Source of the DNA: Cyanobium sp. CZS25K
GTDB lineage: Bacteria > Cyanobacteriota > Cyanobacteriia > PCC-6307 > Cyanobiaceae
DNA length: 64,000 nucleotides
NCBI GenBank assembly: GCA_030373325.1
Contig: JAUCZB010000006.1
Coordinates: forward strand, 1 to 64,000
Direction: 5' to 3'
Shown here: positions 1 to 64,000 of the stretch, one piece after another
How positions within the stretch are numbered: the stretch's first letter is position 1
How the letters are laid out: each line of letters begins with the position of its first letter
Notes under the pieces: generated by a model
Told to the model about the DNA's origin: nothing
Databases searched by the model: none
The model's input: only the letters and a program-made list of their open reading frames with translations
Program-made: the position numbers and the translations under genes

Positions 1-222
1 TGCCTTGCACCGAACGAGATCTCAGGGTCGCGGAGGCTTATGGGTAATCAAGAGCTGGAATGTAAGCTTTGAAGTTACGGGTCAGTTGGCAGCGGCGGCC
101 GGAATGCATGGCCTGCGCAACATCATTGGCGGCCATCCTCTTTGGCTCGTGAAAAACTTTTCAAACGTTTAGGGGAAGACTACACCGACATCTAGGATTA
201 GCTATGCGGTGTCGGAGCTGCC
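1..222. other. Upstream non-coding region of the first GGDEF/EAL gene
   Basis: No convincing gene is present. The last 75 bases are more AT-rich than the rest of the window and contain candidate promoter hexamers (TTCAAA near 157, TAGGAT near 194) ahead of the ATG at 223. The spacing is not convincing enough to call a promoter. Confidence 0.4.
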
Positions 223-3200
223 ATGGATGAGTTCGGTGTCTCCGCAGGTCTCTCCGAGGCGATGCGAAGCCGCTTTTTCGACTTCTGCCTGATCGCGGGC
301 CTGTCAGGCACGGATCTTCTGGTCTTCGATGCGGTCAATGGCAACATTCTTGCCTGCAATCCATCGGCGCATGAGCGCTTGAAATACAGCAGCACGGAGA
401 TGCTGGCCCTCTCCCATGAGGCGATCCAGGCCGATCCCGCTCACGACGCTTCCTGGGCAGCCGAACGGCACCGTGAAGTGCTGAGCAGCGGAGGCACAAC
501 CTATCGCACCCGCCACCGCTGCAGAGACGGTTCCATCCTCGATGTGGTCGTCAGCAACACCGTTGTTGAACTGGACGGCCAGACGCTGATCGTAAGTTGT
601 GTCCGCGATGAAACCCAGCAGCACCGTCGGGAAATCCAGCTGGAGGACACGCTACGGCTGCTGGACGATGGGGCGGCGATCTCAGGCATCGGCGTCTGGG
701 AACTGCGCTTTGTCGATGGCCGGTTGCGCTGGTCAGAGCAGATGCGGCGCCTCTGCAGATGGCAGGGCGGCACAGACTTCAGCTCGCTCCAGGCCTATGA
801 GGCCCTGGTGCATCCCGACGATCGCCTGCGCTGGCAATTGGATTTTCGGCGGGCCGTGAACCGCGGCGACATGTTCCAGAGCTGTCATCGGCTCAGCTTT
901 GAGGACGGCACGGAGTTGATGGTGCAGGAGGTGGGGCACGTCAGCTACGACGAGAGCGGCGCCCCGATGCGCATGGTGGGCACCCTCAGGGATCTCACGG
1001 ACGAACACTCTCTGGTGCAGCAGCTGACGGCAGAGCGATCCTGCGACCCTCTCACCGGGCTGCCTAACAAACTCGCCTCCCTGGAGGAACTGAACCGGCG
1101 ACTGAGGGGTCGCAGCTACAACGCTTCGCTGGCCGTTTTGAGCCTGGATGTGGATGGGTTTCAGGCCATCAACGAGAACTTCGGCTCCGATGTGGGGGAT
1201 CAGGTGCTGCAATCCATCGCTAGTCGGCTGCGGGCCATCACCGGTCCGAAGGACTGGCTGGCTCGCCTGAGCAGCGACCAGTTTCTGATCGTGATGGAGG
1301 AGGGAATCGGCTCGATCGGCGATGCGATGAAAGCCGCCCAGCGCCTGCAGCAAAACTGGAGCCAACAACAGAGGTTGCTGAAGGATCTGCCCCTGCATCC
1401 AACCTTTTCGGTCGGCATCGCCACCTTTCCCGAACATGCTCAAGAGTCCCAGACGTTGATCCAGTGCGCCAACACCGCCCTGATGAAGGCCAAAACCCAT
1501 GGCCGTATTCAGGTGTGTGCGTACTCGAGCACGATCAGCCGTAAGATTCAGGAGCGTATGGAACTGGGCAGCCAACTTTCTGCGGCCATTGAACGGGAAG
1601 AGTTCCGGCTACTGGTTCAACCACTGCTGGACCGATCCAGCGTCCTGTCAGGTGGGGAGATTCTGCTGCGCTGGAACCATCAGCTCAGCATCTCCATGCC
1701 GACGAGCCAGTTCATGCAGCTCGCGGAGGAGAGCGGTCAGATCTTCCAGCTATCGGCGTGGGTCATGCGTCAGACCCTGCAGCAGATCAGCGCCTGGCAG
1801 AACCTCGGCCTGCAGCCGCCCCGACTGGCCTTGAATGTCTCACCTCGGGAGCTGGAAAGGCCTGGACGGCACTTCATCAGCGCCCTGATGGAGGCGATGC
1901 GTGAATACAAGCTGAATCCGGAGCAGCTCGAGCTGGAAATCACGGAATCGGCTTTGACTCGCAATCCGCTGCTGGCCCGTGAACAACTGCGGGTGCTCGC
2001 CGAGCAGGGGTTCCGGATCGTGCTCGACAACTTCGGAACCGGTTACTCCTCGCTGGACCTGCTGCGCACCCTACCGGTGCATCGACTGAAGATCGATCGC
2101 ATCTTTGTGAAAGACATTGCGGCATCCACGGTGGATCAGACCATCGTGACCACCGCAATCACCCTGGCCCACGGCCTGGGTATGGATTGTGTTGCTGAGG
2201 GGGTGGAAACGGAAGCTCAGCGCCGGATTCTGGAGGATCTTGGCTGCGATTGTTTCCAGGGATTTTTGTGCGGACATCCTCTGGAACTACAAGATTTCGA
2301 GAGCCTGCTGAAGATGGAGACACCAACTGCCAGCCAGGATCGGGAACAGAGAAGCCGCGCCACATCAGAGCGTTTCCTGCATCTCGATGCACCAGGAGAC
2401 AGTGCTGGCGTGCCCAGCACCTTTGAGCAACTCAGGCTGCTTCGCAGGGCCTTGGACAACAGCAACGATTACTTTTTCCTGCTGCAACCAATCTATCACC
2501 ACAACGGCAGCATTGAGGACTTCCAGATTCTCGACGTCAACCAGGCCTCCTGTGCTGCCTTGCGACAGGATCGTGAAGCGATTGTGGGCCAGATGCTGCT
2601 GACCATCCTCCCTCAGGTGAGCCGGAATGGCCTGATGGAACTCTATGTCGATGCCGCGTTGCGCAATGTCCCGAGCTCCTTCAATGGCTTTGTCTCCAAT
2701 GTCCAGGACTCCAGCCTTGGCAGCCGCACGTTCGACATCGAGGTCACTCCCGACCAGGGGAACCTCGTGGTGACCTGGAGGGATGTCTCTGAACGCCAGC
2801 AGGCCCTGCGCAACCTGGGGGACGCGGCTGCTCTGTACAGGCTGCTGGCCGACAACATCGTGGACGTGATGCTCCTCCTGAATCGCCTGCAGCAGGTGGT
2901 GTGGGTCTCGCCATCACTTCAAACGATGACAGGCTGGCAGCAGAAGCAATGGCTCGGGCGCACCTTCCACGAGCTTTTCGCCACAGCCGACGACCCTGCC
3001 GAGCCGGTGGATCTGGATCACTGGCTGGCGGAGTCGGGTCCGATCCGACAGGGTCGTCTGCGGCTGAGCGACCCGAAAGGGGGCTGGAGCTGGGTGCAGC
3101 TCAGCGTGCGCCAGTTCAATCGCGAAGAGCTTCGCCACCTCAACACCATGGGCCTTGCCACCAGTGGGGAGGTGGAACCGGTGGGTGCCAGCCTGAGTCT

Positions 3201-3762
3201 GGAGCACGGCTATGTCATCACCCTGCAGCCGGTGGATCAGCAGGTGCTGGAGGAACGCCTGCTGCTGCAACGCGCCAACAGCGACCCACTGACAGGTCTT
3301 TACAGCCGGGCCGCCATCCTTGGCCAGCTGGAGCAGGAGCTTCTGGACGAGAGGGCCTGCAGCGCCCAGCCCCTGGCCCTTCTGTTCTGTGACTGTGATG
3401 ATTTCAAAGGCATCAACGACCGCTATGGCCACGCCTGCGGCGATGCGGTGCTGAAGACGGTGGCCCAGAGGATCAACGCCCAGATCCGCTGTAGCGATCA
3501 TGCCGGCCGCATCGGGGGCGATGAATTTCTGGTGTTGCTCGAGGGGATTCAGAGCCTGGATGATGCTGTCGCCATCGCGGAAAAGCTCCAGACCAGCGTC
3601 AACGAGCCGATCAGCTGGAGCGACGCCACCATCACGGCTTCGTTCTCGATCGGAGTTGCGCTGCATGGGGCCGGTGAGGATGCGGATCTGTTCCTCAATC
3701 GCGCCGACCGCAACATGTACGCGGCCAAGTCCGCTGGGCGCCACCGGGTCGTGGCCCTCTGA
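223..3762 (+). CDS. PAS-PAS-GGDEF-EAL-PAS-PAS-GGDEF cyclic-di-GMP signalling protein
   Basis: Large cytoplasmic-looking cyclic-di-GMP protein of 1179 residues with no membrane segment. Order: PAS about 30-125, PAS about 150-265, GGDEF about 270-435, EAL about 455-695, two further PAS-like regions about 740-1000, and a second GGDEF about 1020-1175. The first GGDEF signature reads SSDQF and should be inactive. The EAL signature reads EIL, and DDFGTG reads DNFGTG, so phosphodiesterase activity is doubtful although NVS, EITE, KIDR and EGVE are kept. The C-terminal domain has a canonical GGDEF preceded five residues earlier by RCSD, a product-inhibition RxxD site, so it is the likely diguanylate cyclase. 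The gene stands alone. Substrate chemistry is inferred from motifs; the PAS ligands are unknown. Confidence 0.93.
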   Translation: MDEFGVSAGLSEAMRSRFFDFCLIAGLSGTDLLVFDAVNGNILACNPSAHERLKYSSTEMLALSHEAIQADPAHDASWAAERHREVLSSGGTTYRTRHRCRDGSILDVVVSNTVVELDGQTLIVSCVRDETQQHRREIQLEDTLRLLDDGAAISGIGVWELRFVDGRLRWSEQMRRLCRWQGGTDFSSLQAYEALVHPDDRLRWQLDFRRAVNRGDMFQSCHRLSFEDGTELMVQEVGHVSYDESGAPMRMVGTLRDLTDEHSLVQQLTAERSCDPLTGLPNKLASLEELNRRLRGRSYNASLAVLSLDVDGFQAINENFGSDVGDQVLQSIASRLRAITGPKDWLARLSSDQFLIVMEEGIGSIGDAMKAAQRLQQNWSQQQRLLKDLPLHPTFSVGIATFPEHAQESQTLIQCANTALMKAKTHGRIQVCAYSSTISRKIQERMELGSQLSAAIEREEFRLLVQPLLDRSSVLSGGEILLRWNHQLSISMPTSQFMQLAEESGQIFQLSAWVMRQTLQQISAWQNLGLQPPRLALNVSPRELERPGRHFISALMEAMREYKLNPEQLELEITESALTRNPLLAREQLRVLAEQGFRIVLDNFGTGYSSLDLLRTLPVHRLKIDRIFVKDIAASTVDQTIVTTAITLAHGLGMDCVAEGVETEAQRRILEDLGCDCFQGFLCGHPLELQDFESLLKMETPTASQDREQRSRATSERFLHLDAPGDSAGVPSTFEQLRLLRRALDNSNDYFFLLQPIYHHNGSIEDFQILDVNQASCAALRQDREAIVGQMLLTILPQVSRNGLMELYVDAALRNVPSSFNGFVSNVQDSSLGSRTFDIEVTPDQGNLVVTWRDVSERQQALRNLGDAAALYRLLADNIVDVMLLLNRLQQVVWVSPSLQTMTGWQQKQWLGRTFHELFATADDPAEPVDLDHWLAESGPIRQGRLRLSDPKGGWSWVQLSVRQFNREELRHLNTMGLATSGEVEPVGASLSLEHGYVITLQPVDQQVLEERLLLQRANSDPLTGLYSRAAILGQLEQELLDERACSAQPLALLFCDCDDFKGINDRYGHACGDAVLKTVAQRINAQIRCSDHAGRIGGDEFLVLLEGIQSLDDAVAIAEKLQTSVNEPISWSDATITASFSIGVALHGAGEDADLFLNRADRNMYAAKSAGRHRVVAL

Positions 3763-3938
3763 CCAGGGCACCACCTCAGACTGGGCACCCACGCCGCCGG
3801 GGGGCCGTTCCATGCTCTGCAACGTCAGGCAACGCCTGCAGTCGCTGCATCTGGCCGATCCCGGCATGGCGGCCCTGCTGAGTGCCCTCGCCAGGGGCTT
3901 CGAGCTGGGGCTGCCGGCAGCGCCGCTGGGCTGAGCCC
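3763..3938 (+). other. Spacer with a possible 40-codon ORF before the ligase
   Basis: A short ORF (ATG at 3812, stop ending 3934) runs up to five bases before the ligase start. It encodes a leucine/alanine-rich 40-residue peptide that I do not recognise. It could be a translated leader, a remnant of a ligase-associated gene, or chance. Confidence 0.25.
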
Positions 3939-5591
3939 ATGCAAACTTTCGCCGACCTCATCCAGCAGCTGGAGCGCAGCCCCGGCACCAGGAGCCGGGT
4001 GGGGGCCCTGGCGGCCTATTTCCAGGCCGCCGATCCAGCCGATGGCGCCTGGGCCCTGGCACTGCTGCTGGGCAAACGGCGGCGACGCCTGATCACCGGC
4101 CGGCGGCTGCGGCAGATCGCTCTGGAACGCTCCGGGCTGCCGGAATGGCTGTTCGACGCCTGCCACGCCCAGGTGGGGGACTCGGCCGAGACCATCGCCC
4201 TGTTGCTCCCCCAGCTGGCCCTGCCGGCGGCCCCGCCCCTCGACCTCCCCCTGGCCGGATGGATGGAGACCCGGCTGCCGGCCCTGGCCGCTCTGGAGGC
4301 CGAGGCGCAGGCGGAAGCGGTGCTGGCGATCTGGGCGGCCCTGCCCGACGGCCAGTGCTTCCTGTTCAACAAGCTGCTCACCGGTGGTTTCCGGGTGGGT
4401 GTGGCCGGCGGTCTGGTCACCCGGGCGCTGGCGCAGGTGTCGGGGCTGGAGGAGGCGGAGCTGGCCCACCGACTGATGGGCGGCTTCGAGCCCTCCCTAG
4501 AGGCGATGAAGGCGCTGCTGGCGCCCCTGGAGGACGGCGCGGCCGCCCCGATCAGCCGGCCCTATCCCTTCTGTCTGGCCTCGCCGTTGGAGGCCGACCG
4601 CCTGGCCGCCAGCGACCCGGCCGGCTGGCAGGTGGAGTGGAAGTGGGACGGGATCCGGGGCCAGCTGATCCGGCGCGGCGGCCAGACCTTTCTCTGGAGC
4701 CGGGGCGAGGAGCTGATCAACGGCAGCTTCCCCGAACTGGAGGAGCTAGCCGCGTTGCTGGCGCCGGGCACGGTGCTGGATGGGGAGCTGACCGTCTGGC
4801 CGGCGCAGGCGCCCCAGCCCGCAGGCTTCGGCCCCCTGCAGCGGCGACTGGGGCGCCAGAAGCCCGGCGCCGCCCTGCTGCGGGAATGTCCGGCGGCCTT
4901 CGTCGCCTACGACCTGCTGGAAAGGGGGGGCGAGGATCTGCGCCCCGAGCCCCTGAAGCATCGCCGTGCCGCCCTGGAGGCACTGGTCCAGGGTCTGCCG
5001 GAGGCGGCGGCCACTCCCGCGGCCGGGCTCCTGCGCCTCTCGCCGGTGCTGCCGCTGCTGCGCTGGGAGGATCTCGAACCGCTGAGGCAGCAGGCCCGCA
5101 GCGTGGGTGCCGAAGGGCTGATGCTGAAGTCCCTCGCTTCGACCTACGGCGTCGGCCGGCGACGCGGGCTGTGGTGGAAGCACAAACTGGAGCCGATGGA
5201 GCTCGATGCCGTGCTGCTCTACGCCCAGGCCGGCAGCGGCCGCCGCGCCAATCTCCACACCGACTACACCTTCGGCCTCTGGGATGGCGACGGCCATCTG
5301 GTGACCTTCGCCAAGGCCTACTCCGGCCTTGATGACGGCGAGATCAACGAGCTGGACCGCTGGATCCGCCGCCACACCACCGAGCGCTTCGGCCCCGTGC
5401 GGGCGGTGGAGCCGCTGCAGGTCTTCACCCTGAGCTTCGAGGGTCTGCAGCGCTCCCGTCGCCACCGCAGCGGCCTGGCCGTGCGTTTCCCCCGCATCCT
5501 GCGCTGGCGGCGTGATCGCACCGCCCAGTCCGCCGACACCCTGACCCATGCCCTGGCCCTGCTGGACGAGCCCTCTCCCGCTCAGCGGTAG
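3939..5591 (+). CDS. ATP-dependent DNA ligase (ligase-associated repair cluster family)
   Basis: Seals DNA nicks using ATP; 550 residues. The N-terminal about 200 residues look like the helical DNA_ligase_A_N domain. The adenylation domain carries motif I with EWKWDG at about residues 234-239 (Lys is the adenylated residue), EGLMLKS (motif IV-like) and WWKHK (motif V). It matches bacterial ATP ligases that cluster with a DEXH helicase, an MBL exonuclease and an esterase. The helicase lies 3.7 kb downstream; the exonuclease and esterase are not in this window. The ATG at 3939 is preferred because the longer frame (3882) adds 19 residues unlike the family. Confidence 0.92.
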   Translation: MQTFADLIQQLERSPGTRSRVGALAAYFQAADPADGAWALALLLGKRRRRLITGRRLRQIALERSGLPEWLFDACHAQVGDSAETIALLLPQLALPAAPPLDLPLAGWMETRLPALAALEAEAQAEAVLAIWAALPDGQCFLFNKLLTGGFRVGVAGGLVTRALAQVSGLEEAELAHRLMGGFEPSLEAMKALLAPLEDGAAAPISRPYPFCLASPLEADRLAASDPAGWQVEWKWDGIRGQLIRRGGQTFLWSRGEELINGSFPELEELAALLAPGTVLDGELTVWPAQAPQPAGFGPLQRRLGRQKPGAALLRECPAAFVAYDLLERGGEDLRPEPLKHRRAALEALVQGLPEAAATPAAGLLRLSPVLPLLRWEDLEPLRQQARSVGAEGLMLKSLASTYGVGRRRGLWWKHKLEPMELDAVLLYAQAGSGRRANLHTDYTFGLWDGDGHLVTFAKAYSGLDDGEINELDRWIRRHTTERFGPVRAVEPLQVFTLSFEGLQRSRRHRSGLAVRFPRILRWRRDRTAQSADTLTHALALLDEPSPAQR

Positions 5592-6175
5592 ACGGAGCGG
5601 CCGTCTCCGGGCAGCAGCCGCGGGGCCGCCGGATCAATGCGGCGACCCAGGCTGAGCTCCGGCGGTCCGGGATCCTTCCCCTCCTCCCAGCGCTCCAGGG
5701 ACAGCACCCGACCGTCCTCGCCTTCGTAGTCGCCGTAACGACAACCCAGCAGGCGCCGGTTCATCACCCGCATGGCGGCGGTGACCGAGGCCCGGCCCGT
5801 TTCCTTCAGCCGGTAGAGCTGGCCGCGACAGTGAAGGTGATCGGGGAAGTCGACCGTGAGGCCCTCCAGGTCGGCGGCCGGCGCATCCTCCAACCAGCTC
5901 ACCTCCAGCCAGTCGTCCTCACAGACGCTGAGCCAGCGGCCATCGGTCCCGTCACGGAGCAGATACTCCAGCCACTGGAAGCCGTCGTCGTCGTAGAGCA
6001 GCCGGTCTTCGACCACCCAGTCCCGGCCGTCGTACTGGACGATGTCGCCGGTGGTAAGGGTGAACAGGGTGCGACCCAGCAGCCTGGGTGCACTCCGGCG
6101 CAGGCGCGCCCGCCGCAGCAGCAGCAGAGCGACGGCGGCGAGCAACAGCAGGGGGAGGAGAAACCAGACTGCCAT
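5582..6175 (-). CDS. DUF4178 family membrane-anchored protein
   Basis: A 197-residue protein with one N-terminal transmembrane helix (residues about 2-20) followed by Arg-rich stop-transfer residues. The soluble domain has features typical of DUF4178 (IVQYDGRDWVVED, then WLEYLL, WLSVCEDDWLEVSWL, GRASVTAAM). DUF4178 genes are often next to spermidine synthase and DUF350 genes, and the next gene upstream on this strand is a membrane spermidine synthase, which strengthens the assignment. The biochemical role is unknown. Its 3' end overlaps the ligase stop by 10 bp, tail to tail. Confidence 0.85.
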   Translation of the reverse strand: MAVWFLLPLLLLAAVALLLLRRARLRRSAPRLLGRTLFTLTTGDIVQYDGRDWVVEDRLLYDDDGFQWLEYLLRDGTDGRWLSVCEDDWLEVSWLEDAPAADLEGLTVDFPDHLHCRGQLYRLKETGRASVTAAMRVMNRRLLGCRYGDYEGEDGRVLSLERWEEGKDPGPPELSLGRRIDPAAPRLLPGDGRSVYR

Positions 6176-6256
6176 CGGGGCGCTCAGGGGTCGGACCGGC
6201 CGTCCGGCTGGCTCAGCTTATGGACGCTGCAGAGGCGGCTCCGGGCAAGCGCCTGA

Positions 6257-7804
6257 TCAGTTCTCCCGCCAGCGGCCCTGGCGCTGGTAGTCGGCCAGCA
6301 CCGGCCGGTGCAGCCGGTTCGGCAGCACCCGTTCTCCCGCCGGCAGGGCCAGATCCCTGCTCAGGGGAAAGAGACGCTCCAGCTGCCCCTGGTCGATCCA
6401 GCGGCCCTGGAAGGGAAGCACGGCGGAGCCCGGTCGCGGCGGACCGCGGTGAGCCAGCACAAAACCCCAGGGACCGAAACTGGGCACGTCGACCCCGTAG
6501 GCCCGTGTGGTGAGCTTCAACTCTTTCAGGGTGGCCTGGATCGAGGCCAGCACCTTCGGGCTGAAGAAGGGCGTCGAGGCCTGGGTGACGAGCATCCCGT
6601 CGGGGGCCAGGCGCCTGAGCAGCCGCCCATAGAAGGTGACGCTGTAGAGGCGGGCCAGCGGGGGCGTGGCCGGGTCGGGGAAGTCGGCGATGATCACGTC
6701 GTAGGTGCCCAGCAGCTGCCGCACCCGCTCGAAGGCATCGCCGATGACGAGCCGCACCCGCCGGTCCCCCAGGCTGTCGCCGTTGAGGCGCCGCAGGAAC
6801 GGCTGCTCCCGGGCCAGCTTCACCATGGCCGGATCGAGTTCCAGCACATCCACCTGCCGCACACCGGGCCAGCGCAGCACCTCCCGCAGGGCCAGGCCAT
6901 CGCCGGCTCCCAGCAGCAGCACCCGGGCCGGCCGGCCCTGCAAGGCCATCGCCGGGTGCACCAGGGCTTCGTGGTAGCGGTACTCATCGAGGCTCGAGAA
7001 CTGCAGCTGGCCATCAAGGAACAGACGCAGGTCGTCGCGGCGACGGGTGAGCACGATGCGCTGGTGGCGGCTCTGCAGACGGCTCACCACCGGATCCTCG
7101 TAGAGACCATCCTCGATGCGATCGCCGAGGGGAACGAGTCCCCAGCCGGCCAAAACGATCAAGGGAAAGGCCACGGCGATCGAGCGGCGCCAGCGGCGTC
7201 CCAGCGGGAAAACGACAGCGATGGCGACGCAGCTGGCCAGGGGCACCAGGGCCAGCAGTCCAGCGGTGGGCAGCAGGCCCAGCCAGGGGAGCAGCACCAG
7301 GGGGAACAGCAGGGCCCCCACCAGAGCCCCCAGGTAATCGAGGGCCAGCACCCGGGCCAGGGCCACTCGCAGCTGCTGACCGCACTCCAGCAGCCGGGTC
7401 AGCAGCGGCACCTCCATGCCACCGAGCACCCCCACCAGCACGGTGCAGACCACCAGACCCAACCACACCGGCCCGCCCACCCGGAAGAGGGCGAACAGGG
7501 CCAGGGGCGCCAGCAGACACAGGGGAGCCAGGGCCAGTTCCACGGCCAGAAACCACTGCAGCAGGGAGAAACCGGGCTCGAGGCCAACGGCCAGGAACTG
7601 GCTCAGCCAGGCGCCCAGCCCCATGGCGGCCAGGAACGTGCCGATCACCACGCCTGTGGCCAGGGCGTGGTCGCCCAGCAGGTAGCTGGCCTGGGTGGCC
7701 AGCATCAGTTCCAGCACCAGGCTGACCGTGGAGGAGAGGGCCGCCGCCGCCAGCAGCACCCGCACCTGCAGGGAGGTCAGGGCCGGCAGGGTCCGAAACG
7801 TCAC
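6257..7804 (-). CDS. speE: Membrane-fused spermidine synthase (polyamine aminopropyltransferase)
   Basis: Predicted 515-residue fusion. About seven transmembrane helices (residues about 1-200) are followed by a spermidine synthase-like SAM-fold domain (about 205-495) with LLLGAGDGLALREV (nucleotide-binding loop), ELDPAMV, IGDAFE and DFPDP. The family transfers an aminopropyl group from decarboxylated S-adenosylmethionine to putrescine. No S-adenosylmethionine decarboxylase is in the window. The GTG start at 7804 overlaps the upstream gene's stop (GTGA); the longer ATG frame from 7873 would run inside that gene. The substrate has not been shown, and membrane-fused versions may act on other amines. 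Confidence 0.88.
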   Translation of the reverse strand: MTFRTLPALTSLQVRVLLAAAALSSTVSLVLELMLATQASYLLGDHALATGVVIGTFLAAMGLGAWLSQFLAVGLEPGFSLLQWFLAVELALAPLCLLAPLALFALFRVGGPVWLGLVVCTVLVGVLGGMEVPLLTRLLECGQQLRVALARVLALDYLGALVGALLFPLVLLPWLGLLPTAGLLALVPLASCVAIAVVFPLGRRWRRSIAVAFPLIVLAGWGLVPLGDRIEDGLYEDPVVSRLQSRHQRIVLTRRRDDLRLFLDGQLQFSSLDEYRYHEALVHPAMALQGRPARVLLLGAGDGLALREVLRWPGVRQVDVLELDPAMVKLAREQPFLRRLNGDSLGDRRVRLVIGDAFERVRQLLGTYDVIIADFPDPATPPLARLYSVTFYGRLLRRLAPDGMLVTQASTPFFSPKVLASIQATLKELKLTTRAYGVDVPSFGPWGFVLAHRGPPRPGSAVLPFQGRWIDQGQLERLFPLSRDLALPAGERVLPNRLHRPVLADYQRQGRWREN

Positions 7805-8034
7805 TTGGCCGCGCCGGGGCCGCGCCCCTGGAAGCCGGCCCAGTCCTGCCGGCGGGGCGTGGCCGGCACCCACCGGCCGGCGCGGTAGCTGCCGCCGTAG
7901 CGGACGCCGCTGCCGGCGGCGGGGGTGCCGTCCTGGCCGAGGCGCCAGAGGCCGGGACGGGTCACGGCCGTGATCGTGCCGGCGGCGACCACCGTGACGG
8001 CCAGCAGCAGCAGCAGGGCCCGCTCATCAGGCAT
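7801..8034 (-). CDS. Small membrane-anchored protein in the spermidine synthase operon
   Basis: A 77-residue protein with one N-terminal helix (residues about 6-25) and a Gly/Arg/Tyr-rich tail containing YGGSY. It overlaps the upstream gene by 8 bp and the spermidine synthase start by 4 bp, so it is very likely translated with them. I do not recognise the family. Its position matches small accessory proteins found in DUF350/DUF4178/spermidine synthase clusters, but that is only an inference from context. Confidence 0.7.
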   Translation of the reverse strand: MPDERALLLLLAVTVVAAGTITAVTRPGLWRLGQDGTPAAGSGVRYGGSYRAGRWVPATPRRQDWAGFQGRGPGAAK

Positions 8035-9070
8035 CGCCGTGCCCCTCCGCCGCCCTTGCCAGGGGCAGCACCGGCACCGGCCAGGCGGTCCTCAGGCCGT
8101 CCGTCAAGGTGAGTTGCAGCCACTCGATCTCCCAGAGGTCGCCGTCGGCGCGCAACGCCTCCGGCAGTTCCACCCGGAAGCGGTAGCTGCCGCGCTCCGG
8201 CAGACGCAGATGCAGCTCGCGGCGAACCGACAACCAATGGTCGCCATCACTCGAGCTGTGGACCACCGCAACCATCTGGCGATGGCGCAGGCGAGGACGG
8301 CCCTGGGCATCGCTCACGGCCAGCACAATGGCGGCCGTGACAGGCGGGGTCCCGAGGGGCGGATTGTCGTGGGGCAGCTCCCAGCGCGCCAGCACGTCCA
8401 CCCGCAGCACCCCTGGGCCACCCACCTCACAACGGATCGCCGCGGTCCCCTCCCCGCAGCGGCTGACCCAGCGGCCCCGGCCGATGCCGTAGCTGGCCAT
8501 CAGCAGCACCTGCACCACCGCCAGGGTCAGCACGGCGGTGAACAGCAGCATCGGCGTGTCGACGCTGTGGTTGTGGAGGCTGCCGCGCACGACGACAGGG
8601 TGCGGCAGGGGCCGGCCGGCCTCATCGAGCAGATCCTGCAGCTGCACGGCCAGCTGGAAGCGTCCCGTCCGTCCCGGCCGCAGGGCCAGTGCCAGACCGG
8701 CATCCCTCTCCTCCCAGGTGCCGCTCTCCCCCCCCTCCGCCCAGGTGCCGCTGGCCCGCCAGCCGTCCTTGGTGAGATCCAGCACGGTGCGGCCGGTCCC
8801 ATCCAGCAGGGTCACGTCCAGCTCGATCGAGCTGTTGGCGGGGATCTCGGCCGTCAACGCCAGCCGGGGGCTGCCGAGCCAGCCGTCCTTCAGCTCGAAG
8901 GGGGCACTGAGCACGCGCTCCCCTTCCGGCACCACCATCACCAGGCGCCTGGGCACCTCCAGGGCCGACAGCAGAAGCACCAGCAGGGGCAGCAGCGGCA
9001 GCACCAGGCTGGCCAGCGGCCAGAGCAACAGCGCCGGATCCCGTCGCCCAGGCTCGGAAGCAGGCCCCAT
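8027..9070 (-). CDS. Membrane protein of unknown function, polyamine cluster
   Basis: A 347-residue protein with an N-terminal hydrophobic segment (about 12-40), a beta-rich probably extracytoplasmic domain (about 50-170), a second helix (about 173-195) and another beta-rich domain ending in a hydrophilic tail. Repeated strands such as IELDVTLLDG and RFRVELPEAL suggest two immunoglobulin-like or carbohydrate-binding-like sandwiches, which is a guess. It is the first gene of the four-gene minus-strand set that ends with DUF4178, and it is divergent from the DUF350 gene with 54 bp between the starts. Confidence 0.75.
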   Translation of the reverse strand: MGPASEPGRRDPALLLWPLASLVLPLLPLLVLLLSALEVPRRLVMVVPEGERVLSAPFELKDGWLGSPRLALTAEIPANSSIELDVTLLDGTGRTVLDLTKDGWRASGTWAEGGESGTWEERDAGLALALRPGRTGRFQLAVQLQDLLDEAGRPLPHPVVVRGSLHNHSVDTPMLLFTAVLTLAVVQVLLMASYGIGRGRWVSRCGEGTAAIRCEVGGPGVLRVDVLARWELPHDNPPLGTPPVTAAIVLAVSDAQGRPRLRHRQMVAVVHSSSDGDHWLSVRRELHLRLPERGSYRFRVELPEALRADGDLWEIEWLQLTLTDGLRTAWPVPVLPLARAAEGHGDA

Positions 9071-9124
9071 CAGCGGCTGGCTCCCGGAGTGTCCCTACGG
9101 TGGAGCTGGCTTCGTGACGAGGGG

Positions 9125-9334
9125 ATGGTCAAACCACTGCTCCAGATGCTGCTGATGGTCGGCTGGACCTTTCTGGGCATCATCCTCATCTACGTCGGGT
9201 TGCTGCTTTTCGATCGCCTGTCGCCGATCGATTACCGCGCCGAGATCCGCAGGGGCAACATCGCCGCCGGGGTGGTGCTGGGGGCCGTGATCCTGGCCAT
9301 CGCCGCGGTGGTGGTGGCGGTGCTCTCCACCTGA
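9125..9334 (+). CDS. DUF350 family small membrane protein
   Basis: A 69-residue protein with two transmembrane helices (about 5-30 and 44-68) separated by DRLSPIDYRAEIRRGN. The conserved acidic/polar loop and the GNIAAGVVLGA start of the second helix are typical of DUF350. DUF350 proteins co-occur with DUF4178 and spermidine synthase, as here. It is divergent from the rest of the cluster and 13 bp upstream of the helicase start, so it may be co-transcribed with the helicase. The ATG at 9125 is chosen; the longer upstream reading frame is an antisense shadow. Confidence 0.85.
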   Translation: MVKPLLQMLLMVGWTFLGIILIYVGLLLFDRLSPIDYRAEIRRGNIAAGVVLGAVILAIAAVVVAVLST

Positions 9335-9347
9335 TCCGCCAACCCCC

Positions 9348-11876
9348 TTGGCCCGTCCCTACGCGGCAGCCCTCCGCCCGATCGAGACCTGGTTCAGGCG
9401 CCGTGGCTGGCAGCCGATGCCCTTCCAGCGTCAATGCTGGCAGGCCTATCTGGAGGGAGCCAGTGGTCTGATGCAGGTGCCCACCGGCTCCGGCAAGACC
9501 TACGCCGCGGTGATGGGGCCGATCGCGGCGATGCTGGCCGAGAACGGGGGCGCCGGACCGGATGGGGGCGCCGGACCGGAGGGCGGGCTGCGACTGCTGG
9601 TGCTGACGCCGCTGCGGGCCCTGAGCCGTGACCTGCTGCTGGCGATCCGGGAGCCGATCGACACCATGGGCTGGCCATTGCGGGTGGGACTGCGCAACGG
9701 TGACACCAGCAGCCACGAACGCGGCAAGCAGCTGAAGGCACCACCGCAGATCCTGATCACCACCCCCGAGTCCCTCTCGCTGCTGCTGGCCGGGCCCAGG
9801 GCGGAGGACCTGTTCGTGCATCTGGAAGCGGTGGTGATCGATGAATGGCACGAGCTGATGGGCAGCAAGCGCGGTTCCCAGACCGAGCTCTGCCTCAGCT
9901 GGCTGCGGGGGCGAAGGCCCACCCTGCGCACCTGGGCGATCAGTGCCACCATCGGCAATCTGGAGGAGGCCGCTCAGGCCGCCGTGGGGGTCGGCGTCGA
10001 GCCGCGGATCATTACCGCCCGGATCCGACGGGACACGGACATCCGCAGCCTGCTGCCCGACACGATCGACGGCTTCCCCTGGGCCGGCCATCTGGGCCTG
10101 CGCATGTACGAAGAGCTGGTGGCCGCCCTGGAGCCGGGCGTCTCCACCCTGCTGTTCACCAACACCCGCAACCAGGCCGAGCGCTGGCACCAGTGCCTGC
10201 GCTTCGCCTGCCCGGAGATGGACGGGGCCCTGGCCCTGCACCACAGCGCCATCGACCGGGCCGAGCGCGAGGCCATCGAGGCGGGGGTGAAGGCCGCGGC
10301 GATCCGCTGGGTGGTCTGCACCAGCTCCCTCGATCTGGGCGTGGACTTCCAGCCTGTGGAGCAGGTGGTACAGATCGGCAGCGCCAAGAACCTGGCCCGG
10401 TTGCTGCAGCGGGCAGGACGATCGGCCCATGTGCCCGGGGGCACGGCCCGGGTGCTGTTCATGCCCACCCATGCCCTGGAACTGCTGGAGGTGTCAGCGA
10501 TGCGCCGGGGGCTGGGGGAAGGGTTGGTCGAACACCGCCGCCCGCCGCAGGCGCCGCTGGATGTGTTGCTGCAGCACCTGGTGACCCTGGCCTGCGGTCC
10601 GGGCTTCGATCCCGACGCCACCTTCCGGGCCGTGCGCCGCGCCTGGAGCTACCGCCAGCTGGAGCGAAGCCACTGGGAATGGTGCCTGCGCTTTCTTGAG
10701 GAAGGAGGCGACTCCCTGGGGGCCTACCCGCGCTACCGCAAGCTGGAACGGGATCCGACGGAGGCCGCCGTTGGCACCCCCTGGCGCTATGTGGTGCGGG
10801 AAAAGGCCGTGGCCCGCCTACACCGGCTCAACATCGGCACCATCAGCGCCGATCGGGCCGTGACCGTGCGCTTCGTGCGCGGTGCCGTGCTCGGCCACGT
10901 GGAGGAGGTCTTCATCGGGCGGCTCAAGCCGGGGGACGTGTTCTTCTTCGCCGGCCGCCAGCTGGAGTTCGTGCGCCTGCGGGAGATGACGGCGATGGTC
11001 AAGGCCACGACGCGCCGCAGCGCCATGGTGCCCGCCTGGGGGGGTGGCCAGCTGGCCCTCTCGGATCTGCTCAGCGCCCATCTGCGCAACGAGGTGGACC
11101 GTTGTGCCCGTGCCCTGGACGGCGAGAGGGGCTTCACCCTCGACACCGCCGAACTGCAGGCCCTGCGGCCGCTCCTGGAGCGCCAGGTTCTGCTCTCCGC
11201 CCTGCCCCGGCAGCACCAGTTTCTGGTCGAGGTGTGCGGCAGCCGGGAGGGCAGCCATCTCTACGCCTATCCCTTTGAAGGGCGCTTCGTGCACGAGGGC
11301 CTCGGCTTCCTGTGGTCGTGGCGACTGGCCCGCCACCATCCCGGCACCTTCACGGTGTCGGTGAACGACTACGGCTTCGAGTTGCTGGCGCCCCGCGGGT
11401 ACCCCTTCGAGGAGCTGCTCGCGCTGCATGGGGAGACCCTGCTGGAACCTGACGGCCTGCTCGAAGACCTGGAGCAGGCCGTCAACCTGTCGGAGCTCTG
11501 CCGCCGCCGCTTCCGCTCCATCGCCCAGGTGAGCGGACTGGTGCTGAACGGCTATCCGGGCCAGGCCCGCTCCGGCGGCCAGCTGCAGATCAGCGCGGCC
11601 CTGCTCTTCGACGTCTTCCAGCGCCATGAGCCGGGCCATCTGCTGCTCGACCAGGCCCGCCGCGAAGTGCTCGAGGAGCAGCTCGACCTCGGACGGCTGG
11701 TCAGCACCCTGCGGCGTCTGCAGGGGAGCGAATGGCTGCAGCGCTCCACCCCTCGCCCCGGCCCCATGGCCTTTCCCCTGCTGGCGGAACGGCTCAACAA
11801 CCGCATGAGCAATGAATCCCTGCTGGATCGGCTGGAGCGTCTGCGGCGCCAGGCCACCAGTGCCGAGGGAGACTGA
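9348..11876 (+). CDS. Ligase-associated DNA damage response DEXH box helicase
   Basis: An 842-residue superfamily 2 helicase of the Lhr-like, ligase-associated type. The Q-motif-like MPFQRQCW is followed by Walker A VPTGSGKT (about 44-51), motif II as DEWH (about 165-168), motif III SATIG, and motif VI LLQRAGRSAH. The C-terminal half is the extended Lhr-type region. The family length is about 820-840, so it looks complete. The usual partner ligase is upstream, separated by the polyamine island. The start is TTG at 9348, since no ATG precedes the conserved N-terminus in frame. It probably acts on damaged DNA with the ligase. Confidence 0.93.
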   Translation: MARPYAAALRPIETWFRRRGWQPMPFQRQCWQAYLEGASGLMQVPTGSGKTYAAVMGPIAAMLAENGGAGPDGGAGPEGGLRLLVLTPLRALSRDLLLAIREPIDTMGWPLRVGLRNGDTSSHERGKQLKAPPQILITTPESLSLLLAGPRAEDLFVHLEAVVIDEWHELMGSKRGSQTELCLSWLRGRRPTLRTWAISATIGNLEEAAQAAVGVGVEPRIITARIRRDTDIRSLLPDTIDGFPWAGHLGLRMYEELVAALEPGVSTLLFTNTRNQAERWHQCLRFACPEMDGALALHHSAIDRAEREAIEAGVKAAAIRWVVCTSSLDLGVDFQPVEQVVQIGSAKNLARLLQRAGRSAHVPGGTARVLFMPTHALELLEVSAMRRGLGEGLVEHRRPPQAPLDVLLQHLVTLACGPGFDPDATFRAVRRAWSYRQLERSHWEWCLRFLEEGGDSLGAYPRYRKLERDPTEAAVGTPWRYVVREKAVARLHRLNIGTISADRAVTVRFVRGAVLGHVEEVFIGRLKPGDVFFFAGRQLEFVRLREMTAMVKATTRRSAMVPAWGGGQLALSDLLSAHLRNEVDRCARALDGERGFTLDTAELQALRPLLERQVLLSALPRQHQFLVEVCGSREGSHLYAYPFEGRFVHEGLGFLWSWRLARHHPGTFTVSVNDYGFELLAPRGYPFEELLALHGETLLEPDGLLEDLEQAVNLSELCRRRFRSIAQVSGLVLNGYPGQARSGGQLQISAALLFDVFQRHEPGHLLLDQARREVLEEQLDLGRLVSTLRRLQGSEWLQRSTPRPGPMAFPLLAERLNNRMSNESLLDRLERLRRQATSAEGD

Positions 11877-11904
11877 AGGTTGGGGTCAGGGCTGGCGAGA
11901 AAGA

Positions 11905-11989
11905 CGGAGGGGGCGGGATTCGAACCCGCGGAAGGTTTCCCTTCGCCGGTTTTCAAGACCGGAGCCATCAACCACTCGACCACCCCTCC
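11905..11989 (-). tRNA. tRNA-Ser(UGA)
   Basis: On the minus strand an acceptor stem GGAGGGG pairs with CCCCTCC. The anticodon arm CCGGT-CTTGAAA-ACCGG gives anticodon TGA. A long variable arm, typical of class II tRNA-Ser, precedes the T arm GGGTTCGAATCCC. The discriminator base is G and CCA is not encoded. It lies 28 bp after the helicase stop. Confidence 0.96.
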
Positions 11990-12052
11990 AGGCTGGACGA
12001 TCCCGGCCCTGGGGCCGGTAGCTCCGCCATGGTCCCATGAAGGGCCCGCCCC

Positions 12053-13234
12053 TCACAGCCGACTGGGCAGCCCCTTGCACCCTCCAGGCAGGGTCTGGCG
12101 GGAGCGGACCCCGCACCAGGCCGCCAGGTAGGCGCGGTTGGCGGGATCGAGCTGACGCACGCGCGTGAGGTTCACGTTTTCCACCAGGGCCCCGGTGCCA
12201 GCACCGCTGTCGAGATCCGCAGGCCTCTGGACCTGGCGCGGGGTGGCCACCAGGGCGTCCCCATAGAAGAACCGGGTGGCCTGCAGGCAGGCGCCCTGGA
12301 GATTGGCCCCACCCAGATCAACGGCGGCCAGGTTGGCTTCGGCCAGATCGGCGCCGGAGAGATCGGCACCGGAGAGATCAGCGCCGTTGAAATCAATGCC
12401 GCGCAGGTCCGTGCCGGCGAGATCGGCTCCCTTGAGCATCCTCTGCAGGCGGATCACGGGAACCCCCCTCAACCGGTCCTCCTCGTAACTACCTTCGCCG
12501 TCGAGGATGGCGCGCCCGAGCCGCTGGTCACGGCGCAGGGGCGTCAGGAGCCGTGCGTGGGAAAGGAAGCGCAGGATCCTGGCCTTGCCATCCCCATCGA
12601 TGCTGCTCAGAACGGCGGCCAGCCGCCCCTCCGCCAGCATCCTCTCCAGGGGCCAGTCCTCCAGCAGGCCCTCTTCGTCGCTGATCAGCTCGGAGATGCC
12701 GTGAATGAAGCTGTCGATGGTCTGCGCCTGGGTGATGCGGTTCTGCTGCGTGGTGAGACGCTGATCCACCATCACCTGGCGCCAGGCGATCGTCAGCGCC
12801 ACCAGGGCCACAAGAATCTGACCGACAGCACCGATGACCCCTTCCCCGAAGGCGCCGATCGCCTCCCAGTCACCGTTGCGATAGATGGCCAGCAGCGGGT
12901 CGAGCCAGCCCAGGGTCAGGGGGATCGACAGCAGCGCCAGGACCAGGGCCAGACCCGCCAGCAGGCGAACGGTGGGGGGCTCCTCCAGATGGCGCACCAG
13001 GATCTGCCAGAGGGGTGGCAGCAACTGGCGCAGAGCCAGGGCAGCGGTCAGCAGGGCCGCCGGCACCGCCAGCCAGGCCAGACCCAGCAGAAAGGCGGCC
13101 TGAAGGATCAGGAGCGCGAGCAGAAGCTGCAGGCCGGCCCCATGGCGCAGGCGCGTCCAGGGACCTCCCGCCCGCAGGGCAGGAGGTGGGGAGGCGGCAG
13201 CGGGAGGGAGTGCGTCGTCCTGTTGGGTGGTCAT
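12053..13234 (-). CDS. Pentapeptide-repeat membrane protein
   Basis: A 393-residue protein. A Pro/Ala-rich N-terminus is followed by several hydrophobic helices (about 35-70, 85-115 and 140-165), a coiled soluble part (about 170-270), and about a dozen pentapeptide repeats of the A(D/N)LxG type (about 280-330, for example GADLSGADLSGADLAEANL). Such repeats form a right-handed beta helix. Function is unknown; cyanobacteria have many such proteins. It shares an ATGA overlap with the upstream Ca2+/H+ antiporter gene and is probably co-translated with it, which may point to an ion- or membrane-related role. Confidence 0.85.
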   Translation of the reverse strand: MTTQQDDALPPAAASPPPALRAGGPWTRLRHGAGLQLLLALLILQAAFLLGLAWLAVPAALLTAALALRQLLPPLWQILVRHLEEPPTVRLLAGLALVLALLSIPLTLGWLDPLLAIYRNGDWEAIGAFGEGVIGAVGQILVALVALTIAWRQVMVDQRLTTQQNRITQAQTIDSFIHGISELISDEEGLLEDWPLERMLAEGRLAAVLSSIDGDGKARILRFLSHARLLTPLRRDQRLGRAILDGEGSYEEDRLRGVPVIRLQRMLKGADLAGTDLRGIDFNGADLSGADLSGADLAEANLAAVDLGGANLQGACLQATRFFYGDALVATPRQVQRPADLDSGAGTGALVENVNLTRVRQLDPANRAYLAAWCGVRSRQTLPGGCKGLPSRL

Positions 13235-14346
13235 GGGATGGGACTGTTCTGGAAGAAGAACCCGGCCGCGAGGATGGCGTAGGCAGCCAGAAGAAGCACA
13301 CCCTCGAGCCAGTCGGAACGGCCGTCGAGACTCACCAGATTGCTCACCAGAACGGCCGTGGCCACCGCCACGACCTCATAGACATTGAAGCTGAGGTCGA
13401 GGGGATGGCCCAGCAGGGGCGCCACCAGCAGCAGCACCGGCACCACCAGCAGACCCACCAGCAGGGTGGAGCCCAGGGCCACCGACACCGCCAGGTCCAT
13501 GTTGTCCTTCCGCGCCATGCTCACGGCCGTGAGGTATTCGGCGGCACCGCCCAGCAGGGGAAGCAACACCACACCGGTGAACAGGGCCGAGAGGCCGAGG
13601 GACTCGGTGACGGTCTCCACCACGCCGACGAACAGCTCGGAGGCGTAGGCCAGGCCGAGAGTGGCCGCCAGCAGCACCGCAACCCAGGGCAACAGGGGCG
13701 GCCGGGGAGTCTGGTCGGGCCCACCCGCAGCATCGCCGCCATCGTGGCGGAGGTCCGCCTCGGCCACCGCGTAGAGCGTGCGATGGGTCTTCAGGGAGAA
13801 GAGCAGGGTCAGTCCGTAGACGATCAACAGGACCCAGGCCACGAACAGGGAGAAAGACTCGGCTGCAGCCGGGTCCAGCCCCCCCCCATCACCACCGACC
13901 ATCCCGCGCAGGCTTGGAATGAGAATCGCCAGGACGGCCAGGGTCATGGCCGATCCGTTCACCCTGGCCACCACCGGCTGGAAACGCTGCTCACGGCGAC
14001 CGATCCCCCCGACCAGCATGGACAGGCCGAGGGCCAGCAGCAGGTTGGCCATGACCGTCCCCGTGATGCTGGCCTTGACGATGTCCACCAGCCCTGCCCG
14101 CAGGGCGGCCAGGGCAATGATCAATTCGGTGGCGTTGCCGAACAGGGCGTTCAGCAGGGCGCCGATGGAGGGACCCAGGCGGAGGGACAGCTCCTCGGTG
14201 GCGGTGCTGAGCAGAACCGCCAGTGGCAGGATCGACAGGATCGACGTGACGAAGACGATCCCGTCCCCCCAGTGAAACCGGTCGGCCGCCGCTGCGACCG
14301 GCAGCATCGTCAGCAGGCCGAAGGCGATGCGCAGGCGAGCGGGCAT
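13231..14346 (-). CDS. cax: Calcium/proton antiporter, CaCA superfamily (Cax)
   Basis: Exchanges cytosolic Ca2+ (or Mn2+) for H+ across the membrane. The 371-residue protein has about 11 transmembrane helices and two alpha repeats. The first carries GNATELIIA (about 84-92) and the second LLGGAAEYLTA, each with the metal-coordinating glutamate. A His/acidic central loop of some family members is replaced by a short polar region (about 190-205). It is the first gene of a two-gene operon with the pentapeptide-repeat gene. Length agrees with cyanobacterial Cax proteins. Confidence 0.93.
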   Translation of the reverse strand: MPARLRIAFGLLTMLPVAAAADRFHWGDGIVFVTSILSILPLAVLLSTATEELSLRLGPSIGALLNALFGNATELIIALAALRAGLVDIVKASITGTVMANLLLALGLSMLVGGIGRREQRFQPVVARVNGSAMTLAVLAILIPSLRGMVGGDGGGLDPAAAESFSLFVAWVLLIVYGLTLLFSLKTHRTLYAVAEADLRHDGGDAAGGPDQTPRPPLLPWVAVLLAATLGLAYASELFVGVVETVTESLGLSALFTGVVLLPLLGGAAEYLTAVSMARKDNMDLAVSVALGSTLLVGLLVVPVLLLVAPLLGHPLDLSFNVYEVVAVATAVLVSNLVSLDGRSDWLEGVLLLAAYAILAAGFFFQNSPIP

Positions 14347-14526
14347 CCAGGCGTGAATTGGGATGTTTCATTGTGACCGACTGTTGCCCTGCCCAGCCAT
14401 GGCCAGACCAGCCAACAACGACCTCCCGGCGGGCCTGAGCGGGCCTTGCCCCCTGCTGCGTCGTTCTGTTTGACGGCGCCTCAGGGACGTCGTGCGCGCA
14501 GAATGTCTTCAGCCGCCTTCTCCTGA

Positions 14527-15810
14527 TTGGCCGACACCCTTCAGGCCCCCATGGGCCCAAAGAACCCTCAGGCGATGAACATCCCTGTCGTGCGGCGTGA
14601 TAGCAACGACCCCGATCGCAAGCCTGGCTCGAGAATCACAGGCAGCGAATATCATCCGCCCTCAAGGAGAACAGTCGCATCCATTCAGCGGATCTTCACA
14701 CTGATCACCCTTGTCAATGGACTTGTTCTGCTGTACCTCGTCATCGCCGCCATCCAACTGCTGAGGGTTCCAGGCAACCGCTCAGCGGAGATCTACGTCT
14801 CGCTGATTCTCACACTGCTCCTGGTTATTCTGGCCGTTCTTTCCTATCAGATCATCGCCAGGCGCATCATCCAACCGATCGCCCGCCTGGTACGGGAAGC
14901 CAGTGCGATCGAAACCGATGATATGCACAGTCTGCTGACCATTCGGAGCAACGACGAAATTTCGAGATTGGCGCAGGCCTTCAATGCGGTGCTGGCCAGG
15001 ATGCGACAGGCCCTGGTTGCCGGTGAAGCCAGCAATCAACAACTGCTTGAGGCCAATCGGCAGATCGAAGCTTCCATCAACTATGCGGGACTGTTGCAGC
15101 GATCGATCCTTCCCGATCGACAGCTTCAGGAAACCTTCGGCAGCGATCATTTCATCCTCTGGCTACCGCGCGACACCGTAGGCGGTGATTACTACATCTT
15201 CCACTCGGATGGCGGTCATTGCCTGGCGGGCGTGGCCGACTGCGCCGGCCATGGCGTCTCAGGCGCCATGATGACGATGCTGGCCAGAGCAGGAATCGAC
15301 CGTTCCATCATGGAAGTTGGAATCACCTCTCCAGCCGCCATTCTGAGCTGCACAGACACGGCAATGCGCACCTTGTTGCATGGGGCCAGATTGAGCAAGT
15401 CCATCGCAACCAGCATGGACATTGGACTGGTCCGTCTTGACTTCGAAGCCAGATCACTTAGATTTGCCGGTGCAAAGATCAGTCTGTACTGGAGTAACGG
15501 TGAAACCATGAATATGCTCAGAGGAGACAATCGGGCCATCTGTGATCACCGTGTCGGCGCTTACAATGACCATGACATTCCTTTGCTGCCTGACTGTACT
15601 TACTATCTCACCACAGATGGGCTGCTGGACCAATCCGGGGGTGAACACGGCTTTTCACTGGGCTCCCAGCAGTTCACGGAATGGCTGATCCGGCTGGCCC
15701 GTCAGCCCCTTGAACAGCAACGTCAGTCCCTTACCGAAGCCCTTGATACGTTTCGAGGCAGTCACCCCCAACGGGACGACATCACCATCCTCTCCTTCCG
15801 TTTTACCTAG
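14527..15810 (+). CDS. siaA: SiaA-like membrane PP2C phosphatase with HAMP domain
   Basis: A predicted membrane-bound serine/threonine phosphatase of 427 residues from the TTG start (ATG at 14551 and 14575 are alternatives). Two transmembrane helices (about 56-79 and 93-113) are separated by only about 13 residues, so the large periplasmic sensor of Pseudomonas SiaA is missing. HAMP is at about 113-165, then a coiled-coil linker and a SpoIIE-type PP2C domain with TVGGDYY, ADCAGHGVSGA and QRDDIT, the metal-binding positions. By analogy it dephosphorylates the SiaC protein encoded two genes downstream. GC content is visibly lower than in flanking genes. Confidence 0.87.
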   Translation: MADTLQAPMGPKNPQAMNIPVVRRDSNDPDRKPGSRITGSEYHPPSRRTVASIQRIFTLITLVNGLVLLYLVIAAIQLLRVPGNRSAEIYVSLILTLLLVILAVLSYQIIARRIIQPIARLVREASAIETDDMHSLLTIRSNDEISRLAQAFNAVLARMRQALVAGEASNQQLLEANRQIEASINYAGLLQRSILPDRQLQETFGSDHFILWLPRDTVGGDYYIFHSDGGHCLAGVADCAGHGVSGAMMTMLARAGIDRSIMEVGITSPAAILSCTDTAMRTLLHGARLSKSIATSMDIGLVRLDFEARSLRFAGAKISLYWSNGETMNMLRGDNRAICDHRVGAYNDHDIPLLPDCTYYLTTDGLLDQSGGEHGFSLGSQQFTEWLIRLARQPLEQQRQSLTEALDTFRGSHPQRDDITILSFRFT

Positions 15811-15879
15811 ATGCAGCCCTGATGTCCCGTCCGATCATCCGCAGCGGTCCCTTATCCCAGCCAAACATGGCCAATCGAT

Positions 15880-15909
15880 TGTTTTCCGAGGAGCTGTTTT
15901 CCGAGGAGC
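15880..15909 (+). repeat. 15-bp perfect tandem duplication at the siaB ribosome-binding region
   Basis: The unit tgttttccgaggagc occurs twice without change (15880-15894 and 15895-15909), seven bases before the siaB ATG at 15917. Each copy carries a GAGGAG Shine-Dalgarno-like core. A 17-codon ORF starting at 15867 runs through both copies and stops at ATGA overlapping the siaB start. Confidence 0.85.
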
Positions 15910-15916
15910 CGAAGCC

Positions 15917-16468
15917 ATGACCTTCACCACCACCAGTCTGATCTCGCTGAGGGAGTTCTTCAGTGAATATCAAATCCTTATCTGCTTCAATGGGCCCATC
16001 TCTACCACTCTGATTGGCGAGATCGGCTCTGCGATCAAGGAACACATTGAATCCAATCACACACCGGAGCTGGAAGTGATGGATGTGTTCAGTGTCTACA
16101 TCGAAATGAGTCAGAATATCCGAAACTATGCCATCAGCCATGGCTTCAGCGACGCGGAATCCTCCGCAACGGTTGTCATTGCTGCTGCCGACGCTGGCCA
16201 TTACGCCGTCTGTGCAGGTAACCTCGTAGAGATGGAGGATGGAAAGGTCCTGCTGAAGCGGATCCGCGAACTTGCCGACTGCGACAAGGCTGCTTTGAAG
16301 CTGCTCTACAAGCAGCAGCTTCGCCAGCCCCATTCCCAGGCCCCAGGCCAGGGTGCAGGCCTGGGACTCATTGAGATTGCCAGGCGCTCGACCCAACCCA
16401 TGGAGGCTTCCCTTGACCCCCTCGAGCCCGGTGGTCGTGCCTTCTTCAGCCTTCGTGCCATCATCTGA
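15917..16468 (+). CDS. siaB: SiaB family protein kinase
   Basis: A 183-residue GHKL-fold kinase. The N box EMSQNIRNYA (about 68-77) and the glycine-rich ATP lid GQGAGLGLIEIAR (about 150-162) are visible. In Pseudomonas SiaB phosphorylates SiaC, opposing the SiaA phosphatase. Gene order A-B-C-D is preserved, and siaC starts 4 bp after this stop. The ATG at 15917 gives the family length (about 180). A longer in-frame start inside siaA exists but is unlikely. Confidence 0.87.
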   Translation: MTFTTTSLISLREFFSEYQILICFNGPISTTLIGEIGSAIKEHIESNHTPELEVMDVFSVYIEMSQNIRNYAISHGFSDAESSATVVIAAADAGHYAVCAGNLVEMEDGKVLLKRIRELADCDKAALKLLYKQQLRQPHSQAPGQGAGLGLIEIARRSTQPMEASLDPLEPGGRAFFSLRAII

Positions 16469-16472
16469 TCCC

Positions 16473-16868
16473 ATGAGCAGCAGCGAAGAAGTCAACCTGT
16501 CCGTTCCGGGCTCCCAATCCAGCCCATCCATTCGCGCGGATTGGAAGGCTGGAGTTGTTGTCATGAGTGGAGAGTCCTATCCTGAGAATTCCTTTGAACT
16601 GTATGATCAGCTGATTCAATGGATTGAATCCTATCTTTCCAGTTCTGAGCAATCACTGACGCTTGAGCTGCATCTCAACTACCTCAATACCAGCAGTATT
16701 CGGTTCATGATCGATATTTTCGATTTGCTGCAGACCTCCTTCGAGGATGGCAAGGAAGTCCTGGTCCAGTGGATGTTTGATGATCGCAATCCTCGCTCTG
16801 CCGAACTAGGCTCTGAATTCAAGGAAGATTACACCTTTCCCTTCTTGATTCTTTCGATCAATGCCTGA
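16473..16868 (+). CDS. siaC: SiaC family regulatory phosphoprotein (DUF1987)
   Basis: A 131-residue STAS-like switch protein. The signature LNYLNTSSIRFMIDIFDLL (about 68-86) contains Thr73 and Ser74/75. The Thr aligns by eye with the phosphorylated threonine of Pseudomonas SiaC. In the known system unphosphorylated SiaC binds and activates the diguanylate cyclase SiaD, while SiaB and SiaA set its phosphorylation state. It overlaps siaD by 8 bp. The coding sequence is strikingly AT-richer than the window average, which suggests acquisition from a lower-GC donor. Confidence 0.88.
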   Translation: MSSSEEVNLSVPGSQSSPSIRADWKAGVVVMSGESYPENSFELYDQLIQWIESYLSSSEQSLTLELHLNYLNTSSIRFMIDIFDLLQTSFEDGKEVLVQWMFDDRNPRSAELGSEFKEDYTFPFLILSINA

Positions 16869-17727
16869 GATGCAGGAGCCCTTCTCCTTCCTATCTGATG
16901 AGCAATTGGAACAGGAAGTCATGGAGATCTTGGCCAATCCTCGTTACGATGATCATCCAGCCCGCGAGCTGCTATCTCGATTGTGGCATCGCATTGAAGA
17001 GCAGATTGGCCGTCTCGAACGGGTTGCTGATATCTCCGATCTCTATCAGTCCCATGTGGTGGAAAACAACCGAAGTCTGACCAATCGCTACGAGAAGCAG
17101 TTGCGTCAGATCAAGCGAGTTGTACGCATTTCAGACCTCTATCAGGCGTCGTTGAAAGAGGTCAACCTTTCGCTCTTCGAAGCCTCGACCCATGACCCCT
17201 TGACGGGAATTTCCAATCGTCGCTTCATGGCAGAACGCTGTCTTGAGGAAGATCAGCGCTCCACCCGACATGGATCCACCTACGCGATGATTATTATCGA
17301 TGTGGATCACTTCAAGCTCATCAATGACGAATACGGTCATGCCACAGGAGATCTGATGCTGGTGGATTTCGTCAAGGCACTCTCCAGCAGTCTGCGCCAC
17401 TACGACATCATTGCTCGGTGGGGAGGGGAAGAATTCCTGGCGTTGCTGATTGACGCCAATCTCTCCTCAGCGGAGTTGGTGGCCAAGCGCATGCTGGCCA
17501 ACATTCGCAACATGAGAGTTTCCATTGACGACATGAAACTGAGTCTTACCGCCAGCATGGGATTGACCGAGCACAAGCCGGATGAAAACTACAACGCAAC
17601 GTTCCGTCGGGCGGACAAGGCCCTGCTCATGGCCAAGAACGGAGGTCGCGATCGCTGTGTGGTGATTGATCCTGCCGATCCTCTGAGCCATCGCGAGATC
17701 AGTACGTTGACTTCTAACGCTGAGTGA
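16861..17727 (+). CDS. siaD: SiaD-like diguanylate cyclase
   Basis: Makes cyclic-di-GMP from two GTP. The 288-residue soluble protein has an N-terminal coiled-coil region (about 1-105) that contains two related segments around RVADISDLYQSHV and RVVRISDLYQASL. The GGDEF domain follows (about 110-275) with DPLTGISNRR, an intact GGEEF signature and RHYD five residues before it (inhibitory site). Pseudomonas SiaD has the same layout and uses its N-terminal coil to bind SiaC. It ends the operon and faces nrdJ convergently. Confidence 0.9.
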   Translation: MPEMQEPFSFLSDEQLEQEVMEILANPRYDDHPARELLSRLWHRIEEQIGRLERVADISDLYQSHVVENNRSLTNRYEKQLRQIKRVVRISDLYQASLKEVNLSLFEASTHDPLTGISNRRFMAERCLEEDQRSTRHGSTYAMIIIDVDHFKLINDEYGHATGDLMLVDFVKALSSSLRHYDIIARWGGEEFLALLIDANLSSAELVAKRMLANIRNMRVSIDDMKLSLTASMGLTEHKPDENYNATFRRADKALLMAKNGGRDRCVVIDPADPLSHREISTLTSNAE

Positions 17728-17734
17728 GTTTTTA

Positions 17735-17784
17735 GTACTCTCCAGAGTACCGTACTCCCCTGGACGCAAGAAAATCCAAGGGAG
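17735..17784. terminator. Two adjacent inverted repeats between siaD and nrdJ
   Basis: A perfect palindrome GTACTCT-CC-AGAGTAC (17735-17750) is followed by a hairpin CTCCCCTGGA / TCCAAGGGAG (17755-17784) with a 10-base loop and one G-U-type mismatch. They sit between convergent genes and could terminate both transcripts. No clear U-tract is present, so this is a structural guess. Confidence 0.5.
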
Positions 17785-17802
17785 TGACGCGTCGGAAGCG
17801 CA

Positions 17803-20142
17803 TCAGCTTTCGGGCTTGGCCAGAGGGAGCAGACACTTATCGGAATCACAGCCAGCGGGGCCAGCTTCGATCAGCTCACCGCGATCGTACTTCTGCAGCG
17901 CGAAGAAGAAATCCTGGCAGATGCGGCGCTGTTCCACCTCACGGACCAACCGCGAATAAGTGCTCTGATCGATCGGCTCAAAGGGCAACCTGGGGAAGGT
18001 GGCATTGGCATCGAAACGGGCCAGAAGGGCGGCGGAGATGTAACCTTCCCCGTTCTCAATGGCTTGATGAATCGCAGCGGCCAGTGACGGAATCTCATGC
18101 TCGCGGAACTCCACCGTTGCCGAGGTGTTGTGGGTGGTGTAGTGCCGCTGGACCTGCATGTAGAAGTCGAACTGGGCCAAAGCAGAGAAGTTGTTGATCT
18201 CCACCTGATCGGCGCCAGGCAGGTTGGCCCAACTGACTTCGGTGGGGATCTCCACCAGCCATTCGGTGCAGCGCGGATCGAAAGGATCGTTAAGCAGACG
18301 CCCTTGTTCATCCTTGTCGGACTGGGACGGAACGATCGCGTAGCCATAGTCCATGCAGGCCAGGGCCACCGGATCATTCTTGCGGAAGGTGATGCGGCGG
18401 ATGAACCGCTGGGCCTTGGGGGGATGCCAACCGGGGCTGGCGCCGGTGAGCAGACTCTTGGTGCCCGCCGGTTGAACGGTGGTGCAACGGTTGGGACGAC
18501 GCATGCCGTGGCGATCGCAGTAGCCCCACACCGCATCATGGACACACTGTTTCCAGCGCGTCAGATAGGCCGCTTCTTCGGCCCGGAAAGCGCGACCCTC
18601 CTCGCTGTCGGAACGGCCGGCCTCCCACCACTGCAGCCAAGGGGTGCCGAAGGCATGCACAAAGAAGTCGAACAGGCCGGTGAAGCTGACCCCCACGATC
18701 GGATCCCAGGCCCTGCTCTGGCGGTAACGCTCGACTTCGAAGCGGTGATTCAGCAGGCAGGCCACCGCCAGACCACCGGCCCGGAAGGCATCCGCCTGGG
18801 CCTGGTGGTCGGCTGGGTCGATCCGATTGAGGTGGATCTCCGCCAGGTTGCAGTGGAAATCGGCTCCGAGGATCTCGCCGCAGGGGTTGAGTCCGTAGCG
18901 GCCGAGACGATGCTCAAGTTCGCCAACGGTGATGTCCGGATGGTGCAGCTGCAGCCAGCGGCCGGCTTCTGCCTTCCCCTGATCGCAGTAGATGCCGATG
19001 AACTCGGTGCGAAGCTCGGGAGTGGTGAGGAGATCGGCATTGGAGCGGGCGATGGCCTCCGGGGCGAACTGGATGGCTCCCTCACCCGATTGAAACTGCT
19101 TGTTGACCGCTTCCAGCACTACCTCATGGCTGGGGCGCTGATGGAACACCCGCGTGTGGTTGGCCATCCGCAGGGCATCGCGCTCGGGATCGATGCGCCA
19201 GTTGCCCTGATCATCCTGTTGCCAGAGGTTCTCCTTGGCGCCGAGGGCGGAATCATCCTCGGCGCAGAACTGCCGCATGCCGGCGCTACGGCGGATGTTG
19301 CCGGCCACGATCGTCACTGCCGCCTCATCGATCAACAGACAACACTCCACCGAGGTGAGCTGCCGGCCTCTGGCCTTGTTGAGAATCTGGGCGACACGGC
19401 CGTACAGGTCCTTCAGCTTGACGGGGTTGGCCATGCCACCGAAACCCTTGAGGGTTTCCCCCACCGGCCGCACGTCGGAAAGATCCACCGAGACATGGAC
19501 AGGCCCCTCGAAGCGCTCGTCGCTGCTGAGGTTGAGCAGCAACCGATAGCTCTCGACCCAGCCCGCTCGGGTGTCGCCCACCCGGATGCTGACGTGCTGG
19601 CCATCGATGTGGTGGGTGGTCTGCTGCTGGCGGGATCCGATCGGCATCACGCCGATGTCGGTGACCCCGTCGATGACGAGGGTGTTGCGCACCTTCGGCA
19701 GTCGGCTGATCAGATGGGGTTCGATGATGGCGCCGGTGCCACAGCCCATCATCGCCAGATCCATCATCAGGGCGAAGGCCTCCCAATCCACCAGGTTGGT
19801 GGAGGTGCAGTTGTAGGCACCGGAAAAATTCTCGGGTTGCTTGATCCAGTCGGTGCCGCCAATCCACAGCCAGCGGCCGGAAGGGAGGGCCATCTGATGG
19901 CGCTGCATGCGGCGGATCAGCTCCACCTCGTCAGGCGTGAGGGAACCCAGCACCCGCAGACCTTCGAGGTTGCGCTCGGCCACCTCATGCCAGCTCTCGC
20001 GGCCGCCACTCGGGGTCTTGCGGCTGTAGGTGCGATAGAAGACCGGATAGGCCGCCGGGGCGGTGAGCGGGAAGTCGGCCACCATCGCGGGGCTGTCGTC
20101 GCTTCCGGAAGAGGTTGCCGCCATGGCTGTCGAGCCAGCCAT
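17803..20142 (-). CDS. nrdJ: Adenosylcobalamin-dependent (class II) ribonucleoside-triphosphate reductase
   Basis: Reduces NTPs to dNTPs using coenzyme B12; monomeric Lactobacillus leichmannii-type enzyme. Visible features: CTSTNLVDW (N-terminal redox Cys region), GCGTGAII, NPCGEI (active-site Cys), and a C-terminal CDSDKC cysteine pair that re-reduces the active site. No intein interrupts it. The start is uncertain: ATG at 20142, 20124 or 20085 are all plausible, and the longer frame to 20262 starts upstream of the predicted promoter. It appears to be monocistronic. Confidence 0.93.
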   Translation of the reverse strand: MAGSTAMAATSSGSDDSPAMVADFPLTAPAAYPVFYRTYSRKTPSGGRESWHEVAERNLEGLRVLGSLTPDEVELIRRMQRHQMALPSGRWLWIGGTDWIKQPENFSGAYNCTSTNLVDWEAFALMMDLAMMGCGTGAIIEPHLISRLPKVRNTLVIDGVTDIGVMPIGSRQQQTTHHIDGQHVSIRVGDTRAGWVESYRLLLNLSSDERFEGPVHVSVDLSDVRPVGETLKGFGGMANPVKLKDLYGRVAQILNKARGRQLTSVECCLLIDEAAVTIVAGNIRRSAGMRQFCAEDDSALGAKENLWQQDDQGNWRIDPERDALRMANHTRVFHQRPSHEVVLEAVNKQFQSGEGAIQFAPEAIARSNADLLTTPELRTEFIGIYCDQGKAEAGRWLQLHHPDITVGELEHRLGRYGLNPCGEILGADFHCNLAEIHLNRIDPADHQAQADAFRAGGLAVACLLNHRFEVERYRQSRAWDPIVGVSFTGLFDFFVHAFGTPWLQWWEAGRSDSEEGRAFRAEEAAYLTRWKQCVHDAVWGYCDRHGMRRPNRCTTVQPAGTKSLLTGASPGWHPPKAQRFIRRITFRKNDPVALACMDYGYAIVPSQSDKDEQGRLLNDPFDPRCTEWLVEIPTEVSWANLPGADQVEINNFSALAQFDFYMQVQRHYTTHNTSATVEFREHEIPSLAAAIHQAIENGEGYISAALLARFDANATFPRLPFEPIDQSTYSRLVREVEQRRICQDFFFALQKYDRGELIEAGPAGCDSDKCLLPLAKPES

Positions 20143-20220
20143 GGCGGGGGAGGCGGTGGCAGGGCTGGATGGACGGGCGGCGGACAGGGTCACGGGGAGT
20201 ATGGCCGGTGCGTGCTGGGC

Positions 20221-20248
20221 ACCATAACGCCACCTGTAGGGTCTGCAA
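20221..20248 (-). promoter_or_regulatory. Candidate sigma-70-type promoter of nrdJ
   Basis: On the minus strand TTGCAG (20248-20243) and TATGGT (20226-20221) are separated by 16 bases. Transcription would begin near 20214, upstream of the favoured nrdJ starts. Prediction by eye only. Confidence 0.4.
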
Positions 20249-20350
20249 CGGCACATACCCACCAGCCACGGTGCCTGCCCCTGGGCCGGCAGCCCCGCAG
20301 GCGGCCGTGGCCGTCACCGGGGTGGCGCCACGGGAAGGGATGCTGGAGCG

Positions 20351-21046
20351 ATGGAGCGGATCTGCGAACCCGAGCTGATGGATGAGGTGTTGCAGGCCGA
20401 GGCCTATGCAGCGGCCGATTTCTCCAGCAGCGACCGCGCGGTGCTGGAAAGGATCGAGGCCCTGCTCGGGGCCCGGGGGAAAGGGGACGGGGCAGAGCTC
20501 CGCTTCGTGGATCTGGGCTGCGGACCTGGGAACATCACCTTCCTCCTGGCGCGGCGATGGCCCGCGGCCAGGGTGCTGGGCATTGATGGTGCGGCGGCCA
20601 TGCTGGCCATCGCCGAGCGCCGCCGCCGCGCCGACCCGGCCGGTCACCGTCACGTCCACTTCCGCCAGCTCGTCCTGCCCAGCCAGCAGCTGAAGGAACC
20701 CTGCAGCGTCGTGGTCAGCAACAGCCTGCTGCACCACCTCCATGACCCCGGCGTGTTCTGGGGGGCCGTGCAGCAGCTCGCGGGGCCGGACACCTGCCTG
20801 TATGTGCGCGACCTGCGCCGACCGGCGAACGCCGCGGAGCTGGAGGCCCTGGTGGCCCGCCACGCGGGCGCGGCGCCGGCGGTTCTGCGACGGGACTACA
20901 CCCATTCCCTGCGGGCGGCCTTCACCTGCGCCGAGGTGACGGAGCAGCTGGCGGCCGCCGGGCTGGGGGGGCTGGAGGTGCGGGAGGTCGACGACCGCTA
21001 TCTGGAGATCCCCGGCCCCATACCGCCTGGCAGGCTGGCCCCATGA
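20351..21046 (+). CDS. Class I SAM-dependent methyltransferase
   Basis: A 231-residue methyltransferase with motif [10 protein letters not shown] (about 54-62), an acidic residue after strand 2 ([10 protein letters not shown]) and SNSLLHHL in the motif IV region. The His-rich LLHHLHDP resembles small-molecule or tRNA methyltransferases; the substrate cannot be assigned. Its stop overlaps the prfC start (ATGA), so the two are co-translated. It is divergent from nrdJ. Confidence 0.85.
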
Positions 21047-22695
21047 GCAGCCGCCCCCCCTCCGTCTCCATACCGGACATCGACGCCGCGGCGCTGGCGG
21101 CGGCGGTGAGCCGGCGCCGCAATTTCGCGATCATCTCCCACCCCGATGCGGGCAAAACCACCCTCACCGAGAAGCTGCTGCTCTACGGCGGTGCCATCCA
21201 GCAGGCCGGGGCGGTGAAGGCCAAGGGGGAGCAGCGCAAAGTGACCTCCGACTGGATGGAACTGGAGAAGCAGCGCGGCATCTCGATCACTTCCACCGTG
21301 CTCCAGTTCGACTACGCCGGCAGCACGATCAACCTGCTCGACACCCCCGGCCACCAGGACTTCTCGGAGGACACCTACCGGACCCTGGCCGCCGCCGACA
21401 ACGCCGTGATGCTGGTGGATGCGGCCAAGGGCCTGGAGCCCCAGACCCGCAAGCTGTTCGAGGTCTGCCGCATGCGGAAGATTCCGATCTTCACCTTCAT
21501 CAACAAGATGGACCGCCCGGGACGGGAGCCCCTGGAGCTGATCGATGAGATCGAGCAGGAGCTGGGGCTGGCCTGCTGGCCGGTCAACTGGCCGATCGGC
21601 AGCGGCGATCGCTTCCGCGGTGTGATCGACCGGCGCTCCCAGGATCTGCTGCTGTTCGAGCGGGCCGAGCGGGGCCGCCAGAGCCTGGAGCGGCGCCTGG
21701 CCCCCGGCGATCCCGACCGTGAACAGCGGGTGGAGGCGGAGCTTCTGGAGCTGGCCCTGGAGGAACTGGAGCTGGTGGAGGGGGCGGGGGCGGAACTGGA
21801 TCTGGAACGGGTGCACGCCGGTGAACTGAGTCCGGTGTTCTTCGGTTCGGCGATGACCAACTTCGGGGTGCGCCCCTTCCTCGATGCCTTCCTGGAGCTG
21901 GCCCAGCCGCCGGTGGCCCGGGACAGCGACCAGGGGCCGGTGGATCCGCTGCGGCCGGAGTTCAGTGGCTTCGTGTTCAAGCTGCAGGCCAACATGGACC
22001 CCCGCCACCGCGACCGGGTCGCCTTCGTGCGGGTGTGCAGCGGCCGCTTCGAGAAGGACATGAGCGTGCGCCATGCCCGCAGCGGCCGCACCATCCGCCT
22101 CTCCCGCCCCCAGAAGCTGTTCGGCCAGGACCGTGAGGTGGTGGACGACGCCTACCCCGGCGATGTGATCGGCCTCAACAACCCCGGCATGTTCGCCATC
22201 GGCGACACCCTCTACACCGGTTCCAGGGTGGAATACGAAGGCATTCCCTGCTTCAGCCCGGAGATCTTCGCCTGGCTGCGCAATCCCAATCCCTCCGCGT
22301 TCAAGAGTTTCCGCAAGGGGGTCAATGAACTGCGCGAGGAGGGGGCGGTGCAGGTGCTTTACGACACGGATCCGAGCAAGCGGGACCCGATCCTGGCGGC
22401 GGTGGGGCAGCTGCAGCTTGAGGTGGTGCAATACCGGCTGGAGAATGAATACGGCGTCACCAGCAGGCTCGAACCGCTCGAATTCAGCGTGGCCCGCTGG
22501 GTCAGTGGTGGCTGGCCGGCCCTGGAGAGCGTCGGTCGCCTGTTCAACTGCAAGACGGTCCGGGACGCCTGGGACCGCCCAGTGCTGTTGTTCCGCAACG
22601 ACTGGAACCTGCACCAGTTGCAGGAGGACCATCCCGAGCTGGAGCTGCACGGGGTGGCGCCGGTGGTGAGCGGGGTGGAGCCGATCGCCCTCTGA
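21043..22695 (+). CDS. prfC: Peptide chain release factor 3
   Basis: GTPase that recycles RF1/RF2 from terminated ribosomes. The 550-residue protein has G1 SHPDAGKTT (about 32-40), RF3-type [11 protein letters not shown]-like switch sequence, G3 [14 protein letters not shown] and G4 [13 protein letters not shown]. The beta-barrel and C-terminal domains are present through [18 protein letters not shown]. Length is slightly above the E. coli enzyme, and nothing is missing. Confidence 0.96.
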
Positions 22696-22763
22696 TCCCG
22701 TGGCCCTCTGGCGCTCAGGCGGGTGGGAACCCTTCCTCGCGCCCAGCCATCGGAGGGGGCAGA

Positions 22764-23045
22764 ATGAAGCAACAAATCGTCACGCCGCAACGGACGGTCA
22801 CTGCGATGCCTCGATCCGTGACGCCATCCCCGCTCTGGCTCGTTCGTCCCCGCAGCGACGGTGGCAGTGACTACGTGAGTTTCCAGCCCTCACAAGGGGC
22901 CGTGGAAATGCGCGAAGGCAGCCACCTTCCTCCCCAGATGCCCCTTCTCAAGCGACGCCGGTCACTGGCCGTCGAGGAAGCCGAGGCCTGTCGTCGCCGT
23001 CTGCAACAGGAAGCTGGATATCACCGCAGTGAACCGCTTTTTTAG
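22764..23045 (+). CDS. Small cyanobacterial protein, possibly DUF1651
   Basis: A 93-residue basic soluble protein. The C-terminal half (PLLKRRRSLAVEEAEACRRR, then the rest of the helix) resembles the DUF1651 family of picocyanobacteria, in which a WLV segment is followed by a PLLK-R helix. A strong Shine-Dalgarno (GGAGGGGG at 22752-22759) precedes the ATG at 22764 and supports that start. Function unknown. Confidence 0.65.
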   Translation: MKQQIVTPQRTVTAMPRSVTPSPLWLVRPRSDGGSDYVSFQPSQGAVEMREGSHLPPQMPLLKRRRSLAVEEAEACRRRLQQEAGYHRSEPLF

Positions 23046-23063
23046 CCCTGGCTCGATACGCTC

Positions 23064-23756
23064 ATGGGTATGAACCAAGGATCCGACCTGCCCCAGCCGG
23101 CCTCTGACGCCTCCGATCCTTACCAGCGGCTCGGCGTTGCTCCCGATGCCTCCTTCGACACTGTTCAGGAGGCCAAGCTGGCGCGGCTTGAAGAGGCCGG
23201 TGACGATCCCATGGTCCGCTCCCGCATTGAAGCCGCGTACGACGCGGTCCTGATGGATCGGTTGAAGGAGCGCCAGCAGGGCAGGGTCAGCAGCGCCGCC
23301 CGTTCCGCCTCCCAGAGGGAGCAGGCTTCACCGCCGCCAAGCCGTCCGGCCCTCTCCGCGCTGCCGAGCCTGCCCCAGCTGCCCCCTTCCCGGATCCCCC
23401 GCCCCAGCTTCTCCCTGCCTCGGCTGCAGCTGGCCACAGGCCGGGATCTCTGGTTTCCCCTGGCCGCCGATGGGGTCCTGCTGGTGCTGCTGGTCCTGAT
23501 GCCGGGCGCCGCCCCCGAGCTGCTCACGGCCCTGGCCACCGGCGTCACCCTGCTCAACCTTCAGCGGCGCCATGGCCGTTTCCTGGCGGCGGTGGGCTGG
23601 TCCTTCGCCCTGCTCTGCCTGGGACTGGTGCTCGGTGGCCTGCTGGCCGGTGCCCTGGGTGTCCCCATCAGCCAGGCCCTGCCGGTCTCCACCCTGCAGC
23701 TGCAGAGCCTCCCGGCCATCCTGCTGTTGCTGCTCGGTGCCATTCTGCTCGCCTGA
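23064..23756 (+). CDS. CPP1-like (chaperone-like protein of POR1) membrane protein
   Basis: A 230-residue protein. The N-terminal J-like segment (DPYQRLGVAPDASFDTVQEAK, about 18-38, with IEAAYDAVLMDRL about 63-75) is followed by a Pro/Ser-rich linker and three or four transmembrane helices at the C-terminus. This is the layout of CPP1/CDF1 relatives, which in plants stabilise protochlorophyllide oxidoreductase. It lacks the HPD motif of true DnaJ. ATG at 23064 or 23070 are equivalent choices. The role in bacteria is inferred. Confidence 0.85.
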   Translation: MGMNQGSDLPQPASDASDPYQRLGVAPDASFDTVQEAKLARLEEAGDDPMVRSRIEAAYDAVLMDRLKERQQGRVSSAARSASQREQASPPPSRPALSALPSLPQLPPSRIPRPSFSLPRLQLATGRDLWFPLAADGVLLVLLVLMPGAAPELLTALATGVTLLNLQRRHGRFLAAVGWSFALLCLGLVLGGLLAGALGVPISQALPVSTLQLQSLPAILLLLLGAILLA

Positions 23757-23790
23757 GCCCTCTCTGCTCGCCTGAGTCCTCCCTGCTCGG
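23745..23790 (+). repeat. 19-bp imperfect tandem repeat across the CPP1-like stop codon
   Basis: Units begin at 23745, 23764 and 23783 (ctgctcgcctgag, again ctgctcgcctgag, then partial ctgctcgg). The first unit contains the gene's TGA stop. Probably replication slippage, with no evident function. Confidence 0.6.
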
Positions 23791-23808
23791 CAACTGCCGA
23801 TCCAGGCC

Positions 23809-24729
23809 TCAGGCCACGGCGGCCAGCTCGTCGATCAGCTCCTGCAGCTCTGGGGCCTCCACCCGGTAGACCTCATTGCAGAAATGGCAGGTCAGTTCCG
23901 CCTGGCCGTCCTCACTGAGCATGGCGCTGAGTTCGTCGCGGCCCAGCAGCTTGAGGGCGCTGACGCTCCGGTGGCGGCTGCAGGGACAGTGGAAGCGGAC
24001 CGGCTGCTCGAGGGAGTCTGCCCCCAGGGGCTGGGGGTCGAGATCCGGAAAGATGTCCTCAAACAGGGCCTGGAGCTGGTCGGCATTGGCGGCGAGCCTC
24101 TCACTGAAGCCGGTGATTTCCCTGCAGCGCTCCTCCAGCAGAGCCACCAGGGCCGGTTCCCGCGCCGCCTTGGGCAGCACCTGCACCAGCACCCCACCGG
24201 CACAGCGCACGCCGGAACTGTCGATCATCTCCCCCACGAACAGGGCGGAGGGGGTCTGCTCCGAATGGAGCAGATAGGAGGCCACGTCCTCGCCGATCCC
24301 GCCGCTCACCAGCTCCACCGTGCTGCTGAAGGGTTCTCCCTGGCCCCGGTCCCGGACCACATGCAGGTAGCCGGTCCCGGTGGCGCGGCGGAAGTCGAAC
24401 TGGTGGCTGCCGGTGGCATCCTTCAGCAGATCCAGCTCCAGTTCCGGCCGGCCCACATAGCCCCGCACGGTGCCGTCACGGCCCGCGTCCACCATCAGGC
24501 CCCGCAGGGGCCCATCGGACTGGATGCGCAGGTTGACCCGGCCATGGGCCACCTTCATCGAACTGGCCAGGAGCAGGGATGCCGTCATGGCACGGCCCAG
24601 CAGGGCCGTGGTGAGAAAGGAGAGGCCATGCCTAGCACAGGCCTGGCGGCTGGCGGAGGTGGTGGTGACCGCCACCATCCGGATGCCGCCGCCGGCACCG
24701 GTGGCCCTCAGCAAGCGATCCCCCATCAA
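23809..24729 (-). CDS. hslO: Hsp33 redox-regulated chaperone
   Basis: Holdase activated by oxidation in the cytoplasm. The 306-residue protein has the Hsp33 core ([15 protein letters not shown], then [25 protein letters not shown]) and the C-terminal zinc centre with HCPCSRHR (CxC) and CHFCNEVY (CxxC), so the redox switch is intact. The start may be either the first ATG or one 17 codons later. The gene lies 22 bp downstream of the ABC ATPase on the same strand. Confidence 0.95.
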
Positions 24730-24751
24730 GCCGTCCCCTTCGATGTGGTGG

Positions 24752-25405
24752 TCATCGTAAGGAGGCGGATCGCAGCGCCTCCAGGGGGCGCAGGCTTCCC
24801 CCCTCCAGCCGCCAGCCCCCCTCGATCACGCCCCGGAACAGCTCGGGCTCGTGGGTGACCACCAGCAGGGCCCGCTCCTTGGCCAGTTCCCCCAGCAGCT
24901 GGAGCACCTCCTCCCGAACGGTCCAGTCGAGACCGGCGGTGGGCTCATCCAGCAGCAGCACCCGGGCATCCCGCACCAGCTGGACCGCCAGGGCCAGACG
25001 CCGCTGCTGGCCGCCACTGAGCCGCTCCGGAGCCTGCTGCAGGGACAGGTTTCCGAGTCCCACCTGCTCCAGAACCGCCTCGGCCCTCTCGGCGGTGAGA
25101 CGCCGCTGGCCCAGCTTCAGTTCCTGACCCACCGTCAGACCGAGGAAATGGCGTTCCGGAAACTGGAACACCAGGCCGCACAGCCAACGGCGCTGGCGGC
25201 TGCTGAGGGTCTCCCCCTCCCACAGAATGCGACCGGCATCGGCCTCGGCCAGGCCACAGATCACCTCCAGCAAGGTGGTCTTGCCACTGCCGCTGCGGCC
25301 CGCCACCAGCGCCGGTGTTCCCACCGGCAGCTGCAGCGCCACATCTCGCAGCACCGGGGCGGCCGCCGTGGCGGGGTGGTAGCGCAGACCGGAGACCTCA
25401 AGCAT
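24752..25405 (-). CDS. ECF/Cbi-type ABC transporter ATP-binding protein
   Basis: A 217-residue ATPase with Walker [11 protein letters not shown] (about 35-44), a Q-loop VFQFPERHF (about 79-87), signature [12 protein letters not shown] (about 129-140), Walker [13 protein letters not shown] (about 149-160) and H-loop VTHE. The QFPE form of the Q-loop is typical of energy-coupling-factor ATPases for vitamins or metals. No permease or substrate-binding gene is adjacent, so the substrate is unknown. The ATG at 25405 excludes a long spurious upstream frame. Confidence 0.87.
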
Positions 25406-25486
25406 GGAACCAGCATGCCGCCCGGTGCGGCGTCGGTGGAGCGTGTTGGATAGGGGGACAAGCCCGCCCGCACCTCCCTCCTCGCC

Positions 25487-25933
25487 ATGGATGTCCGATT
25501 TCGCGACGTGGACCCCTTCAACTGCTGGATCTGGCTGCACTTCGCCGACCAGCCCGGTGGCGCCGAGCGGGGCTATGTGGAAACGGCCTTCGACAGCTGG
25601 TTCTTCCTCGGCAAGCTCGGAGCCTTCAATGCCGAGAACCTGCAGACCCATGAGGGCGGCGTGGACCTGGGCTGGCTCCCCTACGACACCGAGACGGCGG
25701 AACGCTGCCTGCCGGCCCTGATGCACAACATGGGTCCGATGGAATACCAGGACGACTGGGCCCGCTGCTGGGTCGACCTGGGCACGAGTGATGCCCTGGC
25801 CCTCGATGTGCTGATCAACGCCCTGCGCCAGCTCGACAAGGACGTTCTGGAGATCACCGAGCTGGTGATCGGCGGTCTGAACGAGGACTGGCCAATCGAG
25901 GAGGAGCCCGACAGTCCTTTCGCCAGGGACTGA
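25487..25933 (+). CDS. DUF3531 family protein
   Basis: A 148-residue acidic, Trp-rich soluble protein of a family conserved in cyanobacteria and plastids (FNCWIWLHF, ETAFDSWFFLGKLGAFNAEN, LGTSDALALDVLINAL). Function unknown. Its TGA shares one base with the rsmE ATG (TGATG), so the pair is translationally coupled, which points to a ribosome-related role only by context. Confidence 0.88.
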   Translation: MDVRFRDVDPFNCWIWLHFADQPGGAERGYVETAFDSWFFLGKLGAFNAENLQTHEGGVDLGWLPYDTETAERCLPALMHNMGPMEYQDDWARCWVDLGTSDALALDVLINALRQLDKDVLEITELVIGGLNEDWPIEEEPDSPFARD

Positions 25934-26751
25934 TGGGGCGGGAGTTGCGCCGGCTGCTGATCGCCCCCGAGCGGATCTCCGCCCTGGAAACGGGGGGGCC
26001 GGAGCCGCCACGGCTGGCTCTGGAGCCCCAGGAAAGCCACTATCTGGAGCGGGTGCTGCGCTACAGGCCGGGCGAACGGCTGGCCCTGATCGACGGCGGC
26101 GGACGGCTCTGGTCAGCGGTGCTGGAAGCGGGGCGGCATCTGCGGCTGGAGCAGGCCCCTGGCAGGCCTCTGGTTCAGGAGGCGCCCATCCGGCCGTCTC
26201 TGGAGCTCGCCATGGCGGTGCCCCGACGGGAGGCGGATCTGGTCTGGCGCATGGCCACCGAACTGGGGGCCGACCGGCTGCAACCCTTGCTGGCCGAGCG
26301 TGGAGCCCCCGGTGAGCGCTGTCCCCTGGAACGCTGGCGGGGGATCGTGCGGGAGGCCACCGAGCAATGCGAGCGGCTGTGGCAACCGGCTCTGGCGTCC
26401 CCCCGCCAGGCCGGGGCCTGGCTGGCACAACCGGCCCCTGGGCTGGCCCTGCTGGCCACCACCCGGCGGGAGGGTCTGCCCCTCTGCAGCCAGCGGCTGC
26501 GGGAGCTGGTGGAGGGGGCGAGAACGGCGGCTGGAGCCGCTGGGCTGGAGGCGGGGCTCCTCCGGCTGGCGATCGGTCCGGAAGGGGGCTGGAGCCCCCA
26601 GGAGGAGGAACGGGCCGAAGCCGCCGGCTGGCAGCCGGTGAGCCTGGGGCCGACGATCCTGCGCACGGCTACTGCCGCCGTGGCCGGCTTGGCCCTGCTG
26701 GCCGACTGGCGGACGCTCAGGAGCGCATCATGCCAGCGGCCATCTCCTTGA
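25933..26751 (+). CDS. rsmE: 16S rRNA (uracil1498-N3)-methyltransferase
   Basis: SPOUT-class methyltransferase that modifies U1498 of 16S rRNA. The 272-residue protein has the PUA-like N-terminus with HYLERVLRY, the central LAMAVPRREADLVWRMATELG, and the knot motifs RLAIGPEGGW and LGPTILRTATA that bind SAM. Its last 35 bp overlap the opposite-strand gene at 26717. Confidence 0.95.
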   Translation: MGRELRRLLIAPERISALETGGPEPPRLALEPQESHYLERVLRYRPGERLALIDGGGRLWSAVLEAGRHLRLEQAPGRPLVQEAPIRPSLELAMAVPRREADLVWRMATELGADRLQPLLAERGAPGERCPLERWRGIVREATEQCERLWQPALASPRQAGAWLAQPAPGLALLATTRREGLPLCSQRLRELVEGARTAAGAAGLEAGLLRLAIGPEGGWSPQEEERAEAAGWQPVSLGPTILRTATAAVAGLALLADWRTLRSASCQRPSP

Positions 26752-27094
26752 ACACGCCCAGATTGGCTCCAGGGGTGCGGCGTTTCATCGGGGTGGCCCC
26801 ACCGGCGGTGACGCACTCAGGAGCGAAGGTGGCCATCGACGGGGCCGGCCGCAGGGCCTCGGCGGCGGCCAGTTCGGCGGCGATCGCTTCAGCGGTGGTG
26901 AGACCCGAAACGGGCTGGGGGGTGGCCTCCGCCGCCGCCGGGGGGGCAGAAGCCGCAGGCTTGGGCTCGGCCGTCTCGGCAGCGGCCTTGGGGGCTGGCT
27001 TGGCCTCGGCCCGGGGAGGCGCCACCACCGCCGGAGGCTGGTTGCCTTCGCCGCCACCCAGATCAAGGAAGAACTTGGGTCGTTTGAAGACCAT
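26717..27094 (-). CDS. Ala/Pro-rich cyanobacterial hypothetical protein
   Basis: A 125-residue protein. A short conserved-looking N-terminus (MVFKRPKFFLDLGGGE) is followed by a low-complexity Ala/Pro/Glu linker and a C-terminal segment ending TPGANLGVFKEMAAGMM. Length and the ordered ends suggest a real gene rather than a shadow of rsmE, which it overlaps by only 35 bp tail to tail. I do not know a function. Confidence 0.7.
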   Translation of the reverse strand: MVFKRPKFFLDLGGGEGNQPPAVVAPPRAEAKPAPKAAAETAEPKPAASAPPAAAEATPQPVSGLTTAEAIAAELAAAEALRPAPSMATFAPECVTAGGATPMKRRTPGANLGVFKEMAAGMMRS

Positions 27095-27186
27095 CGGAGC
27101 GCACCACCGGATGCAGGGATTATCCGCCGATGCCGGCGCCCCGGAGCCATTCGCTTAGATCTGTGCAACACAGTCGGGTCCCTGCC

Positions 27187-27948
27187 ATGTTGTCGTTGCC
27201 GCCCCAGGATCCTGTGCATTGGCTGGCGGCCCTGGCGATCAATGGGCTACTGATCGCCCTCGCCCAGCGCCTGCCGCTGCTCACACCAGCGGGCTGGGTG
27301 CATGCCGGCGTGCTCGGCACGCTGCTGTGGGGAAGCCTCGGCTGGCGTGGCTGGCTGGCGGTGGTCGCCTATCTGGCCCTCGGCAGCCTGGTGACCAGGC
27401 TGGGATTCCGGCGCAAGCGGGACCTGGGACTGGCCGAGGCCCGGGGCGGTCGACGGGGGCCGGAAAACGTTTGGGGTTCCGCCCTGGTGGGAACGGTGCT
27501 GGCTCTGCTGGCCTGCCGGGCATCAGCGGCCACGCTGCCGCTGCTGCTGGCGGGATTCGCCGCCAGTTTCGCCGCCAAGCTCGGCGACACCTTCGGCAGC
27601 GAGATCGGCAAACGCTGGGGCCGCCACACCGTCCTGATCACCAGCCTGCGGCCGGTCCCGGCCGGCACCGAGGGAGCCATCAGCCTGGAGGGCACCATCG
27701 CCAGCCTGGGGGGCAGCGCCCTGATGACCCTTGTGATGGTGGCCCTGTGTGTGATCCGTGGCTGGCCGCTGGCGGCCCTGGTGAGCGGCGTTGGGCTGGT
27801 GGCCACCCTCGCCGAGAGCGTGGTGGGCGCCAGCCTTCAGCGGCAGTGGCGATGGCTCAGCAATGAAGTGGTCAACGGTCTCCAGACGCTGCTGGCGGCC
27901 CTGCTGGCCATGGCACTGGTGCACTGGCTGCCGCCTGCGGCGGGCTGA
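27187..27948 (+). CDS. DUF92 family membrane protein (VTE6-like phytyl-phosphate kinase)
   Basis: A 253-residue polytopic protein with about six helices. Family motifs are visible: RRKRDLGLAEARGGRRGPENV (about 75-95), AAKLGDTFGSEIGKRWG, and the segment RPVPAGTEGAISLEGT. Plant and cyanobacterial homologues phosphorylate phytyl phosphate for tocopherol and phylloquinone synthesis. The ATG at 27187 is favoured over the frame opening at 27130. The 3' end overlaps the sigma-factor gene by 77 bp, tail to tail. Confidence 0.85.
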   Translation: MLSLPPQDPVHWLAALAINGLLIALAQRLPLLTPAGWVHAGVLGTLLWGSLGWRGWLAVVAYLALGSLVTRLGFRRKRDLGLAEARGGRRGPENVWGSALVGTVLALLACRASAATLPLLLAGFAASFAAKLGDTFGSEIGKRWGRHTVLITSLRPVPAGTEGAISLEGTIASLGGSALMTLVMVALCVIRGWPLAALVSGVGLVATLAESVVGASLQRQWRWLSNEVVNGLQTLLAALLAMALVHWLPPAAG

Positions 27949-28867
27949 GGGCCTGCTGCCGCCAGGCCAGGGCGGCGCGCCTCAGGCGATCGAGGGCGGC
28001 ATCGCATCGGCGCTGGGCCTGGCGGGCTGGGATCCCAAGCTGCCGGCCCAGCTCCACCCAGGTGCAACCCACATCAATCCGCCCCAGCAGCAGCTCCCGC
28101 TCCAGGCCATCGAGACCCTCCAGCTGCTGGCGCAACCACAGACGCTCGGCGCTGCGAGCTTCGCTGTCGCTCGTCGCCAACGGTTCCTCCCCCGCCAGGG
28201 CCGGTGGGGAGGCCAGCAGATCCAGCAGGCAGCCGCCCGCCTCGGCCTCGCCACCGCTCTGGGGGAGGGGGGCATCCAGGCTGCGGACGTTGCCGGCGCT
28301 GCGGATCCGCAGGGCTTCGTCGAGCCGCGCCGGATCGCAGGTGAGCTGGTCGGCGAGGGCGGCCGGCGGCAGTGGATCCAACCCCTTCCTGCGCCTGGCC
28401 TCCTGGAGGGTCAGCACCTGCTGGTGCAGATCCCACAGGGGCCGGGGCGGGCGAACCATGGGCTGGCGATCGCGCCGCTCCCGGCGCATCGCCCCCTGGA
28501 TGTAGGGCACCGCAAAGCTGCTGAGGCTGACGTTGCGGTCGGGATCGAAGGCCTCAACAGCCCTGAGCAGGCCCAGGCTGCCGACCTGGGCGAGATCATC
28601 GAAAGCCAGGCCCGCTTCGGTGCCCTGGCGTCCGGCGATGGTGTACACCAGCGGCAGGTTGTCCTCCACCAGCAGATTGCGCCAATGGAGCCGGCTGATG
28701 GGATCGGTGGCATCGGCGTAGGCCTTGAGACGTCGCCGGTTGCGGATGCGGCGATCCACGATCGCCTCGGGAAGCTCCCGGCATCCTGCACAGAGATCCC
28801 CTTGTGGGGGCCGACGGGTCGCCAGCATCACGGGGACAGGAGGAGGGGGTGGCGGGGGGCGATCCAT
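27872..28867 (-). CDS. RNA polymerase sigma-70 family factor
   Basis: A 331-residue sigma factor with region 2 (LVEDNLPLVYTIAGR, LAFDDLAQVGSLGLLRAVEAFDP, SLSSFAVPYIQGAMRRERRDR), a region 3 linker, and region 4 (LDGLERELLLGRIDVG, then WVELGRQLGIPARQAQRR). It lacks region 1.1, so it belongs to an alternative group such as SigF-like group 3. An N-terminal CAGC pair (about 26-29) and a Pro-rich start are unusual; translation may instead begin at the second Met (residue 14). No anti-sigma gene is adjacent. The regulon is unknown. Confidence 0.88.
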   Translation of the reverse strand: MDRPPPPPPPVPVMLATRRPPQGDLCAGCRELPEAIVDRRIRNRRRLKAYADATDPISRLHWRNLLVEDNLPLVYTIAGRQGTEAGLAFDDLAQVGSLGLLRAVEAFDPDRNVSLSSFAVPYIQGAMRRERRDRQPMVRPPRPLWDLHQQVLTLQEARRRKGLDPLPPAALADQLTCDPARLDEALRIRSAGNVRSLDAPLPQSGGEAEAGGCLLDLLASPPALAGEEPLATSDSEARSAERLWLRQQLEGLDGLERELLLGRIDVGCTWVELGRQLGIPARQAQRRCDAALDRLRRAALAWRQQALSPPQAAASAPVPWPAGPPAASGDR

Positions 28868-29034
28868 GGCAGTGGTTCCAGAAGGGTCCGTTTCTCCAGG
28901 GTTGCCGCGCTCAGCGCGGGGAGGATCACCTGATGGGAGGAGCTGCGTTCATCCGATCGGGTGATGCCAGCGGCGGCGTCACGGGACGGTGGTGAATCGG
29001 CCGTCCTCGGTACGCCGTCCTCAGTGGGCCGTTT

Positions 29035-29706
29035 TCAGAGAGCCGTCGTCACGGTGCTGTAGGGATCCAGCCCGGCCCAGTGCAACAGGGCCGGCCAGGA
29101 ACGAAGGCGCCGGTAGAGCTGGCCATGCCCGTCGCCGTTGAGGTGCAGTCCATCGCTGCACAACCACTGCAACCAGTGGGGCTCGGCCAGCAGGCCGTCC
29201 AGAAGCGGCAGGAAGGGAATGTCGTCCTCCATGCAGGCTTCCTCCAGCAGGCCCTCGTAGTGCCGCACGGTGGCCAGGTCGTACCAGAGCATCTCAGCGA
29301 ACGGCATCACGGCCTCGTCCACCGGCGTCAGACCCAGCACGAACACAGGAGCGATCGCCCGCAGGCGGGGCAGCAGCTGCCGCAGGCCGAACAGGAAGGC
29401 ATCAGGCGCCAGCTGGTGACGGCCATCGCGCCGACCCACCCGGGCCGTGTCGTTGAGACCGATCGACAGCAGGATCCCCTGGGGACGCTGGCGGCGCAGT
29501 TCGCCCCGGTTGGTCACTTCCGCCTCCGCGCGGGCCGCGAGCCGCTCCAGGCCATCGCCACGCACCCCCAGGCCGTAGAGCACCGGGCCCTGGGGCAGCT
29601 CCATCCAGTGACGGCGCAGGCGCTCGCACCAGCCCCCCTGGTCGGGGTCACCCCAGCCGTAGACACCGCTGTCGCCCAGCACCACCAGCTTGTTGGGAAC
29701 CTGCAT
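29035..29706 (-). CDS. GDSL/SGNH-type lipase or esterase
   Basis: A 223-residue hydrolase with block I VVLGDSGVYGWG (catalytic Ser), block III IGLNDTAR, and block V SDGLHLNGDGH (Asp/His). No signal peptide is evident, so it is probably cytoplasmic. The substrate is unknown. An esterase is also known in ligase-associated clusters, but this gene is far from the ligase and I do not link them. The ATG at 29706 is chosen over a longer frame that overlaps the aminotransferase. It lies between the aminotransferase and sigma-factor genes on the same strand. Confidence 0.87.
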   Translation of the reverse strand: MQVPNKLVVLGDSGVYGWGDPDQGGWCERLRRHWMELPQGPVLYGLGVRGDGLERLAARAEAEVTNRGELRRQRPQGILLSIGLNDTARVGRRDGRHQLAPDAFLFGLRQLLPRLRAIAPVFVLGLTPVDEAVMPFAEMLWYDLATVRHYEGLLEEACMEDDIPFLPLLDGLLAEPHWLQWLCSDGLHLNGDGHGQLYRRLRSWPALLHWAGLDPYSTVTTAL

Positions 29707-29749
29707 CGGCGGGGCCGGAATGGGGCGATCGTCCAGCACCGGCGGGCGA

Positions 29750-30928
29750 TCAGAGGCTGGCGCCGAAGCGGCGCAGCCGCTCCAGGCCATCGTCGATCGT
29801 GGCGGGTGAAGCGGCACAGGACAGGCGGATGCAGCGGTCGTCGCCGAAGGCGGCGCCGGGCACCACGGCCAGCCCCACTTCCTCCAGGAGTCGACCGCAG
29901 AGGGTCATCGAGTCGAGGCCCCAGGCACTGAGGTCCGGGAAGGCATAGAAGGCGCCTTCCGGGGGCAGCAGCTGCAGGCCGGCGATCGCCATCAGGCCGT
30001 CACTGAGGCGGGAACGCCGTCGGCTGAACTCGGCCGCCATCTCGCTGACGCAGTCCCGCGAGCCGCCCACGGCCGCCAGGGCGCCGTACTGGGCGAAGGT
30101 GCAGACATTGCTGGTGCTCTGGCTCTGCAGCGCGCTGGCGGCGGCCACCACATGGCGGGCGCCCGCCAGCCAGCCAACGCGCCAGCCGGTCATGGCCCAG
30201 CCCTTGGCAAAACCATTGACGATGAAGATTCGCTCTGCCAGGTCGGGCGCCACGGCCGCCAGGCTGTGGTGCTCGTGGCCGGGAGACAGCAGCATCTCGT
30301 AGATCTCATCGCACACCACCGCCACGGCTGGATGGCGGCGCAGCACGGCGGCGATCGCCTCCAGTTCGCTGCGGCTGAGCACCATGCCGGTGGGATTGGA
30401 GGGGCTGTTGAGCACCAGCAGCCGGCTCGCCGGGGTGATCGCCGCCTCCAGCTGCTCGGGGCTGAAGCGGAAACCTCCGCTGGCATCGGTGGTCAGGCAG
30501 CGAACACGGGCGCCGGCCAGGTGGGCCATTTCCGGGTAGCTGAGCCAGTACGGCGCCGGCAGCAGGATCTCGTCACCCGGGTTGAGCAGGACCTGGAAGA
30601 GGTTGTAGAGGGCCTGCTTGCCACCGTTCGTCACCAGCACCTGATCGGCCTGGGTGGGAACACCGTTCTCCTCACAGAGCTTGGCGGCGATCGCCTGGCG
30701 CAGCTCGGGCTCGCCCGCCACCGGCCCGTAGCGGGTATGGCCGGCTTCGAGGGCCTCGGCCGCCGCCTGGCGGATGAAGGCGGGCGTGTCGAAATCGGGC
30801 TCGCCGGCGCTGAGGCTGCAGATGTCCATGCCGCCGGCGCGAAGCTCGCGCGCCTTGGCGGTGATGGCGAGGGTGAGCGATGGTTGCAACGCCTGCGCCC
30901 GGGCGGAGAGCGTCAACGGGGCCGGCAT
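29750..30928 (-). CDS. aspC: Class I/II PLP-dependent aminotransferase (aspartate-type)
   Basis: A 392-residue fold-type I aminotransferase. DICSLSAGEPDFDTP, TNGGKQALYN, LNSPSNPTGMVL, CDEIYEML and NGFAKGWAMTGWRVGW are visible; the Lys in the last motif forms the PLP aldimine, and RLSCAASPATIDDGLERL carries the carboxylate-binding Arg. It is closest to bacterial Ib aspartate aminotransferases. The ATG at 30928 (MPAPLTLS) matches the family start better than the upstream ATG at 30973. Confidence 0.92.
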   Translation of the reverse strand: MPAPLTLSARAQALQPSLTLAITAKARELRAGGMDICSLSAGEPDFDTPAFIRQAAAEALEAGHTRYGPVAGEPELRQAIAAKLCEENGVPTQADQVLVTNGGKQALYNLFQVLLNPGDEILLPAPYWLSYPEMAHLAGARVRCLTTDASGGFRFSPEQLEAAITPASRLLVLNSPSNPTGMVLSRSELEAIAAVLRRHPAVAVVCDEIYEMLLSPGHEHHSLAAVAPDLAERIFIVNGFAKGWAMTGWRVGWLAGARHVVAAASALQSQSTSNVCTFAQYGALAAVGGSRDCVSEMAAEFSRRRSRLSDGLMAIAGLQLLPPEGAFYAFPDLSAWGLDSMTLCGRLLEEVGLAVVPGAAFGDDRCIRLSCAASPATIDDGLERLRRFGASL

Positions 30929-31062
30929 GGCAGCGAGCGCCGTCTGGAGGGCGCGATTCGGCAATCTGGCCATCTTGCCCTACGCCCCGTGACCATCGGC
31001 CCCGGCGAGCGGCATCGCCACGGCCTGACGCAGTCCCCGCGGCCATGGCGAAGAATGGGGCG

Positions 31063-31707
31063 ATGGCCGGCGACTCCCTCCAACCGTCTCCTTTCGAAGA
31101 GCCGCCTGGAGCGGTGGCACCCAGCCTGGAAGCGCTGAAGCGCAGTTGCCAGGAGTGCCGGCGCTGTGGTCTGGCGGCAGGCCGCCAGCAGGTGGTGATC
31201 AGCCGCGGCGACCCGAAGGCGCGCCTGATGGTGATCGGCGAGGGGCCTGGCGCCCAGGAGGATGCCACCGGGCTGCCCTTCGTGGGGCGGGCCGGCCAGC
31301 TGCTCGACCAGATGCTGGCCAGCGTCGGGCTGGACAGCGAGCAGGACGCCTACATCTGCAACGTGGTCAAGTGCCGGCCGCCGGATAACCGCAAACCGAC
31401 GGCCCAGGAGATGGCGGCCTGCGCCCCCTGGCTGTCCGCCCAGATGGCTGCCGTGAATCCCGCCGTGGTGCTGCTGGCCGGCGCCACCGCCCTGGAGGGT
31501 GTTCTGGGCATCAAGGGGGGCATCTCCAGGCTGCGCGGCCAGTGGCACCCCTGGCAGGGCCGCTGGGTGATGCCGGTGTTCCATCCCTCCTATCTGCTCC
31601 GCAATCCGTCGCGGCAGGCAGGCTCCCCCAAATGGCTCACCTGGCAGGACCTGCTGGAGGTGCGGCGTCGCCTGGACCAGGACCCGCCGCCGACACCCAC
31701 TCTGTGA
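31063..31707 (+). CDS. Type-4 (Fe-S) uracil-DNA glycosylase
   Basis: Removes uracil from DNA to start base excision repair. The 214-residue protein has CQECRRCGL (first cysteine pair), GEGPGAQEDATGLPFVG (active-site motif), ICNVVKCRPPDNRKP and AACAPWL (remaining cluster cysteines), and VFHPSYLLR (DNA-intercalation motif). The four cysteines support a 4Fe-4S cluster. ATG at 31045 is an alternative start. It is separated from ispG by 30 bp. Confidence 0.92.
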   Translation: MAGDSLQPSPFEEPPGAVAPSLEALKRSCQECRRCGLAAGRQQVVISRGDPKARLMVIGEGPGAQEDATGLPFVGRAGQLLDQMLASVGLDSEQDAYICNVVKCRPPDNRKPTAQEMAACAPWLSAQMAAVNPAVVLLAGATALEGVLGIKGGISRLRGQWHPWQGRWVMPVFHPSYLLRNPSRQAGSPKWLTWQDLLEVRRRLDQDPPPTPTL

Positions 31708-31737
31708 CAGGCTTTGGCCATCACCGGCCCACGCGAG

Positions 31738-32991
31738 ATGACCGGCACCCTGGCCACCCCCACCACCACCGCCCCGGGGACCTCCCCCCTCCCGGCCGAC
31801 TGGGCCGGTGACCCCCGCTTCGACACGGTGATCCGCCGCCGCCGGACCCGCAGCGTCCGCGTCGGCGATGTGTGGGTGGGCAGCGAGCATCCCGTGGTGG
31901 TGCAGTCGATGATCAACGAGGACACCCTCGACATCGAAGGGGCCACCGCCGGCATCCGCCGGCTGCACGAAGCGGGCTGCGAGATCGTTCGCCTCACCGT
32001 GCCGAGCCTGGCCCACGCCAAGGCGGTGAAGGAGATCCGCCAGCGACTGGAGGACAGCTACCAGCCGGTGCCGCTGGTGGCGGATGTGCACCACAACGGC
32101 ATGAAGATCGCCCTGGAGGTGGCCCGGCACGTCGACAAGGTGAGGATCAATCCAGGCCTGTACGTGTTCGACAAGCCCGATCCCAGCCGCACGGAGTTCA
32201 CCCCTGAGGAGGTGGCAGGGATCGGGGAACGCATTGAGGCCACCCTCGAACCCCTGGTGAGCCTGCTGCGCGAGCAGGACAAGGCGCTGCGCATCGGCGT
32301 CAACCACGGCTCCCTGGCCGAGAGGATGCTGTTCACCTACGGCGACACGCCCCTGGGCATGGTGGAGAGCGCCATGGAATTCATTCGGATCTGCGACCGG
32401 CTCGACTTTCACAACATCGTCGTGTCGATGAAGGCCTCGCGGGCCCCGGTGATGCTGGCGGCCTACCGGATGATGGCGTTCCGCATGGACGCCGAAGGCT
32501 TCCACTATCCCCTGCACCTGGGGGTCACCGAGGCGGGCGACGGCGACTACGGCCGCATCAAGAGCACCGCGGGCATCGCCACCCTGCTGGCCGAGGGCCT
32601 GGGTGACACCATCCGGGTGTCGCTCACGGAGGCGCCGGAGAAGGAGATCCCCGTCTGCTACGCGATCCTGCAGGCCATGGGGCTGCGCAAGACCATGGTG
32701 GAATACGTGGCTTGCCCCAGTTGCGGCCGCACCCTCTTCAACCTGGAGGACGTGCTGCACACCGTGCGCAACGCCACCGCCCATCTCACCGGGCTCGACA
32801 TTGCCGTGATGGGCTGCATCGTCAACGGGCCTGGCGAGATGGCCGATGCCGACTACGGCTACGTGGGCAAGACGCCGGGCACCATCTCCCTTTACCGGGG
32901 ACGGGAGGAGATCCGTCGCGTTCCCGAGGCGCAAGGGGTGGAGGCGTTGATTGCCCTGATCAAGGAGGACGGTCGCTGGGTCGACCCCTGA
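31738..32991 (+). CDS. ispG: 4-hydroxy-3-methylbut-2-enyl diphosphate synthase
   Basis: Iron-sulfur enzyme of the MEP isoprenoid pathway. The 417-residue protein has [17 protein letters not shown], the TIM-barrel core ([23 protein letters not shown]), and the cluster-binding C-terminus with [29 protein letters not shown] (third Cys and Glu). In cyanobacteria it is ferredoxin-dependent. An upstream in-frame TTG at 31714 is possible, but the ATG at 31738 is preferred. Confidence 0.96.
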
Positions 32992-33060
32992 ACGGGGCGC
33001 CCACCCCAGGCGGCGGCGCTACGTTGGAACCACATTTCAGACTCCTTGAGGATCCCCACC

Positions 33061-34392
33061 ATGGGAAAAGCTCGCGCCACCCTCGTGGTGCTGGTTGGAC
33101 TCGGTGCCTGCGCCGCCACGGCGGTGATGGCCAGAGAAATGGTGCTGACCCCCACCGGAACCGTGTCGATCAGCGACAGCCCCAAGGAGGTGATGGATCA
33201 GGCCTGGCAGATCGTCTTCCGCGACTACCTCGACACCACGGGCAAGTACACGCCTGATCAGTGGCGCAAGCTGCGCAGGAGTGTCCTGTCCAAGAGCTAC
33301 AGCACCCCCAAGGATGCCTATGAGGGCATTCGCGGCATGCTGGGCACCCTTGACGATCCCTACACCCGCTTCCTCGATCCGCGGGAGTTCAAGGAGATGC
33401 AGATCGACACCTCCGGGGAGCTCTCCGGGGTGGGCATCCAGCTCAGCGTCGACAAGGAGACCAAGGAACTGGTGGTCATCTCCCCGATCGAGGGGTCACC
33501 GGCCTCGAAGGCCGGGGTGCAACCCAAGGATGTGATCGTCTCGATCGACGGCAAAAGCACCAAGGGGATGAGTACCGAGGACGCGGTGAAGCTCATCCGC
33601 GGCAAGGCCGGCACCACGGTGACGCTGGTGCTGCGTCGCAAGGGCCAGAACATCGACACGCCCCTCACCCGGGAGTTGATCGAGATCCATGCCGTCAACC
33701 ACCAGGTGAACACCGCCCCTGACGGCACCCGAATCGGCTACATCCGCCTGAAACAGTTCAGCGCCACCGCCACCAAGGACATGCGGGCGGCGGTGAGGGA
33801 CCTGGAGGCCCAGGGTGTGCAGGGCTACGTGCTCGACCTGCGCAGCAACCCCGGCGGTCTGCTGGTGGCCAGCGTCGAGATCGCCCGCCAGTGGATCAAC
33901 GAAGGGATCATCGTCTCCACCAAGACCCGCGACGGCATTCAGGACGTGAAGCGGGCCACCGGCCAGGCCCTCACCACCAAACCCATGGTGGTGCTGGTCA
34001 ACGAGGGTTCGGCCAGTGCGAGCGAGATCCTCTCCGGCGCCCTTCAGGACAACAAGCGCGCGGTGCTGGTGGGGCAGAAGACCTTCGGCAAGGGTCTGGT
34101 GCAGTCCGTGCGTGGACTGTCCGACGGCTCCGGCATGACCGTGACCATCGCCAAGTACCTGACACCGCGCAACCGCGACATCCACAAGCACGGCATTAAT
34201 CCGGACGTGCCGGTGAAGATGACCGAGCAGGAGGTGCAGCGCCTCAAACTCGAGGACATCGGCACCAACCGCGACAGCCAGTACCGGGTGGCCGAATCGA
34301 CCCTGCGCAAGAAACTGCAGGCTGGGGCCGTGCTTGAAAAAGCCTTCCAGCCTGGCACCAGCAACCTGCCAGCGGCCCTTGCCACGCCCTGA
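33061..34392 (+). CDS. ctpA: Carboxyl-terminal processing protease (S41 family)
   Basis: Periplasmic or lumenal serine protease of the family that matures photosystem II D1 protein. The 443-residue protein starts with a signal-like helix (residues about 5-25). It has the S41 N-terminal domain (DDPYTRFLDPREF), a PDZ domain (about 105-190) and the catalytic core with LRSNPGGLL, NEGSASASEILSGAL (Ser) and GQKTFGKGLVQ (Lys). It could be CtpA, B or C; the exact paralogue cannot be settled here. The ATG at 33061 replaces a TTG at 33046. Confidence 0.92.
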   Translation: MGKARATLVVLVGLGACAATAVMAREMVLTPTGTVSISDSPKEVMDQAWQIVFRDYLDTTGKYTPDQWRKLRRSVLSKSYSTPKDAYEGIRGMLGTLDDPYTRFLDPREFKEMQIDTSGELSGVGIQLSVDKETKELVVISPIEGSPASKAGVQPKDVIVSIDGKSTKGMSTEDAVKLIRGKAGTTVTLVLRRKGQNIDTPLTRELIEIHAVNHQVNTAPDGTRIGYIRLKQFSATATKDMRAAVRDLEAQGVQGYVLDLRSNPGGLLVASVEIARQWINEGIIVSTKTRDGIQDVKRATGQALTTKPMVVLVNEGSASASEILSGALQDNKRAVLVGQKTFGKGLVQSVRGLSDGSGMTVTIAKYLTPRNRDIHKHGINPDVPVKMTEQEVQRLKLEDIGTNRDSQYRVAESTLRKKLQAGAVLEKAFQPGTSNLPAALATP

Positions 34393-34636
34393 CCCTGCCC
34401 AAGAAGGCAACCGATCCGATGACATCGGATCGGTCTGGGACTTCAAACCCTGGTGGTGTCAGCCCTGGAGCATCCTGCTCACGGGTCTGGCCATCGTGGC
34501 CGGTAGCTGGCTTGTGCTGCACCTCTGGTGGCTCAGCAGTGGCGTTGCCATGGTGATCGGCGCCTGGTGGTGGCTGTTTCTGGTGCTGATGCCGGCGGCC
34601 TGGAAACAGGAGCAGGCCGGTGGGGGGCCTTCCTGA
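34379..34636 (+). CDS. Small Trp-rich membrane protein (DUF6737-like)
   Basis: About 85 residues. A conserved-looking SVWDFKPWWCQPWSILLTG is followed by two hydrophobic helices (LAIVAGSWLVLHLWW and SSGVAMVIGAWWWLFLVL). It resembles the cyanobacterial family DUF6737. The frame has no ATG; the TTG at 34379 overlaps the ctpA stop by 14 bp and is chosen over the TTG at 34334. Function unknown. Confidence 0.7.
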   Translation: MPRPDPAQEGNRSDDIGSVWDFKPWWCQPWSILLTGLAIVAGSWLVLHLWWLSSGVAMVIGAWWWLFLVLMPAAWKQEQAGGGPS

Positions 34637-34646
34637 GGGCCTGGGA

Positions 34647-34814
34647 TCAGGCCACCGGCTGCATCAGGCCGCCACCGGGGGAGGAGTCGTCATCGTCGTT
34701 GTTGCCGGCATCGGACTGGAGCAGAACGAAGAACCCGACGCCCAGCATTCCCAGAATGGCCGGCAGCAGAAGGGGGGCCTGGGTGGCGCCAGCAACCTCG
34801 ATCAGCTCACCCAT
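34647..34814 (-). CDS. 55-residue single-pass membrane protein with acidic tail
   Basis: ATG at 34814. A short amphipathic start (MGELIEVAGATQ) is followed by one hydrophobic helix (APLLLPAILGMLGVGFFVLL, about residues 13-32) and a polar C-terminus rich in Asp/Asn (GNNDDDDSSPGGG). The size and layout resemble small subunits of photosynthetic membrane complexes, but I cannot match it to a named one. It converges on the DUF6737-like gene. An AT-rich segment at 34850-34865 could hold its promoter. Confidence 0.6.
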   Translation of the reverse strand: MGELIEVAGATQAPLLLPAILGMLGVGFFVLLQSDAGNNDDDDSSPGGGLMQPVA

Positions 34815-34911
34815 GGCGGCCCGTTACGAAAGATGACGCCACCTTAACGTAAATTCTCATTCCTGCGGCTGCTGCCGTTGATCCTGCCGCTGATCCCCAC
34901 CAGAAACCGGT

Positions 34912-36183
34912 TCAGTCGAAGACGTGGCCGTGCTCGTAGCGCTCGGCATGGCCCGCGGCCTCGGTGAGGGCCGCCACGTTCTCGCGGGTGAAGAAGCCGT
35001 CGTAGCCCAGGCAGCGCTCCACATACTCGGTGATCAGCAGGGAGTAGGCCGAACTCCGCGAAAAGATCTGGCGCAGGTTGGGCTGCTCACCGCACTCCCC
35101 CACCATGTCGGCGAGAAAGGGGATGCCCAGCTCGCGCAAGGTGCGCACCACGAGATCCACATTCTGCTCCCCATGGCTCTCGCCATCGACCACCTCATAG
35201 GCGATGTGATGCATGCGCCGCCCGAAATTGCGGACGAAGTCCTCAGTGGGCATGGGCAGATTGGCCAGGGAGTTGAGATAGGAGGGGGTGTTGTTGGCCG
35301 TGAAGACCCTGGCGGGGGACAACTTGTCGTCCCCCACCGTGGGATGGCGGGTGACATTGGTGGAGGAATTCATCTCGGCGATGTCGTAGGAACCCCAGTA
35401 GTAGTAGGGAACCATCGTCAGATACTCAAGGATGGCATCCTCCCGTTCGCCGGCCAGCACCCGGGTGGCCAGGTGGTCGATGCCCAGGATCTTGCCCTCC
35501 AGACCATTCTCCCGGTGGCGGCGGGCGGCGTCCGTGAGGGGCGTCAGGGCGTCCGCATCGAGCAACACCTGATCGCCCAGATCCAGCGCCGCCAGACCAT
35601 CAAGAGGCCGATCGACATAACCGACCCGGTTGTAGGTGTAGTCGGAGAGGAAGGTGAAACAGAGGTGCTTGGAGGCATAGAAGGGGTTGGCGGTCTCCCC
35701 GGGATAGGCGAAGCGGATGTTCTGGGGTTCGAGGATGGAGCGCAGGTCGTGGCAGGAGGACACCTGGAAGATTTCGCCGATGTAGCGGGCGTTGGGCTTG
35801 TCGATCGAGAGGGGATACATCGCGTTCCAGCGCGTCACCTCATCCTCGAAATCATCGAAAAGCGGCTCCAGCACGATCAGACGCGGAAAAGCCTCGCCGC
35901 CCTTGAGCAGATAGAGGCGGTGAGTGGCATTGATCCAGCACTCCTGGTAGCGGTAGGGGCCGGTGAGCGCCAGCTCCGCCAGGTAGGGCAGGCCGTTGCC
36001 GTGATCCACCTGGATCACCAGGGCCGCCATCGGCCCCACCACCTGCTCCAGGCCCGAGCTGGCCCGCCGGGCATAGACGCGGGGCAGAAACTCCTCAAAG
36101 AAGGCCGTGTTGCGCTTGTCGCCCTTGGGCCGGTAGGTGGCGAGATCGATCATTCGTTGCGGCCTGGGAGTCCCGGTGAGCAT
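34912..36183 (-). CDS. Two-domain VOC protein, HPPD-like
   Basis: A 423-residue protein resembling 4-hydroxyphenylpyruvate dioxygenase in layout. GIDHLATRV (first His), MHHIAYEV (second His) and LLITEYVER (Glu) could form the 2-His-1-carboxylate iron site, with LRELGIPFL between them as in HPPD. The N-terminal about 200 residues do not look like classical HPPD, and the middle is Tyr-rich (YYYWGSYDIAE). The substrate is unknown; a role in plastoquinone/tocopherol precursor chemistry is only a possibility. The start may be ATG 36183 or 36153. Confidence 0.72.
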   Translation of the reverse strand: MLTGTPRPQRMIDLATYRPKGDKRNTAFFEEFLPRVYARRASSGLEQVVGPMAALVIQVDHGNGLPYLAELALTGPYRYQECWINATHRLYLLKGGEAFPRLIVLEPLFDDFEDEVTRWNAMYPLSIDKPNARYIGEIFQVSSCHDLRSILEPQNIRFAYPGETANPFYASKHLCFTFLSDYTYNRVGYVDRPLDGLAALDLGDQVLLDADALTPLTDAARRHRENGLEGKILGIDHLATRVLAGEREDAILEYLTMVPYYYWGSYDIAEMNSSTNVTRHPTVGDDKLSPARVFTANNTPSYLNSLANLPMPTEDFVRNFGRRMHHIAYEVVDGESHGEQNVDLVVRTLRELGIPFLADMVGECGEQPNLRQIFSRSSAYSLLITEYVERCLGYDGFFTRENVAALTEAAGHAERYEHGHVFD

Positions 36184-36215
36184 GGCCTCTGCCCCAAGCC
36201 AGGCGGGCAGAAGAC

Positions 36216-36377
36216 CTACAACTCGCCCAGGTTGCCGCTGAACCCGGTGATGTCGAGGATGGCATCACGGGGCGGCAGATCCGCGAAAGTGAAGCTGGCC
36301 GCCACTTGAGGTGGAGGTGGAGGTGGAGGTGAGGGCGACCAGGCGGGCGTGGGTGAGGAGGGACCGCGAGATCCCCC
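36216..36377 (-). other. In-frame open segment following the mfd-A stop, with (CCACCT)n repeat
   Basis: Directly after the mfd-A TGA the same frame stays open for 53 codons. It encodes a Ser/Pro linker, a poly-proline run from a hexanucleotide repeat (about 36307-36332) and then VAASFTFADLPPRDAILDIT, ending GNLGEL and TAG. The last 30 residues look protein-like. It could be a gene remnant, a GTG-started micro-protein or chance. Confidence 0.3.
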
Positions 36378-39300
36378 TCACACCACCAGCACGGCATCGT
36401 TCTGCGCCTTCTGCTCCTGGGCCCGTTGCCCGGACGTGAGGCCATCGGCGTCGGGGATCTGAGCGGCCATGGCGGAGAGCCACTCCATCAGCTGCTCGAG
36501 CTGCTGGGCCGGGCTGAGGGCGCCCAGGCCCCGGGCCAGCACCTTGGCGGTGCTGCCGGCGCCGCCCTGATACACCAGCCGGCCATGCAGGTGCTGGGGC
36601 AGGGCCTGGCGCAGACGGCGGAAGGCGGGTTCCTCCATGGGTGTTTCCAGGGCGATGTTGGGCTTCTCCGGCTTGATGCGCGAGAAGCCGCAGCGGCGCG
36701 CCAGCAGCTTCAGTTCCATCAGCTGCAGCAGGCTCTGCACCGGCGCCGGGATAGGTCCGTAGCGGTCGGTCCAGCCGGCGGCCAGCTCCACCAGGGCCGC
36801 CTTGCCGCCGCATTCGGCAGCAGCCCGGTAGGCCGCCATCTTCTCGTCGGCCTCGGTGATCCAGTCGGCCGGGATGAAGGCCGTCACCGGCAGGTCGATC
36901 TGGGTCTCGTCCACCGCCGGAATGTCCTGGCCCTGGATCTCGGCCAGACAGTCCTGCAGCATCTCCATGTAGAGGTCGAAGCCGATCGCCTCCATCTGGC
37001 CGCTCTGCTCCACCCCCAGCAGGTTGCCGACGCCGCGGATCTCCATGTCGCGCATGGCCAGCTGGTAGCCCGAGCCCAGCTGGGCGAACTCCTGGATCGC
37101 CCGCAGCCGCTGGCGGGCCGCATCGCTCAGCGAGGCATCGCCCGGATAGAACAGCCAGGCATGGGCCTGGATGCCACTGCGGCCGACCCGGCCCCGCAGC
37201 TGGTACAGCTGGGCAAGGCCGAAGCGGTGGGCATCCTCCACCAGGATCGTGTTGACCCGCGGGATGTCGAGGCCGCTCTCGATGATCGTGGTGCAGAGCA
37301 TCACATCGGCCTCGCCGGCGTTGAAGGCCACCATGGCGCTCTCGAGTTCCCCCTCCGGCATCTGGCCGTGGGCCACCTGCAGCCGCAACCCCGGCAGCAT
37401 CGCCCGCAGCTGGCCCGCCACCTCCTCGATGCCCTCCACCCGCGGCACCACGTAGAACACCTGACCGCCGCGGTCGAGCTCCTGGCGGATGGCGCTGCGC
37501 ACCGCCTCCTCATCCAGGCTGGCCAGGTGGGTCTTGATCGGGCGCCGCAGGGGCGGGGGCGTGGTGATCAGGCTCATCTCCCTGACCCCCGACAGGCTCA
37601 TGTACAGGGTGCGCGGGATCGGCGTCGCCGAGAGGGTGAGCACGTCGACGTCCTTGCGCAGCGCCTTGATCTTTTCCTTCTGGTTCACACCGAAACGCTG
37701 CTCCTCGTCCACCACCAGCAGGCCCAGCTGACGGAAGCCGGTTCCCTTGCCCAGCAGTTGGTGGGTGCCCACCACCACATCGGTGTTGCCCTTGGCCAGG
37801 TCGTCCAGGATCGTCTTGCGCTCGGCGGCGGTGCGGAAGCGGTTGAGCAGGGCCACCTTGAGCGGGTAGGGGGCGAAGCGCTCGCTCAGGGTGCGCCAGT
37901 GCTGCTGGGCCAGCACGGTGGTGGGGGCCAGCAGGGCGCACTGCTTGCCGGCGGTGACCGCCTTGAAGATGGCCCGGATGGCGACTTCCGTCTTGCCGAA
38001 GCCCACATCACCGCACACCAACCGGTCCATCGGCTGGTCCCGCTCCATGTCGCGCTTCACCTCCACGATCGCCTTGAGCTGGTCGGGGGTGGGGTCGTAG
38101 GGGAAGGAATCCTCCAGTTCGCTCTGCCAGGGGCCGTCGGGGGGGAAGGCGAAGCCCGGCGCCTGGTGGCGCTCGGCGTAGAGCTTCACCAGATCCACCG
38201 CCACCTTGCGGATCGCCTTCTTGGCCCGCTCCTTCGCCCGCGTCCAGGCCGTGCCGCCCATGCGGTTGAGCTCGGGTGGCGTATCGCTGCTGGCGCGGTA
38301 GCGGCCCAGGCTGCCCAGCTGGTCGGCGGCCACCCGCAGCAGGCCGTCGGCGTACTGCACCACCAGGTAATCCCGCGATTCGCCGCCGATCGCCAGCTTC
38401 TCCAGCTTGAGAAACCTGCCGATGCCGTGGTTGCGGTGCACCACGAAGTCGCCGGGGCGCATCTTGCCCGGATCCACCGTGCGGCTGGCCGCCTTGCGGC
38501 GGCGGCGCACGTAGCCCGTGGCGGCCAGGGCGTGCTGGCCGAAGAACTCCCGGTCGCTGATCAGCACCAGCTTCCAGGCCGGCAGCTGCAGGCCCTCCAG
38601 TTCGGCGGTGCCCCGGCTCTTGAGCGCCACCGGGGTGTTCTGCTCCAGCAGCCGCTCGATTGCCGGCAGGTCGGCCGGGTTGGGCACGAAGCGGCTGATG
38701 CAGTCGTGCTCCTCCAGCAGCGCCACCGCCCGGCTGGGCTGGGCCGAGAGCAGCCACACCGCCGCCCTCTCCTTCTGGAACCCCTTGATCAGCTCCGCCA
38801 GCCTGCCGAAGGCGTTGGGGTAGGCCGGCACCGGCCGGCTGGCCAGGTCGAAGCTGTTGGCATGGCCGTCGCTCTCCTGCAGCTCGGCCAGGTCGAAACC
38901 GCTGAAGACCCCGCTGGCCTCGGCCAGGGTGTCGGCCGGTGGACGGTGTTGCACCCCGGGCAGCGGTGCACCCAGTTCGGTCTGGGTTTCGGCGTGGTGT
39001 TCCACCACATGGTCGAACCACTGCTGGCCGTGGGCCAGGCAGGCCCGCCGTCCATCGATCGCCACCAGGGTGGCGGCGGGCAGGTAGTCGAGCAGGGAGG
39101 CGGGCTGGGCCCAGGCCAGCCCCATCAGCCGCCGCAGCCCCTCGGGGGTGCCACCCTCCAGCAGCTGCTCGAGGGCCTCGGCGCTGAGCAGCTGGTCCAG
39201 CCCCTCGGGCATCGCCTCGCGCAGGGCGCTGGCCACCAGGGGCCCGTAGCCGCTGGGGGTGAGCCGCACCACCGCGATCGGATCGAGCGAGCGCTGGGTG

Positions 39301-39977
39301 GCGGGGTCGAACTCCCGTAGCTTGTCCAGTTCTTCGCCGAAGAACTCCAGTCGCACCGGCAGTTCACTGCTCACCGGAAACACATCCACGATGTCGCCGC
39401 GGCGGCTCCAGCTGCCTTCCTGTTCGATCGTGGCCACCCGCTCGTAGCCGAGGCGGGTGAGGCTTGTGCCCAGCGTCTCCAGATCCAGCGTGTCCCCCTT
39501 GCGCAGGCTCAGGCACTGCGCCTGCAGGGCGGCCGGTGGCGGCAAGTGGGGCTGCAGGGCCCGCTCCGTGGCCACGATCGCCAGCCGCTGGCAGCCGGCA
39601 TCGCTCGCAGTTTCCCCCTGCAGATCCAGCAGCTCGCTGAGCACCTGCAGCTGCCCCCAGGTGATCTCGCTGGTGGGATCAAAGGGCTCGTACGGACTGC
39701 CTTCGCTGGTGGGATAGAGCTGGCAGCTGCGCCAGCCCATCAGCTCCAGCAGCGCCGCCCAGCGGCCCGCCTCCTCCAGGGTGGGCACCAGCACCAGCAG
39801 GACCCCAGGGTTCTCCGTTGTCGCGCTGACCTGGGCGGCCAGGGCGCTGCTCACCAGGGCCCTGGCCGCCCGGCCCGCGCCGCCCAGTCGCAAGCGGTCG
39901 CTGCGCCCGATCCGCGCCCGCAGTTCGCCGGTGAGGCTGGCCTGCTGCAGCTGGCGCACCAGGGCGGAGAGGGGCAT
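36378..39977 (-). CDS. mfd: Transcription-repair coupling factor, full-length copy A
   Basis: Removes stalled RNA polymerase and recruits UvrA. The 1199-residue protein has the UvrB-like N-terminal module ([32 protein letters not shown]), the RNA-polymerase interaction domain ([18 protein letters not shown]), and the RecG-like motor with Walker [21 protein letters not shown] (DEEQ box), [23 protein letters not shown] and the TRG-type region. A complete C-terminal D7 domain is present. A second, truncated copy is at 43208-46828. The start MPLSALVRQLQ at 39977 is chosen; 74 bp separate it from a divergent partner. Confidence 0.96.
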   Translation of the reverse strand: MPLSALVRQLQQASLTGELRARIGRSDRLRLGGAGRAARALVSSALAAQVSATTENPGVLLVLVPTLEEAGRWAALLELMGWRSCQLYPTSEGSPYEPFDPTSEITWGQLQVLSELLDLQGETASDAGCQRLAIVATERALQPHLPPPAALQAQCLSLRKGDTLDLETLGTSLTRLGYERVATIEQEGSWSRRGDIVDVFPVSSELPVRLEFFGEELDKLREFDPATQRSLDPIAVVRLTPSGYGPLVASALREAMPEGLDQLLSAEALEQLLEGGTPEGLRRLMGLAWAQPASLLDYLPAATLVAIDGRRACLAHGQQWFDHVVEHHAETQTELGAPLPGVQHRPPADTLAEASGVFSGFDLAELQESDGHANSFDLASRPVPAYPNAFGRLAELIKGFQKERAAVWLLSAQPSRAVALLEEHDCISRFVPNPADLPAIERLLEQNTPVALKSRGTAELEGLQLPAWKLVLISDREFFGQHALAATGYVRRRRKAASRTVDPGKMRPGDFVVHRNHGIGRFLKLEKLAIGGESRDYLVVQYADGLLRVAADQLGSLGRYRASSDTPPELNRMGGTAWTRAKERAKKAIRKVAVDLVKLYAERHQAPGFAFPPDGPWQSELEDSFPYDPTPDQLKAIVEVKRDMERDQPMDRLVCGDVGFGKTEVAIRAIFKAVTAGKQCALLAPTTVLAQQHWRTLSERFAPYPLKVALLNRFRTAAERKTILDDLAKGNTDVVVGTHQLLGKGTGFRQLGLLVVDEEQRFGVNQKEKIKALRKDVDVLTLSATPIPRTLYMSLSGVREMSLITTPPPLRRPIKTHLASLDEEAVRSAIRQELDRGGQVFYVVPRVEGIEEVAGQLRAMLPGLRLQVAHGQMPEGELESAMVAFNAGEADVMLCTTIIESGLDIPRVNTILVEDAHRFGLAQLYQLRGRVGRSGIQAHAWLFYPGDASLSDAARQRLRAIQEFAQLGSGYQLAMRDMEIRGVGNLLGVEQSGQMEAIGFDLYMEMLQDCLAEIQGQDIPAVDETQIDLPVTAFIPADWITEADEKMAAYRAAAECGGKAALVELAAGWTDRYGPIPAPVQSLLQLMELKLLARRCGFSRIKPEKPNIALETPMEEPAFRRLRQALPQHLHGRLVYQGGAGSTAKVLARGLGALSPAQQLEQLMEWLSAMAAQIPDADGLTSGQRAQEQKAQNDAVLVV
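38308..38489. repeat. 182-bp exact repeat, copy 1 (inside mfd-A)
   Basis: Identical base for base, in the same orientation, to 45153-45334 in mfd-B, bounded by single mismatches at both ends. It encodes the Mfd segment around [19 protein letters not shown] and [13 protein letters not shown], the RNA-polymerase interaction region. Surrounding mfd sequence differs at many third positions. Confidence 0.95.
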
Positions 39978-40051
39978 GGCGGCAGCCAACGTCGGCGGGG
40001 CCGATCCTCGCAATCCGTCCGTCCCGGCGGCGGGTCGCGCAAAATGGGGGT

Positions 40052-40907
40052 GTGTCCCGCACCCTGTGCCCCTCCTGTCGGTCCTGGCCCCCGGCGTGGG
40101 TGCGCGGTCGGAATGGTCTCTGGACCTGCGCCCACTGCGGTGCGGTGACCCGGCGCCGTCCCTCGCGGGGCGGCACCGGCTGGCTGTGGGCCTGGCTGGC
40201 CCTGCTCGGCCTGGCGGGGGCCTCCCTGCCCCTGGCCCTTCCCTGGTTGCAGCGACAGGAGTTGCCGTTGCCGCTGGCGGTGGTGTTGCCGCCCACACCG
40301 GCCGGTCTGGAGGGCATCGACCCGGGCCAGTTGCTCCACAGCCTGGCCCAGGCCGATGGTGCCTGGACCCCGCGCGCCGAGGTTCTCGACGATGGCCGCA
40401 TCCGTTATCACTACAAACGGCGCAGCGGCGACCCCCCCCCTCACGCTGCCCGAGATCCGCAGCCTGATGGCGGCTCCCCCCCGGTTTGAGGCCGAGCGCG
40501 AGGCGATCGCCGCCCTGCTGCAGGTGCTGGGCCTGGCCGGGGTGCGGATCCAGCTCGACCAACCCCGCCGGGTGGGCGCGGCGGCGGAGTGGGAACCGGC
40601 GGGTCGCACGATCCGGATCCGACCGGATGTGCTGCAGAGCGGCAGCGCTGAATTCGCCAAGGTGCTCAACCACGAGGCGATTCACGTGGCCCAGAGCTGC
40701 AGCCGGGGTCACGTGCGGGCCATGCCCAAGCCCCTGGGCCTGAACCAGACCCTCTCGCCCCATCTGGAGGCGGTGCTGGAGGAAGCGCTGTACCGGTCGG
40801 CAGGAGCGCTGGAACGCCAACTGGAGCGAGAAGCCTATGCCAACCAGCACCAACTTGGCCTGGGGGTCCAGCTTGTGCGCTCCCACTGTCGCCTGGCCCG
40901 AACCTAG
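40052..40907 (+). pseudogene. Zinc-ribbon / HEAIH membrane protein, frameshifted copy A
   Basis: Homologue of the intact gene at 46927-47808. The first frame (GTG 40052) encodes a zinc ribbon (CPSC and CAHC), a transmembrane helix (about 48-68) and the start of the soluble domain. At a run of nine C (40432-40440) the frame shifts by +1 and would stop at 40489. Removing one C restores LTLPEIRSLM, then [12 protein letters not shown] and the rest to 40907. It may be a true pseudogene, a phase-variable or slippage-translated gene, or a sequencing error in a homopolymer. It is divergent from mfd-A, as its paralogue is from mfd-B. Confidence 0.88.
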
Positions 40908-40952
40908 GTAGGGGGCCAGGGCAGGAACCCACGGTTGGGGCGTTCCTGGTTC

Positions 40953-40973
40953 AGTTCTGCATTAGAGTTCTGC
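40953..40973 (+). promoter_or_regulatory. Direct repeat and candidate promoter ahead of the PAS operon
   Basis: AGTTCTGC occurs twice (40953-40960 and 40966-40973) with a 5-base spacer ATTAG, in an AT-rich pocket. The second copy runs into TGCTGTAAAT, which looks like an extended -10 element. The start codon is at 41035. The repeat could be an operator; no regulator is known. Confidence 0.35.
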
Positions 40974-41034
40974 TGTAAATGGTGGGGTTCTGGGGTCCGG
41001 CTCCATCGGCCCCCGCGCCCTTTCTGTTGCATCT

Positions 41035-41424
41035 GTGACCGAGTCCCTGCCCGCGGTCCCCTCCATTGCCGAACTGGAAGTGGGTCAACGGCCCTTCGTT
41101 CTCGCCGATTCCCTCGGCAAGGTGATCCGGGTGAATGGGCCCTTCTGCCACATCTATGGCTGGAGAGAAGAGCAGCTGGTGGGCCAACCAATCGGCATGA
41201 TCCTGCCTGAGTCGTTCCGGATGGCCCACCAATTCGGATTTTCCCGGTTTCAGGCTACGGAAGTTTCCACGATTTTGGCCCACCCCCTGCGGCTCCAAAC
41301 CCTCTGTGCGGACGGTCAGTCGCTGGTTTCCGAGCATTTCATCGTGGCGGAGAAGCTTGCCACGGGTTGGGTTTTTGGCGCCACCCTCACGCCTCTGCCT
41401 GAGGGCACTCCCACGGACGCATGA
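41035..41424 (+). CDS. Stand-alone PAS domain protein
   Basis: A 129-residue protein (GTG start) that consists almost entirely of one PAS domain: FVLADSLGKVIRVNGPFCHIYGW, then GWREEQLVGQPIGMILPESFR and a C-terminal strand ATGWVFGATLTPL. Its stop overlaps the next gene's ATG (ATGA), so it is co-translated with a PAS-GGDEF-EAL enzyme and may act as its separate sensory or adaptor subunit. No heme or flavin ligand residue can be assigned by eye. Confidence 0.85.
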   Translation: MTESLPAVPSIAELEVGQRPFVLADSLGKVIRVNGPFCHIYGWREEQLVGQPIGMILPESFRMAHQFGFSRFQATEVSTILAHPLRLQTLCADGQSLVSEHFIVAEKLATGWVFGATLTPLPEGTPTDA

Positions 41425-43190
41425 CCAATCCGCAGCCAGGCTCGGAAACGCCTCTGGTTCTGGAGTTGCGCCGCCAATTGGCTTGCCTGGAATTGGCCCT
41501 TGGCCAGATCAACGATGCGCTGGTGATCACCGATGCCCAAGGGAGTCTGCTCTGGTGCAACCGGCGATTTGAACAGCTGCAGCAGCGGCCGCGCCTGCAG
41601 ATGCTGGGCAGCACCTTGGAGGCGTTGCTGCGGCCGCAACTGGCTGGGGCGACAGTGCCGGATCTCAACGGCCTGGTTCGGGAGCGGCCCCAGGGAGGCC
41701 TGATCACCCTGGGCTGGCAGCGTGAGCCGCCCCTGGTGCTGGAGCTGGAGTGGGGCCCGGTGCAGTCGGAGCAACCCACCCCCTTTGTGTTCAGCTTCCA
41801 CGATGTGAGTGATCGGGAATCACTTCAGGTTTTGCAGCAGCAATCGAGTGAGTTGGTGGATCAGCAATTGGCCTTGGCGCAGCAGGTGGTGACCTGTCCG
41901 GTGACAGGACTGCCCAACCGGCGTGGATTTGCCGGTGCGATTCAGGGGGCCTTGCAGCGCTTGCAGCAGCAGTCGGGTTGGCTAGCCGTGCTGTTCTGTG
42001 ATCTCAATCGGTTCAAGGAGGTGAATGACACCTTTGGCCACCAGGTGGGAGACCAGTTGCTGATCGAGCTGGCACGGCGCATGCAGCTGGTGACCCGGGC
42101 GGACGATGTGCTGGCGCGCCTCGGTGGGGACGAATTCGTGCTGTTGTGCACGGGGCTCGATACACCAGAGCAGGCCATACTCCTCGCCGAACGTCTGCGC
42201 GAGGCGGTGTCCCGCCCCTGGAGCCCCCAGGGGGTGAATGGGGCGATCGTGATTCAACCCGAGATCAGCATCGGTATCTCCTTCAGTGATCAGGGTGTGG
42301 AGACACCTGATCGCCTGTTGCATGACGCCGATCTGGCCATGTATGAAGCGAAGACCCGCACGGATCGCCAGATTGTCGTGTACGACGAGGTGATCAGCTC
42401 CCAGCTGAACCGTCGCATTGCCATCAGGCGCAGCTTGCAGAACGCCCTGAATACCTGGGCCATTCCCGTACACTTCCAGCCCTGGGTCTGCCTGCACCAA
42501 GCAGTGGTGCAGGGTTTTGAGGCTCTCGTCAGGCCTCTGGATCTGCAGGGGATTCCGATCGCTCCGGCCGACCTGATTGCCGTCGCGGAGTCGTCGGGTC
42601 TGATGACTTCTCTCGGACAACTGGTGCTGGAGCAGAGTCTGGTTGCCTTCAAGCAGTTGGGATTGCTGAGCAGCGGTCGTTGTCTGGCGGTGAACTTCAG
42701 TCCCCAGCAGTTGGCCCGCCCGGGCTTTGCCGCCGATGTGATCGGCCTGGTGGAGCGTCTGCAGGTTCCGCCCCCCATGCTCTGCATTGAAGTGACCGAG
42801 ACGGCCCTGATCGAGCAGCCGCAGCGCACCCGGGATGCGTTGGCGCTGCTGCGGGAGGCGGGATTCCGTGTGTATCTCGACGACTTCGGCACCGGATATT
42901 CCAGCCTGAACTGGTTGGCGGAACTGCCGATCGATGGCTTGAAGATCGATCGAGGCTTCACCGCCAGCATGACCGTGGATCGTCGGCGCCACACCCTGAT
43001 CGCTGCCATTCTGGGATTGGCCCGCGACCTGGATCTCGACGTGGTGGCGGAGGGCATCGAGCGGCCCGACCAATGGGACGCCCTGCGCAGCCTGGGCTGC
43101 CCGCTGGGCCAAGGGTATCTCTTCAGTCGCCCGTTGCCGGCGCAGCAGCTGGGCCAGCTGCCATCAGTTCTTCTTCCAACAACAGATTGA
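41421..43190 (+). CDS. PAS-GGDEF-EAL bifunctional cyclic-di-GMP enzyme
   Basis: A 589-residue protein with PAS about 20-125, GGDEF about 150-315 and EAL about 325-575. GGDEF is canonical (ARLGGDEFVLL) and is preceded five residues earlier by RADD, an inhibitory RxxD site. The EAL domain keeps GFEALVRP, NFSP, IEVTETAL, DDFGTGYSS, GLKIDR and AEGIE, so both synthesis and hydrolysis of cyclic-di-GMP are possible. No membrane segment is present. The last 68 bp overlap, tail to tail, a remnant gene behind mfd-B. Confidence 0.93.
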   Translation: MTNPQPGSETPLVLELRRQLACLELALGQINDALVITDAQGSLLWCNRRFEQLQQRPRLQMLGSTLEALLRPQLAGATVPDLNGLVRERPQGGLITLGWQREPPLVLELEWGPVQSEQPTPFVFSFHDVSDRESLQVLQQQSSELVDQQLALAQQVVTCPVTGLPNRRGFAGAIQGALQRLQQQSGWLAVLFCDLNRFKEVNDTFGHQVGDQLLIELARRMQLVTRADDVLARLGGDEFVLLCTGLDTPEQAILLAERLREAVSRPWSPQGVNGAIVIQPEISIGISFSDQGVETPDRLLHDADLAMYEAKTRTDRQIVVYDEVISSQLNRRIAIRRSLQNALNTWAIPVHFQPWVCLHQAVVQGFEALVRPLDLQGIPIAPADLIAVAESSGLMTSLGQLVLEQSLVAFKQLGLLSSGRCLAVNFSPQQLARPGFAADVIGLVERLQVPPPMLCIEVTETALIEQPQRTRDALALLREAGFRVYLDDFGTGYSSLNWLAELPIDGLKIDRGFTASMTVDRRRHTLIAAILGLARDLDLDVVAEGIERPDQWDALRSLGCPLGQGYLFSRPLPAQQLGQLPSVLLPTTD

Positions 43191-43560
43191 ATTGCAACAG
43201 CTGGGCTTCACTCAGCTGCTGGCGACTGGCCCGGCCCAGGTGGCGTTCCAGAAACTGCCTGCCCTGGTTCGGTTCCCAGCCCAGCTGCCGCAGCAGGGCA
43301 TCGCTCTGGCTGAGCAGCTCGCCGCGGCGCAGCGGCACCGGGGTGGTGAGCGGATCGCAGCCCGGCTCCAGGGTCTCCACCTGGCGCAGGTAAGCCAGCA
43401 GATCGTGGTAGGTGGTGAGGCGGCTGCGGCTGGGGTGGCCGAAGGCCCGCTCCAGGTACTGGCCCTCCTGTTCCCGCTGCCAACCGATGCGCTTCAGGGC
43501 CAGGTCGATGCGGGCCAGTTCGGCGCTCCAGTCGTCGGGGTCGGGCGGTGGTTCCTCCAC
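43123..43560 (-). pseudogene. Truncated remnant of the LGW-repeat protein gene (paralogue of 49444-50277)
   Basis: This frame encodes 145 residues clearly homologous to the C-terminal domain of the gene at 49444-50277: [52 protein letters not shown] and NLLLEEE. The N-terminal domain and linker are missing. On its 5' side the sequence joins mfd-B at about 43560-43570, out of frame with mfd. No start codon or ribosome site is evident, so it is probably a non-coding remnant, although a fusion transcript is possible. Confidence 0.82.
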
Positions 43561-46500
43561 GCTGGCGGTGCAGCAGGCTCTGCACCGGCGCCGGCAGGGC
43601 GCCGTAGCGGTCCACCCAGTCGGCAGCCAGCTGAAGCAGTTCGCTCTTGGCGGTGCAGCCGGCGGCGGCCCGGTAGGCGGCCATCTTCTCGTCCGCTTCG
43701 GTGATCCAATCGGCGGGGATGAAGGCAGTGATCGGCAGATCGATCTGGGTGTCCTCCACCACCGGGATGTCCTGGCCCTGGATCTCCGCCAGGCTTTCCT
43801 GCAGCATCTCCATGTAGAGGTCGAAGCCGATCGCTTCGAGCTGGCCGCTCTGCTCCACCCCCAGCAGATTGCCCACGCCGCGGATCTCCATGTCGCGCAT
43901 GGCCAGCTGGTAGCCGCTGCCCAGTTGCGCGAACTCCTGGATCGCCCGCAGCCGCTGCCGCGCCGCCTCACTCAGGGCGCCATCGCCTGGATAGAACAAC
44001 CAGGCATGGGCCTGGATGCCGCTGCGGCCCACCCGGCCGCGCAGTTGATACAGCTGGGCCAGACCGAATCTGTGGGCGTCTTCCACCAGAATCGTGTTCA
44101 CCCGGGGGATATCCAGGCCGCTTTCGATGATCGTGGTGCAGAGCATCACGTCGGCTTCGCCGGCATTGAAGGCCACCATCGCGCTCTCCAGTTCCCCTTC
44201 GGCCATCTGGCCGTGGGCCACCAGCAACTTCAGGCCGGGCAACATCTCGCGCAGCTGGCCCGCCACCTCCTCGATCCCCTCCACCCGCGGCACCACGTAG
44301 AACACCTGGCCGCCGCGATCCAGTTCCTGGCGGATGGCGCTGCGCACCGCCTCGTCGTCGCGGGCGGCCAGGTGGGTTTTGATCGGGCGGCGTAGCGGTG
44401 GCGGCGTGGTGATCAGGCTCATCTCGCGCACCCCCGAGAGGCTCATGTAGAGGGTGCGGGGGATCGGCGTGGCGGAGAGCGTCAGCACGTCCACGTCTTT
44501 CCTGAGAGCCTTGATCTTTTCCTTCTGGTTGACGCCGAAGCGCTGCTCCTCATCCACCACCAGCAGCCCCAGTTGCTTGAACCCCGTGCCCTTGGAGAGC
44601 AGCTGGTGGGTGCCCACCACCACATCCACCGTGCCCTCGTTGAGGCCCTCGAGGATGGTCTTGCGCTCGGATGCCGTGCGGAAGCGGTTGAGCAGGCTCA
44701 CCTTCACCGGGTAGGGGGCGAAGCGCTCGCTCAGGGAGCGCCAGTGCTGCTGGGCCAGCACGGTGGTGGGGGCCAGCATCGCCACCTGCTTGCCGGCCGT
44801 CACCGCCTTGAAGATCGCCCGGATCGCCACTTCGGTCTTGCCGAAGCCCACATCGCCGCACACCAGCCGGTCCATCGGCGAGGGCTGCTCCATGTCCTGC
44901 TTCACATCGGCGATCGCCTTCACCTGATCCGGTGTGGGCTCGTAGGGGAAGGAGTCTTCGAGTTCGTTCTGCCAGGGGCCATCGGCGGGGTAGGCGAAGC
45001 CGGCCGCCTGGTGGCGCTCGGCGTAGAGCTTCACCAGGTCCATCGCCACCTTGGCCACCGCCTTGCGGGCCCGCTCCTTGGCCTTGGTCCAGGCCGTGCC
45101 GCCCATGCGGTTGAGCTCCGGCGGGCTGTCGCTGCTGGCCCGGTAGCGGCCGAGGCTGCCCAGCTGGTCGGCGGCCACCCGCAGCAGGCCGTCGGCGTAC
45201 TGCACCACCAGGTAATCCCGCGATTCGCCGCCGATCGCCAGCTTCTCCAGCTTGAGAAACCTGCCGATGCCGTGGTTGCGGTGCACCACGAAGTCGCCGG
45301 GGCGCATCTTGCCCGGATCCACCGTGCGGCTGGCGGCCTTGCGGCGCCGGCGCACGTAGCCGCCGCTAGCCAGGCTGTGCTGACCGAAGATCTCCCGGTC
45401 GGTGAACAGCACCAGCTTCCAGGCCGGCAGCTGGAATCCCTCCAGTTCGGCCGTGCCGCGCAGCTTGAGCGCCACCGGGGTGGCCTGCTCCACCAGCCGC
45501 TCGATGGCCGGAAAATCGCGGGCGTTGGGCACGAAACGGGTCACGCAGTCGTGCTCCTCCAGCAGGGCCACGGCGCGCGAGGGCTGGGCGGAGACGATCC
45601 AGAGGCGGGCCTTCTCGCGCAGATGCCCCTTGATCTGCTCCGCCAGGCGTCCGAACTGGTTGGGATGGGCCGGCAGCGGACGGCTGGCCAGATCGAGGTC
45701 GTTGGGATGGCGGTCACTCTCGTGCAGCTCCGCCAGATCGAAGCCCGTGAACGTCTCCACCTCCGCCAGGGCCGCGGCGATGGGCCGGTGCAGCAGGCCG
45801 GGCAGGGGCAGGGGCGTGCCGTCTCCGGCGGCCTTCACCACCTCGCTGTGGTGGTCAGCCGCATGGTCCAACCACTGCTGGCCATGGGCGAGGCACTGGC
45901 GCCGCTCATCGATCGCCACCAGGGTGTCGGCAGGCAGATAGTCGAGCAGTGACGCCGGCTGCTCCCAGGCCAGGCCCATCAGCCGCCGCATGCCCTCGGG
46001 CGTGCCCCCTTCCAGCAGCTGATCGAGGGCGGCGGGCGCCAGCAGTCGCTCCAGGCCCTCGGGCATCCGCTCGCGCAGGGCCTCGGCGATCAGGGGGGCG
46101 TAGCTCGTGGGGGTGAGCCGCACCCGCTCGATCACATCGAGGGAGCGCTGGGTGGCGGGATCGAACTCCCGCAGCTTCTCGAGGTCTTCACCGAACAGCT
46201 CCAGCCGCACCGGCAATTCGGCGCTGACCGGGAAGACATCGATGATGTCTCCCCGGCGACTCCAGGTGCCTTCCTGCTCGATCGTCGGCACCTTCTCGTA
46301 GCCGAGCCCCGCCAGGGTGAGTGCCAGCTGCTCCAGATCCAGCCGCTCCCCCCGGCGCAGGGTGAGGCAGCGGGCCGCCAGCAGCGGCGGCGGCGGCAGG
46401 TGGGGCTGCAGGGCCCGCTCGGTGGCCACGACGGCGCAGCGGCCGCCGCCCTGACCCTGACCCTGGCCGTGGCCCTGACCCTCAGCACCCCCGCCCAACA

Positions 46501-46828
46501 GTTCAGCGAGAACCTGCAGCTGCCCCCAGGTGATCTCGCTGGTGGGGTCGAAGGGCTCATAGGGGGAGCCCTCGCTGGTGGGGTAGAGCTGGCAGAGCGG
46601 CCAGCCCATCAACTCCAGCAGGGAGGCCCAGCGTCCCGCCTCCTCCAGGGTTGGCACGATCACCAGCAGGGGGGCGTCGCCGCAGCCCGCCATGGCACTG
46701 GCCACGAGGGCCCGGGCCGCCCGTCCCGCCCCGCTCATCCGCAGCCGCTCGGGCCGGTCGCAGCGCGCCCTCACCTCGGCGGTGAGGGGCGCGGCCTGCA
46801 GCTGGCGCACGAGGGCGTGGAGGGGCAT
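43208..46828 (-). CDS. mfd: Transcription-repair coupling factor, C-terminally truncated copy B
   Basis: Second Mfd, 1206 codons to the first stop, but homology to Mfd ends at about residue 1086 (near 43570) with VQSLLH. The remaining about 120 residues read an unrelated frame through the LGW-repeat remnant (Arg/Pro-rich, non-protein-like). All motor motifs are intact ([43 protein letters not shown]) and the RNA-polymerase interaction domain is present. About 115 residues corresponding to the distal D7 domain of copy A are lost. A Gly/Gln repeat ([13 protein letters not shown], about 132-144) is inserted in the N-terminal module. It may still be expressed as a deregulated translocase. Confidence 0.88.
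45153..45334. repeat. 182-bp exact repeat, copy 2 (inside mfd-B)
   Basis: Identical to 38308-38489 in mfd-A, same orientation, 6,845 bp apart. Flanking mfd sequence is diverged, so the tract stands out as a likely recombination or gene-conversion patch. Confidence 0.95.
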
Positions 46829-46926
46829 CGCGGGGCGGGAGCAAACCGGTGGCGATCCTCGCAACCCCCGCGCGCGGGTGCGACGCAGCCCGTTTGCGTT
46901 CATGCTGGAGGTCGGTTTGCTCAGCG

Positions 46927-47808
46927 ATGGCCCGCTTCCGTTGTCCCACCTGCCGCGGTATGCCCCTGCGGCTGCAGCATCCCTTCACGGGGCTCCCCCG
47001 CTGCGGGCGCTGTGGGGACCTGCTGGAGCCGAAGCCGCGCCACCGCCGGGCCTTGAGTCTGGCCGTGGGCGTCGGCGCCCTGGTGCTGGGTGGCGCCGCC
47101 TTCCCGGGGCTTCTGGAGCAGGTGGGCAGCCTGCCTGAGCAGGCCCCCGAGGTCACCACCCGGCTGCTGGAGCGCTTCGACCCCGCTCCCGATCCCCGTC
47201 TGCGCCCGATGGCCCTGCTCGAGGCCGGACTGCTCGAGGACCTCCAGGAGGCCGACCGACAGTGGATTCCCACCGCCGAGCCCCTGGCGGGCGGTGGGAC
47301 CCGCTTCCTGTACCGGCGGCGCGCCGGGGAGCCGGAGCTCACGGTGGCCGAGCTGCAGGCCCTGATCGACTCCCCACCGGACCATGGCGAGAAGCGCAGG
47401 ACCATCGCCGACCTGCTCAGCGTCCTGGAGCAGGTTGGTGTGCAGGTGCAGCTCGTGGAGCCGAAAAAGACCGGGGCCGCCGGGGAATGGGACCATGCCA
47501 ACCGCACCCTGAGGATCAAGCCGGCCGTTGTGGAAAAAGGCACGGTCGACTTCGCCCAGGTGCTCAACCACGAGGCGATCCACGTGGCCCAGAGCTGTGC
47601 GGCGGGCGGTCTGCGCTCGGTGCCCAGAACGCTGGGCCTGAGTCAGGAGGTGCCGACGGAACTGAAGATCCATCTCGATGATCCCCTCTACGCCGGGGCC
47701 TCCGACTGGGAGAAGGCGCTGGAGCGGGAGGCCTACGCCAACCAGCGCCGTCTCGCCATGGGCACCACCCTGATCCGCACCCATTGCCGCCTCCGCGCCA
47801 CGGGCTGA
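46927..47808 (+). CDS. Zinc-ribbon / HEAIH membrane protein, intact copy B
   Basis: A 293-residue protein. A zinc ribbon (CPTC about 6-9 and CGRC about 25-28) is followed by one transmembrane helix (about 42-60) and a soluble domain containing [12 protein letters not shown] (about 214-225). The HExxH pattern suggests a zinc metallopeptidase-like domain on the far side of the membrane; a third ligand could be the Glu of EREAYANQ. The function is unknown. It is divergent from mfd-B (98 bp), as the frameshifted paralogue is from mfd-A. A conserved core GATCCTCGCAA lies in both divergent spacers. Confidence 0.85.
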
Positions 47809-47830
47809 AGGCCAGGCCCAGCCGGGGCGC

Positions 47831-48856
<1,026 letters not shown>

Positions 48857-48924
48857 TCAGCGTCGCACGGAGCCGGCGGCTGTCTGCAGAGAACTGCAGG
48901 TCATTGTCGCCAGTTGCAACGGGC

Positions 48925-49119
48925 TCAGCGCTCGGGCCTCTGCTGGGCCTGTTTCAAGCGCCGGCGGATCCTGCGGCTCCAGCCGATGGCAACGGCACCA
49001 CCCAGCAGGGGAAGGGGGGCCGGATGAGCGAAATGGAAGATGGTCCCGGATGGGTCAACATCATCCTGCAGGCTCCAGTCCAGCTTGGACGTCAGGCCCG
49101 TGGGCATGAGAAGAGACAC
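48925..49119 (-). pseudogene. Remnant with a PEP-CTERM-like C-terminal sorting signal
   Basis: The last 30 codons encode APLPLLGGAVAIGWSRRIRR followed by RLKQAQQ. A proline-containing start, a hydrophobic helix and an Arg-rich end are the tripartite layout of cyanobacterial PEP-CTERM/exosortase signals. Upstream, this frame is closed by a TAA about 17 codons before the GTG at 49119, and no signal peptide is seen. A 110-codon frame (49061-49393) overlaps it in another phase. I read it as the decayed 3' end of an exported protein gene; a short intact gene is less likely. Confidence 0.45.
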
Positions 49120-49443
49120 GACTCTTTGCTTGAGCCCACGAAGTCGAGGTCCACGTGATGGCCAACGTTATGGACGTTGCAGTAGAGCAGTAGAGGAATC
49201 CTCCAGTGTCTGGCAACGATCCGGTGAGCGCGAGGTTGCCAGAAAGCTCCACTGCATCGTTGTACCGACAGGAGGCCGGCATGATGACGCGCCAGTTCCT
49301 CGGCACCGATAGCGCGCTCCCCCCATTGGGCTGGTTCGGCGACGCCGTGCTGCCGCCCGGAGTGGATTGGACGCTTGCGGAGGTGATGTTCACCGGGCCG
49401 AAGTCAGCGGTGCCTTCCTGCCAAGGAGCGGCCGCACCCAGGG
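49120..49443. other. Gene-poor stretch between gap and the LGW-repeat gene
   Basis: Only short overlapping frames without recognisable domains are present on both strands. The segment is somewhat lower in GC than neighbours and may hold the decayed 5' part of the PEP-CTERM-like gene, plus read-in from the flanks. No RNA gene is visible. Confidence 0.4.
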
Positions 49444-50277
49444 TCAGTCCTTGAGCCCGGGGGCCGTGGACCCGAGGCCACCTTGCTCAAGGGTTTCCTC
49501 CTCCAGAAGCATGTTGAAGCGCAGCAGATCGGCATCCTTCAGCTGCTGGCGGCTGCTCACCCCCAGATGCTTCTCGAGGAAGCTGCGACCCCTGCTGCCG
49601 TCCCAGCCCAGCTGCTCCAGGAGCAGGTTGCACTGGTCGAGCAGGTCAGAGCGGCGCAGGGGAACGGCCACGGAGGCGGGATCGCAGCCCGGAGCCAGGG
49701 CCTCGATGGCCTGCAGATAGGCGATCAGGTCGGCGTAGACCGTGATCCGGTCGCGGCTCGGGTGACCGAAGGAGCGCTCCAGGTAGACAGCCTCTCTGTC
49801 CCGGTCCCAACCGAGCCGCCGCATCTGCAGATCCAGGTGGGCCAGTTCGGCGCTCCAGTCCTGGGGATCCTCCTCCGGCCGCTCCGGCCCGGTCGGCTGC
49901 TCCGGCACGGACCTCGCCCTCGGCGGCTCCGCTGGGGCTGGTGGGGGCGCCGGTGTGGCAGGGGCTGAGGGGCGCTCCGGCCTCGGCGGAGCCGGCGCCG
50001 GCTCCGCTGGCGCTGGGCTCTCTGGCACTCGACTCTCTGGTGCTGGGCCCTGGGGCGCGGGTGGATGGGTCGGCGGGGCCGGCGATAGCCTCGGCTGAGG
50101 ATCCGTACCGCAGGCCTGGAGGCTGGCCAGCAGGCGCGCCCTGGCGCGGTCTTCCGCTTCCTCGGCGTGGCTCGCCTCCCCCAGGGCGCTACCCAGGAAC
50201 CGCTCCCCTTCGTGGGCCGAAACCAGCACGACGCAGCGTTCGCCGTCGCAGTGCAGCAGCCGGACCTGAAGTTGCAT
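49444..50277 (-). CDS. LGW-repeat protein of unknown function (intact paralogue)
   Basis: A 277-residue protein. The N-terminal about 55 residues form a small alpha/beta-looking domain (VRLLHCDGERCVVLVSA). A long Pro/Ala/Glu linker follows (about 58-135), then a C-terminal domain with two tandem, related about-45-residue units. Unit 1 starts LGWDRDREAVYLERSFG and unit 2 LGWDGSRGRSFLEKHLG; each then has SR, a hydrophobic helix and a YL or LL-E end. The first unit continues to IAYLQAIE and the second to MLLEEE. The family is unknown to me. A decayed copy adjoins mfd-B, which hints at a link with transcription or repair but proves nothing. Confidence 0.82.
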   Translation of the reverse strand: MQLQVRLLHCDGERCVVLVSAHEGERFLGSALGEASHAEEAEDRARARLLASLQACGTDPQPRLSPAPPTHPPAPQGPAPESRVPESPAPAEPAPAPPRPERPSAPATPAPPPAPAEPPRARSVPEQPTGPERPEEDPQDWSAELAHLDLQMRRLGWDRDREAVYLERSFGHPSRDRITVYADLIAYLQAIEALAPGCDPASVAVPLRRSDLLDQCNLLLEQLGWDGSRGRSFLEKHLGVSSRQQLKDADLLRFNMLLEEETLEQGGLGSTAPGLKD

Positions 50278-50352
50278 GGGGGGCGGTGGGTGCTGCCGGA
50301 AGTCTTTCTAGAGTGTTCCTTTGCAGGCTCCACGGCCAAGCGAACGCCAGGA

Positions 50353-51144
50353 ATGGAAGTCGAAACGGTGGAGAGCCTCACGCCCCTGCTGCAGCAGGCG
50401 GACCAGTGGGGTGAGGTGCTGCTCCTGTTGCCCCTGCTGGTGGGGCTCGAGGCGGTGCTCTCGGCCGACAATGCCATCGCTCTGGCCGCCATCTCCCGGC
50501 GGCTGCACGATCCGCAGCGGCAGCGCCAGGCCCTGAACCTCGGCCTGGTGCTGGCGCTGGTCTTCCGGCTGGCCCTGATCGCCCTGGCGAGCTGGGTGCT
50601 CGCCTTCTGGCCCCTGCAGCTGTTGGCTTCGGGCTATCTCCTCTGGCTCTGCGGCCGCCATCTGCTGGGTCAGGACGACGGTGAGGATCTGAGCTCCATC
50701 GCGCAGGAGATGCCAGCCGCTGGCCAGATCCAGGGTTCCCATCCCCACGACCCTGGCCATGGCCACCCCAGCGCCTCCCTGAGCTCGATCGTGGCCACCC
50801 TGGCCCTCACCGATCTGGCCTTCTCCCTCGACAGCGTTTCGGCGGCGGTGGCCGTCACCGACCGGCTTCCCCTGGTGATGGCGGGAGGGGTGATCGGCAT
50901 CATCGCCCTGCGGCTCACGGCCGAGTTGTTCCTGCGCTGGCTGGAGATCTTCCCCCACCTGGAAACAGCCGGCTACCTGGCCGTGGGGCTGGTGGGACTG
51001 CGCCTGTTGCTGCGCCTGGTGCTGCCGGCCGTGGAACTGCCGGAATGGGCCCTCCTGCTGGTGGTGGCCAGTCTGTTCGCCTGGGGTTTCTCCCTGCGAA
51101 CGGACCCCTCACCCCTGCCCGAGCAAGGCGGCGGCGACGCCTGA
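50353..51144 (+). CDS. TerC family integral membrane protein
   Basis: A 263-residue protein with about seven helices. The family signatures LEAVLSADNAIALAAI (about 30-45) and DLAFSLDSVSAAVAVTD (about 155-171) carry the conserved acidic and Asn residues. A His-rich cytoplasmic loop (GSHPHDPGHGHP, about 128-139) could bind metal. TerC/Alx proteins export Mn2+ or assist metal loading of exported proteins; a thylakoid role is known in plants. The ATG at 50353 is chosen over a frame running through the opposite-strand gene. Confidence 0.9.
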   Translation: MEVETVESLTPLLQQADQWGEVLLLLPLLVGLEAVLSADNAIALAAISRRLHDPQRQRQALNLGLVLALVFRLALIALASWVLAFWPLQLLASGYLLWLCGRHLLGQDDGEDLSSIAQEMPAAGQIQGSHPHDPGHGHPSASLSSIVATLALTDLAFSLDSVSAAVAVTDRLPLVMAGGVIGIIALRLTAELFLRWLEIFPHLETAGYLAVGLVGLRLLLRLVLPAVELPEWALLLVVASLFAWGFSLRTDPSPLPEQGGGDA

Positions 51145-51157
51145 AGCCGGCCGAAGC

Positions 51158-51505
51158 ATGCGGATCGAACTGCGCCAGATCGACTCTGACCGGCTGATCA
51201 CCACGATCGAGATCGACGACCTTGTCGACGTCCCCCATCCCGGTCGCTGGCTGTGTCACGGGGATCGCAGCTTTCTGGTGCTGCAGCGGCGGCACCGCTA
51301 CCGCCTCCGGCAGGGCCGCTACGAACTGGCGACGGTGGCGCTGCAGGTAAAGCCCCAGAAGCAACCGGCCGATGCGCTCTGGTGGGACGGCCGCTGGGTG
51401 ATCGGAGACCCCCACTGCCGCTTCAACGCCCGCAGTCCCCTGCTGCGCTGTGCCGTGCTGCCGGAGGGACCCTGCGAGCGCTGCAGCCACCGCACCCCCC
51501 GCTGA
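51158..51505 (+). CDS. DUF6464 family protein
   Basis: A 115-residue soluble protein conserved in cyanobacteria. The C-terminus has [19 protein letters not shown], then GPCERCSH, giving four cysteines that could hold zinc or an iron-sulfur centre. The N-terminal beta-rich part contains [12 protein letters not shown]. Function unknown. It is 13 bp downstream of terC and probably co-transcribed. Confidence 0.85.
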
Positions 51506-51683
51506 ATCGGCCTGTCGACCGACCGGTTCTAGGCTGGCGTTCCCTCCGTATTCGCGCCCGATCACCGTCCCTTCCTCCAGGCCCCAGGCCAACGCCACCC
51601 GAAGCCGACGCAACGGCAACGGCTCCTCCCCCAGCGCTGAACCGCTCACCCCCAGCCACACAGCCACGGGACTGAACCCGCCT

Positions 51684-52940
51684 GTGGCCGGTCTGGCGAC
51701 AGATTTTGCTGTCCTGGGCCTCTCGGAGCCGATCCTCAAGGCCGTGGCCGCCAAGGGCTACAGCAGCCCCTCGCCGATCCAGCTGCAATGCATTCCGGCC
51801 GTGCTCGAAGGACACGACGTCATGGCCGCCGCCCAGACGGGCACGGGCAAAACGGCCGGATTCACCCTGCCGATGCTGGAGCGCCTGCGCCATGGTCCCC
51901 ATGCCCGGGCGGGCGTGGTGCGGGCGCTGGTGCTGACGCCCACCCGGGAGCTGGCGGCCCAGGTGGCGGAAAGCGTCACCGCCTACGGCCGCTATCTCGA
52001 TCTGCGTTCCGATGTGGTCTTCGGTGGGGTGAGCGCCAACCCCCAGATGCAACGGCTGCGTAAGGGCGCCGACGTGCTGGTGGCCACCCCCGGACGCCTG
52101 ATGGACCTCCATCAACAGAACGCCCTGCGGCTCGACCGGGTCGAGATCCTGGTGCTCGATGAAGCCGACCGGATGCTCGACATGGGCTTCATCCGCGACA
52201 TCCGCCGAATCCTCTCCCTGCTGCCGCCGAAGCGCCAGAACCTGCTTTTCTCCGCCACCTTCTCGACGGAGATTCGTCGGCTGGCGACGGGCCTGCTGCA
52301 CCAGCCGGTTCAGTTGCAGGCGACTCCCGAGAACAAGGCGACGCCCCTGGTGGACCAGGTGATCCACCCCTGCGACATGGACCGCAAGGGGGATCTGCTC
52401 AGCCATCTGATCCGCAGCAACGACTGGCGCCAGGTGCTGGTGTTCTCCCGCACCAAGCACGGCGCCAACCGGTTGGCGGAGCGGCTCCACAAGGAAGGCC
52501 TGGGGGCCGCCGCCATCCACGGCAACAAGAGCCAGGGCGCCCGCACCCGGGCACTGGCGGAATTCAAGAGCGGCGAGGTGCGGGTGCTGGTGGCCACCGA
52601 CATCGCCGCCCGCGGCATCGACATCCACCAGCTTCCCCATGTGGTCAACCTCGACCTGCCCAACGTGGCCGAGGACTATGTGCATCGCATCGGCCGCACC
52701 GGGCGGGCGGGTCAGAACGGCCACGCCATCTCCCTGGTGGCGGCCGAAGAGCACGAACTCCTGCGGGCGATCGAGCGGGTGATCGGCTCCCCCTTACCCC
52801 GCCAGGAGGTTCCGGGATTCGAACCCACCGTGCTCTCCGCCCCTCCCCTGGATCTCAGTGGCGGCCGGGGCCGCAGAAGCCAGGGTCCGCGCCAGGGCCA
52901 GGGCCACGATCGGGGCCGGCGGCGGAGCGGCTCCCGCTGA
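51684..52940 (+). CDS. DEAD-box RNA helicase, RhlE type
   Basis: A 418-residue RNA helicase with Q motif [11 protein letters not shown], Walker [12 protein letters not shown], motif Ib TPGRL, DEAD box [17 protein letters not shown], and [14 protein letters not shown] / [11 protein letters not shown] basic Gly/Arg tail (about 390-418) should bind RNA. Cyanobacterial homologues (CrhR-like) act in cold and redox response. The frame stays open upstream to 51450, but the GTG at 51684 gives the usual family start ([11 protein letters not shown] soon after). Confidence 0.93.
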
Positions 52941-53029
52941 GCCGCCGCGTCCCCGCCAGGGGAACAGCAGTGATTGTGACAACCTCGGTCGCCGCCCTAC
53001 GGTGAACTGAGGATCTGCCTCCTTCCGTC

Positions 53030-53227
53030 ATGCCCTACGAACCCGGATCCACCCAGTGCCGCGTGCTCATCGACTGCAAGGCCCAGATCGAAGCCATGCT
53101 CCTGGCCCTGGAGCGCATCGAGAACAGCCGCCACATCCGTGATCAGCTGGTGGCCGTCCACAACCAGCTCGAAGGCCTGCACGAACTGCACCGGCGGCAG
53201 CCCGAGGAACTCACTTCCGGCAGCTGA
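53030..53227 (+). CDS. Small conserved helical protein
   Basis: A 65-residue protein. One long amphipathic helix (CKAQIEAMLLALERIENSRH, then IRDQLVAVHNQLEGLHELHR) suggests a helical hairpin. No cysteine cluster or membrane segment is present. I do not recognise a named family. The well-defined heptad pattern and clean boundaries suggest a real gene. Confidence 0.6.
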   Translation: MPYEPGSTQCRVLIDCKAQIEAMLLALERIENSRHIRDQLVAVHNQLEGLHELHRRQPEELTSGS

Positions 53228-53259
53228 ACAGCAGGTGCACGTTTACCGGGGGCGCGCTC

Positions 53260-53457
53260 TCAGCCAGGATCGGCTCCAGCGCCCAAGTGGGGCTGGTTCT
53301 CCCACCCCTGGCAGGCGGCGTAGGCACCCGCCAGGGTGGGACGCATCGCCTGCTGGCCCGGGCGAAGGGTATGGCTCACCACGTAACACCCCAACGTGTC
53401 CCGGAAGATCTGACAGCCGGATCCCGTGCTGCTGACGAAAGAAAGCTCACTGGCCAT
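53260..53457 (-). CDS. Small hypothetical protein
   Basis: A 65-residue reading frame with an ordered-looking sequence (SELSFVSSTGSGCQIFRDTL, then GCYVVSHTLRPGQQAMRPTL and AAYAACQGW). Three cysteines are present. The frame continues to an ATG at 53499, but the ATG at 53457 fits better. The rest of the 53228-53565 spacer holds nothing I can support. Confidence 0.5.
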   Translation of the reverse strand: MASELSFVSSTGSGCQIFRDTLGCYVVSHTLRPGQQAMRPTLAGAYAACQGWENQPHLGAGADPG

Positions 53458-53565
53458 GACATCCACATCCGCCCACTGGCTTTGGTCTAACGCCCGCATC
53501 GGCCGTCCAACTCTGAGACGGCCTCAAGGAAACAAAACGTCAATACCCCTTGCCGAAAGCGGAGA

Positions 53566-54609
53566 TCAGGGGGTATCTACACCGATCTGCTCGCCAGGAA
53601 CGTGGCCGAGCTGCTGAATCAGGGCCTGGCCCTCGCTCGGACGACGCCCCGGCAGCTGGGCCTGGCGCAGCAGCACGGGACATCCGCCGGTGGCCAGCAC
53701 CAGTCCTTCCCCCTCCACCAGCTCAAGCACGGTGCCCGGGGCCTCCGCTGGCGACTCCTTGTCCACCTGTTTCCCCCAGCGGGCAGCCAGGGCCGCTCCC
53801 ACGGGACTGAGCTGGTCGGCCAATCGGCTCACCAGGGGTTCGGTGGCCAGCAGCTTCAGCCGCTCCCCCCGCCATGGGCAGAACGCATTCGGGAAAAGCC
53901 CCATCACCCGGCGATGGATGGCCAGGGAGGAGGCCTCCCAGCTCACCAGGGCGTCCTCCTTGGTGAGCAGGCGGGCATGGGTGGCCCCTGCCCCATCCTG
54001 GGGCCGCACCCCCAGACGGGCGAGCCGTTCCAGCTCCGCTCCAGGGCCCGCCGCCGCAATCCTGGGCAAGGCCTCCACCAACAGCTCCCCGGTGAGGCGC
54101 GCCAGGCGCTCACCCAGCTGCTGAGCGTTCTGGAGCAGTGGAATCGGAACGCTGCGCTCCACCAACACCGGACCGGTATCGAGACCCTCCTCCATCGCCA
54201 TGATGCCGACACCGGTTTCGGCATCCCCTTCCAGCAACGCCCACTGGATCGGTGCGGCGCCCCGCCAGCGGGGCAAGAGGGAGCCATGGCCGTTCCAGCA
54301 GCCCAGGGGAGGCTGGGACAGCACGGCCGGCGGCAGGATCTGACCGAACGCCACCACCACCGAAAGGTCCGCCCCCAGGGCGGCCAGCTCCTGCTGGCAG
54401 ACCAGATCAAGGCGAATGCGCTCGGGGCTGAACACCGGCAGACCCAGCTCCAGGGCCCGCTGCTTCACGGCCGAAGCCACCAGGGCCTTGCCCCGGCCCC
54501 GGCGACGGTCGGGCTGGCTGACCACGCCGACAATGTCATGGCCGGCCTGCAGCAAGGCGTCGAGGCTGGCCACGGCGTAGGCCGGGGTGCCCCAGAACAG
54601 GATCCTCAA
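53566..54609 (-). CDS. fmt: Methionyl-tRNA formyltransferase
   Basis: Formylates initiator Met-tRNA using 10-formyl-THF. The 347-residue protein has ILFWGTPAYAVASL, VVSQPDRRRGRG, the catalytic NGHGSLLPRWRGAAPIQWA (Asn and His) and MEEGLDTGPVL (Asp), then the C-terminal OB domain (LVSWEASSLAIHRRVMGLFP). The TTG start at 54609 overlaps the pmbA stop (TTGA), which argues against the longer frame to 54642. Confidence 0.94.
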   Translation of the reverse strand: MRILFWGTPAYAVASLDALLQAGHDIVGVVSQPDRRRGRGKALVASAVKQRALELGLPVFSPERIRLDLVCQQELAALGADLSVVVAFGQILPPAVLSQPPLGCWNGHGSLLPRWRGAAPIQWALLEGDAETGVGIMAMEEGLDTGPVLVERSVPIPLLQNAQQLGERLARLTGELLVEALPRIAAAGPGAELERLARLGVRPQDGAGATHARLLTKEDALVSWEASSLAIHRRVMGLFPNAFCPWRGERLKLLATEPLVSRLADQLSPVGAALAARWGKQVDKESPAEAPGTVLELVEGEGLVLATGGCPVLLRQAQLPGRRPSEGQALIQQLGHVPGEQIGVDTP

Positions 54610-56003
54610 GCGTCGCCGGTGATCGAGAGCCCCTCCACCCACACGTGGGGGCAGAGGCCGTCCGGGGTCACCTTCGCCGGGCCCTCGAAACCGAGGATGG
54701 CCTTGAGCAGGGTGCGGATGTCACCGGCCACGGTGGCCGCTTCGATCGAGCGGGGGATGCCGTCCTGCACCAGCCAGCCGTCGAAGGGAAGGGAAAAGGA
54801 GCCCTGACTGGCCTTGACGCCGGCATGGAGGGCCGAGAGGGAATCGATCACCACCAGGCCGCGGTCGTCGCCGCAGGAGCCGGCAGCGAAACGATCCAGG
54901 CCGGAGGCACCACCGCTGCTGCCGGGGGTGGGTCCGATCTCGAACCAGTCGGGACCCACCGAGACCTTGGCCCCCATGCCCGCATGGCCGGAGGGGGCCA
55001 CGCCGAAGGCCCGGGCCGTGGCCTCCGAGTGGAGGAAATGGCGCAGCACACCCCCCTCCAGCAGCGACAGGCGACGGGTAGGGGTGCCTTCCCCGTCAAA
55101 AGCGGCCGCACCCACATTGGCCGGATGCAGGCCGTTGTCGTGCAGGGACAGGAAAGGGACGGCCAGCTGCTCGCCCAGGGACTCACGCCGGCTGAGGCTG
55201 ACGCCATCGAGCACGGCGCGGGCGTTGAACAGGCTGCTGAAGGCGCCGATCAGATCGAGGAACGCCTCCGGACTGAACACGCAGGTGTAGCGGCCGGTGG
55301 CGATGGGGGCGTAATCGAGGTGGGCGATGGTGCGCTCCGCCGCCTCCTGCACACAGCCGGCCACATCAAGGTCGGCGGCGCCGTAGGCCAGCCGCACCGC
55401 GCCGCTGCTGCGGGGCTTGCGGCCTGTCTCCTCGGCCCGGGCATAGAGATAGAGGGAGGCGGTGCTGAGCCGCTGCTGGCGGCAGGCACCGTCGCTGTTG
55501 ATGTAGAGCCGGTCGCTGCTGCGCTGGGCCAGGCCGTTGTAGGGGACCGTGCCGATGGCCGGATGGCGGCCGAGCAGGTCGCGCTCTGCATCCCGCAGGG
55601 TGTCGAGCAGGGTGAGGATGCTCAGCGGTGTGCTGAGGGGCTGCTCCAGCACCGGCAGCGGAGCGGTGGCCAGGGGGGAGAAATCAGGGATCTCATCGAC
55701 GTTGCCGTAGGAGCTGGCATCGCGGGCGCCGGCCAGGGCCCGGGCCAGGCCGGCATCGGAGAGGTCGGAGGTGCTGGTGATGCCCACCAGGCCGTCGTCG
55801 TTCCAGACCCTCAGGGTGATGGCGCTGCGCTGGGCGCCCTTCATCTGCTTGGCTTCGCCCCGGTCGACCTGAACGGAGGTATCGGTGCTGCAGGAGGCGC
55901 CCAGGTCCCATCGCCTGACGCCCTCGGCGAGGGCCAGGCTGGCGAGCCGTTGGCGCAGCACCTCGGCGTCGAGGCTGGCGGTGAGAGATTCGGTGGTCTC
56001 CAT
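54606..56003 (-). CDS. pmbA: TldE/PmbA-type metalloprotease subunit
   Basis: A 465-residue partner of TldD. It lacks the HExxxH motif, as expected for the inactive subunit, but has the family fold (DLGASCSTDTSVQVDRGEAK near the N-terminus, FSSLFNARAVLDGVSLSRRE, GEGTPTRRLSLLEGGVL). TldD/TldE degrades unfolded peptides and trims some ribosomal peptides. It starts two bases after the tldD stop, and its own stop overlaps fmt, giving a three-gene operon. Confidence 0.93.
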   Translation of the reverse strand: METTESLTASLDAEVLRQRLASLALAEGVRRWDLGASCSTDTSVQVDRGEAKQMKGAQRSAITLRVWNDDGLVGITSTSDLSDAGLARALAGARDASSYGNVDEIPDFSPLATAPLPVLEQPLSTPLSILTLLDTLRDAERDLLGRHPAIGTVPYNGLAQRSSDRLYINSDGACRQQRLSTASLYLYARAEETGRKPRSSGAVRLAYGAADLDVAGCVQEAAERTIAHLDYAPIATGRYTCVFSPEAFLDLIGAFSSLFNARAVLDGVSLSRRESLGEQLAVPFLSLHDNGLHPANVGAAAFDGEGTPTRRLSLLEGGVLRHFLHSEATARAFGVAPSGHAGMGAKVSVGPDWFEIGPTPGSSGGASGLDRFAAGSCGDDRGLVVIDSLSALHAGVKASQGSFSLPFDGWLVQDGIPRSIEAATVAGDIRTLLKAILGFEGPAKVTPDGLCPHVWVEGLSITGDA

Positions 56004-56005
56004 GC

Positions 56006-57466
56006 TCAGCGTCCTCCCACGGTGATCGTGTCGACCTTGATATGCGGCTGGCCCACGGTGACGAAGATGCTGCCACTGACCGAGCCGCAGAAACCGGCGG
56101 CGAGCTCGAGGTCGTTGGCGCACATCGAAATCCTGGGCATCACCTCCTTGGCATCACCGATCAGGGTGGCGCCTTTCACCGGCTTGGTGAGGACGCCGTT
56201 GTCGATCAGGTAGCCCTCCTCAACTGCGAAGTTGAACTGGCCGGTGGGGCCGACGCTGCCGCCGCCCATCGACTTGCAGTAAAGCCCACGATCGACGGAG
56301 GCGATCAGCTGCTCCGGGGTGTGGGGGCCCGCGGCGATGTAGGTGTTGCGCATGCGGCTGGCGGCGGCGAAGGCATGGCTCTGGCGCCGGCCGCTGCCGG
56401 TGCGGGGATGGCCGGTGCGCCGCTCCCCTGCCCGATCGCTGAGGAAACGCTGGAGGATGCCGTTCTCGATCAGCACGGTGCGCTGGGGCTCCATGCCCTC
56501 GTCGTCCATCGCCAGGGAGCCGAAAGCGCCGGAGGTGAGGCCCTCGTCGATCGCGGTGACGGCCTCGTGGGCGATCGGCTCACCCACCATCTCGGCGAAG
56601 GGGGTGGTGGCCCGCTCCACCTGGGTGGTTTCCAGCAGGTGGCCGCAGGCCTCGTGGAAGATCACACCGCCGAAACGGTTGGCCAGCACGACGGGGAACT
56701 GGCCGGCCTCGACATAGTCGGCACGCAGCATGGTGCCGGCGCTGGAACAGACGTCGATGGCGGCGGCCTCCACATCCCACTGACGCAGATCCTCGGGGCT
56801 GTCGGAGGTGCCGTAGCGCCTCCCCAGGCTGGCCCGGTGGTCACCGTCGGCGGCCAGCACGTTGAGACCCACCGACTGGTGCAGGCGCACGTCACGGGCG
56901 AAGGTGCCATCGCTGGCGGCCACCAGCACCTCCTGCCAATCGCGGGCGTAGCTGCCCCGGCGCACCTGCAGGTGCTGGCCATGGGCCTGCAGCCGGTCGG
57001 TGCCCTCCAGCAGCCGGCCCGTGGCTTCGGCCAGGGAAGGACAGGCCTGCAGCCAGCCTTCCTTGCTGGCGGCGAAGTCCCGCAGCGAGGGCAGGCCGTC
57101 GAAGCCGACGCCGGAGCGCACCGGCAGCACCAGCCCCAACATGCCGAGGGCCTGCTCCAGGGCAGCCCGCAGGCCGGCGGCGCTCAGATCGTTGGTGGAC
57201 ACGAAGCCGTCCCGCTCGCCCAGGAAGACCCGCAATCCGGCTCCGGCACCGAAGGCGGGACTGACACTGGTGATGCTGTCCTGCTCGGCGAGCAGGCCGA
57301 GATGGTCGGAGCGCTCCAGGAACACCTCGACAAGATCGGCCCCAGCCGATCGGCCACCGGCCAGAAGAGGTTCCAAGACGGTCCTCCAGGCCGGATCACC
57401 GAGGGCCACAGGGGATGAGGACCGCTCGGTGGCGGCAAGGGCGCCGGTGGGAGGGGAGACGACCAA
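56006..57466 (-). CDS. tldD: TldD metalloprotease catalytic subunit
   Basis: A 486-residue zinc peptidase. [18 protein letters not shown] contains HExxxH, and a downstream Cys in the C-terminal half ([20 protein letters not shown]) completes the usual ligand set. Also visible: [19 protein letters not shown] and [20 protein letters not shown]. It forms a heterodimer with the adjacent TldE/PmbA. The first about 25 residues may be extra. Confidence 0.94.
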
Positions 57467-57505
57467 GCAGCGAAAGAAGAACTGGGCCGATTCTGGCGGG
57501 TCGGC

Positions 57506-58597
57506 TCAGCGCACGGCGGGCTGGAAGCGCTCGCTGCGGATGGGAGCCATCAGAAACAGGCGCGCCATCTGAACACCGTTGCCGATCCAGTGGGGAAGCT
57601 TGCGCAGGGTCCGCATAGGAGCGGAGGCGCCGGATCGGTCGGCCTCGGCCAGAGCCGCGTTGTTCTGCACCAGCTTCTCCAGCCGCACATAGAAGTCGGG
57701 GTGCTCCACATTGAGCACCACGGGGAACACGCGGGCGGAGGTTTCGTTGGTCTTGGCGATCACGTACTTGTCGTAGCTGCGGGCATCGAGCCCCAGGGCT
57801 TCGTAGAACTCCTTGCGGGCCACATCCCGCACGTACATGGTGGCGAAGACTGCCAGCAGGAAGAAGCGGCACCAGAGGCGAGCCGTGAAACCTCGCACGG
57901 TGTCAGGCTGGGCCTTCATCAGGGCATCGAAGAAATCGCCATGGCGATTCTCGTCCTGGCACCAGTTCTCGAAGAAATTGAAGATCGGGAAGATCTTGCT
58001 TTCGGGGTGCTGCTCCAGATGGCGGTAGATGGCGATGTAGCGCCAGTAGCCGATTTTCTCGGAGAGGTAGGTGGCGTAGAAGATGAACTTGGGCTTGAAG
58101 TGGGTGTAGGCCTTGGTGGCCGTCAGGAAGCCCAGATCGAGCTGCAGGCCGAAATCAGCCATGGCCTTGTTGAGGAAACCGGCATGGCGGGCCTCATCGC
58201 GGGCCATGTGGGCAAAGCACTCGGCCAGCAGGGGGTTGCGCTCCTTGATGCGGCGGCTGAGTTCCTTGTAGAGCAGGAAACCGGAGAACTCGGAGGTGCA
58301 GCTCTGCTCGAGAAACTCGACGAACACCCGGCGGGTTTCGGGGTCGAGCTTGTCGGCGGCACCTTCGAACTGGCCGTCGCGGACGAAGTGGTGGCGGTTG
58401 TAATCCTTGCGGAACTCCTCGCAGATAGCTTCCAGCTCCACCTCATTGGGCCGCAGATCCATCGCCGCCATGGCGTCGAAATCCGTGGTGTAGAAGCGGG
58501 GTGTGAGGATCGTGTCCTTCACCGGGTCCTTGATGGCCGGGGCATCAGGGGTGCCCACCCGTGGGGCGGTGGGGGCTTGGGTGGCGGGAGGCACCAT
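57506..58597 (-). CDS. acsF: Mg-protoporphyrin IX monomethyl ester (oxidative) cyclase
   Basis: Oxygen-dependent di-iron enzyme that forms the isocyclic ring of chlorophyll. The 363-residue protein has the two iron-binding motifs [10 protein letters not shown] and [10 protein letters not shown] (ExxH each) with upstream Glu residues in [19 protein letters not shown]. Length matches cyanobacterial AcsF. It identifies the host as a photosynthetic aerobe. It lies just downstream of DUF2996 on the same strand, as other cyanobacteria may also show. Confidence 0.96.
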
Positions 58598-58701
58598 CGC
58601 GCTGGACGTTCAGAGAGCTCAAAGGCCATCGTAGGCATCAATCCTCGCCATCGGCCCGGATGTGAAGCCGCGGATGTGAAGCCGGCGAAGGGTTCGGCGG
58701 C

Positions 58702-59145
58702 TCAGTTGGGGCCGAGCCACTTCTGGCCGTTGAGCCGCTGCACCACCCGCGACACCAGCAGGGGCAGGGTCATCTTCTTCTCATCGATCAGGAACGACTC
58801 CAGCAGGCTGGGGCTGCCCGCGCCCTCTGCGAGGGCAATGGTCTTGGCGGAGCTGATGTCGGGGCGGGTGAAGCAGAGCCAGAAGCGTCGCTCGCCGGGG
58901 AGTTGGCCGCGAACCATCCAGCATTCCGCCCCCACCACCGGCATGGCGCCCTGCTCGAACACCAGCTCGGGAGCGGGACCGCCGTAGGCCTCGATCTCCT
59001 TGCTCAGGGCCGGCAGCAGCAGCTCCGGCACAAAGGACGCGAAAGGCTGCTCTTCCGGGGCGGGGGGTTTGGCCTTCGGGGGAGCGGCCTTCGTCTCCGG
59101 CGGGGTGGCGACAGGGTCGGGGGTGTTGCTGGGGGTCTCGGTCAC
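58702..59145 (-). CDS. DUF2996 family protein
   Basis: A 147-residue protein. A Pro/Ala/Lys-rich N-terminal arm (about 1-40) precedes a conserved domain ending LLESFLIDEKKMTLPLLVSR, then QRLNGQKWLGPN, typical of the cyanobacterial DUF2996 family. Function unknown. The GTG at 59145 gives a start VTETPSNT; an ATG at 59226 would overlap the next gene's 3' end. Confidence 0.85.
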   Translation of the reverse strand: MTETPSNTPDPVATPPETKAAPPKAKPPAPEEQPFASFVPELLLPALSKEIEAYGGPAPELVFEQGAMPVVGAECWMVRGQLPGERRFWLCFTRPDISSAKTIALAEGAGSPSLLESFLIDEKKMTLPLLVSRVVQRLNGQKWLGPN

Positions 59146-59222
59146 CGGTGCGATCCCTGGGCGCGATGGTGACGGAACTTTAGGCAGCGCCCTCCGGGAA
59201 CAGGTGTCCGCGGCGACGGGGC

Positions 59223-59756
59223 TCACCAGTCGTCGCCTTCACTCTCGCCCCAGTCCCCTTCAGCCGTGGCCACAGCCTGACGCGAAGCCGTCGACGGTTC
59301 GGGACGGAACGGGGTGGCGGCGCCGGTCTGGGGACGGTGCAGGACCCGGTAGGGCACAGAGACGGTGGGGGACGGCTCCCCGGGGGGGCGGCTGGGGCCG
59401 GCGGCGGCGCTGGGAGCAGGAGGCGCGGCGTTGGCTGAGGAAGGGGTGGCTGCAGCAGCCGCGGATCGGCCACCGGTCCAAGGGGGTGCCCAGGCTTCGC
59501 TTTCCCACACCTCGCGGCGGCGGACGCTGCTCCGCAGCGGCCCTCGCCCACCCTGGCGCAGTGCCAGGGCCGTGGCGCTGGCACTCAGGGCCGCGCCACC
59601 ACCGGCGGCCATGGCCATCCACAGACCGATCGGCAGGGAAGGGGACTGCCAGGTGAGCAGCCGCAGGGCCAGGGAGGGGCTGGGGTTGAGGGCCGCCACC
59701 AGGAGTGTCACCAGCAGCGGCGACAGCAGGGGCAGCAGCAGCAGGCGGTGCAACAC
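59223..59756 (-). CDS. Membrane protein with Ala/Pro-rich tail, unknown function
   Basis: A 177-residue protein with two N-terminal helices (about 3-25 and 42-66), the second containing LWMAMAAGGGAALSASATAL, followed by a disordered Ala/Pro/Ser region and a short C-terminal segment (VPYRVLHRP, EGDWGES). The two-helix head resembles LapA/DUF1049-type cyanobacterial proteins, but that is tentative. It is 11 bp downstream of ubiX. Confidence 0.7.
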   Translation of the reverse strand: MLHRLLLLPLLSPLLVTLLVAALNPSPSLALRLLTWQSPSLPIGLWMAMAAGGGAALSASATALALRQGGRGPLRSSVRRREVWESEAWAPPWTGGRSAAAAATPSSANAAPPAPSAAAGPSRPPGEPSPTVSVPYRVLHRPQTGAATPFRPEPSTASRQAVATAEGDWGESEGDDW

Positions 59757-59767
59757 GGTCCGGAGCG

Positions 59768-60421
59768 TCAGGGAGTGGGGACTTCGTCCGGTGCGGACCG
59801 GGCCGCCACAGGCCCCTGCCAGCGCCGCAGGGAACCCAGCTGAAGGCCGAGGGTGTCGAAGACGCGGATCACCAGGAAGTCCACCATCTCATCGATCGTG
59901 GTGGGCTGGTGATACCAGGCAGGCACCGGGGGGGCGATGCGGGCGCCGGCTTCGGCCAGGCGGGTGAGATTGCGCAGATGGACCAGGTTCCAGGGGAGCT
60001 CGCGCGGGGCGATCACCAGCGGCCACCCTTCCTTGAGATGGACGTCCGCCGCCCGTTCGATCAGATCCAGGGCCACACCGGAGGCGATCCGCCCCACGGT
60101 CCCCATGCTCGCCGGCAGGATGACCATGCCGCGGGTGCGGTAGCTGCCGCTGGCGATCGCGGCGGCCTGATCGTTCCAGCGATGGCAGTGGAGCCGGCCG
60201 GAACGGCATCCCGTGCGCTCGCGCCAGAACCGCTCCTGGGCATCGGGCTCCGACGGCACCCGCAGGCCCATCTCCGCCTGCCAGACCCCGATCGCGCCCC
60301 GGCTGGTGACCATTTCGACCGGCAGGTCGTCTTCGAGAAGCAACTGCAGCGCCCGCTCAGCCAGGGGCTGGGCGGAGGCACCGGACACCGCCAGCACCAC
60401 GGGAAGCGAGGACGGTGCCAT
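59768..60421 (-). CDS. ubiX: Flavin prenyltransferase
   Basis: Makes prenylated FMN, the cofactor of UbiD-type decarboxylases (used in plastoquinone-like quinone synthesis). The 217-residue protein has VVLAVSGASAQPLAERAL, TSRGAIGVW, ILPASMGTVGRIASG (flavin contact), ERAADVHLKEGWPLVIAPRE and NLTRLAEAGARI. The ATG at 60421 follows the RNB gene stop by 7 bp. Confidence 0.94.
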   Translation of the reverse strand: MAPSSLPVVLAVSGASAQPLAERALQLLLEDDLPVEMVTSRGAIGVWQAEMGLRVPSEPDAQERFWRERTGCRSGRLHCHRWNDQAAAIASGSYRTRGMVILPASMGTVGRIASGVALDLIERAADVHLKEGWPLVIAPRELPWNLVHLRNLTRLAEAGARIAPPVPAWYHQPTTIDEMVDFLVIRVFDTLGLQLGSLRRWQGPVAARSAPDEVPTP

Positions 60422-60428
60422 CCGTTGC

Positions 60429-62729
60429 TCAGCCTTCGCTTGTCGAGAGGGCGGGAGCTTCGCCGTCGGCGGCTTCGCTGGCGTCGTCCTCGCCCGCCTG
60501 ATCGAAGCCCTCGGGCTGCAGCACCGCCAGGTCGATCTGATGCCGCAGGGCGTCGACCTTCTGAATCTCCACGTCAACCCCGTCCCCCACCATGTAGGTG
60601 CGACGGAATTTGCGGCCCACCAGGCGGTTCTGTCGGGAGCGGTATTCGTACCAGTCGTCCTTGAGGGAGCTGACGTGCACCAGACCCTCCACCTGGGAGG
60701 GGGGCACCTCCACGAAGAAGCCATAGCTCTGCACCCCGCTGATCACGCCGGGCAGGGTCTGGCCCACCAGGGGCTCGGTGTGGCGGGCCTGGGCCAGGGC
60801 GAGGGCATCGGCCTGCAGTTCCTGGAGGAAGCGGCTGCGGCCGTTGAGGCGCTGGGCCAGACCGTGCTCGAGGCCCTGCTGGTACGGGGCCAGCTGTCCG
60901 GCGGTCAGCAGCGGCCAGTCGGTGCTGCCATGGCAGGCGTCGCTGGCCAGGTCGGTGCTGATCTTGTGGCGCACACTGGGCCGGTCCTTGCCGTCGACCA
61001 GCAGGCTGACCAGAAGCTGCTGGTTCCAGAGGTCGGCGTAATGCAGGCTCGGGCAGCACCAGGGCGCCACGGCGATCTCCTCACCGGCCACCGCATGGGC
61101 GCCGGCTTCGGCCGCCAGCTGCACCGGCCTGAGGGCATCACGCAGCTGCTGCTGGAGGGGCCGTCCCCGGTCGGTGGCGGCGAAGACGGCGGCGAGTTCG
61201 GCGGCGCTGGCATTGCCATCGGCACTGAGCTCCATGGGGATGTCCAGGGACAGGGCCGCCTTGGCGACATCGTTGATTTCCGTGGCTTCAGGGGCCGGAT
61301 TGAGGGCGAACAGGGCGGGCAGTTCCAGGGCCAGCAGATGGCGGCCGAGGGCGCGGTGGGCCACCAGCACCGCTTCCCGCAGGATCGCCAGCGGATCGTG
61401 GGCCGGCAGCTCCACCAGCCAGCCCTGCTGGGCCGCGTCCGGCGTCGGCACCCGAAGGTCGCCAAGGCTGTCGATCGCGGGCATGGGCAGATCGAGATCG
61501 ATCGAGCCCGCCGCAAGCCGCCGCTGGCGCAGCAGGCCGCTCAGCTGGACCAGCTGCTCCAGCAGCGGCAGGTGATCCTTGAGCGCCTTGAGCGGAGCTG
61601 GAATGGTGCGGGCCTTGGGCTTGCGCTCGGCCAGCGCCTGCATGGTGGCCGGGTCGACCCGGGCATCGGGTGTGACCTGGCTCAGGCTGAAGCGGAAGTG
61701 CTCGAGGGATCCCTCCGCATCCAGCTCAAGGGCCACCGAGACGGCCGCCTGGCTGACACCGGGTTGAAAGCCACAGGCCTTGGCCAGGGCCGGGGGCAGC
61801 AGGGGCAGCCAGCGGCGGCCGAGACAGATGGCCTCGCCCTGCTCCCGCAGCCAGGTGTCGAGGCTGTTGCCCATGCCGATCCGTTCGGCCACGGCGGGGC
61901 TGTGCACCCACAGCCGCCAGCCCCCATCCCGCTCCTCCAGGGACACGGCCGGGAGGCCGGGGGCCTCAGCGCTCTCCCAGGCTTCCAGAAGCAGGGTCGG
62001 CAGCGCGGTCAGATCGGCACGGCCCTTGGCGAGCGGCTGCTTGAGGGTCGTCCGGGGGCAGGCCGGCCTTTCCTGCAGACGATGCTTGGCCAGCAGCAGA
62101 TCGGTGTCGGCCGCTTCGCCACCATGCACCGGCAGGCTGCGGGCAACATGGCCGGCCGGGCCGAACTGGGCCACGGGGAAGCGGTCGATCTTCACCTCCA
62201 CCACCGCCTCCTCGGCGGGCTCCAGGTGAACCGCATCCGCATCCGGCAAGGCCACCGCGGTCAGCAGCCTGTCGTCGAGGGGAACGGCGACGAGCTGGCC
62301 GTCCTGCCGTTCCACCTGGGCCAGCAGGCTGGGGGTATGGCGTTCGAGGATGCACTGGACCCCGCCCTCCGGCGAGCGGCGACGGCCCCCTTCACGGGTG
62401 ATCTTGACCAGGACCCGATCACCGTTCCAGGCATGGTTGAGCTGGTGGTCACGGATGTAGATGTCCTCGCCGCCGTCTTCCCTGAGCGCAAAACAGAAAC
62501 CCTTGCTCGAGCAGCGCAGGCGGGCCGGGATCAGCTCCGGGGTCTGGCAGGCGCGAAGGCCTTCCGCGTCCTCCTCGACCACCCCGAGGCGGAGCAGGGC
62601 ATCCAGGCCGATGCGCAGTTGCTGCTTGCAGGATTTGGTGGTCAGGCCCAGTGACTTCTCCAGTTTGGCGAGGGCCACCGCATCGGTCGTGGAGAGGTGG
62701 TCGAGCAGATCGGCGACCGTGAACTTCAT
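60429..62729 (-). CDS. RNB-domain protein (RNase II/R family), likely catalytically inactive
   Basis: A 766-residue RNase R-like protein. An N-terminal winged-helix region (about 1-60) and cold-shock-like RNA-binding segments precede an RNB domain (about 275-600) and a C-terminal S1 domain (VGQTLPGVISGVQSYGFFVEVPP). The position that normally carries the catalytic aspartate cluster (DARDxDDA before a DGWRL-like strand) reads WESAEAPGLPAVSLEERDGGW, with no aspartate. Other RNB landmarks such as RRWLPLLPPALA and RLGVHI-like WRLWVHS are kept. It may bind RNA without cutting it. The start is ATG at 62729. Confidence 0.88.
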   Translation of the reverse strand: MKFTVADLLDHLSTTDAVALAKLEKSLGLTTKSCKQQLRIGLDALLRLGVVEEDAEGLRACQTPELIPARLRCSSKGFCFALREDGGEDIYIRDHQLNHAWNGDRVLVKITREGGRRRSPEGGVQCILERHTPSLLAQVERQDGQLVAVPLDDRLLTAVALPDADAVHLEPAEEAVVEVKIDRFPVAQFGPAGHVARSLPVHGGEAADTDLLLAKHRLQERPACPRTTLKQPLAKGRADLTALPTLLLEAWESAEAPGLPAVSLEERDGGWRLWVHSPAVAERIGMGNSLDTWLREQGEAICLGRRWLPLLPPALAKACGFQPGVSQAAVSVALELDAEGSLEHFRFSLSQVTPDARVDPATMQALAERKPKARTIPAPLKALKDHLPLLEQLVQLSGLLRQRRLAAGSIDLDLPMPAIDSLGDLRVPTPDAAQQGWLVELPAHDPLAILREAVLVAHRALGRHLLALELPALFALNPAPEATEINDVAKAALSLDIPMELSADGNASAAELAAVFAATDRGRPLQQQLRDALRPVQLAAEAGAHAVAGEEIAVAPWCCPSLHYADLWNQQLLVSLLVDGKDRPSVRHKISTDLASDACHGSTDWPLLTAGQLAPYQQGLEHGLAQRLNGRSRFLQELQADALALAQARHTEPLVGQTLPGVISGVQSYGFFVEVPPSQVEGLVHVSSLKDDWYEYRSRQNRLVGRKFRRTYMVGDGVDVEIQKVDALRHQIDLAVLQPEGFDQAGEDDASEAADGEAPALSTSEG

Positions 62730-62873
62730 CGGATGGGGAATACGCGGAGGATGGCACTGCCTGTGCAGCGCTGGGGCCAGGGTGGTCCGGAGCGCCAGGG
62801 GGGTCGCCGGCCTCGGTGGACAGGGGATGGCCCGGGGAGCGCACGCCGTCACGGCGTACGTCATCCAGGGACT

Positions 62874-63218
62874 CTAAGGAGCGGGGGTGTCGGGGGTCGC
62901 CGTGGTGGCCTCAGCGGGGGCTCCAGCAGGGGGTTCCGTGGCCTCGGCCCTGGAACGCAGGATCAGACGGGTGCCGATGATCAGGAAACCGGCGGCGGCG
63001 GCCAGCTGCAGTCCATCGGTGGGGATCACGCTGGAGAGGGAGCCACCCGCCGCTGCCCCCACCAGGCTGGCCAGCACCAGGGCGAAGGCACTACCGGCGA
63101 AGACGGCCCCGGGTCGGTTGGAGGTGCCGCTGATGCTGACGATGGCCAGCTGGGTCTTGTCGCCGAGCTCCGCCAGGAAGACGGTGGCGAAGGTGGAGGC
63201 GAGCAGGGCGAACGGCAT
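62874..63218 (-). CDS. Half-size Gdt1/UPF0016 cation transporter, subunit 1
   Basis: A 114-residue protein with three helices and the signature AELGDKTQLA (about 16-25). Half-size members pair to form the six-helix Mn2+/Ca2+ exporter; the Synechocystis homologue (Mnx) protects against excess manganese. The C-terminal 25 residues are an Ala/Pro/Thr tail. The sister subunit is encoded 18 bp upstream. Confidence 0.93.
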   Translation of the reverse strand: MPFALLASTFATVFLAELGDKTQLAIVSISGTSNRPGAVFAGSAFALVLASLVGAAAGGSLSSVIPTDGLQLAAAAGFLIIGTRLILRSRAEATEPPAGAPAEATTATPDTPAP

Positions 63219-63236
63219 GGCGGACGGGCGGCGGTC

Positions 63237-63614
63237 TCAGGGGTTGAGCAGGTGCAGCGGAGCCAGATGCAGCATCGCCTGGCGGCCCAGCCACAGCCCC
63301 AGCGCGACCATCAACACACCGGCCGCCCGCTCGAGCTGGTGGGCGGGCATGACGGTGGAGAGCCAGCGCCCCAGCAGCACCCCCACCAGGCTGGAGCAGA
63401 TCAGGGCGAGGGAGGCCCCCACGAAAACGATCACCGGACGGCCCGACTGGGCCGACAGCAACAGGGCGGCGAGCTGGGTCTTGTCGCCGAGTTCGGCCAG
63501 GAACACCGTGGTGGCGGTGCTCAGAAACACCGCGATCCAGCCGGGCGCGGCCGGGCCAGCGGGCGTCTCCGGCTGGGGAGACGGGGGCGACGGGACCTCG
63601 GGGACGCTGCTCAT
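63237..63614 (-). CDS. Half-size Gdt1/UPF0016 cation transporter, subunit 2
   Basis: A 125-residue sister of the next gene. A Pro-rich N-terminus (about 1-24) is followed by three helices with AELGDKTQLAALLLSAQSG (about 40-58), the acidic cation-binding motif. It overlaps the upstream YkgJ-type gene by 4 bp (ATGA). The two subunits probably assemble as an antiparallel heterodimer in a thylakoid or plasma membrane. Confidence 0.93.
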   Translation of the reverse strand: MSSVPEVPSPPSPQPETPAGPAAPGWIAVFLSTATTVFLAELGDKTQLAALLLSAQSGRPVIVFVGASLALICSSLVGVLLGRWLSTVMPAHQLERAAGVLMVALGLWLGRQAMLHLAPLHLLNP

Positions 63615-63970
63615 GAAGGGTGACGGATCGTCCGCAGGAATCGGCGCATCACCCGGTGGCGGCCGCCCAGCTCGGCGCGGATCTGTTGCTTGCAGGAGCT
63701 GATGGCCAGGGCATCGGGGTCGTCACCGGGAAGGCCGAACAGGGCGACGAGCTGGTCAACGCGGCAGAAGTCGGGCCGCTCGGCGTAGATGCGGCAGCGA
63801 CGGGAGCCGGTATCGAAGTGGCGGCACCAGCCGTCATCACCCACCATCGAAAAGTAGAGCTGCTGCTGGTCGCGATCGAGGGCCTCGATCGCGTCTCCCC
63901 TGAGGGCCGGGTCGAGTCGGCAGCAGGAGCCGCAACCGCCGATGCATTGCCAGTGCTCGGATCGGGGCAA
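63611..63970 (-). CDS. YkgJ family cysteine-cluster protein
   Basis: A 119-residue soluble protein. CIGGCGSCC near the N-terminus, WCRHFD, RCRIYAERPDFCR and a late SSCKQQ give the eight-cysteine pattern of this putative zinc or iron-sulfur family. Function unknown. It is the first gene of an apparent operon with the two Gdt1-type subunits, so a metal-related job is plausible. Confidence 0.9.
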   Translation of the reverse strand: MPRSEHWQCIGGCGSCCRLDPALRGDAIEALDRDQQQLYFSMVGDDGWCRHFDTGSRRCRIYAERPDFCRVDQLVALFGLPGDDPDALAISSCKQQIRAELGGRHRVMRRFLRTIRHPS

Positions 63971-64000
63971 GGGGGCGAATCACGGTGCCCCCATTCACTC

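Follow-up and report, generated by a model that had tools for sequence, protein, structure and literature searches.

A SiaABCD partner-switch operon in Cyanobium sp. CZS25K and related cyanobacteria, with a SiaA variant whose sensor is reduced to a short membrane hairpin

Sequence comparison identifies a complete orthologous SiaABCD operon in Cyanobium sp. CZS25K, in which the architecture of SiaA is a new variant of the module. We consider it probable that the operon encodes a partner switch that raises c-di-GMP, that SiaA serves in it as an intramembrane-sensing phosphatase, and that the system is ancestral in the Cyanobium-like clade. The homology, functional residues, domain architecture, synteny and distribution described below are direct observations.

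RESULTS

Organization of the operon

The window analyzed was a 64,000-nucleotide stretch of the CZS25K assembly, and all coordinates refer to it. ORF calling found four open reading frames on the forward strand, in the order siaA-siaB-siaC-siaD, at 14527-17727. This agreed with an earlier sequence-only reading, which had placed four contiguous same-strand Sia genes there, and its assignment of a cyanobacterial host was upheld. The siaA gene (14527-15810) encodes a membrane PP2C (SpoIIE-type) phosphatase and starts at a TTG codon (14527) that is conserved in the clade. The other three genes have ATG starts and encode a SiaB-family GHKL-type kinase (siaB, 15917-16468), a DUF1987/SiaC phospho-switch protein (siaC, 16473-16868), and a diguanylate cyclase whose helical stalk is 78 residues long (siaD, 16861-17727). 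The siaB frame is already open from a TTG at 15710 within siaA; conservation favors the ATG at 15917 as the start. The siaA and siaB genes are 106 nt apart, and 5′ of siaB there is a 15-bp tandem duplication (two copies of TGTTTTCCGAGGAGC; 15880-15909, forward strand) that was unique to CZS25K among 12 aligned genomes. Only 4 nt separate siaB from siaC, and siaC and siaD overlap by 8 nt, an arrangement that suggests translational coupling of siaB-siaC-siaD.

Family assignment

Three of the proteins passed the cut-offs of their NCBIfam equivalog models: SiaB (NF038264, 241.8 bits; cut-off 225), SiaC (NF038265, 186 bits; cut-off 150), and SiaD (NF038266, 310.2 bits; cut-off 290). SiaC also scored 123.6 bits against the Pfam SiaC model (cut-off 24.5). 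The families proposed from the sequence alone were thus confirmed by profile searches, with SiaB and SiaC above threshold, and by sequence matches to PDB entries for all four proteins: SiaA to 6k4e (1.4e-89), SiaB to 6kko (7.4e-57), SiaC to 6k4f/6kko/7e6g (2e-39), and SiaD to 7e6g (2.7e-75). When the AlphaFold model of the SiaA PP2C domain was compared with the PDB, the best match was the SiaA-PP2C structure 6k4e (TM-score 0.95, normalized to target length). The AlphaFold model of SiaD (mean pLDDT 87.7) has one stalk helix, residues 33-110, ahead of the GGDEF domain and resembles 7e6g.

SiaA scored 419.4 bits against NF038263, below the cut-off of 700, and its match was confined to positions 300-657 of the 658 in the model. 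Three other cyanobacterial SiaA proteins gave 413-447 bits, with matches beginning at model positions 310-313, whereas the full-length proteins of Aromatoleum and Verticiella scored 965 and 903 bits. Because model coverage was partial in the same way in the other cyanobacterial proteins, and because long SiaA proteins scored high, we attribute the deficit to a missing N-terminal half. By these profile matches, SiaA is a domain variant and no strict NF038263 equivalog.

Functional residues

In P. aeruginosa, SiaC is phosphorylated at Thr68 by SiaB and dephosphorylated by SiaA (PMC7647112), and unphosphorylated SiaC binds two motifs in the SiaD stalk, which activates SiaD (PMC8457831). The catalytic and interface residues in the window and its relatives are conserved and match the residues tested in those studies (PMC7647112, PMC8457831). 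The PP2C/SpoIIE catalytic domain of SiaA (15211-15804; Pfam match at residues 229-426) has conserved metal-binding Asp residues; its motifs GGD, DCAGHG, TDG, and QRDD contain the equivalents of D457, D474, D600, and D653, the metal-binding Asp residues of the P. aeruginosa enzyme (PMC7647112). The SiaC equivalent of Thr68 (PMC7647112) is Thr73, within YLNTSS (codon 16689-16691); this Thr was kept in all aligned relatives except one degenerate copy, G200, which has Ala. Two predicted SiaC-binding motifs, both ISDLYQ, lie in the SiaD stalk at residues 58-63 and 90-95 (17032-17145; PMC8457831), and each copy keeps the interface Ser, Asp, and Gln. The GGEEF active-site motif of SiaD occupies residues 188-192 (17422-17436), and an I-site of the RxxD type, RHYD, is found at residues 179-182.

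The membrane hairpin of SiaA

The first transmembrane helix of SiaA, TM1, spans residues 53-80 (14683-14766) and is followed by an unconserved periplasmic turn, residues 81-85 in the AlphaFold model (14767-14781), by TM2, about residues 86-112 from hydropathy and the model (14782-14862), and by a HAMP domain match at residues 110-161 (14854-15009). The loop between the helices was about 10 residues when estimated from the sequence. The AlphaFold model, which is of a monomer (mean pLDDT 77.5), consists of helices 53-80 and 86-130 with the turn between them, a linker helix, and the PP2C domain. It contains no folded extracytoplasmic domain, and its membrane part is of modest confidence (pLDDT block means about 63-82). 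In the SiaA proteins of six non-cyanobacterial relatives (Azoarcus, Aromatoleum, Verticiella, Desulfosporosinus, and other Bacillota), 263-286 residues lie between the helices; dCache-like matches were found in four of the five long proteins scanned, all under the Pfam cut-off.

These comparisons bear out the earlier claim that the extracellular sensing domain is gone. Hydropathy and the AlphaFold model likewise agree with the description of a reduced SiaA, although not as a peculiarity of one genome: all cyanobacterial SiaA proteins with an intact N-terminus have the short hairpin, with helices 12-24 residues apart by hydropathy. In one of them (L069) a single segment rose above the hydropathy threshold, yet the sequence pattern was the same. 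The start codon of siaA is a prediction, and an annotation or assembly artefact could in principle have hidden an N-terminal domain that is encoded upstream or frameshifted away. This explanation is scarcely credible, given that the same short architecture was found in about 25 other assemblies and that the 180 bases between the siaA start and the start (14346) of the divergently read antiporter gene upstream are too few for a large domain.

Across ten cyanobacterial lineages, pairwise identity was 14% in the SiaA loop, 47% in TM1, 47% in TM2, and 48% in the HAMP domain. One Asn within the membrane (Asn64) and two Leu residues of TM1 were invariant in all 26 rows of an alignment that omits the misaligned row L065, which also has the Asn; the juxtamembrane IQ..F motif preceding them was invariant as well. 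A search for a sister of the hairpin elsewhere in the genome returned weak matches only, over the TM2/HAMP part.

The conservation of a polar residue in TM1, next to a loop that is not conserved, suggests that the input of SiaA comes from the membrane rather than from an external ligand. From this pattern, SiaA is most likely an intramembrane sensor whose TM1 reads the bilayer state or a partner in the membrane. We put forward more tentatively, at somewhat less than even confidence, a Cyanobium-like intramembrane-sensing PP2C phosphatase in which the hairpin with its in-membrane Asn would couple the state of the membrane or partner, via the phospho-switch, to c-di-GMP.

Loci on plasmids of Azospirillum and Caballeronia (L127 and L130) also bring together a SpoIIE phosphatase, SiaB, SiaC, and a GGDEF protein, with SiaC proteins 29-41% identical to that of CZS25K. 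The helices of SiaA are about 127 residues apart in Azospirillum, and the Caballeronia protein has no membrane helix, so the input half of SiaA is modular across bacteria. The divergent Caballeronia operon, the unconserved loop, and the lack of a folded extracytoplasmic domain in the AlphaFold model are what would be expected if sensing by the cyanobacterial SiaA had been lost, the hairpin being a mere anchor and the setting of the switch depending on expression and on the SiaB kinase (responding, e.g., to ATP or energy state). However, the TM1 Asn and IQ..F are invariant even though the N-terminal tails and loops of the lineages compared are only 10-14% identical, conservation of TM1 equals that of the HAMP domain, and the HAMP domain itself is retained. 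HAMP domains usually relay a signal from the membrane. We therefore regard a purely anchoring role as unlikely, though it keeps some weight, and prefer sensing through TM1.

P. aeruginosa SiaA responds to perturbation of the membrane by cold and SDS, and replacement of its residues 1-336 by the corresponding part of CusS abolished cold-induced biofilm formation (PMC12834913). The earlier statement that the input of the short SiaA must differ was too strong, since a bare transmembrane hairpin could read membrane perturbation too. Residues 1-336 are the whole sensing half, so the swap cannot tell the helices from the periplasmic domain. Its effect nevertheless means that the region lost from cyanobacterial SiaA may matter, and the cyanobacterial protein could have constitutive activity or answer to a different signal.

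Distribution, synteny, and inheritance

Of 300 genomes from the same family, 30 encode a SiaC that scored above the equivalog cut-off, and 17 of these belong to the same genus (CZS25K included). In a phylum-wide sample of 386 genomes there were 5, all of the same genus. Matches to the broader Pfam model in cyanobacteria outside the family were marginal only and came from two genomes. The named carriers are strains of Cyanobium, Synechococcus, and Aphanothece. A survey of gene order in relatives, suggested as a check in the sequence-only reading, recovered the same locus in five genera: in most carriers (exceptions L061, L062, and L065), siaABCD is followed by a convergent nrdJ, a methyltransferase gene, and prfC.

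Distances between concatenated Sia proteins followed those between NrdJ proteins (Mantel r 0.928, 26 genomes; 0 of 9999 permutations as high), and the two trees had 13 of 23 splits in common; outgroup branches were long in the Sia tree. In G140, where the operon is relocated, Sia groups with G227 and NrdJ with G121, a discordance indicating that the operon may have moved between lineages. All carriers fell inside one 36-row clade of the NrdJ tree, together with non-carriers of the same genus, and nine small-genome relatives, all without sia, fell outside it. In two genomes of the same genus the antiporter-nrdJ interval is empty and only 80-104 bp long. A piece of siaD is the sole remnant in G292, and the operon is broken in G200, the genome with Ala at the SiaC phospho-site. 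Several relatives have thus lost the operon or keep it only in broken form, and it is dispensable. Most likely the ancestor of the Cyanobium-like clade already carried it, with nrdJ and prfC alongside, and repeated losses followed; these comparisons indicate that in Cyanobiaceae it is old and mostly vertically inherited.

Base composition

The GC content of the operon is 0.543, compared with a genome mean of 0.670 (sd 0.050; z −2.5) calculated from overlapping segments of 3.2 kb (n = 135). The operon is thus lower in GC than its neighbors, as had been noted, but not exceptional, because 5 of the 135 segments are lower still. In all 28 cyanobacterial carriers the GC content of the operon fell 3.0 to 13.5 points short of that of the flanks, with a mean deficit of 9.8. 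Among loci from other bacteria, three from proteobacteria were not lower than their flanks and three from Bacillota were 2-7 points lower. A comparison of GC3 by simple ORF calling was discarded, because wrong-strand ORFs were picked in GC-rich DNA.

The low GC content, together with the absence of the operon from cyanobacteria beyond the family in the samples searched, could be taken to mean recent horizontal acquisition from a low-GC donor, the reading implicit in the earlier remark on composition. However, a deficit that persists in every carrier, across lineages with only 50-60% protein identity, is no mark of recent arrival. The single locus beside nrdJ in five genera and the agreement of Sia with NrdJ distances also argue against it, and the relics and empty sites point to loss. 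Recent transfer was therefore rejected: synteny, congruent trees, and a GC content that is low in every carrier all speak against it, and we consider it very improbable; the rejection covers recent transfer, not an old acquisition by the clade ancestor. Of the two features named beforehand as evidence against transfer, a vertical phylogeny was largely found, as judged by NrdJ, whereas the composition is lower in GC than the genome mean.

DISCUSSION

The biochemistry of the system is inferred from P. aeruginosa, and its input and physiological output are proposals. SiaB would phosphorylate SiaC at Thr73, and phospho-SiaC would be unable to bind SiaD. The SiaA hairpin, in place of a dCache-like domain, would sense the bilayer or a membrane partner via Asn64 of TM1 and pass the signal to the HAMP and PP2C domains; the activated phosphatase would then strip the phosphate from SiaC. 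Free SiaC would bind both ISDLYQ motifs of the SiaD stalk and stabilize the active SiaD dimer, c-di-GMP would rise, and aggregation or attachment would be favored.

The genome encodes 26 GGDEF, 11 EAL, and 4 PilZ domains, so c-di-GMP signaling exists in CZS25K; with so many GGDEF domains, SiaD may serve only a limited physiological role. Each of the 17 carriers tested has at least seven GGDEF domains, and relatives without any GGDEF domain also lack sia, a pattern that would follow if SiaD contributes to a network already in place. One of the PilZ domains, a borderline match, belongs to a family 2 glycosyltransferase of 671 residues, which may be a polysaccharide synthase under c-di-GMP control. 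Aggregation is proposed as the output by analogy with Pseudomonas and with the effects of c-di-GMP in other cyanobacteria (PMC10117731).

The operon resembles P. aeruginosa SiaABCD (PA0172-PA0169; PMC7647112, PMC8457831, PMC12834913) in its gene order and four protein families, and in the SiaC phospho-Thr, SiaD stalk motifs, GGEEF and I-site, and PP2C metal residues. It differs in that cyanobacterial SiaA lacks the large periplasmic domain, which measures about 280 residues in proteobacterial relatives, and in that its host is a cyanobacterium. No paper on SiaABCD in cyanobacteria was found in the literature searched. A phosphatase, a switch kinase, and a phospho-switch protein also control a diguanylate cyclase in the HptB-HsbR-HsbA-HsbD and BgrU/V/W-BgrR systems (PMC7647112, PMC8457831); in those the subunits are different, and the switch protein has a STAS domain rather than DUF1987/SiaC.

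At its input, SiaA invites comparison with the intramembrane-sensing histidine kinases, which have two transmembrane helices and a linker of <25 residues, too short for a ligand-binding domain (PMC4388633). The SiaA hairpin has the same layout as SaeS, BceS, and LiaS (PMC4388633). Unlike them, SiaA has a SpoIIE/PP2C effector with a HAMP domain and no histidine kinase, so the analogy is one of architecture and homology is not claimed. SiaA is not a member of that group but may work likewise at the input.

These findings extend the Pseudomonas aeruginosa partner switch to picocyanobacteria with its functional residues intact. The short SiaA is in effect a natural domain deletion, and comparison of long and short SiaA proteins should separate sensing of membrane perturbation by the periplasmic domain from sensing by the membrane helices. 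For aggregation in Cyanobium-like cyanobacteria, the operon also offers a specific candidate control system.

The sia operon in the window and in relatives

Immediately 5' of siaB, the sequence TGTTTTCCGAGGAGC is present in two tandem copies (window 15880–15909). The effect of this 15-bp duplication is that the Shine-Dalgarno-like GAGG before siaB occurs twice; no such duplication was found in 11 aligned orthologs of the same clade.

The operon is degenerate in genome G200 (loci L064 and L026): siaA is broken, the siaC frame is interrupted by an in-frame TAA, and Ala replaces Thr at the SiaC phospho-site (YLNASS). Locus L111 (G292) lacks siaABC, the antiporter gene, and the pentapeptide gene; its sole sia remnant is a relic of siaD adjoining nrdJ (8665–9246 in the orientation of the synteny comparison; approximately 194 residues, 77% identical). 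Loci L107 and L109 (G250 and G268) are clean empty sites, with the antiporter gene and nrdJ separated by 80–104 bp and no sia genes between them.

In G140 (L061), nrdJ does not adjoin the operon; the Sia proteins of this genome cluster with those of G227, and its NrdJ with that of G121. Transfer of the G140 operon within the family is possible.

The SiaABC-GGDEF operon of a Caballeronia plasmid (L130) encodes a SiaA-like phosphatase without a membrane helix (2285–3400), whose N-terminal part had no Pfam match. This phosphatase is another input variant.

Other c-di-GMP proteins, and one candidate, of the host genome

The window encodes two further c-di-GMP proteins, a PAS-EAL-GGDEF protein of 1179 aa (223–3762) and a PAS-GGDEF-EAL protein of 589 aa (41421–43190), both in somewhat GC-poorer regions. 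A family 2 glycosyltransferase of 671 aa (L157, contig C16 of G000, 1877–3892) has a borderline PilZ match at its C-terminus and is a candidate polysaccharide synthase under c-di-GMP control.
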